Shown here piece after piece: positions 1 to 64,000 of a stretch of DNA of 64,000 nucleotides; position 1 is the stretch's first letter, and each line of letters begins with the position of its first letter. Source of the stretch: Lachnospiraceae bacterium (lineage in GTDB: Bacteria; Bacillota; Clostridia; Lachnospirales; Lachnospiraceae); contig JAFZRY010000025.1 in NCBI GenBank assembly GCA_017619615.1, positions 45,099 through 109,098 of the forward strand, read 5' to 3'. The position numbers and the translations under genes are program-made. Under the pieces are notes generated by a model. The model saw only the letters and a program-made list of their open reading frames with translations. It did no database searches and was not told the DNA's origin.

Positions 1-26
1 AAAAGACCCAAAACAGCGGCTTGTGT

Positions 27-56
27 AGTATAGCAAAGCGCTGCGGGTCTTGTCAA
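27..56 (-). promoter_or_regulatory. Sigma-A-type promoter reading out of the window
   Basis: On the minus strand a perfect TTGACA (51-56) is followed after 18 bases by TATACT (27-32). It fires leftward, so its gene lies beyond the window start. The flanks can fold (AAGACCC with GGGTCTT around it). Seen by eye only; no start site is known. Confidence 0.6.
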
Positions 57-85
57 TAGTTTTTCCGCGTGATTTTACAATGTTT

Positions 86-841
86 TTACCGGATCACCAG
101 CTCCACCGGGCAGTGGTCGGAGCCGAAGATCTCACTGTGGATCGCGGCGCTGACCAGGCGGTCCTTCAGGCTGTCCGAGACCACGAAATAGTCGATGCGC
201 CACCCCGCGTTCCGCTCCCGGGCGCGCATGCGGTAGGACCACCAGCTGTAGGCGTCTTTGAGGTCCGGGTAGAAGTACCGGAAGGTGTCCGTGAAACCGG
301 CGGCCAGGAGTTCGGAGAACTTGCCGCGCTCTTCGTCGGAGAAGCCGGCGTTCTGGTGGTTGGTGGCGGGGTTTTTCAGGTCGATCTCCTCGTGCGCGAC
401 GTTCAGGTCGCCGCAGAGGATCACGGGCTTGGTCTGCGCGAGGCGCGACAGGTAGGCGCGGAGGGCGTCCTCGAAGCGGCAGCGGTACTCCAGGCGCTTC
501 AAGCCGTCCTGCGAGTTGGGCGTGTAGCAGCAGACCAGGTATTCGTCCGGGAATTCGCAGGTGATGACGCGGCCTTCGTGGTCGTGCTCGTCGACCCCGA
601 TGCCGTACGTCACGGCCAGCGGCTCCTCCTTTGTCAGCACCAGCGTGCCCGAATAGCCCTTTTTGTCCGCATAATTCCAGTACGCGTGATACTGCGGCAG
701 CTCCAGTTCCACCTGTCCGGCCTGCAGCTTGGTCTCCTGCAGGCACAGGACGTCCGGGTCCAGCGCGGCGACCGCGTCGTAGAAGTTTTTGCCGAGGACG
801 GCGCGGAGGCCGTTCACGTTCCAGGAGATGAGTTTTTTCAC
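86..841 (-). CDS. xth: Exodeoxyribonuclease III (AP endonuclease)
   Basis: This 251-residue protein is an ExoIII/ExoA-type DNA repair nuclease that cuts at abasic sites and removes 3' blocking groups. The fold signatures are in order: SWNVNGLRA near residue 6 (Asn8), LQETK with the metal-binding Glu36, GDLNVAHEEID near residue 150, a WWSYR segment and the catalytic GSDHCP near the C terminus. Length matches Bacillus ExoA (about 252). I start it at GTG 841 because GAGG lies 9-12 bases upstream. A longer in-frame reading exists, but it would translate the palindromic repeat at 865-934 and gives residues foreign to the family. It is on the same strand as rny but beyond rny's terminator, so it is probably transcribed separately. 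Confidence 0.93.
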   Translation of the reverse strand: MKKLISWNVNGLRAVLGKNFYDAVAALDPDVLCLQETKLQAGQVELELPQYHAYWNYADKKGYSGTLVLTKEEPLAVTYGIGVDEHDHEGRVITCEFPDEYLVCCYTPNSQDGLKRLEYRCRFEDALRAYLSRLAQTKPVILCGDLNVAHEEIDLKNPATNHQNAGFSDEERGKFSELLAAGFTDTFRYFYPDLKDAYSWWSYRMRARERNAGWRIDYFVVSDSLKDRLVSAAIHSEIFGSDHCPVELVIR

Positions 842-864
842 GGGAAGATACCTCGCGGGGTGAG

Positions 865-934
865 CTGACAGGGGGACGGTTCCTTTGTCAGGTTTTTTGA
901 AGAAAAGCTGACAAAGGAACCGTCCCCCTGTCAG
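865..934. repeat. Paired 27-bp palindromic repeats (GGGGGACGGTTCC family)
   Basis: Two perfect 27-base arms, 865-891 and 908-934, are inverted copies of each other separated by 16 bases. Each arm is itself bounded by CTGACA and TGTCAG with GGGGGACGGTTCC inside. The same 27-mer recurs at 3556-3582 and 25460-25486, and with one mismatch at 4599-4625. The pair lies between xth and the rny terminator, immediately upstream of the xth ribosome binding site, so it may be in the xth leader. Confidence 0.9.
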
Positions 935-940
935 ATTCAA

Positions 941-968
941 AAGGGGCGGCCGGAGCCGCCCCGCGGGT
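941..968 (-). terminator. Rho-independent terminator of rny
   Basis: An 8-bp GC stem (943-950 with 955-962, loop CGGA) is followed on the minus strand by TTTT just after the rny stop codon. A T-run on the plus side (967-971) suggests it could work in both directions. Confidence 0.8.
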
Positions 969-973
969 TTTTG

Positions 974-2557
974 TTATTTGGCGTAGTCGACGGTCCGGGA
1001 TTCGCGGATGACGTTGACTTTGATCTGGCCGGGGTATTCCATTTCGTCCTCGATGCGCTTGGCGATATCGTGGGCGAGGACGACCATCGCGTCATCGTTG
1101 ATCTGTTCGGGCACGACCATCACGCGGACTTCGCGGCCGGCCTGGATGGCGAAGGATTTATCCACGCCCTTGAAGGAGTTGGTGATCTCCTCCAGCTGGG
1201 CCAGGCGGTTGGTATAGGTCTCCAGCGTGTCGCGGCGGGCGCCGGGGCGGGCGGCGGAAATGGCATCCGCGGCCTGCACGACGCAGGAAATGAGGGACGT
1301 GGGCTCCACGTCGCCGTGGTGAGATTCCACCGCGTTGATGACCGTGGCGTTCTCCTTGTACTTGCGGCACAGCTCGGCGCCGATCTGCACGTGGGAGCCT
1401 TCCATCTCCTGGTCCACGCTCTTGCCGATGTCATGCAGCAGGCCCGCGCGTTTCGCCAGGCGGACGTCCAGTCCCAGTTCGCCGGCCAGCAGGCCGGACA
1501 GGTGCGCCACCTCGATGGAATGCTTTAGGGCGTTCTGGCCGTAGCTGGCGCGGAAGTGCATCTTGCCCAGCAGGCGGACCAGTTCGGGATGGATGCCGTG
1601 GACGCCGACCTCCAGGATGGCGGCCTCGCCCTTCTCCTTCATGATCTCCTCGACTTCCTTCTGGGCCTTCTTGACCACTTCCTCGATCCGGGCGGGATGG
1701 ATGCGGCCGTCCAGGATCAGCTTCTCCAGCGCGATCCGGGCCACTTCCCGGCGGGTCAGGTCGAAGCCGCTGATGACGACGGCTTCCGGCGTGTCGTCGA
1801 TGATCAGTTCGACGCCGGTGGCCTGCTCCAGGGCGCGGATGTTCCGGCCCTCGCGGCCGATGATGCGGCCCTTCATTTCGTCATTGGGCAGGGACACCAC
1901 GGAAATGGACGTTTCGGACACGTGGTCCGCCGCGCATTTCTGGATGGCGGTGGTGATGTATTCCTTGGCTTTCTTGGTGGCGTCTTCCTTCGCGCGGGCG
2001 TTGATCTCGCGCAGGCGCTTGGCGATGTCGTGTTCGGCGTCTTCCGTCACGCTCTGGATCAGGAATTCCTTCGCTTGTTCCTTGGTGAGTCCGGAGAGCT
2101 GCTCCAGCTTTTCCTGCTGCTGGCGCACCAGTTCTTCGGCTTCCTGTTCTTTCTTCTTTAATCTTTCGTCTCTGGCCTGGACGCTCTGTTCTTTTTTCTC
2201 CAGGGCTTCGGTTTTTTTGTCCAGGTTCTCCTCTTTGCTCTGCACCCGCTGCTCGGCTTTTCTCAGCTCGGCCCGGCGTTCCTTGGCTTCCCGCTCCAGT
2301 TCGTTTTTGGCGGCGATGTTTTCTTCCTTGGCTTCCAGCAGCGCTTCGCGCTTCTTTTCGGCCGCTTCCTTCAATGCTTCATCTATGATTTCACGTGATT
2401 TCACTTCGGCCGAGCCGACGGTAGTCTCGAAGATCTTCCGCTGGCGCGCCGCCGAAATGACCCACGACAGAATGGCCGCAGCAACGATCAGGACGACGGC
2501 GATGATCACGGTGGTCATCTTGCCCATGGCTGCGACGTAGAACATTCCATTGGTCAC
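974..2557 (-). CDS. rny: Ribonuclease Y
   Basis: This is the membrane-anchored endoribonuclease that starts mRNA decay in Firmicutes. The 527 residues show a single membrane segment near residues 14-36, a long Glu/Lys/Arg-rich coiled coil to about 200, a KH domain with [13 protein letters not shown] near 230, and an HD domain with HDIGK near 374. Length is close to the usual 515-520. The start is GTG 2557, placed 7 bases after AAGGAGG. It has its own consensus promoter (2630-2659) and its own terminator, so it is likely monocistronic. Confidence 0.97.
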
Positions 2558-2629
2558 AGGAGCACCTCCTTCATTCTATTTTCAACGTCCGGACACGCAC
2601 AAAGAACAGCTGTCCGCCGCATCGTTCCT

Positions 2630-2659
2630 ATTATAGCCAGAAAGCAGGGGAAATGTCAA
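2630..2659 (-). promoter_or_regulatory. Consensus promoter of rny
   Basis: The minus strand reads TTGACA (2654-2659), an 18-base spacer, then TATAAT (2630-2635), about 70 bases upstream of the rny start codon. Both hexamers are perfect consensus. Confidence 0.8.
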
Positions 2660-2683
2660 GGGCGGAGAAGGCGGAAAAAGACA

Positions 2684-2714
2684 AAAAAAGGGGGCGGACG
2701 AAGGCGTCCGCCCC
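2684..2714 (-). terminator. Terminator at the end of the purine operon
   Basis: A 10-bp stem (2691-2700 with 2705-2714, loop AAGG) downstream of the purL stop is followed on the minus strand by a run of T (plus-strand A-run 2683-2689). It closes the purE-to-purL transcription unit. Confidence 0.85.
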
Positions 2715-2736
2715 ATGCGGGTGGCCGGGAGACCGG

Positions 2737-5700
2737 TCATCTCTTGAAGTATTTCATCGCGGCTTCGAAGAGCTTCAGGTCGTATTCGCCGGGGACGTTT
2801 TTGTAGAGGTGGCGGCCGGTGCGCTCGCTGTGGCCCATCTTGCCGAGGATGCGGCCGTCCGGGGAGGTGAGGCCTTCGACGGCGAGGAGGGAGCCGTTCG
2901 GGTTGAACGCGATGTCGCGGCTGGGGAGGCCGGCATCGTCCACATAGCGGGTAGCGATCTGGTCGCCGTGCACGAGCTGCTCCAGCATGGCGTCCGGCGC
3001 GGTGAAGCGGCCTTCGCCGTGGGAGACCGGGACCGTGACGATGTCGCCCGGCTGCATCAGCGAGAGCCAGGGCGAGCGGACGGATTCGACGCGCGTGCGC
3101 ACGAGCCGGGACTGGTGGCGGCCGATGCTGTTGAAGGTCAGGGTCGGGAAATCCTCCTCCGCGTCCAGGATGCGGCCGGCGTGGATCAGGCCGAGCTTGA
3201 TCAGCGCCTGGAAGCCGTTGCAGATGCCCAGGATCAGGCCGCCGCGGCGGTCCATCAGGTCCATGACGCCCTCTTTCACCGCTTCATTGCGGAAGAACGC
3301 CGTAATGAACTTCGCGCTGCCTTCCGGCTCGTCGCCGCCCGAAAAACCGCCGGGGATGAAGATCCCCTGCGCCTCTTTCATCGCCTCCGCGAACTCTTCC
3401 ACCGAGCCCGCGATCTCCTGCGCGCTCCGGTTGCGGATCACCATCACCCGTGCCTTCATGCCCGCCTTTTCCACCGCGCGCGCGGAATCGAACTCGCAGT
3501 TCGTGCCCGGGAACACCGGGATCAGGAAGGACGGCGCGGCGTTCGGATGCAGGATCTGACAGGGGGACGGTTCCTTTGTCAGATTTTCCGCGGCGGCGGG
3601 AGCGGGCAGGGGCTGCACCGCCGTTTTCGGGGCGGGCGGAACATCGTTCAGCTTGTAGACGGGCTCCAGGCGGGCTTCGTAAAGAGTCTGAAGTTCCGTG
3701 AGGGAAACGCGGTCGTTCCCGCGAATCAGGGCTTCGTCAGAGACGGTGCGGCCGAGTTCGCGGCCGAGCTGTATGGTACCGGTCATTTCCAGGAGGAAGG
3801 AGCCCCAGGCGGGAGCAAAGAGGTCTTCCGCGGGGACCGAAGCGTCGAATTCCGCGCCGATGCGGTTGCCGAGCGCCATTTTGAAGACGGCGTCCGCAAT
3901 GCCGCCGCGGCCGAGTGCCCAGGCGGCGGCCGCTTTCTTTTCGCGCAGGAGTTTGGTGACCTGGGCGAAGATGATCTTCAGGCTGTCCGGGTCGGGCAGG
4001 CCGTTTTCGTCCCGTTCGGGGGCGAGCAGCACCAGGCGGTCGCCCGCTTCCTTGAATTCGGGGGAGGCGATCTGGCCCGTCTCTGCCGTGGTCACCGCGA
4101 ACGAGACCAGCGTGGGCGGGACGTGGATGTCCTCGAAGGACCCGCTCATGGAGTCCTTGCCGCCGATCGCGCCGTAGCCCAGGTCGAGCTGCGCCCGGAA
4201 CGCGCCGAGCAGCGCCGACAGCGGCTTGCCCCAGCGGTCCGGGTCGTGGCCGAGTTTTTCAAAATATTCCTGGAAGCTCAGGTACACGTCGTCAAAGCCC
4301 GCGCCGGCCGCCACCAGTTTGGAGACGGATTCCACGACGGCCAGGTAGGCGCCGCGGTAAGGGTCGGACTCGGACAGGTACGGGTCGAAGCCGTAGGCCA
4401 TCGCGGAACAGGTGTCGGTCTCGCCCTGCAGGACCGGGATCTTGTGGACCATGGCCTGGATGGGAGTCTTCTGGTACCGGCCGCCGAAGGGCATCAGGAC
4501 CGTGGCGGCGCCGATCGTGGAGTCGAAGCGCTCGGAGAGGCCCTGGCGGGAACAGAAGGAGAGGTCGGAGACCATGGCGCGGAGGGAGGCGGCGAAATCT
4601 GACACAGGAACCGTCCCCCTGTCAGATGCCGGCTTCGCCACGTGGGCGGCGGCTTCTTTGGGGGCGCCGTTGGAGTTCAGGAATTCGCGGCTGACGTCGA
4701 CGATGCGGGCGCCGTTCCAGGTCATGACGAGGCGCGGTTCTTTGGTGACGCGCGCGACGGGGACGGCGGAGAGGTTTTCCTGCGCGGCGAGGGCGAGGAA
4801 ATGGGTGAGGTCGGACGGGTCCACGACGACGGCCATGCGCTCCTGGGATTCGGAGATAGCGAGTTCCGTGCCGTCCAGGCCTTCGTATTTCTTGGGGACT
4901 TTGTCCAGGTCGATGGCGAGGCCGTCCGCCAGTTCGCCGATGGCGACGGAGACGCCGCCCGCGCCGAAGTCGTTGCAGCGCTTGATCAGGCGGGTCGCTT
5001 CGGGGTTGCGGAAGAGGCGCTGGAGCTTGCGTTCCTCAGGGGCGTTGCCCTTCTGGACTTCCGCGCCGCAGGTCTCTACGGAGTGGGAGTCGTGGGCCTT
5101 GGAGGAGCCCGTGGCGCCGCCGATGCCGTCGCGCCCGGTGGCGCCGCCCAGCAGGATCACCACGTCGCCGGGGACGGGCCGCTCGCGCCGCACGTTCTCC
5201 GCGGGCGCCGCCGCGATCACCGCGCCGATCTCCATGCGCTTGGCCGCATAGCCGGGGTGGTACAGTTCGTCCACGAGGCCCGTGGCCAGGCCGATCTGGT
5301 TGCCGTAGGACGAATAGCCCGCGGCCGCGCCGGTCACGATGCTGCGCTGCGGCAGTTTGCCCGGGATCGTCTCACTCAGCGGGACGGTCGGGTCCGCCGC
5401 GCCGGTCACGCGCATCGCGCCGTATACGTAAGCCCGGCCGGACAGCGGGTCGCGGATGGCCCCGCCGATGCAGGTTGCGGCGCCGCCGAACGGCTCGATC
5501 TCCGTCGGGTGATTGTGCGTTTCATTCTTGAAGAGCAGCAGCCAGGGCTCCTGCTTCCCGTCCACCCGCACGTCCATTTTCACGGTGCAGGCGTTGATCT
5601 CCTCGGATTCGTCCAGCTTGTCCAGCCGGCCCTGGCGCTTCAGTTCCTTCACAGCGACGGTGGCCAGGTCCATCAGGCAGACCGGCTTTTTCACCTTCAG

Positions 5701-6462
5701 TTCCTTGCGCAGCGCGAGATATTCTTCGTAGGTCTTCTGCACGCGCGGGTCGTCAAAGGTGACGTCGGTGAGTTCCGTGAGGAAGGTGGTGTGGCGGCAG
5801 TGATCGGACCAGTAGGTGTCGATCATGCGGATCTCCGTGATGGTGGGATCGCGCCGTTCTTTCTTAAAATAGGTCTGGCAGAAGGCGATGTCCTTCTCGT
5901 CCATCGCAAGGCCGTAGCGACGGATGAAGGCGGCCAGGCCGTCTTTGTCCAGGTCGCGGAAGCCGGTCAGCACGGCGACTTTGTCCGGGGCGTCGTACTG
6001 CATTTTCAGGGTCTCCGGCTTTTCGAGCGACGCTTCGCGGGCCTCGACGGGGTTGATCACGTGCTTTTTGAAGGCGGCCAGTTCCGCTTCGCCGATCTCC
6101 CCGTACAGGGCGTAGACGCGGGCCGACGCCACCGCCGGCCGGTCGCCCCGGGAGATGATCTGGATGCACTGGGCCGCGGAATCCGCCCGCTGGTCAAACT
6201 GTCCGGGCAGGAATTCCACCGCGAACACGGCGGCGCCGGCCAGGTCCGGCTCTTCGTACACAAAGTCCACCGAAGGGTCGGAAAACACATTCCGCACGGC
6301 GTTTTCAAACAGCGCCGGCGACACGTCCTCCACGTCGTAGCGGTTCAGGAGCCGCAGGCGGGTCACGCCGGACAGGCCCAGCAGGTCGCGGGCCTCCTGC
6401 AGCAGTTCGCGGGCGGCAAAATCATTGCCGGGCTTTTTTTCGACGAAAATACGGTAAACCAT
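2737..6462 (-). CDS. purL: Phosphoribosylformylglycinamidine synthase, single-chain
   Basis: This 1241-residue enzyme catalyses step 4 of purine synthesis, FGAR + Gln + ATP to FGAM. It joins synthetase and glutaminase in one chain, as in many Clostridia and Bacteroidetes. The N-terminal half carries YWSDHCRHTTF near residue 215 and the NETHNHPTEIEPFGGAATCIGG nucleotide-binding segment. The C-terminal glutaminase begins at FPGTNCEFD (about 993) and has the nucleophile in GICNGFQ (Cys near 1080) and the SHGEGRF histidine. The ATG at 6462 follows GGAAAGGA. Two regions (about residues 613-622 and 961-969) are translated copies of the GGGGGACGGTTCC palindromic repeat, both at apparent domain linkers, and the frame stays open. 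It is the last gene of the operon. Confidence 0.97.
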   Translation of the reverse strand: MVYRIFVEKKPGNDFAARELLQEARDLLGLSGVTRLRLLNRYDVEDVSPALFENAVRNVFSDPSVDFVYEEPDLAGAAVFAVEFLPGQFDQRADSAAQCIQIISRGDRPAVASARVYALYGEIGEAELAAFKKHVINPVEAREASLEKPETLKMQYDAPDKVAVLTGFRDLDKDGLAAFIRRYGLAMDEKDIAFCQTYFKKERRDPTITEIRMIDTYWSDHCRHTTFLTELTDVTFDDPRVQKTYEEYLALRKELKVKKPVCLMDLATVAVKELKRQGRLDKLDESEEINACTVKMDVRVDGKQEPWLLLFKNETHNHPTEIEPFGGAATCIGGAIRDPLSGRAYVYGAMRVTGAADPTVPLSETIPGKLPQRSIVTGAAAGYSSYGNQIGLATGLVDELYHPGYAAKRMEIGAVIAAAPAENVRRERPVPGDVVILLGGATGRDGIGGATGSSKAHDSHSVETCGAEVQKGNAPEERKLQRLFRNPEATRLIKRCNDFGAGGVSVAIGELADGLAIDLDKVPKKYEGLDGTELAISESQERMAVVVDPSDLTHFLALAAQENLSAVPVARVTKEPRLVMTWNGARIVDVSREFLNSNGAPKEAAAHVAKPASDRGTVPVSDFAASLRAMVSDLSFCSRQGLSERFDSTIGAATVLMPFGGRYQKTPIQAMVHKIPVLQGETDTCSAMAYGFDPYLSESDPYRGAYLAVVESVSKLVAAGAGFDDVYLSFQEYFEKLGHDPDRWGKPLSALLGAFRAQLDLGYGAIGGKDSMSGSFEDIHVPPTLVSFAVTTAETGQIASPEFKEAGDRLVLLAPERDENGLPDPDSLKIIFAQVTKLLREKKAAAAWALGRGGIADAVFKMALGNRIGAEFDASVPAEDLFAPAWGSFLLEMTGTIQLGRELGRTVSDEALIRGNDRVSLTELQTLYEARLEPVYKLNDVPPAPKTAVQPLPAPAAAENLTKEPSPCQILHPNAAPSFLIPVFPGTNCEFDSARAVEKAGMKARVMVIRNRSAQEIAGSVEEFAEAMKEAQGIFIPGGFSGGDEPEGSAKFITAFFRNEAVKEGVMDLMDRRGGLILGICNGFQALIKLGLIHAGRILDAEEDFPTLTFNSIGRHQSRLVRTRVESVRSPWLSLMQPGDIVTVPVSHGEGRFTAPDAMLEQLVHGDQIATRYVDDAGLPSRDIAFNPNGSLLAVEGLTSPDGRILGKMGHSERTGRHLYKNVPGEYDLKLFEAAMKYFKR
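3556..3582. repeat. Palindromic repeat copy inside purL (linker to glutaminase domain)
   Basis: This is a 27-base copy identical to the left arm of the 865-934 element. It lies inside the purL frame and is read as LTKEPSPCQ (residues about 961-969) between the synthetase and the glutaminase domain. Its length is a multiple of three, so it does not break the frame. Confidence 0.9.
4599..4625. repeat. Second palindromic repeat copy inside purL
   Basis: A 27-base copy with one mismatch, in the opposite orientation to the copy at 3556. It is read in the purL frame as about SDRGTVPVSD (residues 613-622), in a stretch just before the conserved LSERFDSTIGA segment. Confidence 0.88.
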
Positions 6463-6527
6463 GGGGTATCCTTTCCAGTCAAAGGTTTTATCGGACAGGC
6501 CGCCGGCACAACGGCCCCTGCGGTTAT

Positions 6528-7793
6528 TTACAATACTTCCAGGGCGCGGTGGCCGATGTCACGGCGGCAGAAAGCATTGTCAAAATGGATCCGGTCCACG
6601 GCGGCATAGGCCTCCTGCAGGGCGGTCTTCAGGTCCGCCGCCTGCGCGGTCACGCCCAGGACGCGGCCGCCGCTCGTGACGAGCACGCCGTCCTTCCGGG
6701 CGGCGCCGGCCACGTAAACGCGGTCCAGCAGATCCTCCGGGATCGTGATGGGGAATCCTTTCTTATAAGAGAGCGGGTAGCCCTCGGAGGCCATGATGAC
6801 GCAGGCCGCCGCGCCCGGTTTCAGGCGCAGGGGCAGCTGCTCCGCCAGTTTTCCGGCGCGGACCGCCAGCATCAGGGTGAGCAGGTCGCTCCCCAGAAGG
6901 GGCAGGACCACCTGGGTCTCCGGGTCGCCGAAGCGGCAGTTGTACTCGATCACCTTGGGGCCGTCCGGCGTCAGCATCAGGCCGAAATACAGGCAGCCCT
7001 GAAAAGGCCGGCCCTCCGCTTCCATCGCACGGATCGTGGGCAGGAAGATCTTTTCCATACACTCCGCGGCCACGGCATCCGTATAGAACGGATTCGGCGC
7101 GATCGTTCCCATGCCGCCGGTGTTGGGGCCTCTGTCCCCGTCCCAGGCGGCCTTGTGGTCCATGGAGGAACTCATCGGCGCGACGGTTTTGCCGTCTGTC
7201 AGGGCCAGCACGGAGATCTCCGGGCCGGTCAGGAACTCCTCGATCACGAGTTTTTCGCCGCTTTTGCCGAACTTCTTCTCTTCCATCGCGGCGCGTACGG
7301 CGTTCTCCGCCTCCTGCCGGGTCTGCGCGATCACCACGCCCTTGCCCAGCGCGAGGCCGTCCGCCTTGACCACCACGGGCAGCGGCGCCTGCGCCACATA
7401 GGCCAGCGCCTGCTTCACGTCCGTGAACGTTTCGTACGCAGCCGTCGGGATGCCGTATTTCTTCATCAGGTCCTTGGAGAACGCCTTGCTGCCTTCGATA
7501 ATGGCCGCATTCGCCCGGGGCCCGAAGCAGGGGATCCCCGCCTCTTCCAGCGCGTCCACCGCGCCGAGCACCAGCGGGTCGTCCGGCGCCACGACCGCGA
7601 AATCGATGTCATGCTCCCGCGCGAACGCCACCTGGGCCGGAATATCCGTCGCGCCGATATTCACGCATTCCGCGTCCCGCGCGATGCCGCCGTTCCCGGG
7701 CAGCGCCCAGATCTTCTTTGCCAGCGGGTTCTCTTTCAGTTTGCGGATAATGGCGTGCTCGCGGCCGCCTCCGCCGATCACCATGATCTTCAT
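6528..7793 (-). CDS. purD: Phosphoribosylamine-glycine ligase
   Basis: PurD joins glycine to phosphoribosylamine with ATP to give GAR, step 2 of the pathway. The 421-residue protein opens with the nucleotide-binding MKIMVIGGGGREHAI and continues as an ATP-grasp enzyme. Family segments include VVKADGLALGKGV near residue 140, the GDPETQ motif near 293 and the preceding YNCRFGDPE metal-binding region. A GTG six codons upstream is open, but ATG 7793 is preferred because GGGAG lies 7 bases before it and the family starts at this residue. The gene lies between the small Cys-rich gene and purL. Confidence 0.97.
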   Translation of the reverse strand: MKIMVIGGGGREHAIIRKLKENPLAKKIWALPGNGGIARDAECVNIGATDIPAQVAFAREHDIDFAVVAPDDPLVLGAVDALEEAGIPCFGPRANAAIIEGSKAFSKDLMKKYGIPTAAYETFTDVKQALAYVAQAPLPVVVKADGLALGKGVVIAQTRQEAENAVRAAMEEKKFGKSGEKLVIEEFLTGPEISVLALTDGKTVAPMSSSMDHKAAWDGDRGPNTGGMGTIAPNPFYTDAVAAECMEKIFLPTIRAMEAEGRPFQGCLYFGLMLTPDGPKVIEYNCRFGDPETQVVLPLLGSDLLTLMLAVRAGKLAEQLPLRLKPGAAACVIMASEGYPLSYKKGFPITIPEDLLDRVYVAGAARKDGVLVTSGGRVLGVTAQAADLKTALQEAYAAVDRIHFDNAFCRRDIGHRALEVL

Positions 7794-7823
7794 GTCATTC
7801 TCCCGAAGCACAGTCCTGCTGTT

Positions 7824-8042
7824 TCATTCGTGCAAAACGCTCCACTTTACCCAGCAGTGGCAAAAACTGTCCGCCCGGCGGTCGGTATGATTGAAATACG
7901 CGCTGCTGCGGTTGTAGCAGCGGCCCGTATCGCTGAGATCGTCCACTTCCGCCCGGTGGCAGTAGCGGTCCGTCGTATGGCGGGAACCGCCCCAGTATTC
8001 GCAGGTCACACAGTATTTTCTGGAAGGGGTAAACTGGTTCAT
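7824..8042 (-). CDS. Small cysteine-rich protein of unknown function in the purine operon
   Basis: I do not recognise this 72-residue protein. It starts at ATG 8042 with GGGAGG six bases upstream, as good a ribosome site as any of its neighbours. It fills the gap between the AICAR transformylase gene (15 bases away) and purD. It holds six cysteines, Cys11 and Cys14 (CVTC) first, with others near 28, 42, 61 and 63, plus several histidines and Trp/Tyr residues, a pattern that suits a small zinc-binding or redox domain. There is no signal peptide or membrane segment, so it should be cytoplasmic. Co-transcription with purine genes is the only functional hint; a role as regulator, chaperone or metal site is inference. 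Confidence 0.75.
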   Translation of the reverse strand: MNQFTPSRKYCVTCEYWGGSRHTTDRYCHRAEVDDLSDTGRCYNRSSAYFNHTDRRADSFCHCWVKWSVLHE

Positions 8043-8056
8043 GACGCCCTCCCGGA

Positions 8057-9241
8057 TCAGTGATGGAACAGGCGCATGCCCGTGAACGCCATCACCATGT
8101 CATATTTGTCGCAGGCTTCGATGACCGCATCGTCGCGGATGGAGCCGCCGGGCTCCGCCACGTAGGACACGCCGGACAGTTTGCCGCGCTCGATGGAATC
8201 GCTGAAGGGGAAGAACGCGTCGGAGCCCAGCGCCACGCCGGTCTTCGTATCCAGGAACGCGCGCTTGTCCGCCTGCGTCAGCGGTTCGGGGCGCTCGGTG
8301 AAGTACTTCTGCCAGATGCCCTCGGCGCAGACGTCCTCTTCGTTCTGGTTGATATAGCCGTCGATCACGTTGTCACGCTCGGGACGGCCCAGCTCCGGCT
8401 TAAACGGCAGGCCGAGCACCTTCGGGCTCTGGCGCAGCCACCACGTATCCGCCTTGCCGCCCGCCAGCCGCGTGCAGTGGATGCGGGACTGCTGGCCGGC
8501 GCCGACACCGATGGCCTGGCCGTCCACCGCGAAGCACACGGAATTGGACTGCGTATACTTCAGCGTGATCAGCGACACGATCAGGTCGCGCGCCGCGCTG
8601 TCGGGCAGGTCCTTATTCTTCGTCACGATATTGTTCAGCAGCTCGCGGTCGATCTTAAAATTATTGCGTCCCTGCTCGAACGTCACGCCGAAGACCTGCT
8701 TGATCTCCTTCTCCGCGGGCACGTAATCCGGATCGATGGCGATCACGTTGTAGCCGCCTTTTCGCTTCGTCTTCAGGATCTCCAGCGCCTCGTCCGTGTA
8801 TCCGGGGGCGATCACGCCGTCGGACACTTCGCGCTTGATCAGGCTCGCCGTCACGGCGTCGCACACATCCGAAAGCGCGACGAAATCGCCGAACGAGCAG
8901 AGCCGGTCCGTCCCACGGGCGCGGGCATACGCGCACGCCAGCGGCGACTCATCCAGCCCGGGCACGTCGTCCACAAAACACGCCTTCTTCAGCTCCGGCG
9001 ACAGCGGCAGCGCCACCGCCGCGGAAGTCGGCGACACATGCTTGAACGACGTCGCGGCCGGCAGCCCCAGCGCCGCCTTCAGTTCCTTCACCAGCTGCCA
9101 CGCGTTGAACGCGTCCAGCAGATTGATATACCCCGGCCGTCCGTTCAGCACGGTGATCGGCAGGTCGGACCCGTCCGCCATAAAAATGCGGGCCGGCTTC
9201 TGATTCGGGTTGCATCCGTATTTCAGTTCGAGTTCGTTCAT
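8057..9241 (-). CDS. purH: Stand-alone AICAR transformylase (C-terminal half of PurH)
   Basis: The 394 residues cover only the AICAR formyltransferase part of bifunctional PurH, which moves a formyl group from 10-formyl-THF to AICAR. The catalytic Lys-His pair is in FKHVSP (Lys67, His68), and family segments such as KYTQSNSVCFAVDGQAIGVGAGQQSR and SDAFFPFSD are present. The N-terminal IMP cyclohydrolase domain (MGS-like, about 200 residues) is absent. That function is supplied by purO, the next gene upstream. ATG 9241 follows AAAGGA with 7-base spacing. Confidence 0.95.
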   Translation of the reverse strand: MNELELKYGCNPNQKPARIFMADGSDLPITVLNGRPGYINLLDAFNAWQLVKELKAALGLPAATSFKHVSPTSAAVALPLSPELKKACFVDDVPGLDESPLACAYARARGTDRLCSFGDFVALSDVCDAVTASLIKREVSDGVIAPGYTDEALEILKTKRKGGYNVIAIDPDYVPAEKEIKQVFGVTFEQGRNNFKIDRELLNNIVTKNKDLPDSAARDLIVSLITLKYTQSNSVCFAVDGQAIGVGAGQQSRIHCTRLAGGKADTWWLRQSPKVLGLPFKPELGRPERDNVIDGYINQNEEDVCAEGIWQKYFTERPEPLTQADKRAFLDTKTGVALGSDAFFPFSDSIERGKLSGVSYVAEPGGSIRDDAVIEACDKYDMVMAFTGMRLFHH

Positions 9242-9281
9242 GATGACATCCTTTCATGATATGTATTGAGCGACCGGGCTG

Positions 9282-9334
9282 ACAATACTTTTCGATGCCC
9301 CTTTCACGGGGTGAGAAAAGTTTTCGTCGGATCC
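9282..9334. repeat. Intercistronic hairpin, copy 1
   Basis: The purO-purH gap holds an imperfect palindrome of about 50 bases (arms around GCCCC/GGGG with flanking ACTTTTC/GAAAAGT). It closely resembles the hairpin at 10222-10275 one gene further upstream. There is no clear T-run after it, so it is more likely an mRNA-processing or stability element, or a mobile repeat, than a terminator. Confidence 0.6.
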
Positions 9335-9370
9335 GGGAGCGGCGTCAGCCGTCTATACACCCCCGCCGCA

Positions 9371-10090
9371 TCACACGTTCTTATTGTACAGCCGGTCCTT
9401 CGACCGCCCGTTCTTTACGTTCACGCTGACGACGTACAGCGAGATCTTATTGTTCGCGTCCAGCGAATTCCATAGCGTATCGCACCACGCGTCAAAATCA
9501 TCCTCCATCGCCACGCGCTCCGGCTCGCCCTGGAAAGCGGGCAGCGGATTGCCGTCGCAGACGTAGGTGTGCAGGAAATGACCCAGGCCCGGAATGCCCG
9601 GATACGCGAAATGATAGCGGGCGCAGGCGCTTCCGGCCTCATCCGCGCTCTTTAAGATGCTCATCTCGTAATTGAAATTCCGTGGCTCGAAATTCAGCAC
9701 CGCGCTGATGCGGGGCGTAAAATTCGGCCCGTCCGGCTCGAACTCGCGGCCCGTCAGCGACTCCGCGAAGCCCTTGCCCGCCAGGAACCCGTCACGCACC
9801 GTATCCGTCTGGTCCCCGTTCGTCACGATCAGGTGATTCTTAAACTGCCGCAGCGCCGCGTAAATAATCAGGCTCGGATCCACCACCTTCGACGGATCGA
9901 ACGGCTCCGTAAACACCGCCCCGTCCTTCTTCACGAAGATCCGGTTCCGCGAATTCACGCTCCGCCCCATGATAAAATACGCCGCCACCGCATTCTCTCC
10001 GTCCGGCGTCATCCCCACGATGATCCCCCGTCCGGGATACGTATTCCACACCAGCAGTTCCGTCAGCGACTTCTTGTCATAAATTCCCAT
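9371..10090 (-). CDS. purO: IMP cyclohydrolase, PurO type
   Basis: PurO closes the ring of FAICAR to give IMP, the last step of the pathway. The 239-residue sequence begins YDKKSLTELLVWNTYPGRGIIVGMTPDG and continues with AYFIMGRSVNSRNRIF and FTPRISAVL, which I recognise as the IMP cyclohydrolase family first described in archaea. It is unrelated to the N-terminal domain of PurH. Its position next to a PurH that lacks this domain strongly supports the call. ATG 10090 follows GGAGGG. Confidence 0.88.
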   Translation of the reverse strand: MGIYDKKSLTELLVWNTYPGRGIIVGMTPDGENAVAAYFIMGRSVNSRNRIFVKKDGAVFTEPFDPSKVVDPSLIIYAALRQFKNHLIVTNGDQTDTVRDGFLAGKGFAESLTGREFEPDGPNFTPRISAVLNFEPRNFNYEMSILKSADEAGSACARYHFAYPGIPGLGHFLHTYVCDGNPLPAFQGEPERVAMEDDFDAWCDTLWNSLDANNKISLYVVSVNVKNGRSKDRLYNKNV

Positions 10091-10221
10091 GATACCCTCC
10101 TGTCTAAAGCAGTAATTGTATGATCAATGTCAGGTAATCTCTCATTCCGCGCCTGCCTGCGGTCCCCGGTGGGGAAGCCGCCCGTTTGTGGAAAAGCGGG
10201 CCCGGAGGACGACGAGCTCAG

Positions 10222-10275
10222 CCGGACAAAACTTTCGAAAGCCCCTTTTGCGGGGCTGAGAAAGTTTTAGTCCGG
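10222..10275. repeat. Intercistronic hairpin, copy 2, overlapping the purN stop
   Basis: Arms CCGGAC-AAAACTTTC and GAAAGTTTT-GTCCGG enclose a second GCCCC/GGGGC stem with loop TTTTGC. The purN stop codon (10267-10269) lies inside the right-hand arm. Sequence and layout match the element at 9282-9334. Confidence 0.65.
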
Positions 10276-10899
10276 ATGAGCGGGGCTCTCAGTAGTGGAG
10301 AGGTCTTTTGCCACAAGTTCCAGGGCGGCGGGGAGCAGTTTCCACTCGGCCTGGCGCATCACCCTCTTCTGCAGCCTCTCCGCCGTATCCCCCTCTCTCA
10401 CTCTCACCGCCTTCTGCGCAATGATCGGCCCCCCGTCCGCCACCTCATTCACAAAATGCACTGTCGCCCCCGTCACCTTGACGCCCCTTTCCAGCGCCGC
10501 CTCATGCACCTTCAGCCCGTAAAACCCTTCCCCGCAAAACGCCGGGATCAGGGCCGGATGCACATTAATGATGCGGTTCGGGTAGCGGCGGACGAACTTC
10601 GCGCTGAGGATCGACAGGAAGCCCGCGAGGACGATGACCTCGATTTTATACTCTTCCAGTTTCTGCAGCAGCGCCGCCTCGAACGCCTCCTGGCTCCCCA
10701 GCGCTTTCCGGCTCACGGCAAAAGCGGGAATGCCGGCCGCGGCCGCGCGCTCCAGCGCGAAGACGCCCTCTTTGGAGGACAGCACCAGGTCCAGGGACGC
10801 GTGGGGGATCTCCCCCCGGCGGGAGGCGTCGATGATGGCCTGCAGGTTGGTCCCGCCCCCGGAGACCAGGACGGCGGTACGGATGGTTTTCTCACTCAT
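10267..10899 (-). CDS. purN: Phosphoribosylglycinamide formyltransferase
   Basis: PurN formylates GAR using 10-formyl-THF (step 3). The 210 residues carry VLVSGGGTNLQAI near the N terminus, the catalytic Asn-His in INVHPALIPAF, and the catalytic Asp in VNEVADGGPIIAQ. A much longer in-frame reading upstream is the shadow of the transporter gene. ATG 10899 is preferred because it overlaps the transporter stop as ATGA, a coupled start, and matches the family N terminus. Confidence 0.96.
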   Translation of the reverse strand: MSEKTIRTAVLVSGGGTNLQAIIDASRRGEIPHASLDLVLSSKEGVFALERAAAAGIPAFAVSRKALGSQEAFEAALLQKLEEYKIEVIVLAGFLSILSAKFVRRYPNRIINVHPALIPAFCGEGFYGLKVHEAALERGVKVTGATVHFVNEVADGGPIIAQKAVRVREGDTAERLQKRVMRQAEWKLLPAALELVAKDLSTTESPAHPD

Positions 10900-11489
10900 T
10901 TTTTCAGCCCCGCGTAAAACAGGATCCGGTCGAACAGCAGCGCACCGATCGAATTCCCCACCAGCACGATCAGCAGGAACAGCAGCGCTTTGCCCGAGAA
11001 AAGCCCGGCCGCCGCAAAATAGAAAATGTCCGCGATCGAGTGCTCGTATCCGCTCAGGATGAACACCGGGATGCCGATCACGATGCCCAGCACCGTCTTC
11101 TTGTCCCGGAACAGGTTCACCGCAATGTAGACCAGCATGCCGCAGAAAATCGCGCGGATCAGGGTCTCGCCCGCGGGCTGCTCCAGCTTGAACCCGCACA
11201 GTTCCCGGGCCGCGTCGGCCTTTAAGGACATAAGAGCGAGGCCGACCAGGACGGAGCCGATCACGTTTCCCAGCAGGCCGGAAAACAGTTCCGCCACAGC
11301 GCCTTTCTTCCGGTCGAACAGGTAGCCCACGCGGCCGGTATACAGGTTGGCGCCGTAAAAGCAGACCGCGAGCAGGCCGATGGTGAAACCCACGGCGCCG
11401 ACGACCTTGTCGCTCGTTGAGAGGAAAACGCCGCCGCCCAGGCTCACGAGGAGCCCGGCCAGGATGCCGGAAAAAACGTTCTTCAGCAT
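10896..11489 (-). CDS. Formate/nitrite transporter-family membrane protein
   Basis: A 197-residue, very hydrophobic protein with about six membrane segments, resembling the FNT (FocA/NirC) channel family. Supporting segments are [21 protein letters not shown], the [12 protein letters not shown] motif (compare the GFEHSIANMF region of FocA) and GNSIGALLF near the end. It is shorter than most FNT channels (about 250-280), mainly at the termini and loops. It overlaps purM by 7 bases and purN by 4, so it is translated with purine enzymes that use 10-formyl-THF. That suggests formate import or export for one-carbon supply, which is inference; nitrite or another small anion is possible. Confidence 0.82.
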
Positions 11490-12526
11490 AATACCACCTT
11501 ATCTTCCGATTCGACGATCTCGCCGATCACGTACGCGTTCTCGCCCGCGCCGCGCAGCACCGCGAGCGCCTTCTCCGCGTCCGCGGCCGCGACGACGATG
11601 CTCATGCCCACGCCCATGTTGAACGTATTGAACATGTCGCGCTCCGGGATCCCGCCCTTCTCCTGCAGCAGGCGGAAGATGGCCGGGACCTGCACGTCCG
11701 CCTTGCGGATCCGCGCGCCCAGGCCGTCCGGGATGCTCCGCGGGATGTTTTCGTAAAAGCCGCCGCCCGTGATGTGCGAGATGCCCTTCACGTCGGCCTG
11801 CTCCAGCAGGGCCAGTACCGGCTTCACGTAGATGCGGGTCGGGGTCAGCAGGACCTCGCCCAGGGAACGGCCGTCCAGCTCCGGCACCGGGGCATTCAGG
11901 TCCGCGTGTTCCACGTCGAAGACCTTTCGCACCAGCGAAAACCCGTTGGAGTGGAGGCCGGAGGAGGCCAGGGCGATGACGATGTCGCCGGCCTGCATCC
12001 GGTTGTGGTCGATGATTTTCTTCTTATCCACGACGCCGACGGAGAAGCCCGCCAGGTCGTAATCGTCCGGGGCCATGGTCCCGGGATGCTCCGCGGTCTC
12101 GCCGCCGATCAGGGCGCAGCCCGCCTGCACGCAGCCTTCCGCCACGCCGGCCACCAGGTCCGCGACCTTCTCCGGCACGTTGCGGCCGATCGCGATATAG
12201 TCCAGGAAAAACAGGGGCTTCGCGCCGCAGCAGATGATGTCGTTGACGCACATCGCCACGCAGTCGATGCCCACCGTATCACATTTGCCCAGGAGCTGGG
12301 CGATGCGCTGCTTCGTGCCCACGCCGTCCGTGCCGGAGACCAGCACGGGCTCCTCCATGCCGGCCAGGTCCGGGGCGAACAGGCCGCCGAAGCCGCCGAT
12401 GTCCGAGACCACGCCGGGGATGAAAGTGCGCTCCACGTGCTTCTTCATGAGCTTCACGCCTTCATAGCCCGCTTCGATGTTCACGCCCGCCGCCGCGTAG
12501 GAGGCGCTGTGGGATCTCTCCGCCAT
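11483..12526 (-). CDS. purM: Phosphoribosylformylglycinamidine cyclo-ligase (AIR synthetase)
   Basis: PurM uses ATP to cyclise FGAM to AIR (step 5). The 347-residue protein has the PurM/SelD fold signatures: [12 protein letters not shown] at the start, [11 protein letters not shown] near residue 60, [10 protein letters not shown] near 90, [11 protein letters not shown] near 135 and [15 protein letters not shown] near 188. Length is standard. It lies 3 bases after the purF stop and runs 7 bases into the transporter gene, so the cluster is tightly coupled. Confidence 0.97.
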
Positions 12527-12529
12527 GTC

Positions 12530-13954
12530 TTACTCCTTTCCGTTCCAGCAATAGGTGCAGAGCTGCTCCGGGGGCAGGCCGATCGCGCCGACCACCCCGT
12601 CCAGCGTCTGGAAATCCAGGGACGCGAAATTGAATTTTTCACTGATGGCCTTCCGCAGCGCCTTACCGCGCTCCGTCGTGCCGTCGCTGTATTCCGGGAT
12701 GTGCTGCAGCCCTTCTTCGCCCTCTAGTTCCATGATCACGCGGCGCGCGATCAGTTCCATGTCGGAGACGGAGCGGCTGAAATTCAGGAATTTGCAGCCG
12801 TACATGATGGGCGGGCAGGCCGAGCGCATGTGCACGGTCTTCGCGCCGCTCTCGTACAGGAAATCCACGGTCTCCTTGAGCTGCGTCCCGCGGACGATGG
12901 AGTCGTCCACGAAGAGCAGGTTTTTGCCTTCGATGAGTTCCTTCACCGGGATCTGCTTCATTTTCGCGATGTGCTCGCGGTCCGCCTGCGTGGGCGGCAT
13001 GAAGCTCCGGTTCCAGGTGGGGGTGTATTTGATGAAAGCGCGCGCGAACGGCAGATGACTCTCGTTGGAGAAGCCGATGGCGTGGGGCGTTCCGGAATCC
13101 GGCACGCCGCCGACGTAGTCGATGTGCAGGTCCGGCAGGGTCGCCGCTTCGTTCTGCGCCATGACGGCGCCGTTGCGGTAGCGCATGGCCTCCACGCTGA
13201 CGCCTTCGTAGACGGCGGTCGGGAAGCCGAAATAGCTCCATAGGAAGGCGCAGACGCGCTTTTCCTTGCCGGGAGGCGCCAGCTGTTCAATGCCGTCCGG
13301 GGTGATCCGCACGATCTCGCCCGGGCCCAGCTCGCGCTCGTCCTCGAAGCCCAGTTTGTGGTAGGCGAAGGCCTCGAAACTGACCGCATAGCCGTCTTCG
13401 CGGCGGCCGATCTGGACCGGCAGGCGGCCGAAGCGGTCGCGGGCCGCGACCAGGGATCCGTCGTCCATCAGAATCAGGATGGAGGCGGTGCCGTCGATCT
13501 GCGCGTGTGCGAAATGGATGCCCTCGGCCAGCGTCGGCTTTTCGCTGATCAGGGCCGCCACCAGCTCGGTGTTGTTGATCCGGCCGCCGGACATGGCCGC
13601 CATGTGCGTGCCGGACAGGTCCAGGTAGCGGGCGATCAGCTCCTCCGCATTGTTGATGACGCCGGTGATGCAGATCGCGTAATTCCCGTGGCGCGAGCGC
13701 ATGAGCAGCGGCTGCGGGTCGGTGTCGCTGATGCAGCCGATCGCGCTGGCGCCGTGCATCTCGGAGAAGATCTCCGTGAAGCGGGTCCGGAACGGGGCGT
13801 TTTCGATGCTGTGGATCGTGCGCTGCAGGCCGTCCTGCGGGTTCCAGGCCGCCATGCCGGCGCGTTTGGTCCCCAGGTGGGAGTGGTAGTCCACGCCGAA
13901 GAAAACGTCCGCGAGACATTCATTTTTTGAGGTGATGCCGAAGAATCCGCCCAT
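12530..13954 (-). CDS. purF: Amidophosphoribosyltransferase-like PurF lacking the N-terminal cysteine
   Basis: The 474-residue protein has the two-domain layout of PurF, which makes phosphoribosylamine from PRPP. The C-terminal phosphoribosyltransferase half is intact, with the PRPP loop LLFVDDSIVRGTQ near residue 360. The N-terminal Ntn-glutaminase half is recognisable (YHSHLGTKRAGM, GRLPVQIG) but begins MGGFFGI. The family normally begins with Cys, exposed after Met removal, followed by Gly and Phe-Gly; here Gly stands in the nucleophile position. ATG 13954 follows AAAGGAGG closely and no cysteine codon lies in frame just upstream. The protein may use free ammonia or a partner glutaminase. 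Similar cysteine-less PurF forms exist in other anaerobes as I recall them. Confidence 0.9.
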   Translation of the reverse strand: MGGFFGITSKNECLADVFFGVDYHSHLGTKRAGMAAWNPQDGLQRTIHSIENAPFRTRFTEIFSEMHGASAIGCISDTDPQPLLMRSRHGNYAICITGVINNAEELIARYLDLSGTHMAAMSGGRINNTELVAALISEKPTLAEGIHFAHAQIDGTASILILMDDGSLVAARDRFGRLPVQIGRREDGYAVSFEAFAYHKLGFEDERELGPGEIVRITPDGIEQLAPPGKEKRVCAFLWSYFGFPTAVYEGVSVEAMRYRNGAVMAQNEAATLPDLHIDYVGGVPDSGTPHAIGFSNESHLPFARAFIKYTPTWNRSFMPPTQADREHIAKMKQIPVKELIEGKNLLFVDDSIVRGTQLKETVDFLYESGAKTVHMRSACPPIMYGCKFLNFSRSVSDMELIARRVIMELEGEEGLQHIPEYSDGTTERGKALRKAISEKFNFASLDFQTLDGVVGAIGLPPEQLCTYCWNGKE

Positions 13955-14022
13955 GCCGGGCCTCCTTTTCAGAGCAGGTTTAGAGCAGGGCGGACCTTGC
14001 GGCCCGCCCCGATGTCAGATCA

Positions 14023-14709
14023 TTATGCAAAGAACTGTTTGGAAAGCTCCATCGGCTGGATGTACTGGCCGTCTTTGTAGACGCGCATGTTGCCGGAGGC
14101 GATCTCGTCGATCAGCATGACTTCGCCGTCCGCGTCGTAGCCGAATTCGAACTTGATGTCGTACAGTTCCAGGCCGCGCTTCTTCATCTCGTCCGCGACA
14201 ACGGCCGTGATCTGCTGCGTCTGGGCTTTGATGTCGTCGTACTGCTTCTCAGTCATGACTCCGAGCACGACCAGGCCGTCCTTCGTCACCAGCGGGTCGC
14301 CCTTGGCGTCGTTCTTGAAGGTCATCTCGACGTAGGAAGGAAGTTCGGCGCCCTCTTCCACGTATTCCCCGTAGCGGCGGAAAAAGCTGCCCACGGCGCG
14401 CAGGCGGCAGATGACTTCCAGGCCATGGCCGAACACCTTGGCGGGCAGGACTTCCATGGTGGTCTCGTTCAGATCGGCGCTGACGTAGTGCGTCCGGACG
14501 CCGGCCGCTTTCAGCTTCTCAAAGAAGTAGATGGACATGCGCAGGTTGACGTCGCCCACGCCTTCGATCGTCAGGCCGACGGTGTTCATGCCGGGGTCGA
14601 AGACGCCGTCCTCGCCGGTGCAGTCATCTTTGAACTTCAGCAGGTAGTTGCCGTTTTCCAGAGCGTACACGTTTTTGGTTTTGCCGGTGTAGACCAGTTT
14701 GCGTTCCAT
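14023..14709 (-). CDS. purC: SAICAR synthetase
   Basis: PurC condenses CAIR with aspartate using ATP to give SAICAR. The 228-residue protein has YTGKTKNVY at the N terminus, LKFKDDCT near residue 23, [15 protein letters not shown] near 100 and the [13 protein letters not shown] segment near 200, all typical. ATG 14709 follows AAGGAG by 7 bases. It is the second gene of the operon. Confidence 0.97.
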
Positions 14710-14745
14710 AGGTTTTCTCCTTGTTATTCTTTTATGGGTAAATTG

Positions 14746-15228
14746 TTAAAGGGATAACTGTCTGTCCTTTTCCCGCACCGCTTCGGCTTCCGCCACGCGG
14801 CGGGCGTCCAGTTTCGCGGCCAGGGCTTCGTCGCTCACGGCCAGGATCTGCGCGGCCAGCAGGGCCGCGTTCACGGCGCCGTCGATGGCGACGGCCGCCA
14901 CCGGGATGCCGCGGGGCATCTGCACCGTGGAAAGCAGGGCGTCCATGCCGTCCAGAACGGACGATTTGAGCGGGATGCCGATGACCGGCAGCGTGGTGTT
15001 GGCCGCCAGGGCGCCCGCCAGATGGGCCGCCATCCCGGCCGCCGCGATCATCGCGCCGAAGCCGTTCGCCCGCGCGTTCGCCGCGAAGTCCCGGGCTTCC
15101 GCCGGCGTGCGGTGCGCGGAATAAATGTGCACTTCGTACGGAATCTCCAGCGCAATCAAAGTATCGACAGCCTTCCGCACCACCGGCAGATCGCTGTCGC
15201 TTCCCATAATGATACCGATTTTCTTCAT
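14746..15228 (-). CDS. purE: N5-carboxyaminoimidazole ribonucleotide mutase
   Basis: The first gene of the operon encodes a 160-residue class I PurE. Signatures are [13 protein letters not shown] at the start, the YSAHRTP catalytic loop near residue 41, the [13 protein letters not shown] segment and [10 protein letters not shown]. These residues go with N5-CAIR mutase activity, which needs PurK. No purK gene is in the window, so PurK must be elsewhere, or this PurE may use CO2 directly. ATG 15228 follows GAGAGGA. Expression is under the ZTP riboswitch just upstream. Confidence 0.97.
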
Positions 15229-15257
15229 AATATCCTCTCTTCCGGATCAGAAACAGA

Positions 15258-15295
15258 AATAAAAAAGCACAGCAAAACAACCTGTTTTCCTGCGC
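15258..15295 (-). terminator. Riboswitch-controlled terminator in the purE leader
   Basis: A 13-bp stem with one mismatch (15267-15279 with 15283-15295, 3-base loop) is followed on the minus strand by TTTTTTATT. Its 5' strand overlaps the last bases of the conserved CTGGGC of the ZTP aptamer, so aptamer folding and terminator folding should compete. Confidence 0.85.
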
Positions 15296-15365
15296 CCAGA
15301 CGGTCGGCTTTCCATTTCTCTGTTCCCCCGGGGTGCTCCCCTATCCGTCAGTCGCAAAGAAACGC
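15292..15365 (-). ncRNA. ZTP (pfl-motif) riboswitch controlling the purine operon
   Basis: The minus-strand leader of purE carries the conserved parts of the ZTP/ZMP riboswitch: GACTGACGG, then a GGGG-CCCC hairpin followed by GGGGGAAC, then CCGTCTGGGC. Pairing supports it: P1 is GUUUCU (15358-15363) with AGAAAU (15314-15319), and the pseudoknot is GACGG (15345-15349) with CCGUC (15299-15303), a covarying form of the consensus GGCGG/CCGCC. The ligand ZMP/ZTP is AICAR phosphate, which builds up when 10-formyl-THF is short. It should turn on this operon by blocking the terminator at 15258-15295. Confidence 0.9.
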
Positions 15366-15382
15366 CTTTGTTTTCCGGTATC

Positions 15383-15412
15383 AGTATACCGACCGCGGGG
15401 GGAGACTGTCAA
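15383..15412 (-). promoter_or_regulatory. Promoter of the purine operon
   Basis: The minus strand has a perfect TTGACA (15407-15412), an 18-base spacer and TATACT (15383-15388). Transcription would start near 15376, just before the riboswitch aptamer, leaving a leader of about 150 bases. Confidence 0.85.
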
Positions 15413-15477
15413 GGGGAAAGCACCTTTTAATAATGAGAATAAGGCGCGTTTTTCCTTTTATTCCCAAGTAAAACCGC

Positions 15478-15507
15478 TTGCAATCCGACGCGGCGTTATG
15501 CTATATT
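15478..15507 (+). promoter_or_regulatory. Promoter of the BMP lipoprotein gene
   Basis: TTGCAA (15478-15483), an 18-base spacer and TATATT (15502-15507) precede the lipoprotein gene by about 55 bases. It diverges from the purE promoter, with the two -35 boxes about 65 bases apart. Confidence 0.65.
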
Positions 15508-15562
15508 ACTCGTGAATATGGCCTGCCGCAAGGCAAGGCCAAAAATAATGGAGGAAGAACTA

Positions 15563-16663
15563 ATGAAGAAGATCCTGGCACTGACTTTATCCCTTTGCCT
15601 GATCCTGGGTCTGGCTGCCTGCGGCGGCAAGACCGAACCCACCACCACTGCGGCTCCCGAGACCACCAAGGCTCAGGACCAGACCACGGCGGCTCCTGAA
15701 ACCACCAAGGCCCCCGAGACCACCGCGGCTCCCGCTGCGAAGATCAAGGTCGGCATGGTCACCGACGTAGGCGGCGTGAACGACCAGTCCTTCAACCAGA
15801 CTTCCTGGGAAGGCCTGCAGGCCCTGGCCGCGGAAGACAGCAGCTTCGAAGTGAAGTATCTGGAATCCAAGACCGACGCTGACTATCAGACCAACATCAA
15901 CACCTTCATCGACGACGGCTATGACCTGATCATCTGCGTGGGCTACATGCTGGCCGATGCCACCAAGGAAGCTGCCGAAGCCAACCCCAACCAGAAGTTC
16001 GCCATCATCGACGACTCCACCTGCGCTGAACTGCCCAACGTTGCCTGCCTGATGTTCGCTCAGGAGCAGGCCTCCTACCTGGTAGGTCTGGTTGCCGGTT
16101 CCGTGACCAAGAGCAAAACCGTCGGTTACGTCCAGGGCATGGTCTCCGATACCATGAACCTGTTCGGCATCGGCTACATCACCGGCGTCCTGGAAGTCTG
16201 CCCTGACGCTCAGGTCCTGCAGTACAACGCCAACAACTTCGGCGACATCCCCGGCGGCAACACCGCTGCCAAGGATATGATCACCAAGGGCGCTGACGTC
16301 ATCTACCACGCCGCCGGCGGCACCGGTATGGGCGTCATCAATGCCTGCGACGAAGCCGGCATCTGGGCCATCGGCGTAGATACCGACCAGTCCCCTCTGG
16401 CTCCCGAGCACGTGATCACCTCCGCCATGAAGCGCGTGGACGTGGCTTCCCAGGATATTTCCAAGGCTGTCAAGGACGGCAAGTTCACCGCCGGCGTACA
16501 TCTGTATGACCTGTCCAACGGCGGCGTGGACCTGGCTCCTACCCGGACCCATATCCCGGCCGAAGTGCTGCAGCTGGTCGAAGAGAAGAAGGCCGCCATC
16601 ATTGCCGGTCAGTTCAAGGTCCCGACCACTGTCGACGAGTGCCCTGCCTTCACGCTGAAATAA
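15563..16663 (+). CDS. BMP-family nucleoside-binding lipoprotein
   Basis: This is the substrate-binding subunit of an ABC importer of the basic membrane protein (PnrA/Med) family, whose members bind nucleosides. The 366-residue precursor has a lipoprotein signal peptide ending LGLAAC, so Cys20 is the likely lipid anchor. A Thr/Pro/Glu linker (about 24-58) follows, then the binding domain with VGMVTDVGGVNDQSFNQTSW and later YHAAGGTGMGV. ATG 15563 follows GGAGG; an upstream in-frame TTG has no ribosome site. It has its own promoter and terminator, which fits higher expression of the binding protein than of the transporter genes behind it. Confidence 0.93.
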   Translation: MKKILALTLSLCLILGLAACGGKTEPTTTAAPETTKAQDQTTAAPETTKAPETTAAPAAKIKVGMVTDVGGVNDQSFNQTSWEGLQALAAEDSSFEVKYLESKTDADYQTNINTFIDDGYDLIICVGYMLADATKEAAEANPNQKFAIIDDSTCAELPNVACLMFAQEQASYLVGLVAGSVTKSKTVGYVQGMVSDTMNLFGIGYITGVLEVCPDAQVLQYNANNFGDIPGGNTAAKDMITKGADVIYHAAGGTGMGVINACDEAGIWAIGVDTDQSPLAPEHVITSAMKRVDVASQDISKAVKDGKFTAGVHLYDLSNGGVDLAPTRTHIPAEVLQLVEEKKAAIIAGQFKVPTTVDECPAFTLK

Positions 16664-16679
16664 TTCAGTGAGGACGCGA

Positions 16680-16707
16680 GGAGCGGCTGAAAAGCCGCTC
16701 CTTTTTT
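16680..16707 (+). terminator. Terminator after the BMP lipoprotein gene
   Basis: A 9-bp GC-rich stem (16680-16688 with 16693-16701, loop GAAA) is followed by six T. It separates the lipoprotein transcript from the transporter operon. Confidence 0.88.
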
Positions 16708-16820
16708 GTTGCCGTTTTGTCCTGCATTCCGGGCCGGCGGGACATCGGTCCCTGCGCTTTCCGCCCCGGTCTCCGGGCCGATAAATCATCGGTCCCGTCG
16801 GTTTCTTCCTCGTTTTTTCA

Positions 16821-16849
16821 TTGACATTTTTTCTCTGACTCTGTACAAT
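16821..16849 (+). promoter_or_regulatory. Promoter of the nucleoside transporter operon
   Basis: A perfect TTGACA (16821-16826), a 17-base spacer and TACAAT (16844-16849) lie about 65 bases before the ATPase gene. Confidence 0.8.
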
Positions 16850-16915
16850 AAACTTACTTTATTATAGTCGTTTTGCGCGATCCAAAAGAAAACTGAACAA
16901 GAAGGGGGCAGACAC

Positions 16916-18454
16916 TTGGGAAAAGAACATGTGGACATGAATACGCCCGTCATCGAAATGCGGAACATCGTCAAGAAATTCGGCGATTTCACCGCGAATG
17001 ACGGCATCTATCTGACCGTCCACAAGGGAGAGATCCATGCGATCCTGGGCGAAAACGGAGCCGGCAAGTCCACGCTGATGAATCAGTTGTACGGACTGAT
17101 CAGGCCGACCTCCGGCGATATTTTAGTGCGCGGCCAGAAGATCGAAATGAATAATCCCCGGGACGCCATCGCGGCCGGCATCGGCATGGTCCATCAGCAC
17201 TTCATGCTGATCCAGCCGTTCACGGTCACGGAAAACATCGTACTGGGCACGGAGCCGGTGAACGGCATCAAACTGGATATGGTCAAGGCCCGCCAGAACG
17301 TGCTGGACATCTCCGAAAAATACGGCCTGTCCATCGACCCGGACGCCCGGATCGAGGACATTTCCGTCGGCATGCAGCAGCGCGTGGAGATCCTGAAGGC
17401 CCTGTACCGCGGGGCGGAGATCCTGATTCTGGACGAGCCGACCTCTTCCTTAACGCCGCAGGAGATCCTGGAACTGATCCAGATCATGCATAAGCTGACC
17501 GAGGACGGCAAGAGCATCATCCTGATCACCCACAAACTGAAGGAGATCAAGGAATCCGCCGACTTCTGCACCATCATCCGCCTGGGCAAATACATCAGCA
17601 CCGTGGACGTGGACACCGTCACGGAAAGCGACCTGGCCAACATGATGGTCGGCCGCAACGTCACCTTCAAGGTAGACAAGCCCGAGATGGAGCCCGGCGA
17701 AGTGGTGCTGGAGGTCAAAGACCTGCACGCCAAGGACTACCGCGACGTCGAGATCCTGAAGGGCCTGAACCTGAAGGTGCGGCGGAACGAGATCGTGGGT
17801 ATCGCCGGCATCGACGGCAACGGCCAGACGGAGCTGGTGGAGATCATCACCGGCTTAAAGAAAGGCACCGAAGGCGAAGTGCTGGTGAACGGCGTGAGCG
17901 TCTACAACAAGACGCCGCACTTCGGCTTTGAGCACGGCGTGTCCAGTATTCCCGCGGACCGTCAGAAGCACGGCCTGGTGCTGGCCCACTCCGTGGAGGA
18001 CAACCTGATCCTGCAGAATTACAAAAAGGATCCTTACGCGAAAAAGAGCATCCTGCAGCGCGGGCCGATCTTCAGCCACGCGCAGGAAGCGATCGCGAAA
18101 TTCGACATCCGTCCCGGCGGAAGCGAAAAACGCGCGGCCGGCACGCTGTCCGGCGGCAACCAGCAGAAGGTCATCATCGCCCGCGAGGTGTACAACGACA
18201 AGGACCTGCTGATCGCCGTGAACCCGACCCGCGGCCTGGACGTCGGCGCCATCGAATACGTGCACGGCTACCTGGTGGAGCAGCGCAACAAGGGCAAGGC
18301 CATTCTGCTCGTCTCCTTTGAACTGGACGAGATCATGAGCCTGTCCGACGTGATCGACGTCATCTTCGACGGCAGGATCGTAAGCCGCGTGCCCGGCAAG
18401 GAAGCCGATGAAAAGACGCTGGGCCTGATGATGGCAGGAGGTGGAAAAGCATGA
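16916..18454 (+). CDS. Nucleoside ABC transporter, double ATPase subunit
   Basis: A 512-residue ATPase with two ABC domains, like B. subtilis NupO/YufO and sugar-type RbsA. Domain 1 has Walker A GENGAGKST near residue 42, the signature ISVGMQQRVEIL and Walker B LILDEPTSSLT. Domain 2 has the degenerate Walker A GIDGNGQTE usual for this family, the signature LSGGNQQKVIIAREVY and AVNPTRGLDVG. I prefer the TTG start at 16916, which lies about 8 bases after GAAGGGGG; ATG 16937 is an alternative with a poorer site. It overlaps the next gene as ATGA. Confidence 0.93.
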   Translation: MGKEHVDMNTPVIEMRNIVKKFGDFTANDGIYLTVHKGEIHAILGENGAGKSTLMNQLYGLIRPTSGDILVRGQKIEMNNPRDAIAAGIGMVHQHFMLIQPFTVTENIVLGTEPVNGIKLDMVKARQNVLDISEKYGLSIDPDARIEDISVGMQQRVEILKALYRGAEILILDEPTSSLTPQEILELIQIMHKLTEDGKSIILITHKLKEIKESADFCTIIRLGKYISTVDVDTVTESDLANMMVGRNVTFKVDKPEMEPGEVVLEVKDLHAKDYRDVEILKGLNLKVRRNEIVGIAGIDGNGQTELVEIITGLKKGTEGEVLVNGVSVYNKTPHFGFEHGVSSIPADRQKHGLVLAHSVEDNLILQNYKKDPYAKKSILQRGPIFSHAQEAIAKFDIRPGGSEKRAAGTLSGGNQQKVIIAREVYNDKDLLIAVNPTRGLDVGAIEYVHGYLVEQRNKGKAILLVSFELDEIMSLSDVIDVIFDGRIVSRVPGKEADEKTLGLMMAGGGKA

Positions 18455-19662
18455 AAAAGAAAAGAAGCGTCTTAGAGATCATCTCTTCCGTCCGGTTCAT
18501 CCATATCCTGCTGGCCATCATCCTGGGGTTCATGGTCGGCGCGATCTTCCTGGCCGTCATGGGCGTTTCCGTGGGCGACGCGTACGGCAAACTGCTGGAC
18601 AGCGTGACCACGGTGAAAGGCCTTTCGTACGTGATCGTGTATGCGACGCCGTACATCCTGACGGGTCTGTCAGTGGCGTTCTCCTTTAAGACCGGCGTGT
18701 TCAACATCGGCGCCGAAGGTCAGTTCGTGGTGGGTTCCATGGCCGCCGCGGTGACCGGCATCCTCTTAAAGGACCTGCCCAAGCCCGTCCTGATCCCGCT
18801 TTGCTTTATCGCGGCCATGCTGGCCGGCGCCCTGTGGGGCATCATTGTCGCCACGCTGAAAACCAAATGGGGCATCAACGAAGTGCTGGCCATGATCATG
18901 TTCAACTGGATCGCCTTCTATTTAAGCAACTATATCGCAGGCCTGCCCGGCATCAAGAATACGGGGACGGCGGAAGCCACCCAGACCATTTCCGAAAATG
19001 CCCGGACCCTGCTTTCCAAGGACTTTATCAATAAGATGGGGCTGGCGCCGACGGCGAACTGGGGCATCCTGGTAGCCATCGCCGCGATGATCCTGGTGTG
19101 GTTCATCATTGAGAAGACCACGCTGGGCTACGAACTCAAGACCGTCGGTTCCAACCGCTTCGCCGCGGAATACGGCGGCATCGGCGTGAACCGCTCCATT
19201 CTGACGGCGCTGGCCATCTCCGGCGCGCTGGCCGGCCTCGGCGGCGCGCTGCAGGTCATGGGCATGGGCAGCCGTATCAGCATCTTCTCCGCCCAGGAAG
19301 GCTTCGGCTTCGGCGGCATCGTGGTGGCCCTGATCGGCTGCTCCAACCCCTTCGGAGCGCTGGCGGCCGGCCTCTTCTACGGTGCCCTGACCTACGGCGG
19401 CAGCAAGCTGAACCTGGTGGGCGCCCCCACACAGCTGATCAGCGTTATCGTCGGCACGGTGGTGTTCTTCATCGCCATCTCCGTGATCTTCGAGCGGCTG
19501 GGCGGCGGCCTGCGGGCCCGCCGGAACGCAGCCGCGCGTGCGGATAAGGAAAAGAGGGAGGCAGCCAAAGAACCTCCCGCGGAGGCCGTCAAACCTCCCG
19601 AGGGGGACGGCGCCGCAGGCCCTGCAAGCGAAAACGAGGGGAAGGAAGGTGAAGCGAAATGA
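18451..19662 (+). CDS. Nucleoside ABC transporter permease 1
   Basis: A 403-residue inner-membrane permease of the BPD_transp_2 (NupP/YufP) type, with roughly eight to ten hydrophobic segments. The GVFNIGAEGQFVVG motif near residue 90 is typical of the family. The last 50 or so residues form a charged Lys/Glu/Pro tail that should be cytoplasmic; family members often lack so long a tail. It starts inside the ATPase stop (ATGA) and ends inside the start of the second permease, so the three proteins are translated together. Confidence 0.93.
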   Translation: MKKKRSVLEIISSVRFIHILLAIILGFMVGAIFLAVMGVSVGDAYGKLLDSVTTVKGLSYVIVYATPYILTGLSVAFSFKTGVFNIGAEGQFVVGSMAAAVTGILLKDLPKPVLIPLCFIAAMLAGALWGIIVATLKTKWGINEVLAMIMFNWIAFYLSNYIAGLPGIKNTGTAEATQTISENARTLLSKDFINKMGLAPTANWGILVAIAAMILVWFIIEKTTLGYELKTVGSNRFAAEYGGIGVNRSILTALAISGALAGLGGALQVMGMGSRISIFSAQEGFGFGGIVVALIGCSNPFGALAAGLFYGALTYGGSKLNLVGAPTQLISVIVGTVVFFIAISVIFERLGGGLRARRNAAARADKEKREAAKEPPAEAVKPPEGDGAAGPASENEGKEGEAK

Positions 19663-20603
19663 CAGACGTGATCAACAGTTTAGGCATTTTATTATTCGCG
19701 ACGCTCGCTTACGGCACGCCGCTGATCTACGCTGCCCTGGGTTCCTGCTTCTCCGAGATCTCCGGCGTCGTGAACATCGGTATTGAAGGCATGATGACCG
19801 CCGGCGCCTTTACCGGCACGGTGACGGCCTACTTCACCGGCAATCCCTGGATCGGCTTCCTGTGCGGCGGCCTGGCCGGCATGCTGTTCGGCGCGCTGCA
19901 CGCCCTGGCTACGGTACGCCTCGGCGCGGACCAGACCATTGCCGGTACCGCCATCAACATGCTGGGCCCCGGCCTCGTGATCATGATCGCCCGCGTGCTG
20001 TTCAATTCGACGGACACCATCCCGCTGACCCCTGAACAGCGCATGCCCCGCCTGCTGACCGGCGTGTTCGATACCACGACCACCTTCGGGCGTTTCATGG
20101 ACAACGTGTTCTCCACCTACGCCTCCACCTATCTGGTGTTTGTCGCGGTGATCATCGTCTGGTTCGTCTTCTACAAGACCCGCTTCGGCCTGCGGATGCG
20201 CGCCTGCGGCGAACATCCCGCGGCCTGCGAGACGCTGGGTATCAACGTGCTGCGGACCCGTTTCCTCTGCGTCTGCATGTCCGGCTTCCTGGCCGGCCTC
20301 GGCGGCGCCTGCGTGACGATGGCCATCTCCAACCAGTTCCGGCCGATCTCCATCGTGGGCCAGGGCTTCATCGCCATCGCGGCGGTCATCTTCGGTAAAT
20401 TCCGGCCGCACGGCGCCCTGATCGGCTGTCTGCTGTTCGGCTTCTGCTCCGGCTTAAAGACCGTACTGGGCGGCTCCTCCGGCATCGACACGCAGCTGAT
20501 CTCCATGATCCCGTACGTGGTCACGGTGCTGGTGCTGATCCTGTTCGTGGGCAAGTCCCGCGTGCCGAGCGCCAGTGGCAAGCCGTTTATCAAAGCGCGG
20601 TAA
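19659..20603 (+). CDS. Nucleoside ABC transporter permease 2
   Basis: The partner permease (NupQ/YufQ type) has 314 residues, with hydrophobic segments throughout and the SGVVNIGIEGMMTAGAF motif near residue 35 that pairs with the same motif in permease 1. The start overlaps the previous stop as ATGA. With the lipoprotein at 15563 these genes make a complete importer. Its place opposite the purine synthesis operon supports purine nucleosides as substrate, which is inference. Confidence 0.93.
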   Translation: MTDVINSLGILLFATLAYGTPLIYAALGSCFSEISGVVNIGIEGMMTAGAFTGTVTAYFTGNPWIGFLCGGLAGMLFGALHALATVRLGADQTIAGTAINMLGPGLVIMIARVLFNSTDTIPLTPEQRMPRLLTGVFDTTTTFGRFMDNVFSTYASTYLVFVAVIIVWFVFYKTRFGLRMRACGEHPAACETLGINVLRTRFLCVCMSGFLAGLGGACVTMAISNQFRPISIVGQGFIAIAAVIFGKFRPHGALIGCLLFGFCSGLKTVLGGSSGIDTQLISMIPYVVTVLVLILFVGKSRVPSASGKPFIKAR

Positions 20604-20697
20604 TTCCCCGCCGCTTTCCGAACCGTTTCACTTCTCCTCCTGTTCCGTGCCTTCGGGCGCGGGCGGGAGGACTCTATAAAAACAAGGAGGTTACTGT

Positions 20698-22689
20698 ATG
20701 GAATTCATTCAGCAGTACGCACCCGTTATTTTAGGTGTCTGCGCTCTGATCTTCGCCTACTATCTGATCCGCAAGGTCAGCAAGGCGGATCCCGGCACGG
20801 AGCGGATGAAGGAGATCTCCACGTACATCCATGAAGGGGCGCGCGCTTTCCTGATTGCGGAGTACCGCATCCTGGTCTTTTTCGTCGCCATCCTGTTCCT
20901 GCTGATCGGGCTCGGCATCGGCTGGGTCACCGCCGTCTGCTTCCTGGTCGGCGCGGTCCTGTCCACGCTGGCCGGCTATATCGGCATGAACATCGCCACG
21001 AAAGCCAACGTGCGCACCGCGGCCGCGGCCAAGGATAAGGGCATGAACGCGGCGCTGTCGATCGCCTTCTCCGGCGGCGCGGTCATGGGCATGTGCGTGG
21101 TCGGCTTCGGCCTGGCCGGCGCGGCCGTCATTTATCTGATCACCGGCAGTGCGGACGCGCTGTCCGGCTTCTCGCTGGGCGCCTCTTCCATCGCCCTGTT
21201 TGCCCGTGTGGGCGGCGGTATCTATACCATGGCCGCCGACGTCGGCGCGGACCTGGTCGGCGAGGTGGAAGCCGGTATCCCGGAAGACGACCCCCGCAAC
21301 CCCGCCGTTATCGCGGATAACGTGGGCGACAACGGCGGCGACGTGGCCGGCATGGGCGCCGACCTGTTCGAGTCCTACGTGGGCTCCCTGATCTCCGCCG
21401 TCACGCTGGGCGTGGTCGGCTACCAGGTCAAAGGCGCGTTCTTCCCGCTGCTGATCGCGGCGCTGGGCATCCTGGCCGGCATCATCGGCTGCTTCTTCGT
21501 GAAGGGCGATGAGAACTCCAATCCGCATAAGGCGCTGAAGATGGGCAGCTACGTGGCGTCCGCGCTGGTCGTAGCCGGCACGGTCGGGCTCAGCTTCGCG
21601 TTCTTCGGCAATATCAAGGCGGCCATCGCGATCGTGTGCGGCCTGGTCGTCGGCCTGATCATCGGCTCCGTCACGGAGATCTACACGTCCGCGGACTACC
21701 GCTTCGTGAAGAAGATCGCCCAGCAGTCGGAGACCGGCCCGGCCACGACGGTCATCAGCGGCATCGCGGTGGGCATGCAGTCCACGGCGGTCCCGATCAT
21801 CCTGATCGCGGTCGGCATCATCGGCGCGTACCTGTCCTTCGGGCTGTACGGCATCGCGCTGGCGGCGGTCGGCATGCTGTCCACCACGGGCATCACCGTG
21901 GCCGTGGACGCATACGGTCCCATCGCGGACAACGCGGGCGGCATTGCGGAAATGAGCAGCCTGCCCAAATCCGTCCGGAAGATCACGGACAAACTGGACG
22001 CCGTGGGCAACACCACCGCGGCCATGGGCAAGGGCTTCGCGATCGGCTCCGCCGCGCTGACGGCGCTGGCGCTGTTCGTCTCCTACGCGCAGGCGGTCAA
22101 GCTGTTTGACAGCGGCATCAACGTGCTGGATTACAAGGTCATCGTCGGCCTGTTCATCGGCGGCATGCTGCCGTTCCTCTTCTCCTCCATGACCATGGAC
22201 TCCGTCTCCAAGGCGGCGTACAAGATGATCGAGGAAGTGCGCCACCAGTTCCGGACCATCCCCGGCCTGCTGGAAGGCACGGCCAAACCGGACTATAAGA
22301 AGTGCGTGGCGATCTCCACGCAGGCGGCGCTGCGCGAAATGCTGCTGCCGGGCATCATGTCCGTGCTCTCTCCCGTGCTGATCGGCATCCTGCTGGGCCC
22401 GGCGGCCCTGGGCGGCCTGCTGGCCGGCGCGCTGGTGACCGGCGTCATGCTGGCTATCTTCATGTCCAACTCCGGCGGCGCTTGGGATAACGCCAAGAAA
22501 TACGTGGAAGACGGCCACCACGGCGGCAAGGGTTCCGAGACCCACAAAGCGGCGGTCGTGGGCGATACCGTAGGCGACCCGTTCAAGGACACCTCCGGCC
22601 CGTCCATCAACATCCTGATCAAACTGATGACCGTCGTGTCCCTGGTCTTCGCCCCCCTGTTCGTGGCGATCGGCGGCCTGATCAAATAA
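20698..22689 (+). CDS. hppA: Membrane-bound proton/sodium-translocating pyrophosphatase
   Basis: The 663-residue polytopic protein hydrolyses pyrophosphate and pumps H+ or Na+ across the membrane. The active-site loop [31 protein letters not shown] is near residues 180-210 and [14 protein letters not shown] follows. The [16 protein letters not shown] segment near residue 436 has Ala where K+-independent enzymes have Lys, so this should be the K+-dependent type. Whether it pumps H+ or Na+ cannot be told by eye. ATG 20698 follows AAGGAGG. It is followed 13 bases later by a phosphotransacylase gene, probably as one operon. Confidence 0.96.
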
Positions 22690-22702
22690 AGGAGATGAGA
22701 AA

Positions 22703-23620
22703 ATGAATCTGAGTTATCCTGAAGAATTCCAGCGGATCGTAGATAAAGCCAAGTCCTCCGGCAAGCCCAAACGGGTGGCCGTGGCCGGCGCCGACAACGA
22801 AAACATCCTGAAGGGCGTGTTCGCCGCGCAGGAAGCCGGCTTCGCGGAGCCGGTGCTGATCGGCAGCTTCCGCAAGGTCAAGGCGATCCTGGACGATCTG
22901 GGCCTGGCCGACCGTCCCTATGATTTCCAACCCGTGCACGCGGACATGAGCCCGGTGCAGTTCGCCATCGAAATGATCCAGGCCGGCAGCGCCGACGTGC
23001 TGATGCGCGGCAATACCCAGACCCGCGACTTCCTGCTCCCGGTGCTGAACAAATCCAACCACCTGGTCAAGGAAAACCAGCTGATCACCCACGTCAACGT
23101 GATGAAGTTCCCCGGCTACCCGAAGCCCCTGGCCATCTCCGACTGCACCCTGCTGGTGGAGCCGTCCCTGGAGCAGCGGGAAGACGTGGTCCGCAACATG
23201 GCCCGCGTCCTGCACCGCTTCGGCATCCCGAACCCGAACATCGCGCTGCTGGCGCTGGTCGAAAAGCCCAGTTTCCACATGCGCAACACCGTGGAAGCGC
23301 AGACCATCGTGCTGCATCATCAGGAAGAGCCGCTGGCACAGTGCAACCTGGTCGGCCCCATCACCTACGACCTGATCATCAGCAAGGAGGCCGCCCGCCT
23401 GAAACACTTCGACTGCGAGTACTGCGGCGAGTTCGACGGCATCGTGGTCCCGACCCTGCTGGCCGGCAACCTGATCTGCAAATTCCTGGATACGCACTTA
23501 AACGCCACCGGCTTCGGCATCCTGGTGGGAGCCAACATCCCCATCGCCATCTCCGGCCGCAGCGAATCCCCGGAGCACGCCTTCCTCTCCCTGGCCGCGT
23601 CCATCGCCGTCTTCGAGTAA
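22703..23620 (+). CDS. Phosphate acetyl/butyryltransferase family protein
   Basis: The 305-residue protein belongs to the phosphate acyltransferase (Pta/Ptb) family, which interconverts acyl-CoA and acyl-phosphate. Family segments include [16 protein letters not shown] near residue 97, [18 protein letters not shown] near 130, and [15 protein letters not shown] near 215. At about 300 residues it is nearer Ptb than Pta, but no butyrate kinase gene is adjacent, so the substrate is open. A strong AAAGGAGAT site precedes ATG 22703. It shares an operon with the pyrophosphatase and ends at a strong terminator. Confidence 0.88.
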
Positions 23621-23637
23621 GCGGACAGGCCCAATAT

Positions 23638-23682
23638 AAAAACAGTGCCATTTGGGCAGTTCCCAAGTGGCACTGTTTTTTG
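23638..23682. terminator. Long bidirectional hairpin terminator after the acyltransferase gene
   Basis: A 16-bp stem with one G-T pair (23641-23656 with 23662-23677) is followed by T on the plus strand and preceded by A (T on the minus strand). It can end both the acyltransferase gene and the facing Nudix gene. Its ACAGTGCCA arms and GGGCAGTTCCC centre resemble the repeats at 26237-26376. Confidence 0.85.
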
Positions 23683-23740
23683 TCATCTTTATCGCAGGGG
23701 CCGTTGTTTCAACGGCCCGCATGACGATATCAGGCCGTCC

Positions 23741-24316
23741 CTACGCGTTCTCTCTCCGCAAATACTCCGCCGCCTTCAGGATCCCCGTCTGCGTCTTCAC
23801 GTCCGGGAATTCGCCGCGCATCACGGCGGCAACGGCTTCGTCCAGCGGCAGGGTAAAGACGTTGATCTCCTCGTCCGCGTCCAGTTCCCGTTCGCCGGCG
23901 GTCAGGCCGCGGGCCAGGAACATGCGGATCTTTTCGTCGCTGTACGCGGGCGCGGAGTAGAAATCACCCAGGTCGATCCATTCCGCGGCGTGGAAGCCGG
24001 TCTCCTCGCGCAGTTCGCGCTGCGCGGCCTCCAGCGGGTCCTCGTTCACGGCGTCCAGCTTTCCGGCCGGGATCTCCGTGATCACGCGGTCGATGACATA
24101 GCGGTACTGCCGCTCCAGGACCACCTCCCCGTCCGCCGTGACCGGGACGATGCACACCGCGCCCAGATGCCGCACCAGTTCCCGGCCGGCGATGTTGCCG
24201 TTCGGGACGCGGACCGTGTCCAGGCGCATGTCAAGGATGCGGCCGTGGCGGATGAGGGTGGAGTCGATCCGGACTTCGCGGAGGGATTCGTATTCTTTGC
24301 GTTCCTGTTCTGTCAT
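23741..24316 (-). CDS. Nudix hydrolase, ADP-ribose pyrophosphatase type
   Basis: A 191-residue Nudix protein that most likely cleaves ADP-ribose to AMP and ribose phosphate. The Nudix box is near residues 85-107 (GKLDAVNEDPLEAAQRELRE followed by ETG), with one residue more than usual between the first Gly and Glu. The catalytic REL-REE core is intact. The SAPAYSDEKIRMFLA segment after it is typical of the ADPRase group. It starts 5 bases after the M42 peptidase stop, with GGGG just before as ribosome site, so the two are co-transcribed. Confidence 0.92.
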   Translation of the reverse strand: MTEQERKEYESLREVRIDSTLIRHGRILDMRLDTVRVPNGNIAGRELVRHLGAVCIVPVTADGEVVLERQYRYVIDRVITEIPAGKLDAVNEDPLEAAQRELREETGFHAAEWIDLGDFYSAPAYSDEKIRMFLARGLTAGERELDADEEINVFTLPLDEAVAAVMRGEFPDVKTQTGILKAAEYLRRENA

Positions 24317-24321
24317 CCGTC

Positions 24322-25356
24322 TTACCCCAGCAGATACGCCAGCAACAGCTCATACGTGTTCCGCAGGCCGTCGATGTGCGTCCGCTCATACCCGTGCGAA
24401 TTCGCCGTGCCGGGGCCGATCGCCGCGTGGCGGATATCGTAGCCCGCCATGACCGCGCCGTCCGCATCCGTGCCGTAGTGCGGCGTGAAAATGTCCATCA
24501 CGTAGTCCACGCCGGCTTTGATCGCCGCGGCGCGGAGCTCGTTCGTCATGGCCCAGTGGTAGGGGAAGCGCGAATCCTTCGCGAAAATGGACACTTTCCG
24601 CTCGTCGGAGTTCTGCTGCGGGCCGGTCGGCGCGATGTCCACCGCCAGGATGTCCTTCACGCCCCCGGGCAGCCAGGTCGTGCCGTGACCGATCTCCTCG
24701 AACATCGCGAAGTAGGCGTAGACCTTGCGGGACAGCGGCTTCCTCCCGCCTTTGATTGCCTTCATCGCGGTCAGCAGCGCCGCGGCGCAGGCCTTGTCGT
24801 CTACGAAATGCGACTTGATGTAGCCGTTCGCGTACACGAAGCGCGGCTCCAGCGCGATGATGTCGCCGGTGTCGATGCCCAGCGCTTTCGTGTCCTCCGC
24901 GGACTTCACGTTTTCGTCCAGCACCACGCATACGTTCGTCCGGAAATCCGGCGGCGTGACGCGCAGTTCCTCCTCCGTCACGTGGATGGAGTTCGGCGTG
25001 CGGCAGACGGAGCCCGTGAAGACCTTGCCGTCGCGGGTGTGGACGCGCACGTTCTCCATCATGCAGTAGAACGGGTACAGACCGCCCACGCTGCAGACGT
25101 TCAGCGTGCCGTCCGCGTTGACGTGGCGCACCATCAGGCCGATGTCGTCCAGGTGCGCGGTCACGACCAGCGGCTCGCCTTCGCCGCCCAGGTCCGCGAT
25201 CACGCCGCCCTTGCGGGTCGCCTCGTACGGCACCCCCATCTCGTCCAGGATCCCGCACAGCACCCGCTGCACCTCCTCGTACTGCCCCGTCGTGGAATCC
25301 GCCGCCAGCAGCCGCTCAAATACGGACAGACAATATTGCTCATCAAACTTCGTCAT
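24322..25356 (-). CDS. M42 family metallo-aminopeptidase
   Basis: The 344-residue protein is an M42 (glutamyl aminopeptidase/endoglucanase-like) dimetal peptidase, expected in the cytoplasm as a large oligomer. Metal ligands and catalytic residues are visible: His in VVTAHLDDIG near 70, Asp in HFVDDKACAAALL near 185, the Glu pair in MFEEIGHG near 217, Asp in AVDIAPTG near 240 and a late His in ERTHIDG. ATG 25356 is preferred over a GTG three codons earlier because it sits 9 bases after GAGG. A TATAAT at 25388-25393 (minus) could be its -10 box, but I see no good -35. Confidence 0.92.
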   Translation of the reverse strand: MTKFDEQYCLSVFERLLAADSTTGQYEEVQRVLCGILDEMGVPYEATRKGGVIADLGGEGEPLVVTAHLDDIGLMVRHVNADGTLNVCSVGGLYPFYCMMENVRVHTRDGKVFTGSVCRTPNSIHVTEEELRVTPPDFRTNVCVVLDENVKSAEDTKALGIDTGDIIALEPRFVYANGYIKSHFVDDKACAAALLTAMKAIKGGRKPLSRKVYAYFAMFEEIGHGTTWLPGGVKDILAVDIAPTGPQQNSDERKVSIFAKDSRFPYHWAMTNELRAAAIKAGVDYVMDIFTPHYGTDADGAVMAGYDIRHAAIGPGTANSHGYERTHIDGLRNTYELLLAYLLG

Positions 25357-25459
25357 GAAAAACACCTCGATTTCTCAGGATAAGATCATTATACCCGAAA
25401 TTTATCTGAAAGAAAAGAAGAAGCGGCAGGAAACGTGACAGGGAGTGGTGAATTCTTTT

Positions 25460-25486
25460 CTGACAAAGGAACCGTCCCCCTGTCAG
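25460..25486. repeat. Single 27-bp palindromic repeat (GGGGGACGGTTCC family)
   Basis: This copy is identical to the right arm at 908-934. Flanking GTGAATT and AATTCAC add further pairing. It lies between the M42 peptidase gene and the CIRCE element, where it could be a hairpin in either orientation. Confidence 0.88.
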
Positions 25487-25513
25487 AAATTCACAAAAAG
25501 TTCACAAAATTTG

Positions 25514-25540
25514 TTAGCACTCACTATTGACGAGTGCTAA
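25514..25540 (+). promoter_or_regulatory. CIRCE operator (HrcA binding site)
   Basis: A perfect TTAGCACTC (25514-25522), 9-base spacer and GAGTGCTAA (25532-25540) match the CIRCE consensus. It covers the -35 box of the promoter upstream of the hsp20 gene, so HrcA should block transcription until heat or unfolding stress. No hrcA gene is in the window. Confidence 0.97.
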
Positions 25541-25555
25541 CAAACGTGTTATAGT
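25527..25555 (+). promoter_or_regulatory. Promoter of the small heat-shock gene
   Basis: TTGACG (25527-25532), a 17-base spacer and TATAGT (25550-25555). The -35 box lies inside the CIRCE inverted repeat. The leader to the start codon is about 110 bases. Confidence 0.85.
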
Positions 25556-25671
25556 TAGGCCACGAGGTGAGGAGATCACCCCGGAATACAACAAAAAAGG
25601 GCGCGCAGCCGGGGAGACACCCCGGGACGGACAGTCCGGAGCGCCCCGTCCATAAAAAGGAGGAAAAAACC

Positions 25672-26133
25672 ATGTTGCTGCCTAGCATTTTCGGAAATGA
25701 TTTCTTTGAGGATTTTATGAACTTCCCGACCTGGGACAGAACCACCCGCGACGCCAGCCGTCAGCTCCGCCGCATGGAGCACGAATTCAACGGCCTGGGC
25801 GGCCTGATGCGTACGGACGTCAAGGAAGACAAGGACGGCTATGAAGTCCATATCGACCTGCCCGGCTTCAAGAAAGAGGACGTCAGCGTCACCCTGAAGG
25901 ACGGCTACCTGACCGTCGAAGCCAACCGCACCAGCGAAGCCGAGGAAGGCAAGAAGTTCCTGCGCCGCGAGCGTTACGTCGGCCAGGTCTCCCGGAGCTT
26001 CTACGTCGGCGACCTGCTGACCGAGGAAGACATCAAGGCCCGCTTCGAAAACGGCGTTCTGATGCTGACCATCCCGAAGAAAGAAGAAGTGCCGAAGGTC
26101 GAAGAAAAACGGCACATCGCCATCGAAGGGTAA
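25672..26133 (+). CDS. Small heat-shock protein, Hsp20/alpha-crystallin family
   Basis: A 153-residue ATP-independent holdase chaperone. Residues about 45-140 form the alpha-crystallin domain, with YEVHIDLPGFKKEDVSVTLKDGYLTVEA early and the conserved ARFENGVLMLTIPK near its end. The N-terminal 40 residues are Phe/Arg rich, as in other bacterial sHSPs. ATG 25672 follows AAAAGGAGG by 7-8 bases. CIRCE control makes this a class I heat-shock gene, similar to hsp18 of clostridia. Confidence 0.95.
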   Translation: MLLPSIFGNDFFEDFMNFPTWDRTTRDASRQLRRMEHEFNGLGGLMRTDVKEDKDGYEVHIDLPGFKKEDVSVTLKDGYLTVEANRTSEAEEGKKFLRRERYVGQVSRSFYVGDLLTEEDIKARFENGVLMLTIPKKEEVPKVEEKRHIAIEG

Positions 26134-26197
26134 GACCCCGGGGCGCTTCCGCCCCCTCTCTCCCGCCCCGGGCTCCCTCCCCAGGGTTCTTATATAT

Positions 26198-26228
26198 CAA
26201 AAGCGGCCGGAACGTCCGGCCGCTTTTA
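26198..26228. terminator. Terminator after the hsp20 gene
   Basis: A 13-bp stem AAAAGCGGCCGGA/TCCGGCCGCTTTT around ACG ends in a T-run on both strands, so it can work in both directions. Confidence 0.85.
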
Positions 26229-26236
26229 TATTGCGG

Positions 26237-26376
26237 AAAACAGAGCCACTGGGGGACGGTTCTTGGCGGCCCTGTTTTGTCAAACAGTGCCACTGAGGGA
26301 CGGTTCCCGGTGGCCCTGTTTTGTCAAAAAAGTGAGAATAGGACCACGAGGAACCGTCCCCGAATGGCATTGTTTC
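26237..26376. repeat. Cluster of three palindromic repeats with GGGACGGTTC core
   Basis: Three related units lie side by side: 26237-26278 and 26282-26322 in one orientation, and 26337-26376 inverted. Each has AAACAGnGCCAC-type arms that pair with GTGGCnCTGTTT and a central GGGACGGTTC. They differ by several substitutions, including compensatory ones in the arms, so they look like diverged copies. The last ends 5 bases from the activase stop codon. Confidence 0.85.
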
Positions 26377-26381
26377 AGACG

Positions 26382-27269
26382 TTACACCGGCACGATGTTC
26401 TCGGCGCCGAGGGAGCGCGCGATTTCAGCCAGCCGCGCGGATTCGGACTCGGGCGTGATGTCGCCGCCCAGGAAGTCCAGGCCCTCCTGCCGGACGCCGA
26501 AGGGGCGGTAGCGGAGGAGTTTGTAGCGGATATCCGGGCGGAGGCAGGAGGCTGCGGCGCGGACGGTAGCTTCGTTCTGCTCCGGGTGGTGCGGGAAGAG
26601 GACGGTGCGGACCTCTTCAAGTTTGCCGGCGCGCTGCAGGAAATCGAGGTTATGGAACGGGAGTTCCGGGCCGGCGCCGGTGAGGAGGCGGCAGAAATCC
26701 GGATCGGCGGCCTTGATGTCCAGCATGACGCCGTCGCACATGGCCAGGAGCTCGGGATCCTGCTCAAATTCATACGTCCCGTTGGAGTCCAGAAGGACGC
26801 CGAGGCCGAGTTCGCGGATCAGGGGGATGACCTCGACCAGGAAATCGCGCTGCTGCGTGCATTCCCCGCCGGAAAAGCTCACGCCGTTGATGTACGGCGC
26901 GGTGCGGCGGATCTTGTCGCGCAGGGCTTCCGCGGTCATATACTGCACCTTGGGCGAAGCCAGGTGCGGGCAGGTCTTGATGCAGGTGTCGCAGTCCACG
27001 CAGCGCGAGGGATCCCAGAGGACGGGCGGGACGGGTTCCGCTCCGGCGCCTTCCGTGACCTCGCCGGCGACCGTCCCTGCGCTCTCCAGCGCCCCCTTCG
27101 GGCACTTCCCGACGCACATCCCGCACCCCACGCACCGGTGTATCGTCTCCGGATTGTGGCAGAACAGGCAGTGCAGATTGCACCCCTGGAAAAAGACGGC
27201 CGTCCGGTTCCCGGGGCCGTCTACGTTCGAAAACGCGATGATCCTGTTAATGATCCCTGTCTTCTTCAT
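26382..27269 (-). CDS. yjjW: Glycyl-radical enzyme activase, YjjW family
   Basis: A 295-residue radical-SAM enzyme that installs the glycyl radical on its partner, the gene just upstream. The SAM cluster cysteines are Cys30, Cys34 and Cys37 (CNLHCLFC). A ferredoxin-like insert follows with two four-cysteine groups (CVGCGMCVGKC and CVDCDTCIKTC), then the GGECTQQRDFL segment near 135. The start lies inside the end of the partner gene (23-base overlap), which points to translational coupling. There is no clear terminator; the inverted repeat cluster lies directly behind. Confidence 0.9.
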   Translation of the reverse strand: MKKTGIINRIIAFSNVDGPGNRTAVFFQGCNLHCLFCHNPETIHRCVGCGMCVGKCPKGALESAGTVAGEVTEGAGAEPVPPVLWDPSRCVDCDTCIKTCPHLASPKVQYMTAEALRDKIRRTAPYINGVSFSGGECTQQRDFLVEVIPLIRELGLGVLLDSNGTYEFEQDPELLAMCDGVMLDIKAADPDFCRLLTGAGPELPFHNLDFLQRAGKLEEVRTVLFPHHPEQNEATVRAAASCLRPDIRYKLLRYRPFGVRQEGLDFLGGDITPESESARLAEIARSLGAENIVPV

Positions 27270-28767
27270 GCCGCTGCACTCTTCTGTCCAGGGCGCCGCC
27301 GAAATCCTTCGCGCCCTTGCCGAACACGGTCACGTTGTTGAGGGACTGCTTGCCGGCGGTCAGCTTGTCGATCTCCGAACGCTTCACCAGGTAGCCGGTG
27401 ACGCGCACGACGTCGTTGTTTTCCAGGTATCCGCTGAAATAGCGCAGGCCGCGCGCCAGACTGCCCTTGATGATGGGCAGCACCGCTTCCGGCGTCTTCA
27501 GATACGTCTCTTCGAATTTGAAAATGTCGCCCGTGCCGGTCGGGAAATACGGGTGGAACTGCTCGTTCACCGCCAGCTGGTCCAGCATGGCCGGTTCCGC
27601 GCCGATCGGGATGCGGGTGCCGGGGGCGTCCTCGCGGCCGTCGGAGTCGATGCCGACCTGCGCGTGCAGGCGGTAGCGGTGCCCCGTGGATTCGCAGTAC
27701 GGCGCTTCATGCGCCTCCACCAGCTCGCTCAGACGGTCCATGATGCGGATGCCCAGCGCGGTGGCTTCGTCGTTCAGGCCGAAGCCCTTCTTCGGGTCCG
27801 TGATGCCCAGCAGGTGATTGCAGCATTCCGCCAGGCCCACCAGGCCGAACATGCCGGTGAAATTCTCGCGCTTCACGAAGCCTTCGGTGACCAGGAAATT
27901 GGTCTTGAAGAAGCTGGATTCCTCCACGATGAATTTCACGCGCTTGTCCATGTATTCGAACTGCAGGTCCGCGTAATACGGCAGCACGCGGTCCAGGAAA
28001 TCTTCCACGCTCTTCGCCGCCAGCGAGCATTCATACAGGCGCAGGCGGGGCAGGGTAAAGCCGCCGCCGCCCTGCATCAGGCCGTTGTAGCAGGACGCGA
28101 TGGCATATTTTTCGCCCCATTCCTTCACGAACATGCCGTGATTGGCGAAGGACGGCTTGGCGGTCTTCAGCATGCAGTTCACAGCCTTTAAGGCGAAGTC
28201 CTCCGGCGTGACCGCCGGATCGTATTTCAGAGTCAGGTTCGGAATGGCCAGCTGCATCTCCTCGGTCAGCTCCATCAGCAGCTCGCCGGTCAGGGAGGCC
28301 TGCGGGCCGATGTCCGCATGGACGAAGGAGTCCGTCAGCGTCTTGTCGATCTGCTTTAAGAACAGGCCGAGCAGCTTTTTCGCATACGCGCGGTCTTCCT
28401 TCAGCACGAACGGCTCCAGCAGCGCATCCAGGTCGCCCAGATAGACCGGGAAGGACGTGATGGAGGGGACGTGATGATACAGGATCATCAGCGCGTTCAG
28501 GGCTTCCGCCAGATCCTGCGGCGGATCCAGTTCCAGGAACGCGCAGCCCTTCGTGAACAGAAGCGAATAATCCGGGCAGATGTAGCGGGGACGGTACGGC
28601 ATGACGCCTTCGTTCAGGTCGCACAGCGCGCGGCTGTCCTTGGCCTTGTAATATTCGTCGCTGTAGCGCAGGGAATCGTCCGTGCTTTCGCCCAGACGGG
28701 CCAGCGCGAGCAGTTCCTGGTGGTAAGTCAGGGTCGGATCCTGGATGATATCGAGTGCGGCACTCAT
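27247..28767 (-). CDS. yjjI: YjjI-family glycyl radical enzyme
   Basis: I assign this 506-residue protein to the YjjI family because of its length (E. coli YjjI about 516), the adjacent YjjW-type activase and the C-terminal glycyl-radical segment VVRVTGYLVKR, with Gly near residue 456. The likely active-site cysteine is in IASCYNGLM near 223. The reaction of this family is not known to me; it lacks the size of pyruvate formate-lyase (about 750) and should not be called one. ATG 28767 follows AAAGGAG. It lies 26 bases after tsaD on the same strand, so it may be read through from the tsa cluster. Confidence 0.85.
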   Translation of the reverse strand: MSAALDIIQDPTLTYHQELLALARLGESTDDSLRYSDEYYKAKDSRALCDLNEGVMPYRPRYICPDYSLLFTKGCAFLELDPPQDLAEALNALMILYHHVPSITSFPVYLGDLDALLEPFVLKEDRAYAKKLLGLFLKQIDKTLTDSFVHADIGPQASLTGELLMELTEEMQLAIPNLTLKYDPAVTPEDFALKAVNCMLKTAKPSFANHGMFVKEWGEKYAIASCYNGLMQGGGGFTLPRLRLYECSLAAKSVEDFLDRVLPYYADLQFEYMDKRVKFIVEESSFFKTNFLVTEGFVKRENFTGMFGLVGLAECCNHLLGITDPKKGFGLNDEATALGIRIMDRLSELVEAHEAPYCESTGHRYRLHAQVGIDSDGREDAPGTRIPIGAEPAMLDQLAVNEQFHPYFPTGTGDIFKFEETYLKTPEAVLPIIKGSLARGLRYFSGYLENNDVVRVTGYLVKRSEIDKLTAGKQSLNNVTVFGKGAKDFGGALDRRVQRHEEDRDH

Positions 28768-28793
28768 GGGGGCTCCTTTCTATGGTGACAGAT

Positions 28794-29804
28794 TTACAGT
28801 TCCAGGTAAGGGACCGCGTTCAGGTCCCAGCCGGCGCGTTCGCCGCGGCGGTAGCGGAAATAGGCGGCGGCGCCGATCATGGCGGCGTTGTCGGTGCAGA
28901 GGATGAGGGACGGTGCGTAGAGGGCGATGCCGGCCTTGGCGCAGGCGTCCGCGAGCGCGGTGCGCAGGGCGCCGTTGGCGGCGACGCCGCCGGCCAGGAC
29001 GATGCGGTCCTGCTTCAGTTCCTGCGCCGCATGCATCGCGCGGCTCACCAGCACGTCCACCACCGCGGCCTGGAAGGAGGCCGCGACGTCCGCCTGCGAG
29101 ACGGGTTCGCCCGTCATCTCCGCGTGGTTTAAGTAGTTCAGTACGGCGGATTTCATTCCGCTGAACGTGAAATCATACGGCGCCTCGTCCACTTTCCCGC
29201 GGGGGAAATGAATGGCTTCCGGGTCGCCTTCCCGCGCGGCCTTTTCGATCTTCGGCCCGCCGGGATAGCCCAGCCCGATGGCGCGCGCCACTTTATCGAA
29301 CGCCTCGCCCGCCGCGTCGTCCCGCGTACGGCCGAGGATCTCGAACACGCCGTAGTCCTTCATGAACGCCAGATTCGTGTGGCCGCCGGAAACGATCAGG
29401 CTCAGGAACGGCGGCTCCAGCTCCGGGTGCTCCAGGAAGTTCGCGGACACGTGGCCCTCGATGTGGTTCACCCCGATCAGCGGCTTCTTCAGCCCGAACG
29501 CCAGCGCCTTCGCGTAAGCCACGCCCACCAGCAGCGCGCCGACCAGGCCGGGCCCGTAGGTCACGGCGATGGCGTCCACCTCCGGCAGCGTCATTCCCGC
29601 GTCCTTTAGCGCCTCCTGCACCACCGCGTCGATCCGCTCGATGTGCGCGCGCGACGCCAGTTCCGGCACCACGCCGCCGTACAGCGTGTGCAGCGGGACC
29701 TGGGACGAAATGATATTGCTCCGGATGCGGCGGCCGTCCGTCACCACGGCGGCGGCGGTCTCGTCGCAGGAGGATTCGATGGCCAGGATATGGGTCTCGT
29801 TCAT
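28794..29804 (-). CDS. tsaD: tRNA N6-adenosine threonylcarbamoyltransferase
   Basis: TsaD transfers threonylcarbamoyl to A37 of ANN-decoding tRNAs, working with TsaB and TsaE (both nearby) and TsaC. The 336-residue ASKHA-fold protein has [14 protein letters not shown] at the N terminus, the metal-binding [10 protein letters not shown] near residue 108, [11 protein letters not shown] near 130, and [13 protein letters not shown] near 265. ATG 29804 follows GGAGGAG; a GTG seven codons upstream overlaps the rnz stop and is less likely. Confidence 0.97.
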
Positions 29805-29821
29805 GCTCTCCTCCTCCGTCC

Positions 29822-30739
29822 TCACGCCTCGTCCTCAAAATTCAGTGTGCAGCTCAGGCCGTCCTTCCCCACGCGCGTGTTGGGAAAGATCTCCTGCGCG
29901 GTCTCCAGAAACTCCTCCGGATGCGGCATGGCCGGGGAAAAATGCGTCAGCCACAGTTCGCGGACGCCGGCTTCCTTCGCCAGATCCGCGGCCTCCGCGT
30001 AGTTCATGTGCTTGTGCTCCGCGGCCCGCAGCTCGGACCCCTTTTCGCCGTACATGCCCTCGCAGATGAACAGGTCCGCGCCGCGCACGCCCTCCACAAT
30101 GTTGTCTGTGGGGCGGGAATCCGTGCAGTAACTGACGCGGATGCCTTTGCGGGGCGGCCCGAGCACCATCTCGGGATAGTACGTTTCGCCTTCGAATTCC
30201 ACGGTCTGGCCCTTCTGCAACAGGCCCCACATCTGCACGGGCAGGCCCAGCGCCTGCGCCTGCTCCACCAGGAAGCGGCCCTGGCGCGGGATGTCCACGG
30301 TGTAGCCGTAGCAGGGGATGCGGTGGCGCGCCTTGAAGGCCGTGATATGGAACGCGCCGAGCTGCAGATACTCGATCGGTTCCGCGCCCAGCTCCATGAA
30401 TTCCAGTTCAAACGGCAGTTCCGGCGCGATGACGCGCAGGCTCTCCACGACCTTCTGCAGGCCGCGGGGGCCGACCAGCGTGACCGGGTCCGTCCGGTCC
30501 GCGTTGCCTATGGAAAGCAGCAGGCCGATCAGCCCGCTGATATGGTCCGCGTGAAAATGCGTAAACAAAATGTAATCGATCGGGTTGAAGCTCCAGCCGC
30601 GCTTCTTCAGCGCGATCTGGGTCCCTTCGCCGCAGTCGATCAGCAGCTGCGAGCCTTCGTGGCGCAGCATCAGACAGGTCAGGTGCCGGTACGGCAGCGG
30701 CATCATGCCGCCGGTGCCGGCCAGACAAACGTCCAGCAT
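29822..30739 (-). CDS. rnz: Ribonuclease Z (tRNA 3' endonuclease)
   Basis: RNase Z trims the 3' trailer of tRNA precursors. The 305-residue metallo-beta-lactamase has the zinc motif [10 protein letters not shown] near residue 60, a further His in the KARHRIP region, Asp in SYCTDSRP near 205 and His in the LTHFSPA segment near 265. Length is normal for the short bacterial form. It sits between rimI and tsaD, so tRNA processing and modification genes are grouped. Confidence 0.95.
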
Positions 30740-30765
30740 CGGTATCCCCTCTTCGGATCCCCCTT

Positions 30766-31206
30766 CTATTTGATCTCCAGCATCATCATGATGCCGTCTT
30801 CCATCGGTTTTTCGTAATAATTCCGGCGGCGCACCACCGGCTTGAATCCCAGGGATTCGTATAACTTGATCGCCCCGTAGTTGCTGACCCGGACGTCCAG
30901 GCGCCAGACTTTCGCGGCGGGGTTTTCGCGCATCATGGTCTCCGTGAGCGATTTGCCGACGCCCCGCACCCGGCTGTCCGGGTCCACGGCGATGCGCAGC
31001 AGCTCGCCCTCGTCCAGCACGCGGCTGGCGATGAGGTAGCCCACCGGGCGGCCGTCCGCCTCCGCGATGCGGATGTAGTTCAGCGGGTTTGCCAGCGACG
31101 TGAGCAGCCCGCTCTCGGACCAGGGGTCCGTAAAATTCTGCACTTCCATTTTGCGCAGCGCCGGGGCGTCTTCCACGCGGCCGGGCCGGATCGTGACGGT
31201 ACTCAT
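30766..31206 (-). CDS. rimI: Ribosomal protein S18-alanine N-acetyltransferase
   Basis: A 146-residue GNAT acetyltransferase that acetylates the N terminus of ribosomal protein S18. The acetyl-CoA loop is RIAVDPDSRVRGVGKSL near residues 70-86, followed by LDVRVSNYGAIKLYESLGFKPV, which is characteristic of RimI. A position between tsaB and tsaD is the usual one for rimI in Firmicutes. ATG 31206 follows GGAGGAG. Confidence 0.92.
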   Translation of the reverse strand: MSTVTIRPGRVEDAPALRKMEVQNFTDPWSESGLLTSLANPLNYIRIAEADGRPVGYLIASRVLDEGELLRIAVDPDSRVRGVGKSLTETMMRENPAAKVWRLDVRVSNYGAIKLYESLGFKPVVRRRNYYEKPMEDGIMMMLEIK

Positions 31207-31237
31207 AAAACTCCTCCTGTCCTGCGCAGCGCGCTCC

Positions 31238-31957
31238 TCACACCGGTTCGGACGCCTGCAGCCGCGCGTTCCGCTCCCGCTCCGCCTGCGAGATCCGCAG
31301 ATAGAACGGCGCGAACGCGGCCGGCGTCACCGTTTCGCCCCGGGCCAGCAGCTGCGCGCCCAGCGCCGCCACCGCCGCCGCCCGCTGACGGCTGACGTGG
31401 GACGGCGCGAACAGCGCCTGCCCGCCCAATGTGTCTTCTATGGTCTTCCGGAACACCGGGACGCCGTCGCCCAGGAAGACGGCCGTTTCGCCCCGCTCCT
31501 TCAGCCCCGCCAGCCGCTCTTCCATGCTGAGCGCGGCGGAATTTTCCAATACCGTGAACGACCCGTCCGCCTCAAAGCGGTACAGGCCGGTGTAGACCTG
31601 CGCGCGGCGCGCGTCCATGATGGGGCAGATCAGGAAACGGCTCCCCCACAGGGAATACGCCATCGCGTCCGTAGTAGGGACCGCGACAAGCGGCTTGCCC
31701 CAGGCCAGGCCCAGCGCCTTCGCCGTGGCCGCGCCGATCCGCAGGCCCGTAAAGGACCCGGGGCCGGCCGAGACGGCGATCCCGTCCAGGTCCTCCGGCC
31801 GCCACTCCGTCCGCGCGAACAGTTCGTCGATGATCGGGAGCAGCGTCTGGGAATGGGTCAGTTTCGTGTTCAGCGTGATCTCCGCCGCAACGGCGCCGTC
31901 CTCCGACAGGGCCGCCGAGGCCACCAGGGCCGCGCTTTCGATCGCCAGCAGTTTCAT
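31238..31957 (-). CDS. tsaB: tRNA threonylcarbamoyladenosine biosynthesis protein TsaB
   Basis: TsaB is the non-catalytic ASKHA-fold partner of TsaD in making t6A37 of tRNA. The 239 residues start MKLLAIESAALVASAAL, with GIAVSAGPGSFTGLRIGAATAKAL near residue 60, the typical TsaB signature. A longer in-frame reading upstream belongs to the shadow of tsaE. ATG 31957 overlaps the tsaE stop as ATGA. Confidence 0.95.
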   Translation of the reverse strand: MKLLAIESAALVASAALSEDGAVAAEITLNTKLTHSQTLLPIIDELFARTEWRPEDLDGIAVSAGPGSFTGLRIGAATAKALGLAWGKPLVAVPTTDAMAYSLWGSRFLICPIMDARRAQVYTGLYRFEADGSFTVLENSAALSMEERLAGLKERGETAVFLGDGVPVFRKTIEDTLGGQALFAPSHVSRQRAAAVAALGAQLLARGETVTPAAFAPFYLRISQAERERNARLQASEPV

Positions 31958-32409
31958 GCGCCCCTCCCCCCTTTCACCGTGATCCGGCGGGCGTCGCCGC
32001 CTTTTTCCGGGATCCGGTCGATCCGGATCCACACCGTGTCCTCCGGCAGCAGGCCTTCCACAATCTCCGGCCATTCGACCAGGACGGTGCCGTCGCCGCC
32101 GAAATATTCGTGGCCGCCCACCGCTTCCAGTTCGGATTCCTCCTCCAGGCGGTACGCGTCCATGTGGCACAGCGGGAGGCGTCCTCCCGCGTAGACCTGC
32201 ATCAGCGTGAACGTGGGGCTGGTGACCGGCGCCGTGATGCCGAGGCCTTCCGCGAAGCCCTTGGCGAACACGGTCTTGCCCGCGCCCAGGTCGCCGCTTA
32301 AGGCGAACACCTGGCCGGGCCGCGCCGCGCGTCCGAAACGCACGCCAAGCGCCCGGGTCTCCCCGGGGGACGCGGTCTCGATCACAAGCTCAGCCTTTCC
32401 GTTCCTCAA
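31954..32409 (-). CDS. tsaE: tRNA threonylcarbamoyladenosine biosynthesis ATPase TsaE
   Basis: The 151-residue P-loop ATPase drives cycling of the TsaBD complex in t6A formation. Walker A is LSGDLGAGKTVFAKG near residue 38, with SPTFTLMQVY following and HMDAYRLEEESELE near 80. The start is TTG 32409, four bases after AAGGA; no ATG suits the family N terminus. The next gene upstream ends 7 bases away. Confidence 0.94.
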   Translation of the reverse strand: MRNGKAELVIETASPGETRALGVRFGRAARPGQVFALSGDLGAGKTVFAKGFAEGLGITAPVTSPTFTLMQVYAGGRLPLCHMDAYRLEEESELEAVGGHEYFGGDGTVLVEWPEIVEGLLPEDTVWIRIDRIPEKGGDARRITVKGGRGA

Positions 32410-32416
32410 TTCTTCC

Positions 32417-33028
32417 TTATGCCTTTCTGCCGAACTCCTTGATTAGGCGGCTCACCCGCTTGTACAGCAGCATCGTCAGCACGAAAATGACGACGCCCTT
32501 GATCAGGTTGAAGGGCATCACGCACCACAGCGCGAAGCTCCACACCGAGTCGATCTGCGGGAAGATCCTGGCGCCGGCCGCGATGATCTGCTCCAGCGGC
32601 ATGAACTTCGCGTAGAACGGCAGCAGGACCAGCGCGTTCATCACCAGGCCCGCCAGCGCCATCGTCGCGATACCGAGGCCCATGCCGAGCATCGCGCGCT
32701 TTTTGGTCTTCCGGATCTGATACACGATGCCCGCAGGGATCACCATCGCGCAGCCGATCAGGAAATTGGCCAGCTCGCCCACGCCGCCGGTGCTGCTCCC
32801 CTTGATGACGAATTTCACCAGCAGTTTGATGAGTTCGGTCAGGATGCCCGCCACCGGGCCCAGCGCGAAGGTGCCGATCATCACCGGCACTTCCGAGATG
32901 TCCAGTTTATAAAAGTTCGGAGCCACGAAGGTCAGCGGGATCTCGACCAGCATCAACAAGCCGGCGATAGCGCCCAGGATCGCGATGACCACCATGTTCC
33001 GGGTAGAAAGCAGTTTCGTATTGCTCAT
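32417..33028 (-). CDS. ECF transporter S component, RibU-like
   Basis: A 203-residue membrane protein with about six hydrophobic segments. The stretch VEIPLTFVAPNFYKLDISEVPVMIG followed by GPVAG near residues 28-60 is that of the riboflavin-binding S components (RibU) of energy-coupling-factor importers. It needs the shared EcfA/A'/T module, which is not in this window. There is no FMN riboswitch in the 21 bases between it and the gene upstream, so riboflavin as substrate rests on similarity alone. Confidence 0.85.
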   Translation of the reverse strand: MSNTKLLSTRNMVVIAILGAIAGLLMLVEIPLTFVAPNFYKLDISEVPVMIGTFALGPVAGILTELIKLLVKFVIKGSSTGGVGELANFLIGCAMVIPAGIVYQIRKTKKRAMLGMGLGIATMALAGLVMNALVLLPFYAKFMPLEQIIAAGARIFPQIDSVWSFALWCVMPFNLIKGVVIFVLTMLLYKRVSRLIKEFGRKA

Positions 33029-33049
33029 CGTACTACCTGTTGCTGCGCC

Positions 33050-33979
33050 TTACTTGAACAGCGGGGTGGGATACACGCCCTCTGCCGCCATCTTCGCGAA
33101 CTCCGCCTGCACCGCTTCCGTGTCTTCCGCAAACGTGATGCCGAACCAGGTGTCCGGCGTGGGCAGCACGCTGACTTCCGCGCGGCCGCTCTTGAGCATG
33201 TCGTCCACGATGGTGGGCAGCAGGTATTCCGCCTTCAGCGGGTTGTTCTTCACCGCGTCCTCCAGGAACGGGACGAAGCCCTTCTTCAGCTCGGTCATCA
33301 TGGCCGGCGTGAAGCCCCACATGTTCATGGAGACCAGGCCTTCCGGATCGATGCGGACTTCCTCGCCTTCGAACGTGCCGGTCACGCGGCCGTCCGCGCG
33401 ACGGGCGATGCCCTTGGTCTCATGGATCTCAGCCAGATGGCCGGCCATGTCCTGCACGCAGATGCCGCGGGTCACTTCGCCGTTGTCGCTCAGCGTGTTC
33501 TTCACGATGAAGCCCGCCATGGCGAAATGCGCCATCGCCTCTTCCTTCTCGGGCAGTCCGGATAGGAAGTCGTACAGGATGCGGAACGCGGTCTTGCCGT
33601 AGTAATCGTCCGCGTTGATCACGGCGAAAGGGCCGTCCAGGATGTCCCGGGCTGCCAGGATCGCGTGGCCGGTGCCCCAGGGCTTGGCGCGGTCTTCCGG
33701 GCAGGAGAAGCCTTCGGGCAGGTCGTCGATCTCCTGGAAGGCGTAGGCCACGTCAAAATACTTCTCGATCCGCTTGCCGATGATCTCCCGGAAATCGTTT
33801 TCCAGAGATCTGCGGATGATAAACACCACTTTTTCGAAGCCGGCTTCCCGCGCGTCGAACAGGGAATAGTCCATGATGATCTCGCCGGAAGGGCCCACAG
33901 GCGTCAGCTGCTTGATGCCCTTGCCGAAGCGGCTTCCGATGCCGGCCGCCATCACTACCAGTACAGGTTTTTTCGTCAT
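33050..33979 (-). CDS. Nucleotidyltransferase (sugar-phosphate NTP transferase family)
   Basis: The 309-residue protein has the NTP_transferase fold. It shows VLVVMAAGIGSRFGKGIKQLTPVGPSG at residues 5-31 (the nucleotide loop and activating Lys) and the metal-binding VINADDYYGKTAF near 125. The acceptor sugar or alcohol phosphate is not evident. A longer frame upstream was rejected because ATG 33979 sits just after GGAGG. A TATAAT at 34017-34022 (minus) is a possible -10 box; this promoter would be divergent from that of the VanW gene. It is the first gene of the tsa cluster. Confidence 0.85.
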   Translation of the reverse strand: MTKKPVLVVMAAGIGSRFGKGIKQLTPVGPSGEIIMDYSLFDAREAGFEKVVFIIRRSLENDFREIIGKRIEKYFDVAYAFQEIDDLPEGFSCPEDRAKPWGTGHAILAARDILDGPFAVINADDYYGKTAFRILYDFLSGLPEKEEAMAHFAMAGFIVKNTLSDNGEVTRGICVQDMAGHLAEIHETKGIARRADGRVTGTFEGEEVRIDPEGLVSMNMWGFTPAMMTELKKGFVPFLEDAVKNNPLKAEYLLPTIVDDMLKSGRAEVSVLPTPDTWFGITFAEDTEAVQAEFAKMAAEGVYPTPLFK

Positions 33980-34057
33980 ACTTTCACCTCCGCGCCGCTT
34001 CACGCCGCGCACTCTCATTATACACATTTTTTTCATAAAATCTACAGAATAATAGGA

Positions 34058-34086
34058 TTGTTTTTTCGGGGGTCCTGATGTATAAT
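34058..34086 (+). promoter_or_regulatory. Promoter of the VanW-domain gene
   Basis: TTGTTT (34058-34063), a 17-base spacer and a perfect TATAAT (34081-34086). Transcription would start near 34093, which argues for the ATG at 34145 as start codon. Confidence 0.65.
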
Positions 34087-34144
34087 CGGCTTGATGCTGG
34101 CAAACGGCATTAAAGTTTTATTGCGGAAAGAGGTTTATTCAGAT

Positions 34145-36454
34145 ATGAAATACAATAAATACAGATTCAGGTTCCTGATGACGCTCGCCGTCACGGTGCT
34201 GCTGTTTGCTTTCGGACCCGCCCGTCCGACCCAGGCCGCGCCCGAAAAAGGCGCGAAGATCGCCGACGGCGTCTGGGCAGGCGATCTGGACCTGAGCGGC
34301 AAGACCGAAGACGAAGCCCGGCAGCTGCTGGAAGACTACTTCCGCGAAATGGAGCAGCGCACCCTGAAATTATACGTCTACGACAACTACGTCAACAAGG
34401 ACAACCCGGGCCGTACGGAAGGCCAGACCCTCCTGAACAGTTTCTCCGTTTCCTACTCCTCGCTGGGATTCACCTGGTCCGTAGAGGAGACCCTGCAGAA
34501 GGCCGTCTCCTACGGCCAGACCGGCAAGCTGATCCAGCGCTACAAAGACCTGCAGAACCTGAAGTACGACAAGGCCGTCCTGCCCCTGGAATACGGCATC
34601 AACGGCCAGACGATCTATAATTACATCGCCCAGAACGTCAGTCCCGAAGTCGACCACGGCGCCACGGAAGCCCGCATCGCCGTCAGTTATCCCAACATCT
34701 ACGTCACTGCGGAAGCCTCCCACGGCATCAGCGTCAACGTCGGCGTCACCGCGGAAAAGATCCAGCTCCTGTTCAGCGACGGGATCCCCGAAGATTCCAG
34801 CATCACCGTTTCCGTCTCCTATCAGGATCCGCTCAATTCCACCGCGGATTACTCCAAGATGAACGCCGTGCTGGGCGAATACACCACGCTCGTGGAACTG
34901 ACGGAAGAGACCCGGAACCGCACGCACAACATCACGCTGGAGATGGAGATCCTGAACGGCACCATCGTGATGCCCGGCGAAGTCTTCTCCATCTGGGGCA
35001 TCATGGGCAACACCACCGCGGACAAGGGCTTCCTGCCCGCCGGCGCGTTCCAGCCGGGCGGCCGCATGGCCGATGAAGAGGGCGGCGGCGTCTGCCAGGG
35101 CAGCACCACCATCTACTGCGCGGCGCTGCGGGCGGAGATGGAGATCGTGGAACGCTTCGCGCACTCCATGGTCATTTCCTACGTCCCCTTTGCGCAGGAC
35201 TGCGCGCTGGCCTGGGACTACAAGGATCTGAAGTTCCGCAACAACACGGACGCTCCCATCTACCTGGAGACCTTCGTGGAAGGCAACCGCGTGGTGGCCC
35301 GCATCTACGGCCATGAGACCCGGCCCGCCAACCGCTCCCTGGTCTTTGAGACCACGGTCACCAAGCGCGAGATCTACGGTCCCCGCTACTGGCTGAACCA
35401 CAACGCCAACCCGGGCAAGCCCGAGGTGACCGGCGGCATCCACATGGAGGCGGAAGCGTACTGCACCAAGAAGGTACTGGTCGACGGCGTCGTCGTCAGT
35501 GAGGAAGTGATCGCGGACGATCACTACAGGCCCGAGCAGCAGACCGTCGCCATCGGCTGCAACATGCTCGAACTCTACGTCCGCGGCGATGAATACCACG
35601 AAAAGGTCTACGACGCCAACAACAACCAGCTGCTGGTGGACAAGGACGGCATTCCTTATTACAACGGCACCAACGGCTATCTGCTGGTGAAGGATTACCA
35701 GGCCGATTCCGAAGGCCACGCGATCCTGGACGCCCAGGGCCGGCCGATTGCCCGCTCGGGCCAGCCGACCACCGAGTCTCCGGAAGAGCATCCCTGCTCG
35801 CTGCCGCGATACAAGGGCCGCTTCGACGTGGACGACTATGTGGCCGAGCTGGGTCTCCGCCAGCTGGTCGTCATCCAGGTCAAGACCGTTGCCAGCAAGA
35901 CCGCCAAGGGCGAGATCTGCTGGGTGACCTATGAAGACGGCGAGACCGCCGTCCCGGTCGGCTCCAACCTGGAACCCGGCACCAAAGTCATCGTCTATGT
36001 GAGCGGCGGCAAGGACTACTCGCCTACGGATCCGACCACGGAAGCACCGACGGAAGCTCCGACTGAGCCGCCGACGGAAGCTCCTACCGAGCCGCCGACT
36101 GAAGCTCCCACCGAGCCGCCGACTGAGGCTCCTACTGAGCCGCCGACGGAAGCGCCGACTGAACCGCCTACGGAAGCGCCTACCGAACCGCCGACCACGG
36201 AAGCTTCCCTGCCGACGATGCCTACCTACGCCGGCCGCCCGATCTCCGAGCTTTTCGCGGAACTGACCGGTATGGGCGTGCCTGAGGATGATATCGTCAT
36301 TATCTACGGTACCTCCCAGGATCATCCCGAAAAGGACGCCGTCTACTTTGTCTCCAAGACGGACAAGGTTGAAGGCAAATCCGAAATCAAGCCCGGCACG
36401 GAATTAGTCCCCGGCAAAAAGATCTACATCTTCGTCAACAAAGGGGAAGACTGA
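34145..36454 (+). CDS. Secreted VanW-domain protein with Thr-Glu-Pro linker and PASTA-like tail
   Basis: A 769-residue envelope protein. A signal peptide covers about residues 1-36. Then come a peptidoglycan-binding-like region (about 40-250), a VanW domain (about 255-385, with MPGEVFSIWGIMG and GGGVCQGSTTIY), and a G5-like stretch (about 420-480). A short PASTA-like segment ends in GEICWVTYEDGETAVPVGS. A repetitive Pro/Thr/Glu linker lies at about 628-686, and a final module of about 80 residues begins LPTMPTYAGRPISELFAEL. That module is almost the same as the end of the PASTA kinase at 43892-46684. The role is unknown; cell-wall attachment or remodelling is likely. ATG 34145 is chosen from the promoter position and the signal-peptide start. 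Confidence 0.85.
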   Translation: MKYNKYRFRFLMTLAVTVLLFAFGPARPTQAAPEKGAKIADGVWAGDLDLSGKTEDEARQLLEDYFREMEQRTLKLYVYDNYVNKDNPGRTEGQTLLNSFSVSYSSLGFTWSVEETLQKAVSYGQTGKLIQRYKDLQNLKYDKAVLPLEYGINGQTIYNYIAQNVSPEVDHGATEARIAVSYPNIYVTAEASHGISVNVGVTAEKIQLLFSDGIPEDSSITVSVSYQDPLNSTADYSKMNAVLGEYTTLVELTEETRNRTHNITLEMEILNGTIVMPGEVFSIWGIMGNTTADKGFLPAGAFQPGGRMADEEGGGVCQGSTTIYCAALRAEMEIVERFAHSMVISYVPFAQDCALAWDYKDLKFRNNTDAPIYLETFVEGNRVVARIYGHETRPANRSLVFETTVTKREIYGPRYWLNHNANPGKPEVTGGIHMEAEAYCTKKVLVDGVVVSEEVIADDHYRPEQQTVAIGCNMLELYVRGDEYHEKVYDANNNQLLVDKDGIPYYNGTNGYLLVKDYQADSEGHAILDAQGRPIARSGQPTTESPEEHPCSLPRYKGRFDVDDYVAELGLRQLVVIQVKTVASKTAKGEICWVTYEDGETAVPVGSNLEPGTKVIVYVSGGKDYSPTDPTTEAPTEAPTEPPTEAPTEPPTEAPTEPPTEAPTEPPTEAPTEPPTEAPTEPPTTEASLPTMPTYAGRPISELFAELTGMGVPEDDIVIIYGTSQDHPEKDAVYFVSKTDKVEGKSEIKPGTELVPGKKIYIFVNKGED
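36040..36200 (+). repeat. In-frame tandem repeat encoding PTEAPTEP
   Basis: About six units of 24 bases encode PTEAPTEP in the VanW protein. Third-codon positions vary between units, so the protein repeat is kept while the DNA has drifted. It forms an extended surface linker before the last module. Confidence 0.9.
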
Positions 36455-36473
36455 TTCCGTCACGAACATCCTC

Positions 36474-36502
36474 AACAGCGGTCTCCGGACCGCTGTTTTT
36501 TT
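36474..36502 (+). terminator. Terminator after the VanW gene
   Basis: A 10-bp stem AACAGCGGTC/GACCGCTGTT with loop TCCG is followed by a run of T. Confidence 0.88.
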
Positions 36503-36638
36503 ATCCCTCCCGCCCCCTTAAAACCTATTTCATTTTTCTCATTATTATGTTATACTGAAATCGCAGAGAACCGGACGGAACTGAAAAGCGGGACAGCCCC
36601 GCCCGCTTCCCTGTAGAACTAGATAAGGAGTGAATGCG

Positions 36639-37172
36639 ATGAATTTCAAACTGATCACAGGAAAGAATTTCACAGCCACCCAGGCCATGGAAGAATTGCT
36701 GGACAAGAAGCTCGCCAAACTGGACCGCTTCTTCGTGGCAAAGACCGACGCTGAAGTATTTATGGATCTGGTCAAGAGCAAGGCCAAAGTTGAGATCACC
36801 GTTCCCGTCAGATACGGCGTCATCCGCTCTGAAAAGACCGGCAGCGACATTTACGCGCTGATCGATGAAGCCGTGGATTCCATGGAAAAGCAGCTGAAGA
36901 AGTACCGCAGCAAGCTGCAGGACAGCTACCAGAGCGGCGGCCCGGCCAATTATGAACCGGCGGCGCCCGCGGAGGAAGATGAGATCAAAATCGTCCGCAC
37001 CAAGCGCTTCGCCGTGAAGCCCATGGACGCGGAGGAAGCCTGCCTGCAGATGGAACTGCTGGGCCACAACTTCTACATGTTCCTGAACGCGGAATCCGGA
37101 GAAGTCAACGTGGTGTACCGCCGCAACGACGGCGCCTACGGCCTGATCGAGCCGGTCCTGGGCGAGGAGTGA
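36639..37172 (+). CDS. hpf: Ribosome hibernation-promoting factor, long form
   Basis: The 177-residue protein is a long HPF, which joins 70S ribosomes into inactive 100S dimers in stationary phase. The N-terminal ribosome-binding domain (about 1-100) starts MNFKLITGKNFTATQAMEE. A linker follows, and then the C-terminal dimerisation domain with VRTKRFAVKPMDAEEACLQMELLGHNFYMFLNAESG, whose order and spacing are typical. ATG 36639 follows AAGGAG by 8 bases and is preferred to the in-frame GTG three codons earlier. TATACT at 36551-36556 may be its -10 box. Confidence 0.96.
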   Translation: MNFKLITGKNFTATQAMEELLDKKLAKLDRFFVAKTDAEVFMDLVKSKAKVEITVPVRYGVIRSEKTGSDIYALIDEAVDSMEKQLKKYRSKLQDSYQSGGPANYEPAAPAEEDEIKIVRTKRFAVKPMDAEEACLQMELLGHNFYMFLNAESGEVNVVYRRNDGAYGLIEPVLGEE

Positions 37173-37190
37173 TCCGCTGAAGATACATCA

Positions 37191-37220
37191 AAAAAGAGGG
37201 GCGCGAACCCCTCTTTTTTT
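37191..37220. terminator. Bidirectional terminator between hpf and the NlpC/P60 gene
   Basis: AAAAGAGGGG/CCCCTCTTTT (37192-37201 with 37208-37217) has an A-run before and a T-run after. It serves two genes that converge here. Confidence 0.9.
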
Positions 37221-37240
37221 GTGCTCCGGAACGCGCCGGA

Positions 37241-38911
37241 TCAGTCGCCGATCACGTTCTGGATGGTGTGCAGCCCTTCCGTGGGCATCACGATGACGCG
37301 GACCTTCAGGCCTTCGCGCGGCGCTTCCACGATCATGGGCTGGCCGGCTTCGTTGCGGCCGATGTACATCGCCACGTGTCCCGCACCGGCACCCGGATCC
37401 CAGGTGCGCCAGCAGACGATGTCGCCCGGGCGGGCCTGATCAATGGAGATGACCTTCACGCCCGTGTACGCGATGTAGTAGGAGTAGTGCGCCAGTTCAA
37501 TGCCGTACTGCGCGTAGATCAGGCTCAGGAAGCCGGAGCAGTCCGTGCCGTAGCTCAGGCTGTAGCCGCCGAACACATAGTCCAGCTTGTCCACGTACTG
37601 CAGGGCGTTGGTGACCACGCGGCGCCGGAAATCCGAAGTGCCTTCCGGGATGTAGCGGGTGTAGTCGCCCCAGGCCGGCTGCGTGGGCGCTTCATACTGC
37701 GTGGAGGTCTCCAGCCAGCGGGACGCTTCAATGGACGCCTGGCGGGACGATTCTTCCCAGGCCTGGCGGGCGGCTTCCGACTGGCGGATGGATTCCGCGA
37801 TGGACGCCTGACGGGACGCTTCCGCCCGGCTGGCTTCCGCGACCGCTTCCAGCGAGGCCGCGATGGACGCCTGCAGGTATGCCTCATAGGACTCCGATTC
37901 CGACGCGCGGATGGATTCCATGCGGGATTCCTCGCGGCTCCGGTCGATGCTGGACAGCTCGTACTGGATGCGGTTGGCTTCCTCCAGGCTGCGCTGTTCC
38001 ATCTCCATGGTCACGGCCGTGCTGGTCTCCCAGCTCAGTTTCACCGCGGAAACGGGCACGTAGCCGTAGAACGTGCCGGATTCGCCGGACGCGTACAGGA
38101 TGCGCACGTAGCTGTCGTTCCAGCTGTCGACCTGGTATTTCTGGCCGGAGTACAGGACCGCCATGGTGTCGCTGTATTCGCTCTGCTCGCGGAGCAGGCG
38201 CTGCGCGTCATAGTTCATGACGGCGTAGCAGCGGACGATGGTGCTGATGATCTCCGCGGCTTCCGCGCCGCTCTCAAAGAATTCCGCCTTAACGTAGCCG
38301 TTCACTTCGCCGGACTGGATGTGGTACCACAGACCGTCTTCCTCATAGAGGCTTTCCAGCACTTCCGCCGTGGAATTGTAGCGCATGAGGCCTACCGCTG
38401 CCGCAGCGGCGGACGGCTCCTTCCGGACGTTGACGAAGCCGCTGGAGCGGAATACGATGATGTTGAGCTCGCTGAGCTCCGCCTGTTTCCGCAGACGCAT
38501 GCTGCGGAGCAGTTCCTCTTCGTAAGCCGCGGTACGGTTCTCGTCCCGGTCCGTGTGTTCGTTGATGACGTTGACGACCTGCTGGCCGCCTGACTGCTGT
38601 TCCTTCAGTTTCAGGTAATCGTATACCTGAGACAGATCCACTTCTCCCGCGGGCTCTTCCGGAGCCTTTGTCGTTTCTTCCTGAACGTCCTGAATTTCCG
38701 AACTATCTTCTGTTTCACTGTTGACTTCTGTGGGTTCTTCAGGTACGGCAGGTTCCGTAGAGTCTTCCGGACCGATAAAATAATCCGTAGGAGTACCGAC
38801 GATGGGGAGGGTCTCCTCCGCGCGCGCCGGGAAAGTTGACAACACCAGACAAACAGCCAGAAGGCTGATCCAAAGTCGTTTTAAAGTTGTGGTTTTTTTA
38901 AACTGATTCAT
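37241..38911 (-). CDS. Secreted NlpC/P60 peptidoglycan hydrolase with SH3 domains
   Basis: A 556-residue exported cell-wall endopeptidase. The layout is a signal peptide to about residue 31, an acidic Glu/Thr/Pro region to about 95, and two bacterial SH3-like domains (about 150-215, with FVNVRKEPS, and about 225-300). A long Ser/Ala/Glu/Arg-rich, probably helical stretch (about 310-405) follows, and then the NlpC/P60 domain (about 430-556). The catalytic Cys is in GTDCSGFLSL near 456 and the His is in GAGHVAMYIG. The third polar position reads MIVEAPR rather than the common MIHAP. ATG 38911 follows GAAAGGA. Its promoter is at 38960-38988. Confidence 0.92.
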   Translation of the reverse strand: MNQFKKTTTLKRLWISLLAVCLVLSTFPARAEETLPIVGTPTDYFIGPEDSTEPAVPEEPTEVNSETEDSSEIQDVQEETTKAPEEPAGEVDLSQVYDYLKLKEQQSGGQQVVNVINEHTDRDENRTAAYEEELLRSMRLRKQAELSELNIIVFRSSGFVNVRKEPSAAAAAVGLMRYNSTAEVLESLYEEDGLWYHIQSGEVNGYVKAEFFESGAEAAEIISTIVRCYAVMNYDAQRLLREQSEYSDTMAVLYSGQKYQVDSWNDSYVRILYASGESGTFYGYVPVSAVKLSWETSTAVTMEMEQRSLEEANRIQYELSSIDRSREESRMESIRASESESYEAYLQASIAASLEAVAEASRAEASRQASIAESIRQSEAARQAWEESSRQASIEASRWLETSTQYEAPTQPAWGDYTRYIPEGTSDFRRRVVTNALQYVDKLDYVFGGYSLSYGTDCSGFLSLIYAQYGIELAHYSYYIAYTGVKVISIDQARPGDIVCWRTWDPGAGAGHVAMYIGRNEAGQPMIVEAPREGLKVRVIVMPTEGLHTIQNVIGD

Positions 38912-38959
38912 TCTTTTCCTTTCTGCAAAGCAGAAGTCAAATACTGATAGTTCGGTTAT

Positions 38960-38988
38960 ATTTTACACAAAAAAGGCCCAAAAGTCAA
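38960..38988 (-). promoter_or_regulatory. Promoter of the NlpC/P60 gene
   Basis: The minus strand reads TTGACT (38983-38988), a 17-base spacer and TAAAAT (38960-38965), about 50 bases before the start codon. Confidence 0.75.
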
Positions 38989-39149
38989 GAAAACGGCCAT
39001 TTGGCGCGGTTTTTGCACGTTTTTTGCAAGATGTTGGAACGAAAAAAAGAGAGAAATACCACATTTTGTGGGTCTTGTTCATTCCGGCGACGAGAAAACG
39101 TCACTTTTTCACTTAACATATCAAGTTTTTTGTGTTCCTATACTTAAAA

Positions 39150-39180
39150 ATCAAAAGCCCTCCCGAAAGAGGGCTTTTTC
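39150..39180. terminator. Terminator downstream of tRNA-Asn
   Basis: AAAAGCCCTC/GAGGGCTTTT (39153-39162 with 39169-39178, loop CCGAAA) lies 10 bases after the tRNA-Asn 3' end on the minus strand. Confidence 0.85.
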
Positions 39181-39187
39181 GCGCACG

Positions 39188-39259
39188 CTCCCCGAGCAGG
39201 GCTCGAACCTGCAACAACCCGGTTAACAGCCGGGTGCTCTACCATTGAGCTATCGAGGA
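39188..39259 (-). tRNA. tRNA-Asn (anticodon GTT)
   Basis: The 72-base cloverleaf has the acceptor stem TCCTCGA/TCGGGGA, D-loop, anticodon loop CTGTTAA with GTT, and T-loop GTTCGAGCC. CCA is not encoded. It is identical over its full length to the copy at 63796-63867. It has its own promoter (39300-39328) and terminator, so it is a single-gene unit here. Confidence 0.95.
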
Positions 39260-39299
39260 AGATGGATCCGCGCGCTCCCGCGCACGTTTCATCATCGAT

Positions 39300-39328
39300 A
39301 CTATACAACGGTCCCGTCCGGGATGCAA
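39300..39328 (-). promoter_or_regulatory. Promoter of tRNA-Asn
   Basis: On the minus strand, TTGCAT (39323-39328), a 17-base spacer and TATAGT (39300-39305), about 40 bases before the tRNA 5' end. Confidence 0.75.
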
Positions 39329-39404
39329 GCACTTTTTTGATTTTTCGACAGCTCTGTTAGACAATGGACTTGCCGGCCAAAAGCGGAAGGCGCAGGGCTC
39401 CCGT

Positions 39405-40160
39405 CTACGGCCAGGTCTTGATCTGTTTCTGTGTGACCAGGTCCAGACTTATGACTCCCAGATAGATCTCATCTTTGCAGGTGGGGCCGGTGGTTGCTTC
39501 ATATTTTATCAGGATGTCCGCTTCCTTCCGGTCATTCCGATAGGTAATACCGGGTATGATTTCTGCATCTCCGACCACCTTCCAACCTTTATCCTTTTCC
39601 AGATGAACGCTTTGAAAACCGACAAAAGAATAGCTTCCATCATCGTTTTTTTCATAGGTAAAATACAGTGTAACGAGACACATGCATTCTTCTTTTTCAG
39701 CGGCATCTTCGGTCTTCAGGACCCCATGGAATTCCCCCGTCATATCCTCACGGAAAACAAACGCTTCTTCCGGCACCGGGGAATTGTTCCGACGATGATC
39801 CAGCGCCCAGAGCACGGCTAATACCGCGATCAGAAACACTAAAAGCAGAATGATCCGGACCATCCTGCGGCGCATCCTTATTTTTCCCTCATTGCTGTAA
39901 TCCGCAACCTGCATTACGGTCTCCTTCATTTCCCGGTCCATCCGTTCACTTCTCCTTTCCCCGCTTAAGATCTCGCGGAGGTCAGTTTCATAGAAATCCG
40001 ATAATTCGATCAGAATATCCAGATCGGGCATGTTGCTCCCCGTCTCCCAGCGGGAAACCGTCCGCTGCGAAACGCCCAACTTCTCCGCGAGCTGTTCCTG
40101 GGTCATCCCTTTTCCTTTCCGGAGTTCCTGAAGGAATTTCCCCATTTTGACCAGATCCAT
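39405..40160 (-). CDS. XRE-family regulator with one membrane segment and an outer domain
   Basis: The 251-residue protein has a helix-turn-helix domain at residues 6-62 (GKGMTQEQLAEKLGVSQRTV then SRWETG). A short cytoplasmic stretch follows, then a basic RMRRRM just before a single membrane helix (about 101-120), and a C-terminal domain of about 130 residues that would lie outside the membrane. I do not recognise that last domain. The layout suggests a one-component membrane sensor, or a regulator with a membrane-tethered tail. ATG 40160 follows AAAGGAGG. The gene stands alone; base composition is less GC-rich than in its neighbours, so it may be acquired. Confidence 0.85.
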   Translation of the reverse strand: MDLVKMGKFLQELRKGKGMTQEQLAEKLGVSQRTVSRWETGSNMPDLDILIELSDFYETDLREILSGERRSERMDREMKETVMQVADYSNEGKIRMRRRMVRIILLLVFLIAVLAVLWALDHRRNNSPVPEEAFVFREDMTGEFHGVLKTEDAAEKEECMCLVTLYFTYEKNDDGSYSFVGFQSVHLEKDKGWKVVGDAEIIPGITYRNDRKEADILIKYEATTGPTCKDEIYLGVISLDLVTQKQIKTWP

Positions 40161-40269
40161 AGTCCATTGACCTCCTTTGCGGCTTCAGCATACAAAACAT
40201 AGTTCTTTTCGTACAGGACAAGAAGCGACTAAACGGCCGGGATCGGCAGAATAGACATGTTTTGTCTTG

Positions 40270-40298
40270 TTTTTTCGCGGAGAAGGAAGGATTTGAAC
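40270..40298 (-). pseudogene. Remnant of a tRNA-Ser 3' end (direct repeat)
   Basis: Twenty-nine bases (40270-40298) match the 3' end of the tRNA-Ser gene and its downstream T-run (40510-40538), with one mismatch and exactly 240 bases apart. Beyond the T-loop the similarity fades, and the T-stem can no longer pair, so it is not a functional tRNA. It could be an old attachment-site duplicate left by an integrative element, or the remains of a second tRNA gene. Confidence 0.7.
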
Positions 40299-40485
40299 TT
40301 GCTTCGCAAGCCCCTCCATCGTCAACGACACCCCTTCCCTCGTCGGTCGGTTTGTCGGACAGTGTCACGAAAAATGCCTTGTTTCTTCTGCCGCAGGCAG
40401 CACTGCGGCATTTTTCCCCGCAGGCAGCGCTTCGGCGATTTTGCCCCCGCCGCTGCGCGACGCTCGTGTTCAATCCCGCTCCACG
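40299..40485. other. Non-coding stretch between tRNA-Ser and its remnant
   Basis: No convincing gene is present: short open frames on both strands lack ribosome sites and their products are low complexity. One hairpin with a following T-run (about 40390-40416, arms TGCCGCAG/CTGCGGCA) could be a plus-strand terminator. The rest of the gap back to the XRE gene (40161-40269) holds its leader. Confidence 0.6.
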
Positions 40486-40514
40486 AAAAAGGAGCTCTTT
40501 ACGAGCTCCTTTTT
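40486..40514 (-). terminator. Terminator downstream of tRNA-Ser
   Basis: AAAAAGGAGCTC/GAGCTCCTTTTT (40486-40497 with 40503-40514) lies 3 bases after the tRNA-Ser 3' end. Confidence 0.88.
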
Positions 40515-40517
40515 TCG

Positions 40518-40607
40518 CGGAGAAGGAGGGATTTGAACCCTCGCGCCGCTATTAACGACCTGCACCCTTTCCAGGGGTGTCCCTTCGGCCAGCTTGGGTA
40601 CTTCTCC
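40518..40607 (-). tRNA. tRNA-Ser (anticodon GGA)
   Basis: A 90-base class II tRNA with acceptor GGAGAAG/CTTCTCC, anticodon loop with GGA, a long variable arm (GCAGGTCGTTAATAGCGGC region) and T-loop GTTCAAATC. CCA is not encoded. It has its own promoter and terminator. Confidence 0.95.
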
Positions 40608-40620
40608 GAATGCAAAGGAA

Positions 40621-40649
40621 AGTATAATGACTCGGAGAGAAAATGTCAA
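40621..40649 (-). promoter_or_regulatory. Promoter of tRNA-Ser
   Basis: On the minus strand, a perfect TTGACA (40644-40649), a 17-base spacer and TATACT (40621-40626), 14 bases before the tRNA 5' end. Confidence 0.85.
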
Positions 40650-40667
40650 GATGTTTTTTGAAGTTCT

Positions 40668-41342
40668 TCAGATATCTTCGATCTGCCAGTCGATGGGGGC
40701 GGAGCCGTGCGAGGTAAGGAAGTCGTTGCAGCGGCTGAAGTGGCGGCAGCCGAAGAATCCGCGGTAGGCGGACAGGGGGCTCGGGTGGGGGGCCTGGAGG
40801 ACCAGGTGGCGCGGGTTGTCCAGGAGGCCGCGTTTTTCGCCCGCCGGGCGGCCCCAGAGCAGGAAGACGATGGGGCGGTCCTGGGCGTTCAGCGCGCGGA
40901 TGGCCGCGTCGGTGAACTGCTCCCAGCCGATGCCGCGGTGCGAGGCCGCCTGGTGCGCCCGGACGGTCAGGATCGTGTTCAGCAGAAAGACGCCCTGCTC
41001 CGCCCATTTCATCAGATACCCGTTGTTCGGGATGCAGCAGCCCAAGTCGTCGTGCAGTTCCTGGAAGATGTTGACCAGCGAGGGCGGGATCTCCGTGCCC
41101 GGCCGCACCGAAAAGCACATCCCGTGCGCCTGGCCCGGCTCATGGTACGGGTCCTGGCCCAGGATCACGGCCTTCACCTTCTCCAGCGGCGTGGCCTCGA
41201 AGGCCGAAAACAGGTCCGCGGCGGGCGGAAACACCTGCCGCGTCTGATATTCCTGCAGCACCTTCCGGTACAGTTCCCGGTAGTAGGGCTTTTTGAATTC
41301 CTCTTTCAGGGCGGTCTCCCACCCGCCGCTCAGCATCGCCAT
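40668..41342 (-). CDS. ung: Uracil-DNA glycosylase, family 1
   Basis: Ung removes uracil from DNA to start base-excision repair. The 224-residue protein has the catalytic water-activating loop ILGQDPYHEPGQAHG (Asp near residue 63), the LLNTILTVRAHQAASH segment near 120 and the C-terminal HPSPLSAYRGFFGC loop. Length matches the family. ATG 41342 follows GGAG; a second ATG two codons later is equally possible. It is the last gene of the long minus-strand unit. Confidence 0.97.
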   Translation of the reverse strand: MAMLSGGWETALKEEFKKPYYRELYRKVLQEYQTRQVFPPAADLFSAFEATPLEKVKAVILGQDPYHEPGQAHGMCFSVRPGTEIPPSLVNIFQELHDDLGCCIPNNGYLMKWAEQGVFLLNTILTVRAHQAASHRGIGWEQFTDAAIRALNAQDRPIVFLLWGRPAGEKRGLLDNPRHLVLQAPHPSPLSAYRGFFGCRHFSRCNDFLTSHGSAPIDWQIEDI

Positions 41343-41350
41343 GGCTGCTC

Positions 41351-42319
41351 CTATTTCACCAGTTCGCCGGTGTGGTCGTAGAAATTGACGGGCGGCAGTC
41401 CTTCATATTGCTGCATAGACCATTTCTCCCACCGGGCGGGGTTGTAGATCAGCTGGACGGAATCCGCCAGCCCTTTCAGGACGCGGTCCAGATTCTCCTC
41501 CCGGAGGGAGCGCTCCATTTCCGCCTTGTGGCGGGCCGTTTCCTCCAGCAGGTACGGCGAGAGACACTGGATCACGTAATACGTCGTGTCGATGGAAATG
41601 ACCGGGCTCCAGCGGCCTTCCTTGAGCGCGAACGCGACGGTCTCCCACTCTTCGGGATGCGTGCCGCGTGCCGCGTTCTCTTTCCGGACCGTGATGCCCT
41701 CGATCCCGCGGGTCACTTCGCCGGCCTGCTTGCCGTCCTCCAGTTCGTTCCGGATCCGCAGCGCTTCCGCGTAGCCGACGCGGTGCTCGATCTCCACGAC
41801 CTGCACGGACATCACCCGGGCCTCCTCGTCGCTGACTTCCACGTTGCCGTCCACCATGGTCTGGCGGTAGAAGATCTGCGCGCGGGCATAGCGGGCGTAG
41901 GCCTCTTCGACCAGGTCCCGCGTGATGCCGGTCGCGGCCCGGCCTTCGTCGCCCAGTTCCTGCATGAAGGCTTCCGCAGCGTGATTGACGGAGGACTGCT
42001 CCGCGTTGCTGAGCGTCACGCCCGCCTGCCGGGCGCCGTAATCGGCCAGGAACAGCAGTTCCAGGTAGTCCAGCAGGCCGTCGCGGATGTACGTTTCAAA
42101 CGTCCCGTCCGCCAGCTGCACGTTCCAGATGCCGGTCCCGTAGGACGACGTGTACTTCGTGTACTGGGACATGATGTAGATCTGCGCTTCCGGCCAGGTG
42201 CAGATGATGTCCCCGACCGCGAGCAGTTCGTCTTCGCGCAGCGAAAGATCCCCCTTTCCGCCGCAGGCTGTGAGCAGCAGACAGAGGGTCAGAAGAAGGC
42301 AGAGTGCCCGCTTCCTCAT
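41351..42319 (-). CDS. PrsA/SurA-like foldase lipoprotein
   Basis: A 322-residue exported lipoprotein with signal peptide and lipobox LLTAC (Cys near 19). The body resembles foldases of the PrsA/SurA type: a helical chaperone region (about 60-160) followed by a region of parvulin-domain size with YVIQCLSPYLLEETARHKAEM. The usual parvulin motifs are weak, so isomerase activity is uncertain. It overlaps rpe by 4 bases (ATGA), so it is co-translated with it. Confidence 0.75.
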   Translation of the reverse strand: MRKRALCLLLTLCLLLTACGGKGDLSLREDELLAVGDIICTWPEAQIYIMSQYTKYTSSYGTGIWNVQLADGTFETYIRDGLLDYLELLFLADYGARQAGVTLSNAEQSSVNHAAEAFMQELGDEGRAATGITRDLVEEAYARYARAQIFYRQTMVDGNVEVSDEEARVMSVQVVEIEHRVGYAEALRIRNELEDGKQAGEVTRGIEGITVRKENAARGTHPEEWETVAFALKEGRWSPVISIDTTYYVIQCLSPYLLEETARHKAEMERSLREENLDRVLKGLADSVQLIYNPARWEKWSMQQYEGLPPVNFYDHTGELVK

Positions 42320-42987
42320 GAACGGGCCTCCTGCTTCCGCATGATGTCCAGGAAGGCCGCGGCATTCGCGCCCGCGTCCCCGCGGAAGACACCGCTGCCG
42401 GACACGATCACGTTGGCGCCGGCATCCAGGACGTTCTGCACGTTCTGCAGCGTGATGCCGCCGTCCACTTCGATATCCGTCTGCAGGCCGCGCGCCTGAA
42501 TCAGGCTGCGCAGCGCCCGGATTTTCTCATCGCAGTAAGGAATGTAGGCCTGGCCGCCGAACCCGGGGTTCACGGTCATCAGAAGGACCATATCGGCCAG
42601 CGGAAGGATCCAGTCCAGCACGCACAGCGGGGTGGCGGGGTTGAGCGCCACGCCGGCCTTCAGGCCCATCTCGCGGATCGCGTACAGCGTGCGGTCCAGA
42701 TGCGTGACCGCCTCGGCGTGGACCGTGATGATGTCCGCCCCGGCTTTTGCGAAGTCCTCCAGATAGCGGCGCGGCTCTTCGACCATCAGGTGGACGTCGA
42801 AGACCAGCGAGCTCCGCTTCCGCAGGGAAGCGATCGCCGGCGGGCCGAACGAGAAATTGGGCACGAAATGCCCGTCCATCACGTCCAGATGCAGATACTG
42901 CGCGCCTGCTTTTTCGACCTTTTCCACTTCCTCCGCCAGCCGGCCGGTATCCGCCGCCAGCAGCGACGGGGATAAAATGTACTGCAT
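42316..42987 (-). CDS. rpe: Ribulose-phosphate 3-epimerase
   Basis: The 223-residue TIM barrel interconverts ribulose 5-phosphate and xylulose 5-phosphate. Metal and catalytic residues are visible in LSPSLLAAD at the start, HLDVMDGHFVPNFSFGP near residue 33, VFDVHLMVEEP near 63, TVNPGFGGQ near 140 and IEVDGGITLQN near 175. It follows rsgA as is usual in Firmicutes. Confidence 0.97.
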   Translation of the reverse strand: MQYILSPSLLAADTGRLAEEVEKVEKAGAQYLHLDVMDGHFVPNFSFGPPAIASLRKRSSLVFDVHLMVEEPRRYLEDFAKAGADIITVHAEAVTHLDRTLYAIREMGLKAGVALNPATPLCVLDWILPLADMVLLMTVNPGFGGQAYIPYCDEKIRALRSLIQARGLQTDIEVDGGITLQNVQNVLDAGANVIVSGSGVFRGDAGANAAAFLDIMRKQEARS

Positions 42988-43001
42988 AGCCGTATCCTTT
43001 C

Positions 43002-43880
43002 TCAGTATTTCCTGCGCGCCCGGAGTTCCTCCAGGAAGCGGCAGTAGTTGTCATAGCGCTCGCGGGCGATCCGGCCGGCTCCGGCCGCCTCCCGCACGGC
43101 GCAGTCTTTTTCTTTATGGTGCAGGCAGTCCCGGAAGAAGCATTGCTCCCGGAACGGCTCAAATTCCGGATACAGGGCCGGCAGGTCCTCCGCCTCCAGA
43201 GGCGGCAGGTCCAGCGAGGAAAAGCCGGGCGTGTCGCAGAGGAAGCTGTCGCGCTCCCAGCAGAAGATCTCCGAATGCCGCGTGGTGTGGCGGCCCCGGC
43301 CGAGCTTGCGGCTTAAATCCCCGGTCTCCATGGCGGCGGCGGGCAGCAGGCGGTTGAGCAACGTGGACTTGCCGACGCCGCTGACGCCGGCCAGCACGGT
43401 GGTCTTTCCCCGCAGGCGCTCCGTCAGTTCCGGGATCCCCCGCCCGTTCAGGGCACTGAAGGAGCAGACTTCGTAGCCTGCTCCTTCGTAATTGCTCCGT
43501 ATGCGGTTTTCGGTCTCCGGGTCCGGCAGGTCGGCCTTGCTGATGCCGATCAGTACCGGGACGTGCTGCCATTCCATCCACAGCAGGAAACGGTCCAGCA
43601 GCGCCGGATGAAAGGCCGGCTTGTGCAGGGAGACCAGGATCAGCGCCTGGTCCGCGTTGGCCACGGCGGGCCGGATCAGGGCGTTTTTCCGCGGCAGCAG
43701 TTCCTCGACGTAGCCGCTGCCCGGGTCCTCCTCCGTGAGGCGGATGCGGACGTTGTCGCCCACGAGGGGCTTGACGTCCTGCAGGCGGAAGGTCCCTCTG
43801 GCACGGCATTCCACAACGGTGTCGATCCCGTCGTGCACATAGTAAAACCCGCCGATGCCTTTAATGATCTTTCCCTGCAT
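43002..43880 (-). CDS. rsgA: Ribosome small-subunit-dependent GTPase A
   Basis: RsgA checks late 30S ribosome assembly. The 292-residue protein has an N-terminal OB fold, a circularly permuted GTPase domain with G4-like ISKADLPD near residue 123, then G1 LAGVSGVGKSTLLN near 170 and G3 DTPGFSS near 218. A zinc-binding C-terminal region follows (CFFRDCLHHKEKDCAV). It lies between prkC and rpe in the standard order. Confidence 0.96.
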   Translation of the reverse strand: MQGKIIKGIGGFYYVHDGIDTVVECRARGTFRLQDVKPLVGDNVRIRLTEEDPGSGYVEELLPRKNALIRPAVANADQALILVSLHKPAFHPALLDRFLLWMEWQHVPVLIGISKADLPDPETENRIRSNYEGAGYEVCSFSALNGRGIPELTERLRGKTTVLAGVSGVGKSTLLNRLLPAAAMETGDLSRKLGRGRHTTRHSEIFCWERDSFLCDTPGFSSLDLPPLEAEDLPALYPEFEPFREQCFFRDCLHHKEKDCAVREAAGAGRIARERYDNYCRFLEELRARRKY

Positions 43881-43891
43881 GGTCCTCTCGT

Positions 43892-46684
43892 TTATTCGTC
43901 CTTGACCTCGTTGACGAAGATGTAGATCTTATTGCCCGGTTCGAGCACCGTGCCGGGGATGATCTCATGGTCGCCTTCCACGGCATCCACTGAAGAGACA
44001 AAGTAGACGGCGTCTTTCTCCGGATGGGTGATGGAAGTCCCGTACCGGATCACGATGTCTTCCGCGGGGACGCCCATGCCCGTGAGTTCCGCGAAAAGCT
44101 CGGAGATCTGGCGGCCGGCGTAGGTCGGCATCGTGGGCAGCGGCGCTTCCGTGGCCGGTTCCGTAGGCTGTTCCTCCGTCGTCGGCTCGGTCGCCGGTTC
44201 GGTAGGCTCCTCCGTGGTCGGTTCGGTGGTCGGCGCTTCGGTGGTCGGTTCTTCGGTCGGTTCTTCCGTCGGCTCTTCCGTCGGTTCCTCGGTCGGTTCC
44301 GTCGGATCGGTCGTCTTCCGGAACGTGATCACGACTTCCTCGTCCGCTTTCAGGGCCGTGCCGCCCTTCGGCGTGACCTTGGAGACGACGACGGCCTCCG
44401 GATCCTTCGGCGCCTTGCCGTCCTTGAAGGAGTACGGGATGCCGGCCTCCTCCAGCAGGGCCGTCGCTTCGGCCACGGTCATGTCCACCAGGCCTTTCGG
44501 GACGACCAGCGCGCTGATGTGCAGCATGACGACCGTGCCCTTCTTCAGCGTCGTGCCTTCCGGAATGTCGGTGGTGCCGTCCTTTCGGGTCACCCAGCAG
44601 ATCTGTCCGGGCGGGAAGTCCTTGGAGGCTTCATATTTCAGTTTGACGCTCAGGCCCATCTGCTCCAGTTCTTCCTGCGCCTCCTCGATGTCGTCGCGGC
44701 CCAGCAGGGCGGGCAGGACCGGTTCCGGATCGGTCATGGTGATATACAGGATGGTCCGCAGATCCAGCGATTCGCCGGCTACGGCTTCCTTCGTATTGCC
44801 GCCCAGGTAAGCTTCCACCAGGGCGACCGTGTTGGGCAGGTAAGTGCTGCTCGGGATGGTCTCGGTCCGGAACTGCAGGTTCGTATCGGCCGGGAAGCCG
44901 GCTTCGCGCAGCGCGGCGATGGCCTGCTCCTTCGTATAGCCCAGGATGGCCGGGACCTTGAACATGGCCGGGCCGCTGCTGATGATCAGCGTGACCGGCG
45001 TGCCCGGGGTCGCCAGCGAGCCCACGGGCGGGTTGGCCGCCATGACGGCGCCGGCCGGCACGGAAGGAGAATGCTCCCATTCGGTCCCGGAGGACACCAC
45101 CAGGCCCACTTCGCGCAGGATGGCGCCCGCTTCTTCCACGGATTTGCCGATGATATTGGTCGGGATAACGACGGCGCCGCTGTCCCGCGTGGCGATCCAC
45201 AGGGTCACCTCGGTATCCAGCAGCAGCGAGACGCCGGGATCGTAGCTCTGGTCCACGACGGTGTTATCCTCGAATTCGGAATCCTCCGGCACCAGCTCGT
45301 ACTCCAGATGCACGCGCAGGCCGTCCTCCATCAGGAGATCCATCGCCTCCGCGTAGTCCATGCCGATCAGGTCGCGCAGGATGACGGTGCCCTCCGGCTC
45401 GGTCGAGACCGGCTCAGTGGGCTCGGGCGTCGTAGTGGGCGCCTCCGTGGTGGGCGGGATCGTGAACGGCGTGGTGGTCGGGATCACGGTGGTCTCGCGC
45501 GGCGCGGTGGTCACTTCGGGCGGGATCCAGGCCGTGGTGGTCGGTTTGGACGGGTTCAGCCAGGCGCAGGCTTTGGAAATGATGGCGATGATGATCACCA
45601 GGATCAGCACACCGATGCCCAGCATCACGTAATTCAGGATCTTTTCCGTCCGCTTCGCCTTTTCTTCGGCCAGACGGTCCTCCTCCTGCATTTCGATGGC
45701 CTTGCCGACCCCTTCGTCAAAGGCCCGGTTCTTCTCATCCTCGTCCCACTGCGTCTTCCGCGGCGAGATGCCGGCCAGTTTCAGGATTTCCGCGTCTTCC
45801 TTGCGCATGGCAAGGTTGGGGTCGTTTGCCCCTTCCGCCGGCAGGACGACGAAATCCTCGTCCGGCGTGACGATCAGCTTCTTGAAATCCACCAGCAGGT
45901 CCGTCATGGACGCATAGCGGTACGCCGGATTCTTCTGCGTGCATTTCAGGATGATCTTTTCCAGGTTCAGGGACAGCGACGGGGCCAGTTCTCCCGGAGG
46001 CTTGATGGGCTGCTGCACATGTTTGAGCGCGATCTCCACCGGGGATTCGCCGTCGAACGGGACCTGCCCGGTGACCATCTCGTATAAGGTGATGCCCAGG
46101 GAATAAATGTCGCTGCGGGCGTCGCAGGCGTCGCCGCGGGCCTGTTCGGGCGAAATATAATGGACGCTGCCCATCGAACTGGTGGTGGACGTCTCCGTGG
46201 ACGCCATGCGGGCGATGCCGAAGTCCGCCACCTTGATCTTCCCTTCACGGGAGATGATGATGTTCTGGGGCTTGATGTCGCGGTGGACGATGCCCTGGCT
46301 GTGCGCGGCTTCCAGGCCCTTGGCGACCTGCATGGCCACCTCGACGGCCTCCCGCTCCTCCATGGCGCCCATCTTGTCGATATATTTCTTCAGATTGATG
46401 CCTTCGACCAGCTCCATGACGATGTAGTACATGCCGTTCTGCTCGCCCACGTCGAACACGCCCACAATGTTGGGGTGGTTCAGGGCGCCGACGGCCTGGG
46501 CTTCCCGGCGGAATTTGGCCACGAAGCCGGCATCGGAGCTGAGTTCTTCCTTCAGCACTTTGATCGCGACCAGGCGCTTTAAGACGGTGTCGCGCGCCCG
46601 GTAGACGTCGGCCATGCCGCCGGCGCCCACGGTGCTGAGTATTTCATATCTGTCGTTTAAAACAGTTCCCGCTTTCAGTAACAT
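43892..46684 (-). CDS. prkC: Membrane Ser/Thr kinase with PASTA domains
   Basis: A 930-residue eukaryote-type kinase that senses the cell wall and phosphorylates cytoplasmic targets. The kinase domain covers about 10-275 (GAGGMADVYRA, VAIKVLKEE, IVHRDIKPQN, VADFGIARM). A membrane helix lies near 350-372, after which come a Thr/Pro-rich stalk and about five PASTA domains (roughly 430-800). A TEEPTEEP-type linker and a last module beginning LPTMPTYAGRQISELFAEL end the protein. PrkC of B. subtilis is about 650 residues, so the outer part is long. The final module is nearly the same as that of the VanW protein at 34145, including at DNA level. prpC, its phosphatase, starts 6 bases upstream. Confidence 0.96.
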   Translation of the reverse strand: MLLKAGTVLNDRYEILSTVGAGGMADVYRARDTVLKRLVAIKVLKEELSSDAGFVAKFRREAQAVGALNHPNIVGVFDVGEQNGMYYIVMELVEGINLKKYIDKMGAMEEREAVEVAMQVAKGLEAAHSQGIVHRDIKPQNIIISREGKIKVADFGIARMASTETSTTSSMGSVHYISPEQARGDACDARSDIYSLGITLYEMVTGQVPFDGESPVEIALKHVQQPIKPPGELAPSLSLNLEKIILKCTQKNPAYRYASMTDLLVDFKKLIVTPDEDFVVLPAEGANDPNLAMRKEDAEILKLAGISPRKTQWDEDEKNRAFDEGVGKAIEMQEEDRLAEEKAKRTEKILNYVMLGIGVLILVIIIAIISKACAWLNPSKPTTTAWIPPEVTTAPRETTVIPTTTPFTIPPTTEAPTTTPEPTEPVSTEPEGTVILRDLIGMDYAEAMDLLMEDGLRVHLEYELVPEDSEFEDNTVVDQSYDPGVSLLLDTEVTLWIATRDSGAVVIPTNIIGKSVEEAGAILREVGLVVSSGTEWEHSPSVPAGAVMAANPPVGSLATPGTPVTLIISSGPAMFKVPAILGYTKEQAIAALREAGFPADTNLQFRTETIPSSTYLPNTVALVEAYLGGNTKEAVAGESLDLRTILYITMTDPEPVLPALLGRDDIEEAQEELEQMGLSVKLKYEASKDFPPGQICWVTRKDGTTDIPEGTTLKKGTVVMLHISALVVPKGLVDMTVAEATALLEEAGIPYSFKDGKAPKDPEAVVVSKVTPKGGTALKADEEVVITFRKTTDPTEPTEEPTEEPTEEPTEEPTTEAPTTEPTTEEPTEPATEPTTEEQPTEPATEAPLPTMPTYAGRQISELFAELTGMGVPAEDIVIRYGTSITHPEKDAVYFVSSVDAVEGDHEIIPGTVLEPGNKIYIFVNEVKDE

Positions 46685-46690
46685 AGGTCT

Positions 46691-47443
46691 TTATTCCTCT
46701 GATTCGGTCTCTTCCCGGTACTCGACCAGGAGGATCGTGATATTATCCTGTCCGCCCGCGTCCATCGCCATGCGCAGCAGCCGGGAGGCGGCGCGGTCGA
46801 CGTCCTCTTCCCCGCGCAGCACGGCGGCGATGTCTTCGTCGCTCACCATGCCGTGCAGGCCGTCGCTGCACAGCAGCAGGCGCTGTCCGGAGGCGGCGGG
46901 GACCAGGAACACGTCCTCCTCCACCGTGGCCTCGGAGCCCATGGCCCGGGTGATCTTGTTCCGGTTGGCCAGGTACATCGGGTCGTCCCGTTCCAGGACG
47001 CCCTGGCGCACCATTTCCTCCACCCAGGAATGATCCAGGGTTATTTGCCGCAGTTCATCGTTTTCAAACAGGTAGGCCCGGCTGTCGCCGACGTTGACGA
47101 CGATCCATTCCGTTTTATTGAAATAGGCCATCACCACGGTCGAACCCATTCCCTGCAGGTAATCCAGCTCCAGGGAAAGCTGGTTCAGGGCCCGGTTGGT
47201 GTTCTCCACCGCGTCGCGGAGGGCGTTCAGCACGCCGTTCTTCCGGCCGATGGCTTTCAGGTTGTCCGGGATCTTGCGTACAACAAAACGAGAGGCGTAC
47301 TCTCCTCCCTTATGTCCTCCCATACCGTCGGCCACGATAAACAGATTGTTTTCCAGTCCGCCCAGGGGGCAGCCCGTGTAAAAGGAGTCTTCGTTGTTCT
47401 GTCTGACCAGGCCGACGTCAGTTTTTGCCGCATATTGAAGCAT
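46691..47443 (-). CDS. prpC: PP2C-family protein phosphatase
   Basis: The 250-residue Mn/Mg-dependent phosphatase reverses PrkC phosphorylation. Metal-binding aspartates are in VRQNNEDSF near residue 13, VADGMGGHKGGEYAS near 38, SDGLHGMVSDEDI near 193 and GGQDNITILLVEY near the end. It overlaps the end of rlmN by 26 bases. Gene order rlmN-prpC-prkC is conserved in Firmicutes. Confidence 0.97.
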   Translation of the reverse strand: MLQYAAKTDVGLVRQNNEDSFYTGCPLGGLENNLFIVADGMGGHKGGEYASRFVVRKIPDNLKAIGRKNGVLNALRDAVENTNRALNQLSLELDYLQGMGSTVVMAYFNKTEWIVVNVGDSRAYLFENDELRQITLDHSWVEEMVRQGVLERDDPMYLANRNKITRAMGSEATVEEDVFLVPAASGQRLLLCSDGLHGMVSDEDIAAVLRGEEDVDRAASRLLRMAMDAGGQDNITILLVEYREETESEE

Positions 47444-48467
47444 GCTGCTCCATCAGCCTCCTTCTGAGCTGGCCGCAGGCACCGTCGATGTCCGCGCCCA
47501 TCTTCTTTCTAATAGTAGCATTTATCCCGTTTTTTTCAAGTGTTTTTTGGAACAGGGCCACGGCCGCCTCCTGCGAGGCCTCGAATCCGCGCTCCGTGAC
47601 CGGGTTCACCGGGATCAGGTTGACGTGGCAGTTCCTGCCTTTCAGGAGCTTCGCGAGAGCCAGCGCGTGCGCCTCGCTGTCGTTCGAGCCGCGGACCAGG
47701 CTATACTCGTAGCTCATGCGGCGGCCGGTCTTTTCGAAGTATTCGTCGCAGGCCGCGAGGGTCTCCGCGATGGTGTACCGGTTGGCGATGGGCATCATGG
47801 TGCGGCGGAGCTCATCGTCCGGCGCGTGCAGGGACAGGGCCAGCGTGATGCCGAGCTTCTCCTCCGCCAGCGCGCGGATCTGCGGCACGAGGCCGCAGGT
47901 GGAGACCGTGATGTTCCGCTGGCTCAGGTTTTTGCCCTTCGGGTCCGAGATCAGGCGGATAAAGCGGATCAGATTGTCCGGATTGTCCAGCGGCTCGCCC
48001 ATGCCCATGACGACGATGTGGTCCACGCGTTTCCCGGTCTCCTCCTCGATCCGGAAGACCTGCTCCAGCATTTCGCCGGGGAGGAGGTTGCGGGAGAGGC
48101 CGTTCAGCGTGGAGGCGCAGAAGCGGCAGCCCATACGGCAGCCGACCTGGGAGGAGACGCAGACCGTGCAGCCGTAATCGTAGGGCATGAAAACGCTTTC
48201 GATAGCCTGGCCGTCCGGCAGTTCAAACAGGTATTTCCGGGTGCCGTCCCGGGAGACCTGCAAGGTGTGGAGGGTCAGGGTGGAGAGGGCGTAATGCTGC
48301 CGCAGAGCTTCGCGGAAGGCTTTCGGAAGGTTCAGGGCCTCGTCCAGGCTGCGGATCTTCTTGTTCTGCAGCCAGTCAAAGAGCTGGGCGCCGCGGTAGG
48401 CGGGCTGGCCCAGTTCCTGCGCGGCGGTCTTCAGTTCCGCCTCGGTCATGGATCGAAGGTCCTGCAT
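47418..48467 (-). CDS. rlmN: Dual-specificity RNA methyltransferase RlmN
   Basis: RlmN is a radical-SAM enzyme that methylates C2 of A2503 in 23S rRNA and A37 in some tRNAs. The 349 residues contain the CRMGCRFCAST cluster motif near 115, GMGEPLDN near 158, STCGLVPQIR near 193 and the C-terminal DGACGQLRRR containing the methyl-carrying Cys near 337. ATG 48467 follows AAGGAG. Confidence 0.97.
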   Translation of the reverse strand: MQDLRSMTEAELKTAAQELGQPAYRGAQLFDWLQNKKIRSLDEALNLPKAFREALRQHYALSTLTLHTLQVSRDGTRKYLFELPDGQAIESVFMPYDYGCTVCVSSQVGCRMGCRFCASTLNGLSRNLLPGEMLEQVFRIEEETGKRVDHIVVMGMGEPLDNPDNLIRFIRLISDPKGKNLSQRNITVSTCGLVPQIRALAEEKLGITLALSLHAPDDELRRTMMPIANRYTIAETLAACDEYFEKTGRRMSYEYSLVRGSNDSEAHALALAKLLKGRNCHVNLIPVNPVTERGFEASQEAAVALFQKTLEKNGINATIRKKMGADIDGACGQLRRRLMEQHASICGKN

Positions 48468-48489
48468 GGGAAAGCTCCTTGTGTCGTGG

Positions 48490-49773
48490 TTATTTCGTGA
48501 AAAGGCTGATGAAAAAGCCGTCGCCGGAGAGGTCTCCGGGCAGGATCTGCCGCGCCGGGGCGGCAGGCTTCAGGCTCAGGTCCTTTTCGATATAAGCTGC
48601 GTTGTCCGCGTTTTCTTCTTTGGTCAGCGTGCAGGTGGAATACAGCAGTTTTCCGCCGGGTTTTACGTACCGGACGGCGTTGTCCAGGATGCGGCGCTGG
48701 AGGGCGGCCAGGTCTTCGATCTGCTGCGACGTGACGCGGTATTTGATCTCCGGCTTGCGGGAGGCCGTGCCGAGGCCGGAGCAGGGCAGGTCCGCGATAA
48801 CCAGGTCGAAGGCGTTTTCGAAGGACGGTTGAAAGACGGTCGCATCCGACTGCCGGACTTGGATGCAGGAAAACCCGCTGCGTTCCGCGTTTTCGCGGAT
48901 CAGGCGGCATTTGGCCTCCGCGAGGTCGCAGGCGGTGATTTCGCCGTTGTTCCGCATCAGGTCTGCGGCCTGCAGGCTTTTCCCGCCGGGGGCAGCGCAG
49001 AGGTCCAGGACACGTTGACCGGGCTGCGGATCGGCGGCGGCGACGGCCAGCTGGGCGCTGACGTCCTGCAGCTGCACGAAGCCTTTGCGGATGACTTCCG
49101 TCTGTTCCAGGGGAACGGCGGGGCCGTCTTCCGTCCTGATGCGCTGAAGCCGGAGGGCCGCCGGGAAGGACGGTGCCGGTTTGGCGGAAAAGCCGTCCCG
49201 CGCGAGCAGGGACACCGCGTCCTCCGCGGAGATCCGGCTTTCATTGACGCGCGCCCACAGAACCGGGGCCTGCAGGAAATGCTCCGCCGCCTGCCGGGTC
49301 TTCTCTTCCCCGTACAGCGCGGTCAGGCAATCATATAACGGCTGCGGCAGGCTCAGGGCCGCCGCGCCTTCCGGTTCCTGCCAGTCCGTTTTGCGGGCTG
49401 CGGCGCGCAGGACGCCGTTCGCGAAGCCGGTCAGGCCTTCGCCGAGGCGTTTCCGGACGAGTTTGACGCTTTCATTGACGGCCGCGGAGGCGGGGATCCG
49501 GTCCATGTACAGGATCTGGTACAGGCCCATGCGCAGGACGCTGCGCAGGTAGGGCTTCATCTGCGCGGCCGGTGTGCGGCTGACCTGATCCAGATAAAAG
49601 TCCAGGGTCAGGGCCCGGCTGACGGTCCCGTGGACCAGTGCGGTGATGAGGTTCCGTTCGCGGACGTCCAGGTCCAGGGCGCCGCGGAAGGCGTCCCGCA
49701 GCAGTTCGTGGCTCATCCCGCCCTCTTCGAGCGTTTGATGGATGATCGAGGCGGCCAGCGCGCGGCTATTCAT
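48490..49773 (-). CDS. rsmB: 16S rRNA (cytosine-967-C5) methyltransferase
   Basis: The 427-residue protein has an N-terminal NusB-like domain (about 1-135) and a C-terminal SAM methyltransferase domain. The latter shows VLDLCAAPGGKSLQAADL near residue 245, DLPCSGLGTASRKPEIK near 320 and the catalytic Cys in LLYSTCTLTKEEN near 375. A longer frame upstream is open, but ATG 49773 has GGAGAG before it and matches the family. It overlaps fmt by 8 bases. Confidence 0.95.
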   Translation of the reverse strand: MNSRALAASIIHQTLEEGGMSHELLRDAFRGALDLDVRERNLITALVHGTVSRALTLDFYLDQVSRTPAAQMKPYLRSVLRMGLYQILYMDRIPASAAVNESVKLVRKRLGEGLTGFANGVLRAAARKTDWQEPEGAAALSLPQPLYDCLTALYGEEKTRQAAEHFLQAPVLWARVNESRISAEDAVSLLARDGFSAKPAPSFPAALRLQRIRTEDGPAVPLEQTEVIRKGFVQLQDVSAQLAVAAADPQPGQRVLDLCAAPGGKSLQAADLMRNNGEITACDLAEAKCRLIRENAERSGFSCIQVRQSDATVFQPSFENAFDLVIADLPCSGLGTASRKPEIKYRVTSQQIEDLAALQRRILDNAVRYVKPGGKLLYSTCTLTKEENADNAAYIEKDLSLKPAAPARQILPGDLSGDGFFISLFTK

Positions 49774-50740
49774 GGGTCTCTCCGAGGATCTCGCCCGGCG
49801 CCGTCGCATACCCGCGCAGATAAGCGTCGGCGGGCATCATTTTTTTACCTTCGGGCTGCAGGGCGAAGAGGCGGAGGACACCGTCTCCGGTCTGTACGTC
49901 GATGCCGTTTTTGGAAACGGCCGTGACGGTACCGGGCGCGGGCAGGGGTTCTGCAGAACCTTCAGCCGACCCATCCTCCGTCACCACGGCCGCCCGGCCG
50001 ATCTTCAGCCGCCGGCCGTTCCGGAACGTGACCGTCCCGGGCCAGGGATCGAACGCGCGGATGCGCCGCTCCAGTTCCGCCGCGGGCCGCGAAAAGTCCA
50101 GCAGCCCCGCTTCCTTGCGGATCAGTCCCGCGTAGGTGCTTTCGCCCTCCTGCGGGCGGCGGGGGAGCGTACCCGCCTCCAGTTGTGCCAGCGCCCGGAC
50201 GATCAGTTCGCCGCCCAGCGCCGCCAGCTTATCGGTCAGCGTGCCGCCGGTATCGTCCGGCTCAATGGCCAGGGTCTCCTGCAGCCGGATGTCGCCCGTG
50301 TCCAGGCCGGCGTCCATCTGCATGACGGTGACGCCCGTCTCCGTTTCCCCGGCCAGGATCGCGGCTTCGATCGGCGCCGCGCCGCGGTATTTCGGCAGCA
50401 GGGACGTATGCACGTTGAGGCAGCCCCACCGCGGCAGGTCCAGCACCGCCTGCGGCAGGATCTGGCCGAACGCGGCCACCACGCCGGCGTCCGCGGGCTC
50501 TTTCTCACAGAATTCCCGCAGCCACGCCACGTTTTCCTCCCGCCGCAGCCGCTCGGGCTGGAACAGCGGGATCTGATGCACCAGCGCCAGTTCCTTCACC
50601 GGGGAGACCGCCAGGGCCTTGCCCCGCCCCTTCTCCCGGTCCGGCTGGGTGACCGCCAGAATGACCTCGTGCCCGGCGTTCAGCAGCGCCTCCAGCACGG
50701 TCCGGCTCAGTTCCGGCGTTCCCATGAAAATGATCCGCAT
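49766..50740 (-). CDS. fmt: Methionyl-tRNA formyltransferase
   Basis: Fmt formylates the initiator Met-tRNA using 10-formyl-THF. The 324-residue protein has MRIIFMGTPELSR at the N terminus, the catalytic LNVHTSLLPKYRGAAPIEAA near residue 107 and VMQMDAGLDTGDI near 140, then a C-terminal OB-like domain. Two in-frame ATGs exist. I choose 50740 because GGAGGG is 6 bases before it; 50746 would abut the site. No def (deformylase) gene is next to it, unlike in many Firmicutes. Confidence 0.95.
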   Translation of the reverse strand: MRIIFMGTPELSRTVLEALLNAGHEVILAVTQPDREKGRGKALAVSPVKELALVHQIPLFQPERLRREENVAWLREFCEKEPADAGVVAAFGQILPQAVLDLPRWGCLNVHTSLLPKYRGAAPIEAAILAGETETGVTVMQMDAGLDTGDIRLQETLAIEPDDTGGTLTDKLAALGGELIVRALAQLEAGTLPRRPQEGESTYAGLIRKEAGLLDFSRPAAELERRIRAFDPWPGTVTFRNGRRLKIGRAAVVTEDGSAEGSAEPLPAPGTVTAVSKNGIDVQTGDGVLRLFALQPEGKKMMPADAYLRGYATAPGEILGETHE

Positions 50741-50832
50741 ACGCATCCCTCCTCACGATATGACAGGGGCCGATCTCACATCGGCCCGCACTTGCTCGTT
50801 CTCTGTTTTACCGGCAGACCGCCGCCTGCCGC

Positions 50833-52251
50833 CTACTGTTCGCCGCTCTTTTCCGCGGCCGCCTGCTCCCGGGCCTCCCGTTCCCGCCGCATCCGCATCT
50901 CCTTGGAGATGTTGGCGAAGCGCAGGTTCTGCGGCAGCCAGGCCAGCTCCACGGTCCCGACCGGGCCGTTCCTCTGCTTGGCCACGATCAGCTCCGTGAT
51001 GCCCTTCTTTTTGCTGTTTTCCTTGTTGTAATACTCGTCGCGGTAGATGAACATGACCACGTCCGCGTCCTGTTCGATGGAGCCCGATTCGCGCAGGTCC
51101 GACAGCAGCGGCCGGTGGTCTTCCTTCCGGGCGTCCGGCGCGCGCGACACCTGCGACAGCGCGATGACCGGGACACGCAGTTCCCGCGCCAGGGCCTTGA
51201 GCCCGCGGGAGATCTCCGTGATCTCCTGCTGGCGGTTCTCGCTGCGGCGGCCCGAGCCGGACATCAGCTGCAGGTAGTCGATCACGATCAGCTTCAGGTC
51301 CCGTTCCAGCTTGATCTTGCGGCATTTGCTGCGCAGGTCGGACACCGTGATGCCGGACGTTTCGTCGATGATCAGTTTGGAGCGGCTGATGGTCTCCGCC
51401 GCTTCGAACAGCTTGTCCCAGTCTTCGTCGTTCAGTTCGCCGCTGCGCAGGCGCTGGGCGTCCACGTGCCCTTCCATGGACAGCAGACGGTTCATGATCA
51501 TTTCCTTGGCCATTTCCAGGGAGAACAGCACCGCGCACTGGTCCTGGCGGAACACCACGTTCTGCAGGATGTTCAGGACCAGCGCCGTCTTGCCCATAGA
51601 AGGCCGCGCGCCGATCAGGATCAGCTCCGACGGGTGCAGGCCCGTCAGCATCTCGTCCAGGTCCTTGAAGCCCGTAGCCAGGCCCGTGATGGGGTTGCGG
51701 CTCAGCGCCGCCTCGTTGATCACGGTCAGCGCGTTCCGCGTGATCTCGTCGATGGGGACGATGTCCTGCTGCCGCCGGCGGTTTAAGACGTCGAAGATCT
51801 TCCGCTCCGTCTCCTCCACGATGGTGCCGACGGATTCCTTCTCCGCGTAGCAGAGCCCCGCGACCTCCTCGTTCACGCCGATGATGCGCCGCAGCAGCGC
51901 TTTTTCCGCCACGATCTCCGCGTAATACTTCGCGTTCGCGGACACCGGCACGGACGCGATCAGTTCCCCGATAAACTCCGGATTGCTGACCTCCGGCGCG
52001 ACGTCCTTCTGCTGCAGGCGGTCCTGCAGGGTCACCGGGTCCACCGGCCGGCCCTCATTGTACAGTTCCATCATGGCGTCGAAAATGACGCCGTACATGG
52101 GCGTATAGAAATCCTGACCGGTCAGGATCCCTTCCAGCTTCGGGATGCACTCGTTATCCAGGAGCATGGATCCCAGCACGGTCTGCTCCGCGCCCAGGCT
52201 GTGGGGGCGGACCCGCTTGATCTGGTTTTCTCTTTCTTCTGTGCCGGCCAT
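50833..52251 (-). CDS. dnaB: Replicative DNA helicase
   Basis: The hexameric DnaB-family helicase that unwinds the fork. The 472-residue protein has the N-terminal primase-interacting domain (about 15-125; LGAEQTVLGSMLLDNECI) and a RecA-type motor with Walker A IGARPSMGKTALVL near residue 217 and Walker B VIDYLQLM near 325. Its ATG directly follows the rplI stop (TAAATG), so translation is coupled. The order gdpP-rplI-dnaB is conserved in Firmicutes. Confidence 0.97.
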   Translation of the reverse strand: MAGTEERENQIKRVRPHSLGAEQTVLGSMLLDNECIPKLEGILTGQDFYTPMYGVIFDAMMELYNEGRPVDPVTLQDRLQQKDVAPEVSNPEFIGELIASVPVSANAKYYAEIVAEKALLRRIIGVNEEVAGLCYAEKESVGTIVEETERKIFDVLNRRRQQDIVPIDEITRNALTVINEAALSRNPITGLATGFKDLDEMLTGLHPSELILIGARPSMGKTALVLNILQNVVFRQDQCAVLFSLEMAKEMIMNRLLSMEGHVDAQRLRSGELNDEDWDKLFEAAETISRSKLIIDETSGITVSDLRSKCRKIKLERDLKLIVIDYLQLMSGSGRRSENRQQEITEISRGLKALARELRVPVIALSQVSRAPDARKEDHRPLLSDLRESGSIEQDADVVMFIYRDEYYNKENSKKKGITELIVAKQRNGPVGTVELAWLPQNLRFANISKEMRMRREREAREQAAAEKSGEQ

Positions 52252-52698
52252 TTATGCTTCTACCACTGCCACGGTGATCTTCGCCGTCACCTCGCGATGC
52301 AGCTTGATCTCCACGGTCTCTTCGCCGACGGCCTTGATGGGCTCCGCCAGCTGGACTTTCTTCTTATCCACGTCGATGCCCCACTGGGCTTTCACGGCGT
52401 CCGCGATCTCCTTGGAGGACACCGCGCCGAACAGTTTGCCGCCCGCGCCGACTTTCATGGGGATGGTGATGCGGACCTTTTCCATTTCCGCCGCCTTGAT
52501 CTTCGCGCGGACCAGCTCCTCTTCCGCCTGGCGCTGCGCCGCGGCCACCTGCGCCTTCAGGGTGTTCAGGTTGGCCTGGGTGGCTTCCACCGCCAGTTTG
52601 CGGGGGATCAGGTAATTGCGGGCGTAGCCGTCATTGACGGTCACGATCGCGTCTTTTTTGCCCAAGGTCTTGACGTCCTGTAATAATACTACTTTCAT
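52252..52698 (-). CDS. rplI: 50S ribosomal protein L9
   Basis: The 148-residue L9 has the N-terminal rRNA-binding domain MKVVLLQDVKTLGKKDAIVTVNDGYARNYLIPRKLA, a long connecting helix and a C-terminal domain. The sequence is standard. Its ATG follows the gdpP stop directly, with AGGGGG a few bases before. Confidence 0.98.
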   Translation of the reverse strand: MKVVLLQDVKTLGKKDAIVTVNDGYARNYLIPRKLAVEATQANLNTLKAQVAAAQRQAEEELVRAKIKAAEMEKVRITIPMKVGAGGKLFGAVSSKEIADAVKAQWGIDVDKKKVQLAEPIKAVGEETVEIKLHREVTAKITVAVVEA

Positions 52699-54705
52699 TT
52701 ACAGTACCCCCTCTTCTTTCATGGTGCGGATGGTCTGCAGGACCTGTGCCTGCGCCTCTTCCACGGTCACGCCCCGCAGCTGCGCCCCGGCGGAGCCCAG
52801 ATGGCCGCCGCCGCCCAGCCGTTCCATGATCAGCTGGACGTTTACTTCGTCGATGGCGCGGGCGCTGACAAACACCTTATCGTCGGCCTCGGTAAAGACG
52901 AAACTGGCTTTGACCGAGGAAATGTTGAGCAGGTCGTTGGCCACCTGCGAGCCCACCACCGTCGCGGAGTCCAGACCCTCGGAAGGGCAGACCGCGAAGG
53001 CATAGCAGCCGTCCAGGATCTGCGCGGACTGCATGGCTTCGGCTTTGGCCTGATATTCCCGGAAATCTTCCCGGAGCATTTTTTTGACGCGGACCAGGTC
53101 GGCACCGTTGCGCTTCAGGAACGCGGCGGCTTCAAAGGTGCGGGAACTGGTGCGGTCCGTAAAGCTGTTGGTGTCCACGAGGATCCCGCTGTAGATGGCG
53201 TCCGCTTCCAGCGGCATCGGGGAGACGCCCTCGCCGAAGTACTGGAGGATCTCCGTCACCATCTCGCAGGCCGAGGAAGCGTACGGCTCCACGTAGCGGA
53301 ACTGGGCCGGGATGGCGCCTTCCGCCTGGCGGTGATGGTCGAATACGACCACCTGGTCCGTCTTTTCCAGCAGCGCGGGACATTCCACCATGTCCGCGCG
53401 GTTGGTGTCCACGACGACGACCAGGGAGTTCGGCTGGATGCGCGCCAGCGCCTCCTCGCCGGTCAGGAACATGTCGCGCGGGTAGTCCGCGGAAGCCTGG
53501 AAGGACTCCCACAGCGGCCGCACGGAGAACGAGACCGTGTCCAGCACGATGTGCGCGTGCAGGTGCAGGGAGACCGCCGCGCGGTAAATGGCCACGGAAG
53601 CGCCGAAGGAATCGTTGTCGCCGCGGGAGTGGCCCATGATGTAGATGTTGTCATGCAGCGCCATCAGTTCGCGCAGCGCCTGCGCCTTGACGCGGGCCTT
53701 GACCTGGGTGCGCCCCACTTCGCCCTGCGCCTTGCCGCCGAAGTATTCGACGCGGTCCGGATATTTCACGACGGCCTGGTCGCCGCCGCGGCCCAGCGCG
53801 AGGTCCATCGCGGCCTGCGCCAGTTCGAGGTTCTCGGTGTAATTGCGGCCGCCGTCGCCGAACGCGATGCTGACCGTGACCGTCATGGTATTGCCGGCCC
53901 GGATCTCCTTGACGTGGCCCAGCAGGGGGAATTTCTCCTCCATGCAGCAGGCCAGGCTCGCGTGGTTCATGAAGATATAGAAGCGGTCGCGCTCCGTCTT
54001 GCAGACGATGCCGTTCACGCTCTGGAAGAATTTCTGAATCTGCTGCTCGATCAGCGCGCCCAGCAGGCTGTGCTCGTTCGGATCCGTGTGCTTCAGCAGT
54101 TCCTCGTAATTGTCGATGTACAGGACGCCGGCCACGCCGCGTTCCCGCTCCAGGGTCGCCTTCACTTCCAGGTGCTCCGTCTCATCCGTCAGGAGCAGGG
54201 TGGTGACGGGCGTTTCGCCTTCGGTGCGGCGCAGCTGCGCGGCAAAGATCCGGTCGCCCAGGCCCGCGAAGCAGTCCGCGGCGTTTTGTGCCGGGTCATC
54301 CGCCGGGAGCAGGGTGATGGAGGGGAAAATCTCGCGGATCTCCTCTGCCCGGTGCAGCTCCGGCTTCGCATACTGTTCCAGCATGCGGGTGAAGGCTTCG
54401 TTTTTCCAGAGGATGCGGCCTTCGCTGTCCAGCGTGGCATATGGAAGAGACATCGCGTCGACCTTCCGGGAAAGCTCCTCGTCCACGCTCAGGCACTGCT
54501 CGATCACGCTCTGCTGCAGATCCTTGCGGATGGTGAAATGCCAGACCAGGACGAAGATCAGGGTCCCCAGCGCAGCGGCCGCGGCCGGGATGAAGGAATA
54601 TCCCGGAACCATAAAATGGAGCGCGAAAAAGGCGGCGGCGCATACCAGGATAAACGCCAGCCAGATCCAGGGCCATTTTGTCAACAGGTTTTTCAGCTTC
54701 TGCAT
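52699..54705 (-). CDS. gdpP: Cyclic-di-AMP phosphodiesterase GdpP
   Basis: GdpP lowers c-di-AMP, which controls potassium and cell-wall balance. The 668-residue protein has two N-terminal membrane helices (about 10-52), a PAS-like domain (about 75-150), a degenerate GGDEF domain (about 170-310), and DHH and DHHA1 domains. Catalytic motifs are GHSRGDNDSFGAS near residue 355, VVVDTNRADM near 427, VFDHHRQ near 454 and the GGGGHLGSAG motif near 640. This is relevant to the TrkA/TrkH genes in the window, since c-di-AMP commonly binds K+ transport regulators. Confidence 0.96.
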   Translation of the reverse strand: MQKLKNLLTKWPWIWLAFILVCAAAFFALHFMVPGYSFIPAAAAALGTLIFVLVWHFTIRKDLQQSVIEQCLSVDEELSRKVDAMSLPYATLDSEGRILWKNEAFTRMLEQYAKPELHRAEEIREIFPSITLLPADDPAQNAADCFAGLGDRIFAAQLRRTEGETPVTTLLLTDETEHLEVKATLERERGVAGVLYIDNYEELLKHTDPNEHSLLGALIEQQIQKFFQSVNGIVCKTERDRFYIFMNHASLACCMEEKFPLLGHVKEIRAGNTMTVTVSIAFGDGGRNYTENLELAQAAMDLALGRGGDQAVVKYPDRVEYFGGKAQGEVGRTQVKARVKAQALRELMALHDNIYIMGHSRGDNDSFGASVAIYRAAVSLHLHAHIVLDTVSFSVRPLWESFQASADYPRDMFLTGEEALARIQPNSLVVVVDTNRADMVECPALLEKTDQVVVFDHHRQAEGAIPAQFRYVEPYASSACEMVTEILQYFGEGVSPMPLEADAIYSGILVDTNSFTDRTSSRTFEAAAFLKRNGADLVRVKKMLREDFREYQAKAEAMQSAQILDGCYAFAVCPSEGLDSATVVGSQVANDLLNISSVKASFVFTEADDKVFVSARAIDEVNVQLIMERLGGGGHLGSAGAQLRGVTVEEAQAQVLQTIRTMKEEGVL

Positions 54706-54787
54706 AAGATCATCCTTCCTGTTATTCCGGGTTCCCGTGTTTCCCTTCCGGCTCTGCCGCCTCGGGGATAATAAATTTTATCATATA

Positions 54788-55999
54788 TCAGAACAAAATA
54801 CAATCATTTTCACGTTTCAGGACCACCGGGCTCTGCCGGTAATCGTCCGGGATCCGGCGGCCCGTTTTGAAATACACGGTCTGCGCGTACAGACGGTGCG
54901 CCTGCGTGTATTCTTCCGCCAGAGCCGGGTCCGCGTCCGCCATTTTAGTCAGGACCGGAAGCGACGCTTTTTCCTTCAGCAGGGCCGGCAGGAAGGAGTC
55001 TTCCCGGAGCCCCAGGATACGGATCGAGCGGGGCAGCGGTGTCATGTCCTCCCGGCGGATCCCCAGCAGGATGTGGAGCAGGCTGCGCCGCACCCGGGCG
55101 AGCGTGAAGTTCCGGCTGGATACCGCTTCGGCCAGTTCGGTGAACGGACGGTCAAACGGGGCCTGGTCCGCAATGCGCACTGCCAGGATCCCCCCTACGT
55201 CCGCATAACGGATCAGCGCCGCAGGGGCTTCGTCCCCGTCCTGCATCAGCCGCCACAGAACGGCGGACATGGCCGCGGAAAGATCGTCCGGGAAGATCGT
55301 ATAGTCCAGTTTTTCCGGCACGCCCGGGGCCAGATACGCCCGCAGGCTCTCTGCCGTCTCCCCGCGCTCCAGAGCCCGGCGGACAGCAGTTGCGGAGGCG
55401 AAGCCCTGTTCCGGCAGTTCCCGGCTCAAATGCCCCTCTCCCGTCCGCAGGACGGGCACCGGTCTGAACTCCGCTCCCAGCTCCCGGATCATCATGACAT
55501 TTTCCGTCCCCAGCAGGTTATTAGGGTCGCGCAGCAGACTGCCCGCTTCCGGGTCTTCGGCAGAGACAGCGGCAGCAGCGGCAGCGGCATAGGAAAGTCC
55601 CTCCCGGAGTCCATCGTGCATGATCCGTGTTCCCAGCGCGGCGCGCGTGCGGTCCGCCAGACCTTTGAAAACAGCGGGATCCTCGCAGGATGCGCCGAAG
55701 GCCAGTTCGTCCACGCAGCCGCAGGCCTGCAGCAGACCCACGGCCCCGCGGGCAAATCCGGCTGCGCTGGCCGTCGCAAAGCGGGGCGGCAGCTCGATCA
55801 CCAGGTCCGCACCCGCCTCCAGCGCCATGGCCGCGCGGCGGTATTTATCCGTCAGCGCCGGCTCGCCGCGCTGCACGAAATCCCCGCTCATCACGACCAG
55901 GATCCCCTGCTCCGGACGCCCTTTCCGCACCTCTTCCAGCAGGTGCCGGTGCCCCAGATGCAGCGGGTTATATTCAGCTATGATCCCTGTCACGCCCAT
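54788..55999 (-). CDS. tmcAL: tRNA(Met) cytidine acetate ligase
   Basis: TmcAL (formerly YlbM) makes N4-acetylcytidine at the wobble position of elongator tRNA-Met using acetate and ATP. The 403-residue protein begins VTGIIAEYNPLHLGHRHLL, a nucleotidyltransferase HxGH motif, followed by VVMSGDFVQRGEPAL, characteristic of the family. ATG 55999 has GGAG about 11 bases before it, a slightly long spacing. It precedes gdpP by 80 bases on the same strand. Confidence 0.93.
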   Translation of the reverse strand: MGVTGIIAEYNPLHLGHRHLLEEVRKGRPEQGILVVMSGDFVQRGEPALTDKYRRAAMALEAGADLVIELPPRFATASAAGFARGAVGLLQACGCVDELAFGASCEDPAVFKGLADRTRAALGTRIMHDGLREGLSYAAAAAAAVSAEDPEAGSLLRDPNNLLGTENVMMIRELGAEFRPVPVLRTGEGHLSRELPEQGFASATAVRRALERGETAESLRAYLAPGVPEKLDYTIFPDDLSAAMSAVLWRLMQDGDEAPAALIRYADVGGILAVRIADQAPFDRPFTELAEAVSSRNFTLARVRRSLLHILLGIRREDMTPLPRSIRILGLREDSFLPALLKEKASLPVLTKMADADPALAEEYTQAHRLYAQTVYFKTGRRIPDDYRQSPVVLKRENDCILF

Positions 56000-56092
56000 T
56001 CGGATTATTTCTCCATTCGTCGCTTTATCGACAGTCTTGTTTACTGTTGTTCGTTAAAAACCGGCTTTTCAAACATTTCTTTACAAACGTGG

Positions 56093-56121
56093 TTGACTAA
56101 AAAATGCAAGGGTGTTATTAT
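56093..56121 (+). promoter_or_regulatory. Promoter of the cold-shock gene
   Basis: TTGACT (56093-56098), a 17-base spacer and TATTAT (56116-56121), about 45 bases before the start codon. Confidence 0.75.
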
Positions 56122-56166
56122 GTATAAAACTAAACTCCCCACCGAGTTTTTGGAGGCAACGTAATA

Positions 56167-56364
56167 ATGAAGGGAACTGTCAAATGGTTTAACAACCAGA
56201 AAGGCTACGGCTTCATCACGGATGAAGACGGACGGGATGTTTTTGTACACTTCAGCGGTCTTGTGATGGAAGGTTACAAGTCCATCGAGGAAGGCGCGCA
56301 GGTTGAGTTCGACGTCGCCGACGGCGGCAAGGGCCCCCAGGCGGTCAACGTGGTCAAACTGTGA
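56167..56364 (+). CDS. Cold-shock protein, CspA family
   Basis: A 65-residue single cold-shock domain that binds single-stranded RNA and DNA. The RNP1 motif KGYGFIT (about 13-19) and RNP2 motif VFVHFS (about 26-31) are intact after [12 protein letters not shown] 56167 follows GGAGG by about 10 bases. The leader is too short for a long cold-sensing 5' UTR like that of E. coli cspA. It is monocistronic, with a terminator at 56393-56430. Confidence 0.97.
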
Positions 56365-56392
56365 CCCATCCAAAATCATCCGAAATCATTCC

Positions 56393-56430
56393 GGGCGCGG
56401 TGCCGTTTCAGGGCCGCGCTCTTGTTTTTT
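56393..56430 (+). terminator. Terminator after the cold-shock gene
   Basis: GGGCGCGG (56393-56400) pairs with CCGCGCTC (56414-56421) with one G-T pair, and a run of six T follows at 56425-56430. The loop is 13 bases long. Confidence 0.65.
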
Positions 56431-56509
56431 CCGCGCAAAGCGTGTATCTTTATAGCATGATCCATTGACTCCTTCAGTGGAATTATACCAGAGGAAAGGC
56501 CGCTCCGCT

Positions 56510-57343
56510 ATGGCAGATCTGCAGAATATCAAAATAATTTTCAGCGATATCGACGGGACGCTGCTCCCCTTCGACGGCAAGGACCTGACCGGCACCGCGC
56601 AGCTGATCGGGGACCTGATCCGGCGCGGTTACATTTTCGTGCTCTGCACGGGCCGCGGCACCGGCAACATCCCCCGGGTCCTCCTGGACATCCCCGGCCT
56701 GCGCTACGTGATCACCGCCAACGGGGCCCTGATCACGGACCTCGCCACGTCCGAGGCGATCTACCGCAACACCGTCCCCCGGGAAACGGCCCGCGTCCTC
56801 ACGGATTTCCTCCACGGCTACCGCGGTATCGCCTTCTCCTACCGAAACGGCCGGCATTACCTGGACATGACGCCGGACGGCAAGCGCCCGGACACCAGCA
56901 GCGTTTCCCTCAAAAACTGGATGGATACCGCGCGCCTGCTCCCCTTCTCCGAATACCTGGCCGAACCGGAAAGCGAATTCGTGGACAAGGTCGGCTTCGC
57001 CACTTATAACGAGGACGTGCGCCAGGCCATCATGCGGGATTTCCCACGTCAGCCCTTCGCCCCGCAGCTGGCCCTCACCACCTCCGGCGGCTGGAACGTG
57101 GAATTCAACGCCGCCGGGACCGCCAAGGGCACGGCCGCCCGCGTCCTGCTGGGCCGCCTGGGCCTGACCCCGGAAAACATGCTCGCCGCCGGCGACAACA
57201 TCAACGACGTCTCCATGCTGGAACTCGCCGCCGTTTCCGTCGCCCCGGCCAATGCGATCCCGGAGGTCCTGGCCGCCGCCTCCGTCCACGTGGCGGATTC
57301 GAAAGAAGACGGGGTGGAAAATTTCCTGAAGCAGCTTCTTTAA
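56510..57343 (+). CDS. HAD-superfamily phosphatase, Cof type
   Basis: A 277-residue class IIB HAD hydrolase. Motif I is FSDIDGTLLPF near residue 11 with the nucleophile Asp, motif II is the CTGRG turn near 46, motif III is a Lys in AAGTAKGTAA near 203, and motif IV is AAGDNINDVSMLELA near 224. These proteins dephosphorylate sugar phosphates or cofactors; the substrate cannot be told. ATG 56510 is the family start, with GGAAAGG about 10 bases before it. Confidence 0.9.
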   Translation: MADLQNIKIIFSDIDGTLLPFDGKDLTGTAQLIGDLIRRGYIFVLCTGRGTGNIPRVLLDIPGLRYVITANGALITDLATSEAIYRNTVPRETARVLTDFLHGYRGIAFSYRNGRHYLDMTPDGKRPDTSSVSLKNWMDTARLLPFSEYLAEPESEFVDKVGFATYNEDVRQAIMRDFPRQPFAPQLALTTSGGWNVEFNAAGTAKGTAARVLLGRLGLTPENMLAAGDNINDVSMLELAAVSVAPANAIPEVLAAASVHVADSKEDGVENFLKQLL

Positions 57344-57344
57344 C

Positions 57345-57372
57345 TTGTATTTCCGCCGTTTTTTGCTATAAT
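57345..57372 (+). promoter_or_regulatory. Promoter of the trkA-trkH genes
   Basis: TTGTAT (57345-57350), a 16-base spacer and a perfect TATAAT (57367-57372), about 60 bases before trkA. Confidence 0.65.
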
Positions 57373-57434
57373 ATAAAGATAATTTGGCTCCTGAACAGCC
57401 CCTTTCCCCCTCCGGGGACCACAGAGGAAGTTTT

Positions 57435-58799
57435 ATGAAGATCATCGTTGCCGGTATCGGAAAAGTCGGTACCACCCTGACCGGCCAGCTCGTGGCCGAC
57501 GGCCATGAAGTCACGGTCATCGACCGCAAGGCCGATATACTGGAGCGCGTCTGCGCCACCTTTGACGTGATGGGCCTGGAAGGCAACTGCGCCACCGTGC
57601 AGACCCTCCGGGACGCGGGCGCCGCCGAAGCGGACCTGCTGATCGCCGTCACCGACGCGGACGAAGTCAATCTGCTCTGCTGCGTCACTGCCCGCCAGAT
57701 CAACCCGGGCATCCATACCATCGTCCGGATCCGGGATTCGGAATACGCCCCGCAGATCATCGAGATGCGCGACGTGTTCGGCCTGTCCCTGATCGTGAAC
57801 CCCGAGCGCAGTGCCGCCGTGGAGATCGAGCGCCTGCTCCGCTTCCCCGGCTTCCTGAAGCGTGAATCTTTCGCCCGGGGCCGCGTGGAGCTGGTGGAAT
57901 TCCGCATCGCGGAGGACAGCCCGCTGGCCGACGTCGCCCTGCGGAACGTAACCTCCATCCTGAAATCCAAAGTCCTGATGTGCGCCGTCCTGCGCGGCAC
58001 CGAAGTCACGCTGCCCAAGGGCGATTTCGTCCTGAAGGCCGGCGACCGCGTCTTCATGACCGCTCCGGCCGCGGCTCTGGGCGCCATGCTGCGCGACCTG
58101 GGGATCATCTCCCACAAGGTCAAACGCGCCATCCTGGGCGGCGGCGGCCGCATCAGCTTGTATCTTGCCCAGCTGCTGGAACGCGACGGCATCCAGGTCC
58201 AGATCATCGACAACGACATGGCCCGCTGCCAGGAACTGGCCCGGCAGCTGCCGGGCGTCAGCATCACCTGCGGTGACATCACCGTGCCCTCCACCCTGGA
58301 AAAAGAAGGGCTCTCCACCGCGGACGCCTTTGCGGCCCTGACCGGGCTGGACGAGCTGAACATCGTCATGTCCCTGTACGCCGTCAGCCAGAAGGTCCCC
58401 ATCGTCATCACGAAACAGGGCCATATCGATGAGCTGCAGGATATCGTGAGCGGCCTGTCCCTGGGCAGCATCGTCTCGCCAAAGGAGCTCTGCAGCGACA
58501 TCGTGGTGCGCTACGTCCGCTCCATGCGCGACACCTCCGGCGACTCCGCCATCACGGTGCAGTCCGTGGCGGGCGGCCGCGTGGAGGCGGCGGAATTCGT
58601 GATCGGACCGGCCTCCCAGCACCGCGACACTCCGCTGCTGGACATCAAGATGAAGCCGGGCGTCCTGATCGCCGCGATCTCGCACCAGGGCACCACCACC
58701 ATCGCCGGCGGCACTTCCCAGTACACGCTGGGCGACTCCGTCATCGTCATTTCCTCCGCTGAGATGAACATCCAGCGGTTCAACGATATTTTTGCTTAA
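57435..58799 (+). CDS. trkA: Trk potassium uptake regulator TrkA
   Basis: The cytoplasmic gating protein of the Trk K+ channel. The 454 residues form two RCK_N-RCK_C units: a Rossmann start MKIIVAGIGKVGTTL with an NAD/ATP-binding turn, a first RCK_C (about 145-225), a second Rossmann fold with AILGGGGRISLYL near 235, and a second RCK_C ending the protein. ATG 57435 follows GAGGAAG. trkH follows after 12 bases. RCK_C domains are common c-di-AMP sites, so GdpP may affect this system. Confidence 0.95.
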   Translation: MKIIVAGIGKVGTTLTGQLVADGHEVTVIDRKADILERVCATFDVMGLEGNCATVQTLRDAGAAEADLLIAVTDADEVNLLCCVTARQINPGIHTIVRIRDSEYAPQIIEMRDVFGLSLIVNPERSAAVEIERLLRFPGFLKRESFARGRVELVEFRIAEDSPLADVALRNVTSILKSKVLMCAVLRGTEVTLPKGDFVLKAGDRVFMTAPAAALGAMLRDLGIISHKVKRAILGGGGRISLYLAQLLERDGIQVQIIDNDMARCQELARQLPGVSITCGDITVPSTLEKEGLSTADAFAALTGLDELNIVMSLYAVSQKVPIVITKQGHIDELQDIVSGLSLGSIVSPKELCSDIVVRYVRSMRDTSGDSAITVQSVAGGRVEAAEFVIGPASQHRDTPLLDIKMKPGVLIAAISHQGTTTIAGGTSQYTLGDSVIVISSAEMNIQRFNDIFA

Positions 58800-58811
58800 G
58801 AAAGCGAAACC

Positions 58812-60299
58812 ATGAACTACAAGTCTCTCTCCCGTTTCATCGGCCGGATACTCCTGATCGAGGCAGCGCTCATGCTGCCTGCTTTGCTGCTCTCCCTGGT
58901 CTACGGCGAGCCCCGCGCCACCATGGCCTACTGGCAGAGCATCCTGATCATCCTGGTCCTGAGCGTGGTCTTCCGCCTGCTGAGCCGCGGCGAAAAAGTC
59001 GGCGACTTCTACGAAAAAGAGGGCCTGGCCTGCGCCGGCCTCTCCTGGATCGTCATGGGCATCACCGGCGCCCTGCCGTTCTTCCTTTCGCGCGAGATCC
59101 CGGCCTATATCGACGCGGTGTTCGAAACGGTCTCCGGCTTCACCACCACCGGCGCCTCCATCCTCACCGAGGTGGAGAGCCTGGACAAGAGCATCCTGTA
59201 CTGGCGCAGCTTCACCCACTGGATCGGCGGCATGGGCGTGCTGGTCTTCCTGCTGGCGCTGGCGCCGCGCGACAACCGCGGTTCCGGCTTCACGCTGCAC
59301 CTGCTGCGCGCGGAAAGCCCCGGTCCCAGCGTGGGCAAACTGGTCCCGCAGATCCGGAAGACCGCGCAGATCCTGTACATGATCTACATCGGCCTGACCC
59401 TGCTGGATTTCGGCCTGCTGGCCCTGGGCGGCCTGTTTTTCCATGACGGCGCCCACCCCACGACTGTATTCGACGCGTTCTGCATCGCCGTGGGCACGGC
59501 GGGCACCGGCGGCTTCGCGGTCATCAACGCGGGCCTGGGCGGCTATTCCGTCTTCACGCAGGTCGTCACCACCGTCTTCATGTTCCTCTTCGGCATCAAC
59601 TTCAGCTGCTACTTCCTGATCCTCCGGGGCGACGTGAAGTCCGTGCTGAAGGATGAGGAACTGCGGACGTTCCTGGGCATCTCGCTGGCCGCCGTCATCG
59701 CGATCACGATCTGCATCGTCCCGCAGTACCAGAGCACGGGAACGGCTATCAAGGACGCGGCGTTCACCGTCGGGTCGCTGGCCTCCACCACCGGCTACGC
59801 CACGACGGACTTTGACCTGTGGCCCAACTTCACCCGGGCCATCGTCGTCTTCCTGACCATCATGGGCGCCTGCGCGGGCAGCACCTGCGGCGGCGCCAAG
59901 GTCGTCCGCCTGATCCTGATCGTGAAGAACCTCTTCCGCAACATGCGCCGGATGATCCGGCCCGGCCGCATCGTCAACGTCCGCATGAACGGCCGCGTCG
60001 TCAGTGAAAGCGTGCTCAGCAACCTGAACACCTACGTGGCCGCCTATGTGGTCCTGCTGTTCGTCAGCTATCTCCTGGTCGCATTTGACGGGCAGGACGG
60101 CACCACCAGCTTCACGGCCGTGCTGACCTGCTTCAACAACGTGGGGCCCGGCCTGGGCCGCATCGTGGGCCCCGCGGGCAACTTCCACGGCTTCAGCATC
60201 GGCGCGAAGATCGTGCTGATCGTCGACATGCTGGTCGGCCGTCTGGAGATCTTCCCGATCCTGGCCCTGCTTTCCCGCGCCACCTGGCGCCACACCTGA
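58812..60299 (+). CDS. trkH: Trk potassium uptake channel subunit TrkH
   Basis: The 495-residue polytopic protein is the K+-conducting subunit. The four pore loops are recognisable, for example ETVSGFTTTGASIL near residue 105, VGTAGTGGFAV near 230, GSLASTTGYATTDFD near 320 and the last one with FNNVGPGLG near 440. It works with TrkA from the gene just upstream. High cytoplasmic K+ would also serve the K+-dependent pyrophosphatase at 20698. Confidence 0.96.
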   Translation: MNYKSLSRFIGRILLIEAALMLPALLLSLVYGEPRATMAYWQSILIILVLSVVFRLLSRGEKVGDFYEKEGLACAGLSWIVMGITGALPFFLSREIPAYIDAVFETVSGFTTTGASILTEVESLDKSILYWRSFTHWIGGMGVLVFLLALAPRDNRGSGFTLHLLRAESPGPSVGKLVPQIRKTAQILYMIYIGLTLLDFGLLALGGLFFHDGAHPTTVFDAFCIAVGTAGTGGFAVINAGLGGYSVFTQVVTTVFMFLFGINFSCYFLILRGDVKSVLKDEELRTFLGISLAAVIAITICIVPQYQSTGTAIKDAAFTVGSLASTTGYATTDFDLWPNFTRAIVVFLTIMGACAGSTCGGAKVVRLILIVKNLFRNMRRMIRPGRIVNVRMNGRVVSESVLSNLNTYVAAYVVLLFVSYLLVAFDGQDGTTSFTAVLTCFNNVGPGLGRIVGPAGNFHGFSIGAKIVLIVDMLVGRLEIFPILALLSRATWRHT

Positions 60300-60344
60300 T
60301 CGTTCATCCGAGTGATTTACACAAGATATAAGAAGGAGAATATT

Positions 60345-61679
60345 ATGAACCGCTGCATGATCCAAGACATCAAAAACCATCTGGGCGAGCCCGTCAAGGT
60401 CCAGGGCTTCGTGGACAATTACCGCGACAGCAAGGCCATGGCCTTCATCGTGCTGAAGGACATCACCGGCCGCCTGCAGATCACGGTGGAGAAGGAAAAA
60501 CTGCCGGAAGTCACCGAGGCCCTCGCCGGCCTGACCCCGGACAGCGTCATCACCGTCACCGGCACCGTCGTGGAAAATGATTACGTCAAGCTGGGCGGCC
60601 TCGAAATGATCCCGGACAGCGTCTGCGTGGAATCCCTGGCCGACGCCCTGCCCATCGCCCGCAAGAGCATCCCCGCCACCAAGAAAAAACAGGCCGTGGA
60701 GCGCTCCTCCATCGACCAGCGCATCGACTACCGCTGGATCGATCTGCGCACGGACGAGAACCAGCTGATCTTCAAGGCCCAGACGACCCTGATCGCCGCC
60801 CTGCGCGAATTCTGCCTGGTCCGGAACTTCATGGAGATCCACACCCCCAAGCTGATCGCGGCGGCTTCCGAAAGCGGCGCGGACGTTTTTGAAGTCAAAT
60901 ACTTCGACCGCAGCGCCTACCTGGCCCAGAGCCCGCAGTTCTACAAGCAGATGGCCATGGCCTCCGGCTTCGAGCGCATCTTCGAAGTGGGCCCGGTCTT
61001 CCGTGCGGAGAAATCCTTCACCAACAAGCACACCACCGAATTCACCGGCTTTGACATCGAAATGAGCTACATCGACTCCTTCCGCGACGTGATGAAGTTC
61101 GAAGCCGAACTCCTCACCTACGGCCTGACCAAAGTCAAGGAAGCCTACGGCGAAGAGATCGAAGCCGCCTTCGGCATCCCGCTCGAAGTCCCGACCCTTC
61201 CCTTCCCCGAAGTGAAGCTCGAAGACCTGTACAAGGGCCTGGAGGAAGACTTCGGCTTTACGGTCCCCGAAGAAGAAAAGAACGACCTGACCACCGAAGC
61301 CGAACGCCTGAGCTACGACTGGGTCAAGAAGCACTATGGCCACGAATTCCTGTTCGTCACGGACTACAAGCCCGAAAAGCGCGCCTTCTACCACATGCGC
61401 GACGAGCACGGCATGCCCCTCGGCTACGACCTGATCTGGCGCGGCACCGAGATCACCACCGGCGCCCAGCGGGAACACCGCTACGAACTGCTGAAGAAGC
61501 AGGCCGAAGAAAAAGGCCTGGCCGAAGACGTGAAGTTCTACCTGGAGTTCTTCAAATACGGCTGCCCGCCTCACGGCGGCTTCGGCCTCGGCGTGGACCG
61601 TCTGACCATGCTCCTCGTGGGCCTGCCCATCAAGGAATGCATGTTCCTGTTCCGCAGCCCGAACCGACTGACGCCGTAA
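60345..61679 (+). CDS. aspS: Aspartyl-tRNA synthetase, archaeal/eukaryotic type
   Basis: A 444-residue class IIb synthetase with an N-terminal OB-fold anticodon domain (about 1-105). The catalytic domain shows motif 2 FRAEKSFTNKHTTEFTGFDIEM near 225 and motif 3 GGFGLGVDRLTMLLVGLP near 415. It is about 150 residues shorter than bacterial AspRS because the GAD insert is absent, so it belongs to the archaeal-type group often labelled aspartate-tRNA(Asn) ligase. Confusion with AsnRS is the main alternative; motif 2 differs from the AsnRS form. Non-discriminating use with GatCAB is possible but not shown here. ATG 60345 follows AAGGAG. Confidence 0.85.
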   Translation: MNRCMIQDIKNHLGEPVKVQGFVDNYRDSKAMAFIVLKDITGRLQITVEKEKLPEVTEALAGLTPDSVITVTGTVVENDYVKLGGLEMIPDSVCVESLADALPIARKSIPATKKKQAVERSSIDQRIDYRWIDLRTDENQLIFKAQTTLIAALREFCLVRNFMEIHTPKLIAAASESGADVFEVKYFDRSAYLAQSPQFYKQMAMASGFERIFEVGPVFRAEKSFTNKHTTEFTGFDIEMSYIDSFRDVMKFEAELLTYGLTKVKEAYGEEIEAAFGIPLEVPTLPFPEVKLEDLYKGLEEDFGFTVPEEEKNDLTTEAERLSYDWVKKHYGHEFLFVTDYKPEKRAFYHMRDEHGMPLGYDLIWRGTEITTGAQREHRYELLKKQAEEKGLAEDVKFYLEFFKYGCPPHGGFGLGVDRLTMLLVGLPIKECMFLFRSPNRLTP

Positions 61680-61747
61680 GGGCAGGGGCTTCCGGCTCCG
61701 TACCGGAACCATCTGCAGGCCGGCTCCATACCGGCCTGTCACAATCG

Positions 61748-61785
61748 AAAAGAAGCGGGCGCCCGCAAGCGTCCGCTTCTTTTTT
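61748..61785 (+). terminator. Terminator after aspS
   Basis: AAAAGAAGCGGGCG (61748-61761) pairs with CGTCCGCTTCTTTT (61770-61783, one G-T pair) and runs into T. It may also serve the facing gene at 61880. Confidence 0.82.
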
Positions 61786-61879
61786 GATGTTCCTGCGATC
61801 CCCGCGCACCGCGCCGGAACCGCCCTGATCCCCCCGTACACCTCCTTTTCACAGATTTGACTGAACCGGTTTTCCGGTG

Positions 61880-63520
61880 TTACTTTCTGATATACCGGGT
61901 GAAGCTCCGCCCGTTCGTGCTCACGAACACGTCGCCGTTCCGGCACTCCGCCATGACCCAGAAGCCGTTGCCGGTCAGGGTCAGCACGTCGTCGGTCAGC
62001 CCGCTGATCTTCGACGGTTTCCCGCCGTTGGTATAATACAGGCTTCCCTCCATTTCGTAAACGAAACCGTTTTTCAGCCCGACGGTCCGGGACAGATCGA
62101 CGGTGTCCGCCGTGACCCGCCGGGTCGAACCGCCCGCCTGCGCAAACCAGGTCTCGCCCTCTTCATCGATAAACAGGATGTTCTTTCCGCTCATGCTGAC
62201 GCGGAAGCCGCGGTGGCTGTCCGCCAGCTTGGTCTCCCGGTCCTCCGGTTTCTTCAGGTCCATCCGGTACAGGTTGCCGTTCTTGCTGTAGACCATGGTG
62301 CGGCCGTCGGACAGCAGGGCGGGCGTCATGACGTTTTTCATCAGGCTGTTCAGTTCCAGCCGCCCGTTCAGCTGATAGACTGTCAGGCCGCCGGTCCCGG
62401 CTGACACGTAGAAGCAGTCTTTCAGATCGCCGGTCCCGTAGAACCCGTTCTCATCCGTCGCCATCCCCTGCGGCGGAAGCAGGATCATCGCCTGCGACAG
62501 CAGTTTTTCGCGCTCGCGGCCCTTTTCGCTGAAATAGGTGCCCGCGCCGTCCGACACCAGGACCTGGTCTCCCGACGCGTTGAAGCACAGGACCTCCGCG
62601 TGATCCACCAGTTTCTGGCGCCCCTCCGTATCGCTTCCCTTCTGCACGTACAGAACGCCCTTGGACGAATAATAATACAGATACCGGCCGCCCGAAGATA
62701 TCGCGGCGGGCACCGCCTCCTTCGCGATCTCCCGCTCCCGGCCGTTGTAATAATACGCTGTGCTGCCTTCCCCTTCTTCCCGGATATAGGCTACCGCCTT
62801 CCCGTCCGGGGAAAGGCAGAACTGCGGGGAGACGCCGGCGGAGATCCGCTGGGATTTGCCGCCCCGGTACAGGAACAGTTCGTTCTCCTGCGTCAGATAC
62901 GCGGCGGCCGAGCTGTCAAAAGAAATGGCAAACTGTTTCACGTCATCCGCCACGTGCGTGAAGCGGGAGCCGTCAAACAGCATCAGCCGGTACTCCGTGG
63001 TCAGGAAAAGATAGCGGGAGCCGTCCGGGGACAGCAGCGCCTCCCGGATCCCTTCATCCGTTTTATAGCGTACCGCTTTGCCGGAGGAGGAATAGCCGAC
63101 CAGTTCCTCGTTGTCAGAAGCCATCACGGTCAGGCAGTCCCGCTGTGAACCGCCCGTCCGCGGGAAAAGGTTCCTGAGGAGGGAATATCCCCAGACGAGG
63201 GACGCGGCCAGGACCAGCACGGCGGCGATGCCGATGATCCAGCGGACCGGGGAATGGTGTCTGCGGGCTTTCAGCGGTTGCTGGGGCGTACCGGCGGATC
63301 CTGTCTGCGGAATAACCGCCAGGGCCGTCTGCGGCGGAACCGGCGGCGTTTCTCTGCGGACTGCCGGGGTGTTTACTTCCGGGACCGGAGCCTGGATCTC
63401 CTTCATTCCCTCTTCCGTTACGCGTACGGCAAAAACACCGGCCGGCAGCGGAGTGCCGCACTGGGTACAAAATTTATGGGTATCGTTAAAGCCGCATCCG
63501 CAGCGGGGACATATTTTCAT
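61880..63520 (-). CDS. Zinc-ribbon membrane protein with a predicted outer beta-propeller
   Basis: I do not recognise this 546-residue protein as a named family. Residues 1-25 form a zinc ribbon (CPRCGCGF and FCTQCGTPL). A Pro-rich cytoplasmic linker follows, with a single membrane helix near 93-115. The rest (about 130-546) is a series of roughly ten short beta-rich repeats such as LLSPDGSRYLFLTTEYRLMLF and LSPDGKAVAYIREE, typical of a TolB/WD40-like propeller lying outside the membrane. The zinc-ribbon/membrane layout is common in clostridial surface-stress proteins of unknown role. It stands alone between aspS and a tRNA cluster. ATG 63520 follows GAGGAG. Confidence 0.8.
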   Translation of the reverse strand: MKICPRCGCGFNDTHKFCTQCGTPLPAGVFAVRVTEEGMKEIQAPVPEVNTPAVRRETPPVPPQTALAVIPQTGSAGTPQQPLKARRHHSPVRWIIGIAAVLVLAASLVWGYSLLRNLFPRTGGSQRDCLTVMASDNEELVGYSSSGKAVRYKTDEGIREALLSPDGSRYLFLTTEYRLMLFDGSRFTHVADDVKQFAISFDSSAAAYLTQENELFLYRGGKSQRISAGVSPQFCLSPDGKAVAYIREEGEGSTAYYYNGREREIAKEAVPAAISSGGRYLYYYSSKGVLYVQKGSDTEGRQKLVDHAEVLCFNASGDQVLVSDGAGTYFSEKGREREKLLSQAMILLPPQGMATDENGFYGTGDLKDCFYVSAGTGGLTVYQLNGRLELNSLMKNVMTPALLSDGRTMVYSKNGNLYRMDLKKPEDRETKLADSHRGFRVSMSGKNILFIDEEGETWFAQAGGSTRRVTADTVDLSRTVGLKNGFVYEMEGSLYYTNGGKPSKISGLTDDVLTLTGNGFWVMAECRNGDVFVSTNGRSFTRYIRK

Positions 63521-63606
63521 CGCCGTATCTCCTCAAAGAGCATTCCGTTACTGATTATTGTAAAAGGAAACGGGACAGATTGCAAGTTCAAGAGGGGAAA
63601 AGATAA

Positions 63607-63627
63607 CAAAAAAGGGCCGGAGCCCTA
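63607..63627 (-). terminator. Terminator of the rRNA/tRNA unit
   Basis: A short stem AGGGC/GCCCT (63613-63617 with 63622-63626) is followed by T on the minus strand, just after tRNA-Cys. Confidence 0.65.
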
Positions 63628-63634
63628 AAGAAAG

Positions 63635-63706
63635 AGGCGACAGCCGGATTTGAACCGGCGCATCAGGGTTTTGCAGACCCACGCCTTACCACTTGGCTAT
63701 GTCGCC
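63635..63706 (-). tRNA. tRNA-Cys (anticodon GCA)
   Basis: A 72-base cloverleaf with acceptor GGCGACA/TGTCGCC, anticodon loop CTGCAAA with GCA and T-loop GTTCAAATC. It is the last gene of the tRNA row behind the 23S gene. Confidence 0.95.
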
Positions 63707-63717
63707 CTATAAAAAAG

Positions 63718-63789
63718 TGACCCCATCGGGAATCGAACCCGAGTTACCGCCGTGAAAGGGCGATGTCTTAACCGCTTGACCATGGGGCC
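63718..63789 (-). tRNA. tRNA-Glu (anticodon TTC)
   Basis: A 72-base cloverleaf with acceptor GGCCCCA/TGGGGTC, anticodon loop CTTTCAC with TTC and T-loop GTTCGATTC. It lies 11 bases from tRNA-Cys and 6 bases from tRNA-Asn. Confidence 0.95.
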
Positions 63790-63795
63790 GAAGAG

Positions 63796-63867
63796 CTCCC
63801 CGAGCAGGGCTCGAACCTGCAACAACCCGGTTAACAGCCGGGTGCTCTACCATTGAGCTATCGAGGA
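63796..63867 (-). tRNA. tRNA-Asn (anticodon GTT), second copy
   Basis: Identical in sequence to the tRNA-Asn at 39188-39259. It is the first tRNA after the 23S gene, about 63 bases behind its 3' end, and has no promoter of its own, so it is read from the rRNA operon. Confidence 0.95.
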
Positions 63868-63930
63868 AGGTGCTTTCAAGGCTTGCGCCCTGAAAGCCGC
63901 ATATCGAAGAAGCAGTGCACCTAAGAGTTG

Positions 63931-64000
63931 TGATCAAGTGTACGACCTATTAGTAACAGTCAGCTGCGTGTGTTGCCACACTTCCACCTCTGCCCTATCA
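63931..64000 (-). rRNA. 23S ribosomal RNA, 3' end (partial)
   Basis: The minus strand reads TGATAGGGCAGAGGTGGAAG, then CAGCTGACTGTTACTAATAG and GTCGTACACTTGATC. This matches the conserved last 70 bases or so of bacterial 23S rRNA. The gene runs off the right end of the window. The mature 3' end is placed at about 63931 by similarity; the exact base is uncertain. No 5S gene follows in the 63 bases before tRNA-Asn. Confidence 0.88.

Follow-up and report, generated by a model that had tools for sequence, protein, structure and literature searches.

Two copies of a short palindrome that is dispersed through the genome of a Lachnospiraceae bacterium lie in frame within its purL gene, one in each orientation, at two inter-domain linkers of the encoded enzyme. 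The explanation that best fits the observations, and in which we have good confidence, is that these segments are REP elements moved by a RAYT transposase and kept in permissive linkers. The DNA analysed, referred to here as the window, is a stretch of 64 kb from the genome denoted G000. The 27-mer CTGACAGGGGGACGGTTCCTTTGTCAG, copies of which are called REP copies below, occurs in it five times at up to three mismatches, against none in each of 100 shuffles, confirming the preliminary description, which had reported the element in intergenic DNA and twice inside purL, once in each orientation (Table 1). Frame, position and the genome-wide distribution of the repeat all support the presence of an in-frame dispersed palindrome at the PurL linkers.

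Table 1. Positions of the host gene and of the hairpin elements in the window.
Feature	Position	Strand	Basis
REP copy, intergenic, left arm of head-to-head pair	865..891	+	27-mer search
REP copy, intergenic, right arm of head-to-head pair	908..934	-	27-mer search
purL, phosphoribosylformylglycinamidine synthase, 1241 aa, host of both in-frame REP copies	2737..6462	-	ORF and TIGR01857
REP copy in purL linker 2, antisense to purL	3555..3588	+	27-mer at 3556-3582 and ATTTTC tail
REP copy in purL linker 1, sense with purL	4599..4625	-	27-mer search, 1 mismatch
REP copy, intergenic, upstream of ORF resembling a small heat-shock gene (by eye)	25460..25486	-	27-mer search
Second hairpin type, shared GGGACGGTTC core, different stem; two 44-nt tandem units, cores at 26253 and 26297	26238..26325	+	Repeat search

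The purL ORF is unbroken and its product matches TIGR01857 with 1771 bits over residues 4-1239. The linker-1 copy is read within SDRGTVPVSD (residues 613-622) and the linker-2 copy as LTKEPSPCQ (residues 961-969), just ahead of the glutaminase domain (PF13507, from residue 977). Judged from the sequence, the REP DNA is presumably translated as flexible linker peptide. Across 14 PurL proteins of the genus the two linkers are the least conserved 30-residue windows, scoring 0.30 and 0.43 where the mean is 0.79, in a measure that scores gaps as non-conserved and in which the inserts themselves lower the linker values. The two copies also form the arms of an inverted repeat (3554-3586 and 4595-4627; 33 nt, 97% complementary) about 1 kb apart on one transcript, so recombination could invert the intervening segment and the mRNA could pair with itself.

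Thirty-four copies outside purL that carry the window's stem give the consensus aTCTGACAGGGGGACGGTTCCTTTGTCAGaTTTTc, where lower-case letters have a majority of only 45-60%; as these copies were picked by the GACA..GTC stem pattern, conservation of the stem is by construction. The linker-2 copy is identical to the majority-letter sequence TCTGACAGGGGGACGGTTCCTTTGTCAGATTTTC across all 34 nt. The 27-mer can be read through in four of its six frames, so that an open frame inside purL is not improbable. Taken singly the 27-mer is an imperfect and weak hairpin (DNA fold of -4.4 to -6.0 kcal/mol, z -2.3 to -3.2); paired head to head at 865-934, two copies fold very strongly (-39 kcal/mol, z -14.8). 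Besides such pairs there are tandem arrangements, with hairpin units spaced 32 nt apart in relatives. GTAG is absent from both strands of the consensus, and CGTC is found only internally on the reverse strand, with no unpaired CGTC at an end. Near the tandem pair of the second hairpin type lies an inverted unit of the same type, within 26238-26366. The longest ORF over an Exo_endo_phos gene (86-940, minus strand) runs through the head-to-head pair at its N-terminus; the true start is probably downstream of the pair, and automatic annotation could therefore wrongly take in REP residues. A scan of positions 1-27000 for RNA families returned only a ZMP/ZTP riboswitch aptamer (15287-15365, minus strand, 52.4 bits) and assigned the REP elements to no known family. 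The window also holds an array of 12-nt units (CCGACGGAAGCT-like) at 36021-36212, and palindromes of the form GGGCCGTTG..CAACGGCCC often stand beside REPs in several G000 loci (L001-L030).

The 13-nt core GGGGGACGGTTCC occurs 55 times in the 1.98-Mb genome (27 forward, 28 reverse; reversed control 0) and GGGACGGTTC 149 times (control 1); the hairpin copies are numerous and mainly extragenic, as is usual for REPs. A search of the genome_contigs collection, from which the window's own genome or a very near one may be left out, found the exact 27-mer in 70 stretches of four Lachnospiraceae MAGs: RGIG2635, RGIG2734, RGIG2725 (goat omasum) and RUG14193. No exact match to the inner 25-mer was present in viral_contigs, leaving carriage by phage unsupported.

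Coding on the flanks of each copy was assessed with a hexamer model trained on 73 G000 ORFs. Only two of the 55 copies of the 13-mer, both in purL, had same-frame coding on both sides; one (L017) had coding in different frames, 16 had it on one side only and 36 on neither. The purL copies were likewise the only clearly coding ones, in all three settings, among the 126 of the 149 GGGACGGTTC copies that were tested. L252 was same-frame in two of three settings and lies inside an NFACT gene according to a domain scan, a core without the stem that may be there by chance. L024 was same-frame in one setting, with a stop preceding the element, and the coding flanks of L017 (two of three settings) and L243 (three of three) were in different frames. 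The same model was applied to 77 loci of relatives (the 70 stretches with the 27-mer and L032, L033, L045, L061, L081, L084 and L177), mostly selected by the 27-mer. Of their 155 copies away from an end, two were same-frame, the orthologous purL copies of G011, and two were different-frame, both at L133; a further 16 copies were too near an end. In a separate scan L222 was flagged as same-frame, but a stop lies inside it. The search of this genome and its sisters that had been suggested earlier yields a dispersed repeat whose clearly coding copies, among those tested, are only in purL. Since in-gene copies are almost confined to that gene, coding DNA is not freely colonised by the element, and the earlier suggestion of a mobile palindrome able to do so is unsupported, with two clearly coding copies among 126 in G000 and only their G011 orthologues among 155 in the relatives.

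A PurL match was found in 15 of the 16 genomes of the genus, G000 included; G008 lacks one, and the match in G015 is partial and spans both linker sites. Both REP segments are carried by G000 and by its closest relative, G011 (PurL 98% identical), and by none of the other 13 genomes with PurL. In the alignment with relatives that the preliminary description had proposed, the segments are missing from repeat-poor ones: G002, G003, G005, G006, G009, G013 and G014, with 2-11 GGGGACGGTTC copies each, have no REP residues at either linker. G004 and G015 are repeat-rich (105 and 92 GGGGACGGTTC copies) and their PurL linkers are diverged and without the REP, barring a stretch in linker 1 of G015. This stretch, GGGGACGGTCCTTCCGTCCGATTT, is partly REP-like and in the same frame, and matches none of the six G015 loci compared; from its sequence it may be a decayed REP. 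PurL residues 946-974 also match contig 46 of G011, at a place that proved to be another REP array, upstream of the start of an ORF that we take to be GroES-like.

The preliminary description had proposed that each copy added about nine residues, and this holds for linker 2 but not for linker 1. Between fixed landmarks linker 2 measures 59 residues in G000 against 49 in five of the six repeat-poor relatives measured (53 in the other), whereas linker 1 measures 52 against 51 in four of the six (54 and 55 in the others), so that a clear net gain in length is seen only at linker 2. The linkers of the relatives are too diverged for a clean empty insertion site to be read. For this reason, and with almost no net gain at linker 1, insertion followed by trimming, or replacement, must be assumed. 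One codon in linker 1 has departed from the TTG of the repeat consensus in both genomes, to GTG in G000 and to TCG in G011, which indicates that both lineages altered it after they split.

Eight RAYT-like ORFs in the relatives stand among hairpins with the core GGGGACGGTTC on both sides, those between inverted copies of the 27-mer being about 270 residues long. RAYT-b of G011 and of G004 has inverted copies of the window's 27-mer on both sides, and RAYT-b of G015 has the 27-mer on one side and a variant stem, GTGACA..TGTCAC, on the other. The hairpins that flank RAYT-a of G011, G004 and G010 are AAGACAGGGGACGGTTCTCTGTCTT or close variants, those of the G001 RAYT are GGGACACGGGGACGGTTCTTTCCGTCCC, and those of the RAYT of G039, from another family of the order, are GTGATACAATGGGGACGGTTCTTTTTGTATCAC. 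The core GGGGACGGTTC is therefore common to the RAYT types, and the stem goes with the type. The RAYT proteins exceed the cut-off of PF01797 in the genome profile search, four of them again in a Pfam scan. When six of the eight were scanned against NCBIfam, the sole match of each was NF047646 (REP-associated tyrosine transposase), at 56-78 bits against a curated cut-off of 80.

Within the genus the number of GGGGACGGTTC copies follows the presence of a long RAYT, with 41-138 copies in the five genomes that have one against 2-116 in the 11 that do not (exact Mann-Whitney p 0.0027, in a comparison that ignores the relatedness of the genomes and classes G009 as without a long RAYT, its PF01797 matches being short, high-scoring ones of IS200 type). 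Of the 11, G000 itself departs from the pattern, with 116 copies. Beyond the genus the association is less tight, G024 combining 122 core copies with the lack of any PF01797 match. Of the other PF01797 loci, the three examined (in G056, G019 and G030) have no core copy around them.

A linked transposase of the Y1/RAYT type, which the preliminary description had suggested looking for, is thus found between hairpin copies in G011, G004 and G015 but not in full in the window's own assembly (90.8% complete), where there is only a 44-position match of IS200 type; about 9% of that genome is unassembled. At the syntenic places G000 is without both RAYT genes: 980 and 1135 bp of G011 correspond to 78 and 265 bp (L229, G000 C21:44000-62000, against L230, G011 C20:8000-26000; aligned pieces longer than 150 bp kept). 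The two G011 genes are about 6 kb apart, and the DNA around them is 85-96% identical to that of G000. The two genomes differ in length twice more within the same 18 kb (1867 against 232 bp and 727 against 113 bp in G011 and G000, respectively), marking the region as rich in insertions and deletions. Because RAYT-b is also present in G004 and G015, its loss from G000 is the simpler reading.

It would seem, then, that the purL segments are non-autonomous hairpins of REP type, some 27-34 nt long, belonging to a RAYT system, and that the RAYT (a Y1/HUH, IS200-like transposase) lying between copies of the same hairpin in relatives most likely moved them. The two insertions, one per orientation, would date from the common ancestor of G000 and G011 and would have hit the two PurL linkers of lowest conservation; the copies would since have been trimmed and have decayed. 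The DNA would now be read as linker peptide, an insertion that was probably neutral for the enzyme. The copies may have been kept because most frames (four of six) are open and because very different sequences are tolerated in the linkers. Of these steps, the dispersed repeat, its in-frame position, its absence from repeat-poor relatives, the RAYT among the hairpins of relatives and the low conservation of the linkers are direct observations.

In sister species other repeats occupy these PurL linkers, and also linkers of HtpG, a pattern that the preliminary description had missed. Both PurL linkers carry in-frame dispersed repeats in G000/G011, in G001 and in G012, from at least three repeat families, and both probably do so in G007. 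G001 uses a set of its own: CCTGAGC..GTCGAAGG or CCTGAGCG..AAGGATCC, CTTCGACAGGCTCAGG, and CCCTCTCCC..GGGAGAGGG. Over a stretch of 100 bp its two linkers agree at 97 of 100 positions, with a different reading frame in each, open in both cases; CTTCGACAGGCTCAGG has 35 copies genome-wide (control 0), of which purL contains two. Palindromes of the CCTCCCCC type lie in both PurL linkers of G012 and at 40 places in its genome (control 0). In G007 they occur at 39 places, and the match in the PurL linkers is weaker than in G012; the comparison loci, five for each of these two genomes, were chosen by the CCTCCCCC-type pattern, so that the match of the core is by construction. The CCCTCTCCC palindrome is read in one frame in linker 1 of G001 and in another in linker 1 of G007, an indication that the events were separate. 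G012 is placed with G009 and G010 in the PurL tree (support 0.89 and 1.0), and the branching of G001 and G007 has a support of only 0.23. The purL loci of G009 and G010, compared for these motifs, contain neither CCCTCYCCC nor GGGRGAGGG.

A second housekeeping protein with this pattern is HtpG (Pfam HSP90), whose linkers contain dispersed repeats in frame in G001 (L264) and G012 (L270). One 54-nt block is present in both HtpG linkers of G012. In G001, linker 1 contains two CTTCGACAGGCTCAGG units and a GTAG palindrome, and linker 2 contains two GTAG palindromes (CCCGTAGGGGTCGATCCCCAGATCGACCCGCAG) that match nothing else in the G001 DNA compared, in which other GTAGGGGC palindromes are present. 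No REP of the 27-mer family is found in the HtpG linkers of G000 and G011. Further in-frame repeats of G001 lie in linker-like stretches of a solute-binding protein and of a protein with List_Bact repeats.

The choice of sites might be explained by filtering alone, with elements landing everywhere, most in-gene copies being purged and the purL linkers being unusually tolerant, so that neither targeting nor function need be invoked. We regard this as reasonably probable, and it is compatible with the RAYT/REP explanation, to which it adds an account of the sites. It agrees with the sites being the least conserved parts of PurL, with the near absence of in-gene copies outside purL and with the linker-like setting of the other in-frame repeats of G001 (HtpG, the solute-binding protein and the List_Bact-repeat protein). 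However, both clearly coding copies are in a single gene that makes up an estimated 0.2% or so of the coding DNA (3.7 kb in about 1.75 Mb), and repeats have landed in purL in three or four lineages, a pattern that tolerance alone may not account for in full. A broader proposal, on which our judgement is close to balanced though somewhat sceptical, is that inter-domain linkers of housekeeping proteins such as PurL and HtpG are repeatedly rebuilt from the active palindrome family of each species, with both linkers being hit.

It is also conceivable, if in our estimation unlikely, that the linkers of purL (and htpG) are a targeted or selected hot spot that attracts or retains repeats for a reason, be it a preferred single-stranded target, local copying from linker to linker, or some influence that the hairpin has on the purL mRNA. 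Two coding copies in so small a share of the coding DNA, together with the filling of both linkers in three or four lineages (G000/G011, G001, G012 and probably G007) by at least three families, hint at this. The near-identical 100-bp stretch in the two PurL linkers of G001, the 54-nt block shared by the HtpG linkers of G012 and the complementarity of the two G000 copies within one transcript would each fit with it. Against it stand two repeat-rich genomes: the PurL linkers of G004 (105 core copies) hold no repeat with respect to the loci compared, barring matches of 15-19 nt, and those of G010 (100 copies) show no core on inspection by eye. That a chance or ancestral protein sequence simply resembles the repeat can be dismissed, the partly similar GGGGACGGTCCTTCCGTCCGATTT in the same frame in linker 1 of G015 notwithstanding, given an expectation of 0 for the 27-mer in the shuffles, the 0 of the reversed 13-mer control, the match to the majority letters over 34 nt and the seven repeat-poor members of the genus without the residues.

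Several parts of this picture have precedents. The main text of PMC3733652 describes intragenic REPs of GTAG and CGTC type, short palindromes that are mostly intergenic and in some cases entirely within ORFs; it includes double insertions in one gene (uvrA, uvrB) and different REPs near the same recB site in two Xanthomonas species, and flexible linkers are proposed as a reason for their tolerance. That main text makes no mention of Clostridi, Firmicutes, Lachnospir or purL. The purL element differs from those REPs in having no terminal GTAG and no terminal CGTC, and in that the same linkers of a single gene have been occupied by no fewer than three repeat families within one genus. Unlike CGTC REPs, which have an unpaired CGTC at the end and no dedicated transposase, it has no such end and a RAYT lies between its copies. 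The Rickettsia palindromic elements (RPEs), as portrayed in PMC10969869, are in-frame palindromes of about 150 bp that are translated in genes, nearly half of them lying in ORFs. The purL element resembles them as a palindrome in frame in a housekeeping gene, where it is probably translated, but it is only 27-34 nt long, two of its 126 tested copies are clearly coding, and a RAYT lies between its copies in relatives.

A further likeness is to the RAYT/TnpAREP REPtrons (PMC8266576), in which a Y1 transposase gene stands among copies of a genome-dispersed hairpin. Here G011 and G004 have a RAYT gene with the same hairpin on both sides; in G015 the stem on one side is a variant. Published REPs are there said to be preceded by a tetranucleotide that is most often GTAG; as GTAG is only the most frequent form, its absence argues against membership of the GTAG class and not against a REPtron. 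In contrast to those REPs, the invariant part of the present hairpins is GGGGACGGTTC in mid-hairpin, and the stems vary between RAYT types. Intragenic REPs, double insertions, in-frame RPEs and the biology of TnpAREP are therefore already known. As far as the literature searches show, three things appear new: the occurrence in this taxon, a RAYT hairpin that has GGGGACGGTTC at its centre and lacks GTAG, and the way in which the same PurL linkers, and those of HtpG, have been refilled time and again with different repeats in a single genus. Among the matches listed for the GGGACGGTTC string none concerned bacterial repeats by title, and among those listed for purL with palindromic repeats none concerned a purL-linker case by title.

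The genus brings the transposase gene, the element, its target sites and close relatives into view in one system, which permits the question of whether the linkers of housekeeping proteins merely tolerate mobile DNA or act as hot spots where it collects. The RAYT lineage seen here is one in which GGGGACGGTTC in the middle of the hairpins is the common feature, in place of a flanking GTAG. The case suggests that mobile DNA can supply linker peptide repeatedly at the same places, and, if linkers are indeed rebuilt in this way, mobile hairpins would be a standing source of linker sequence in the genus.
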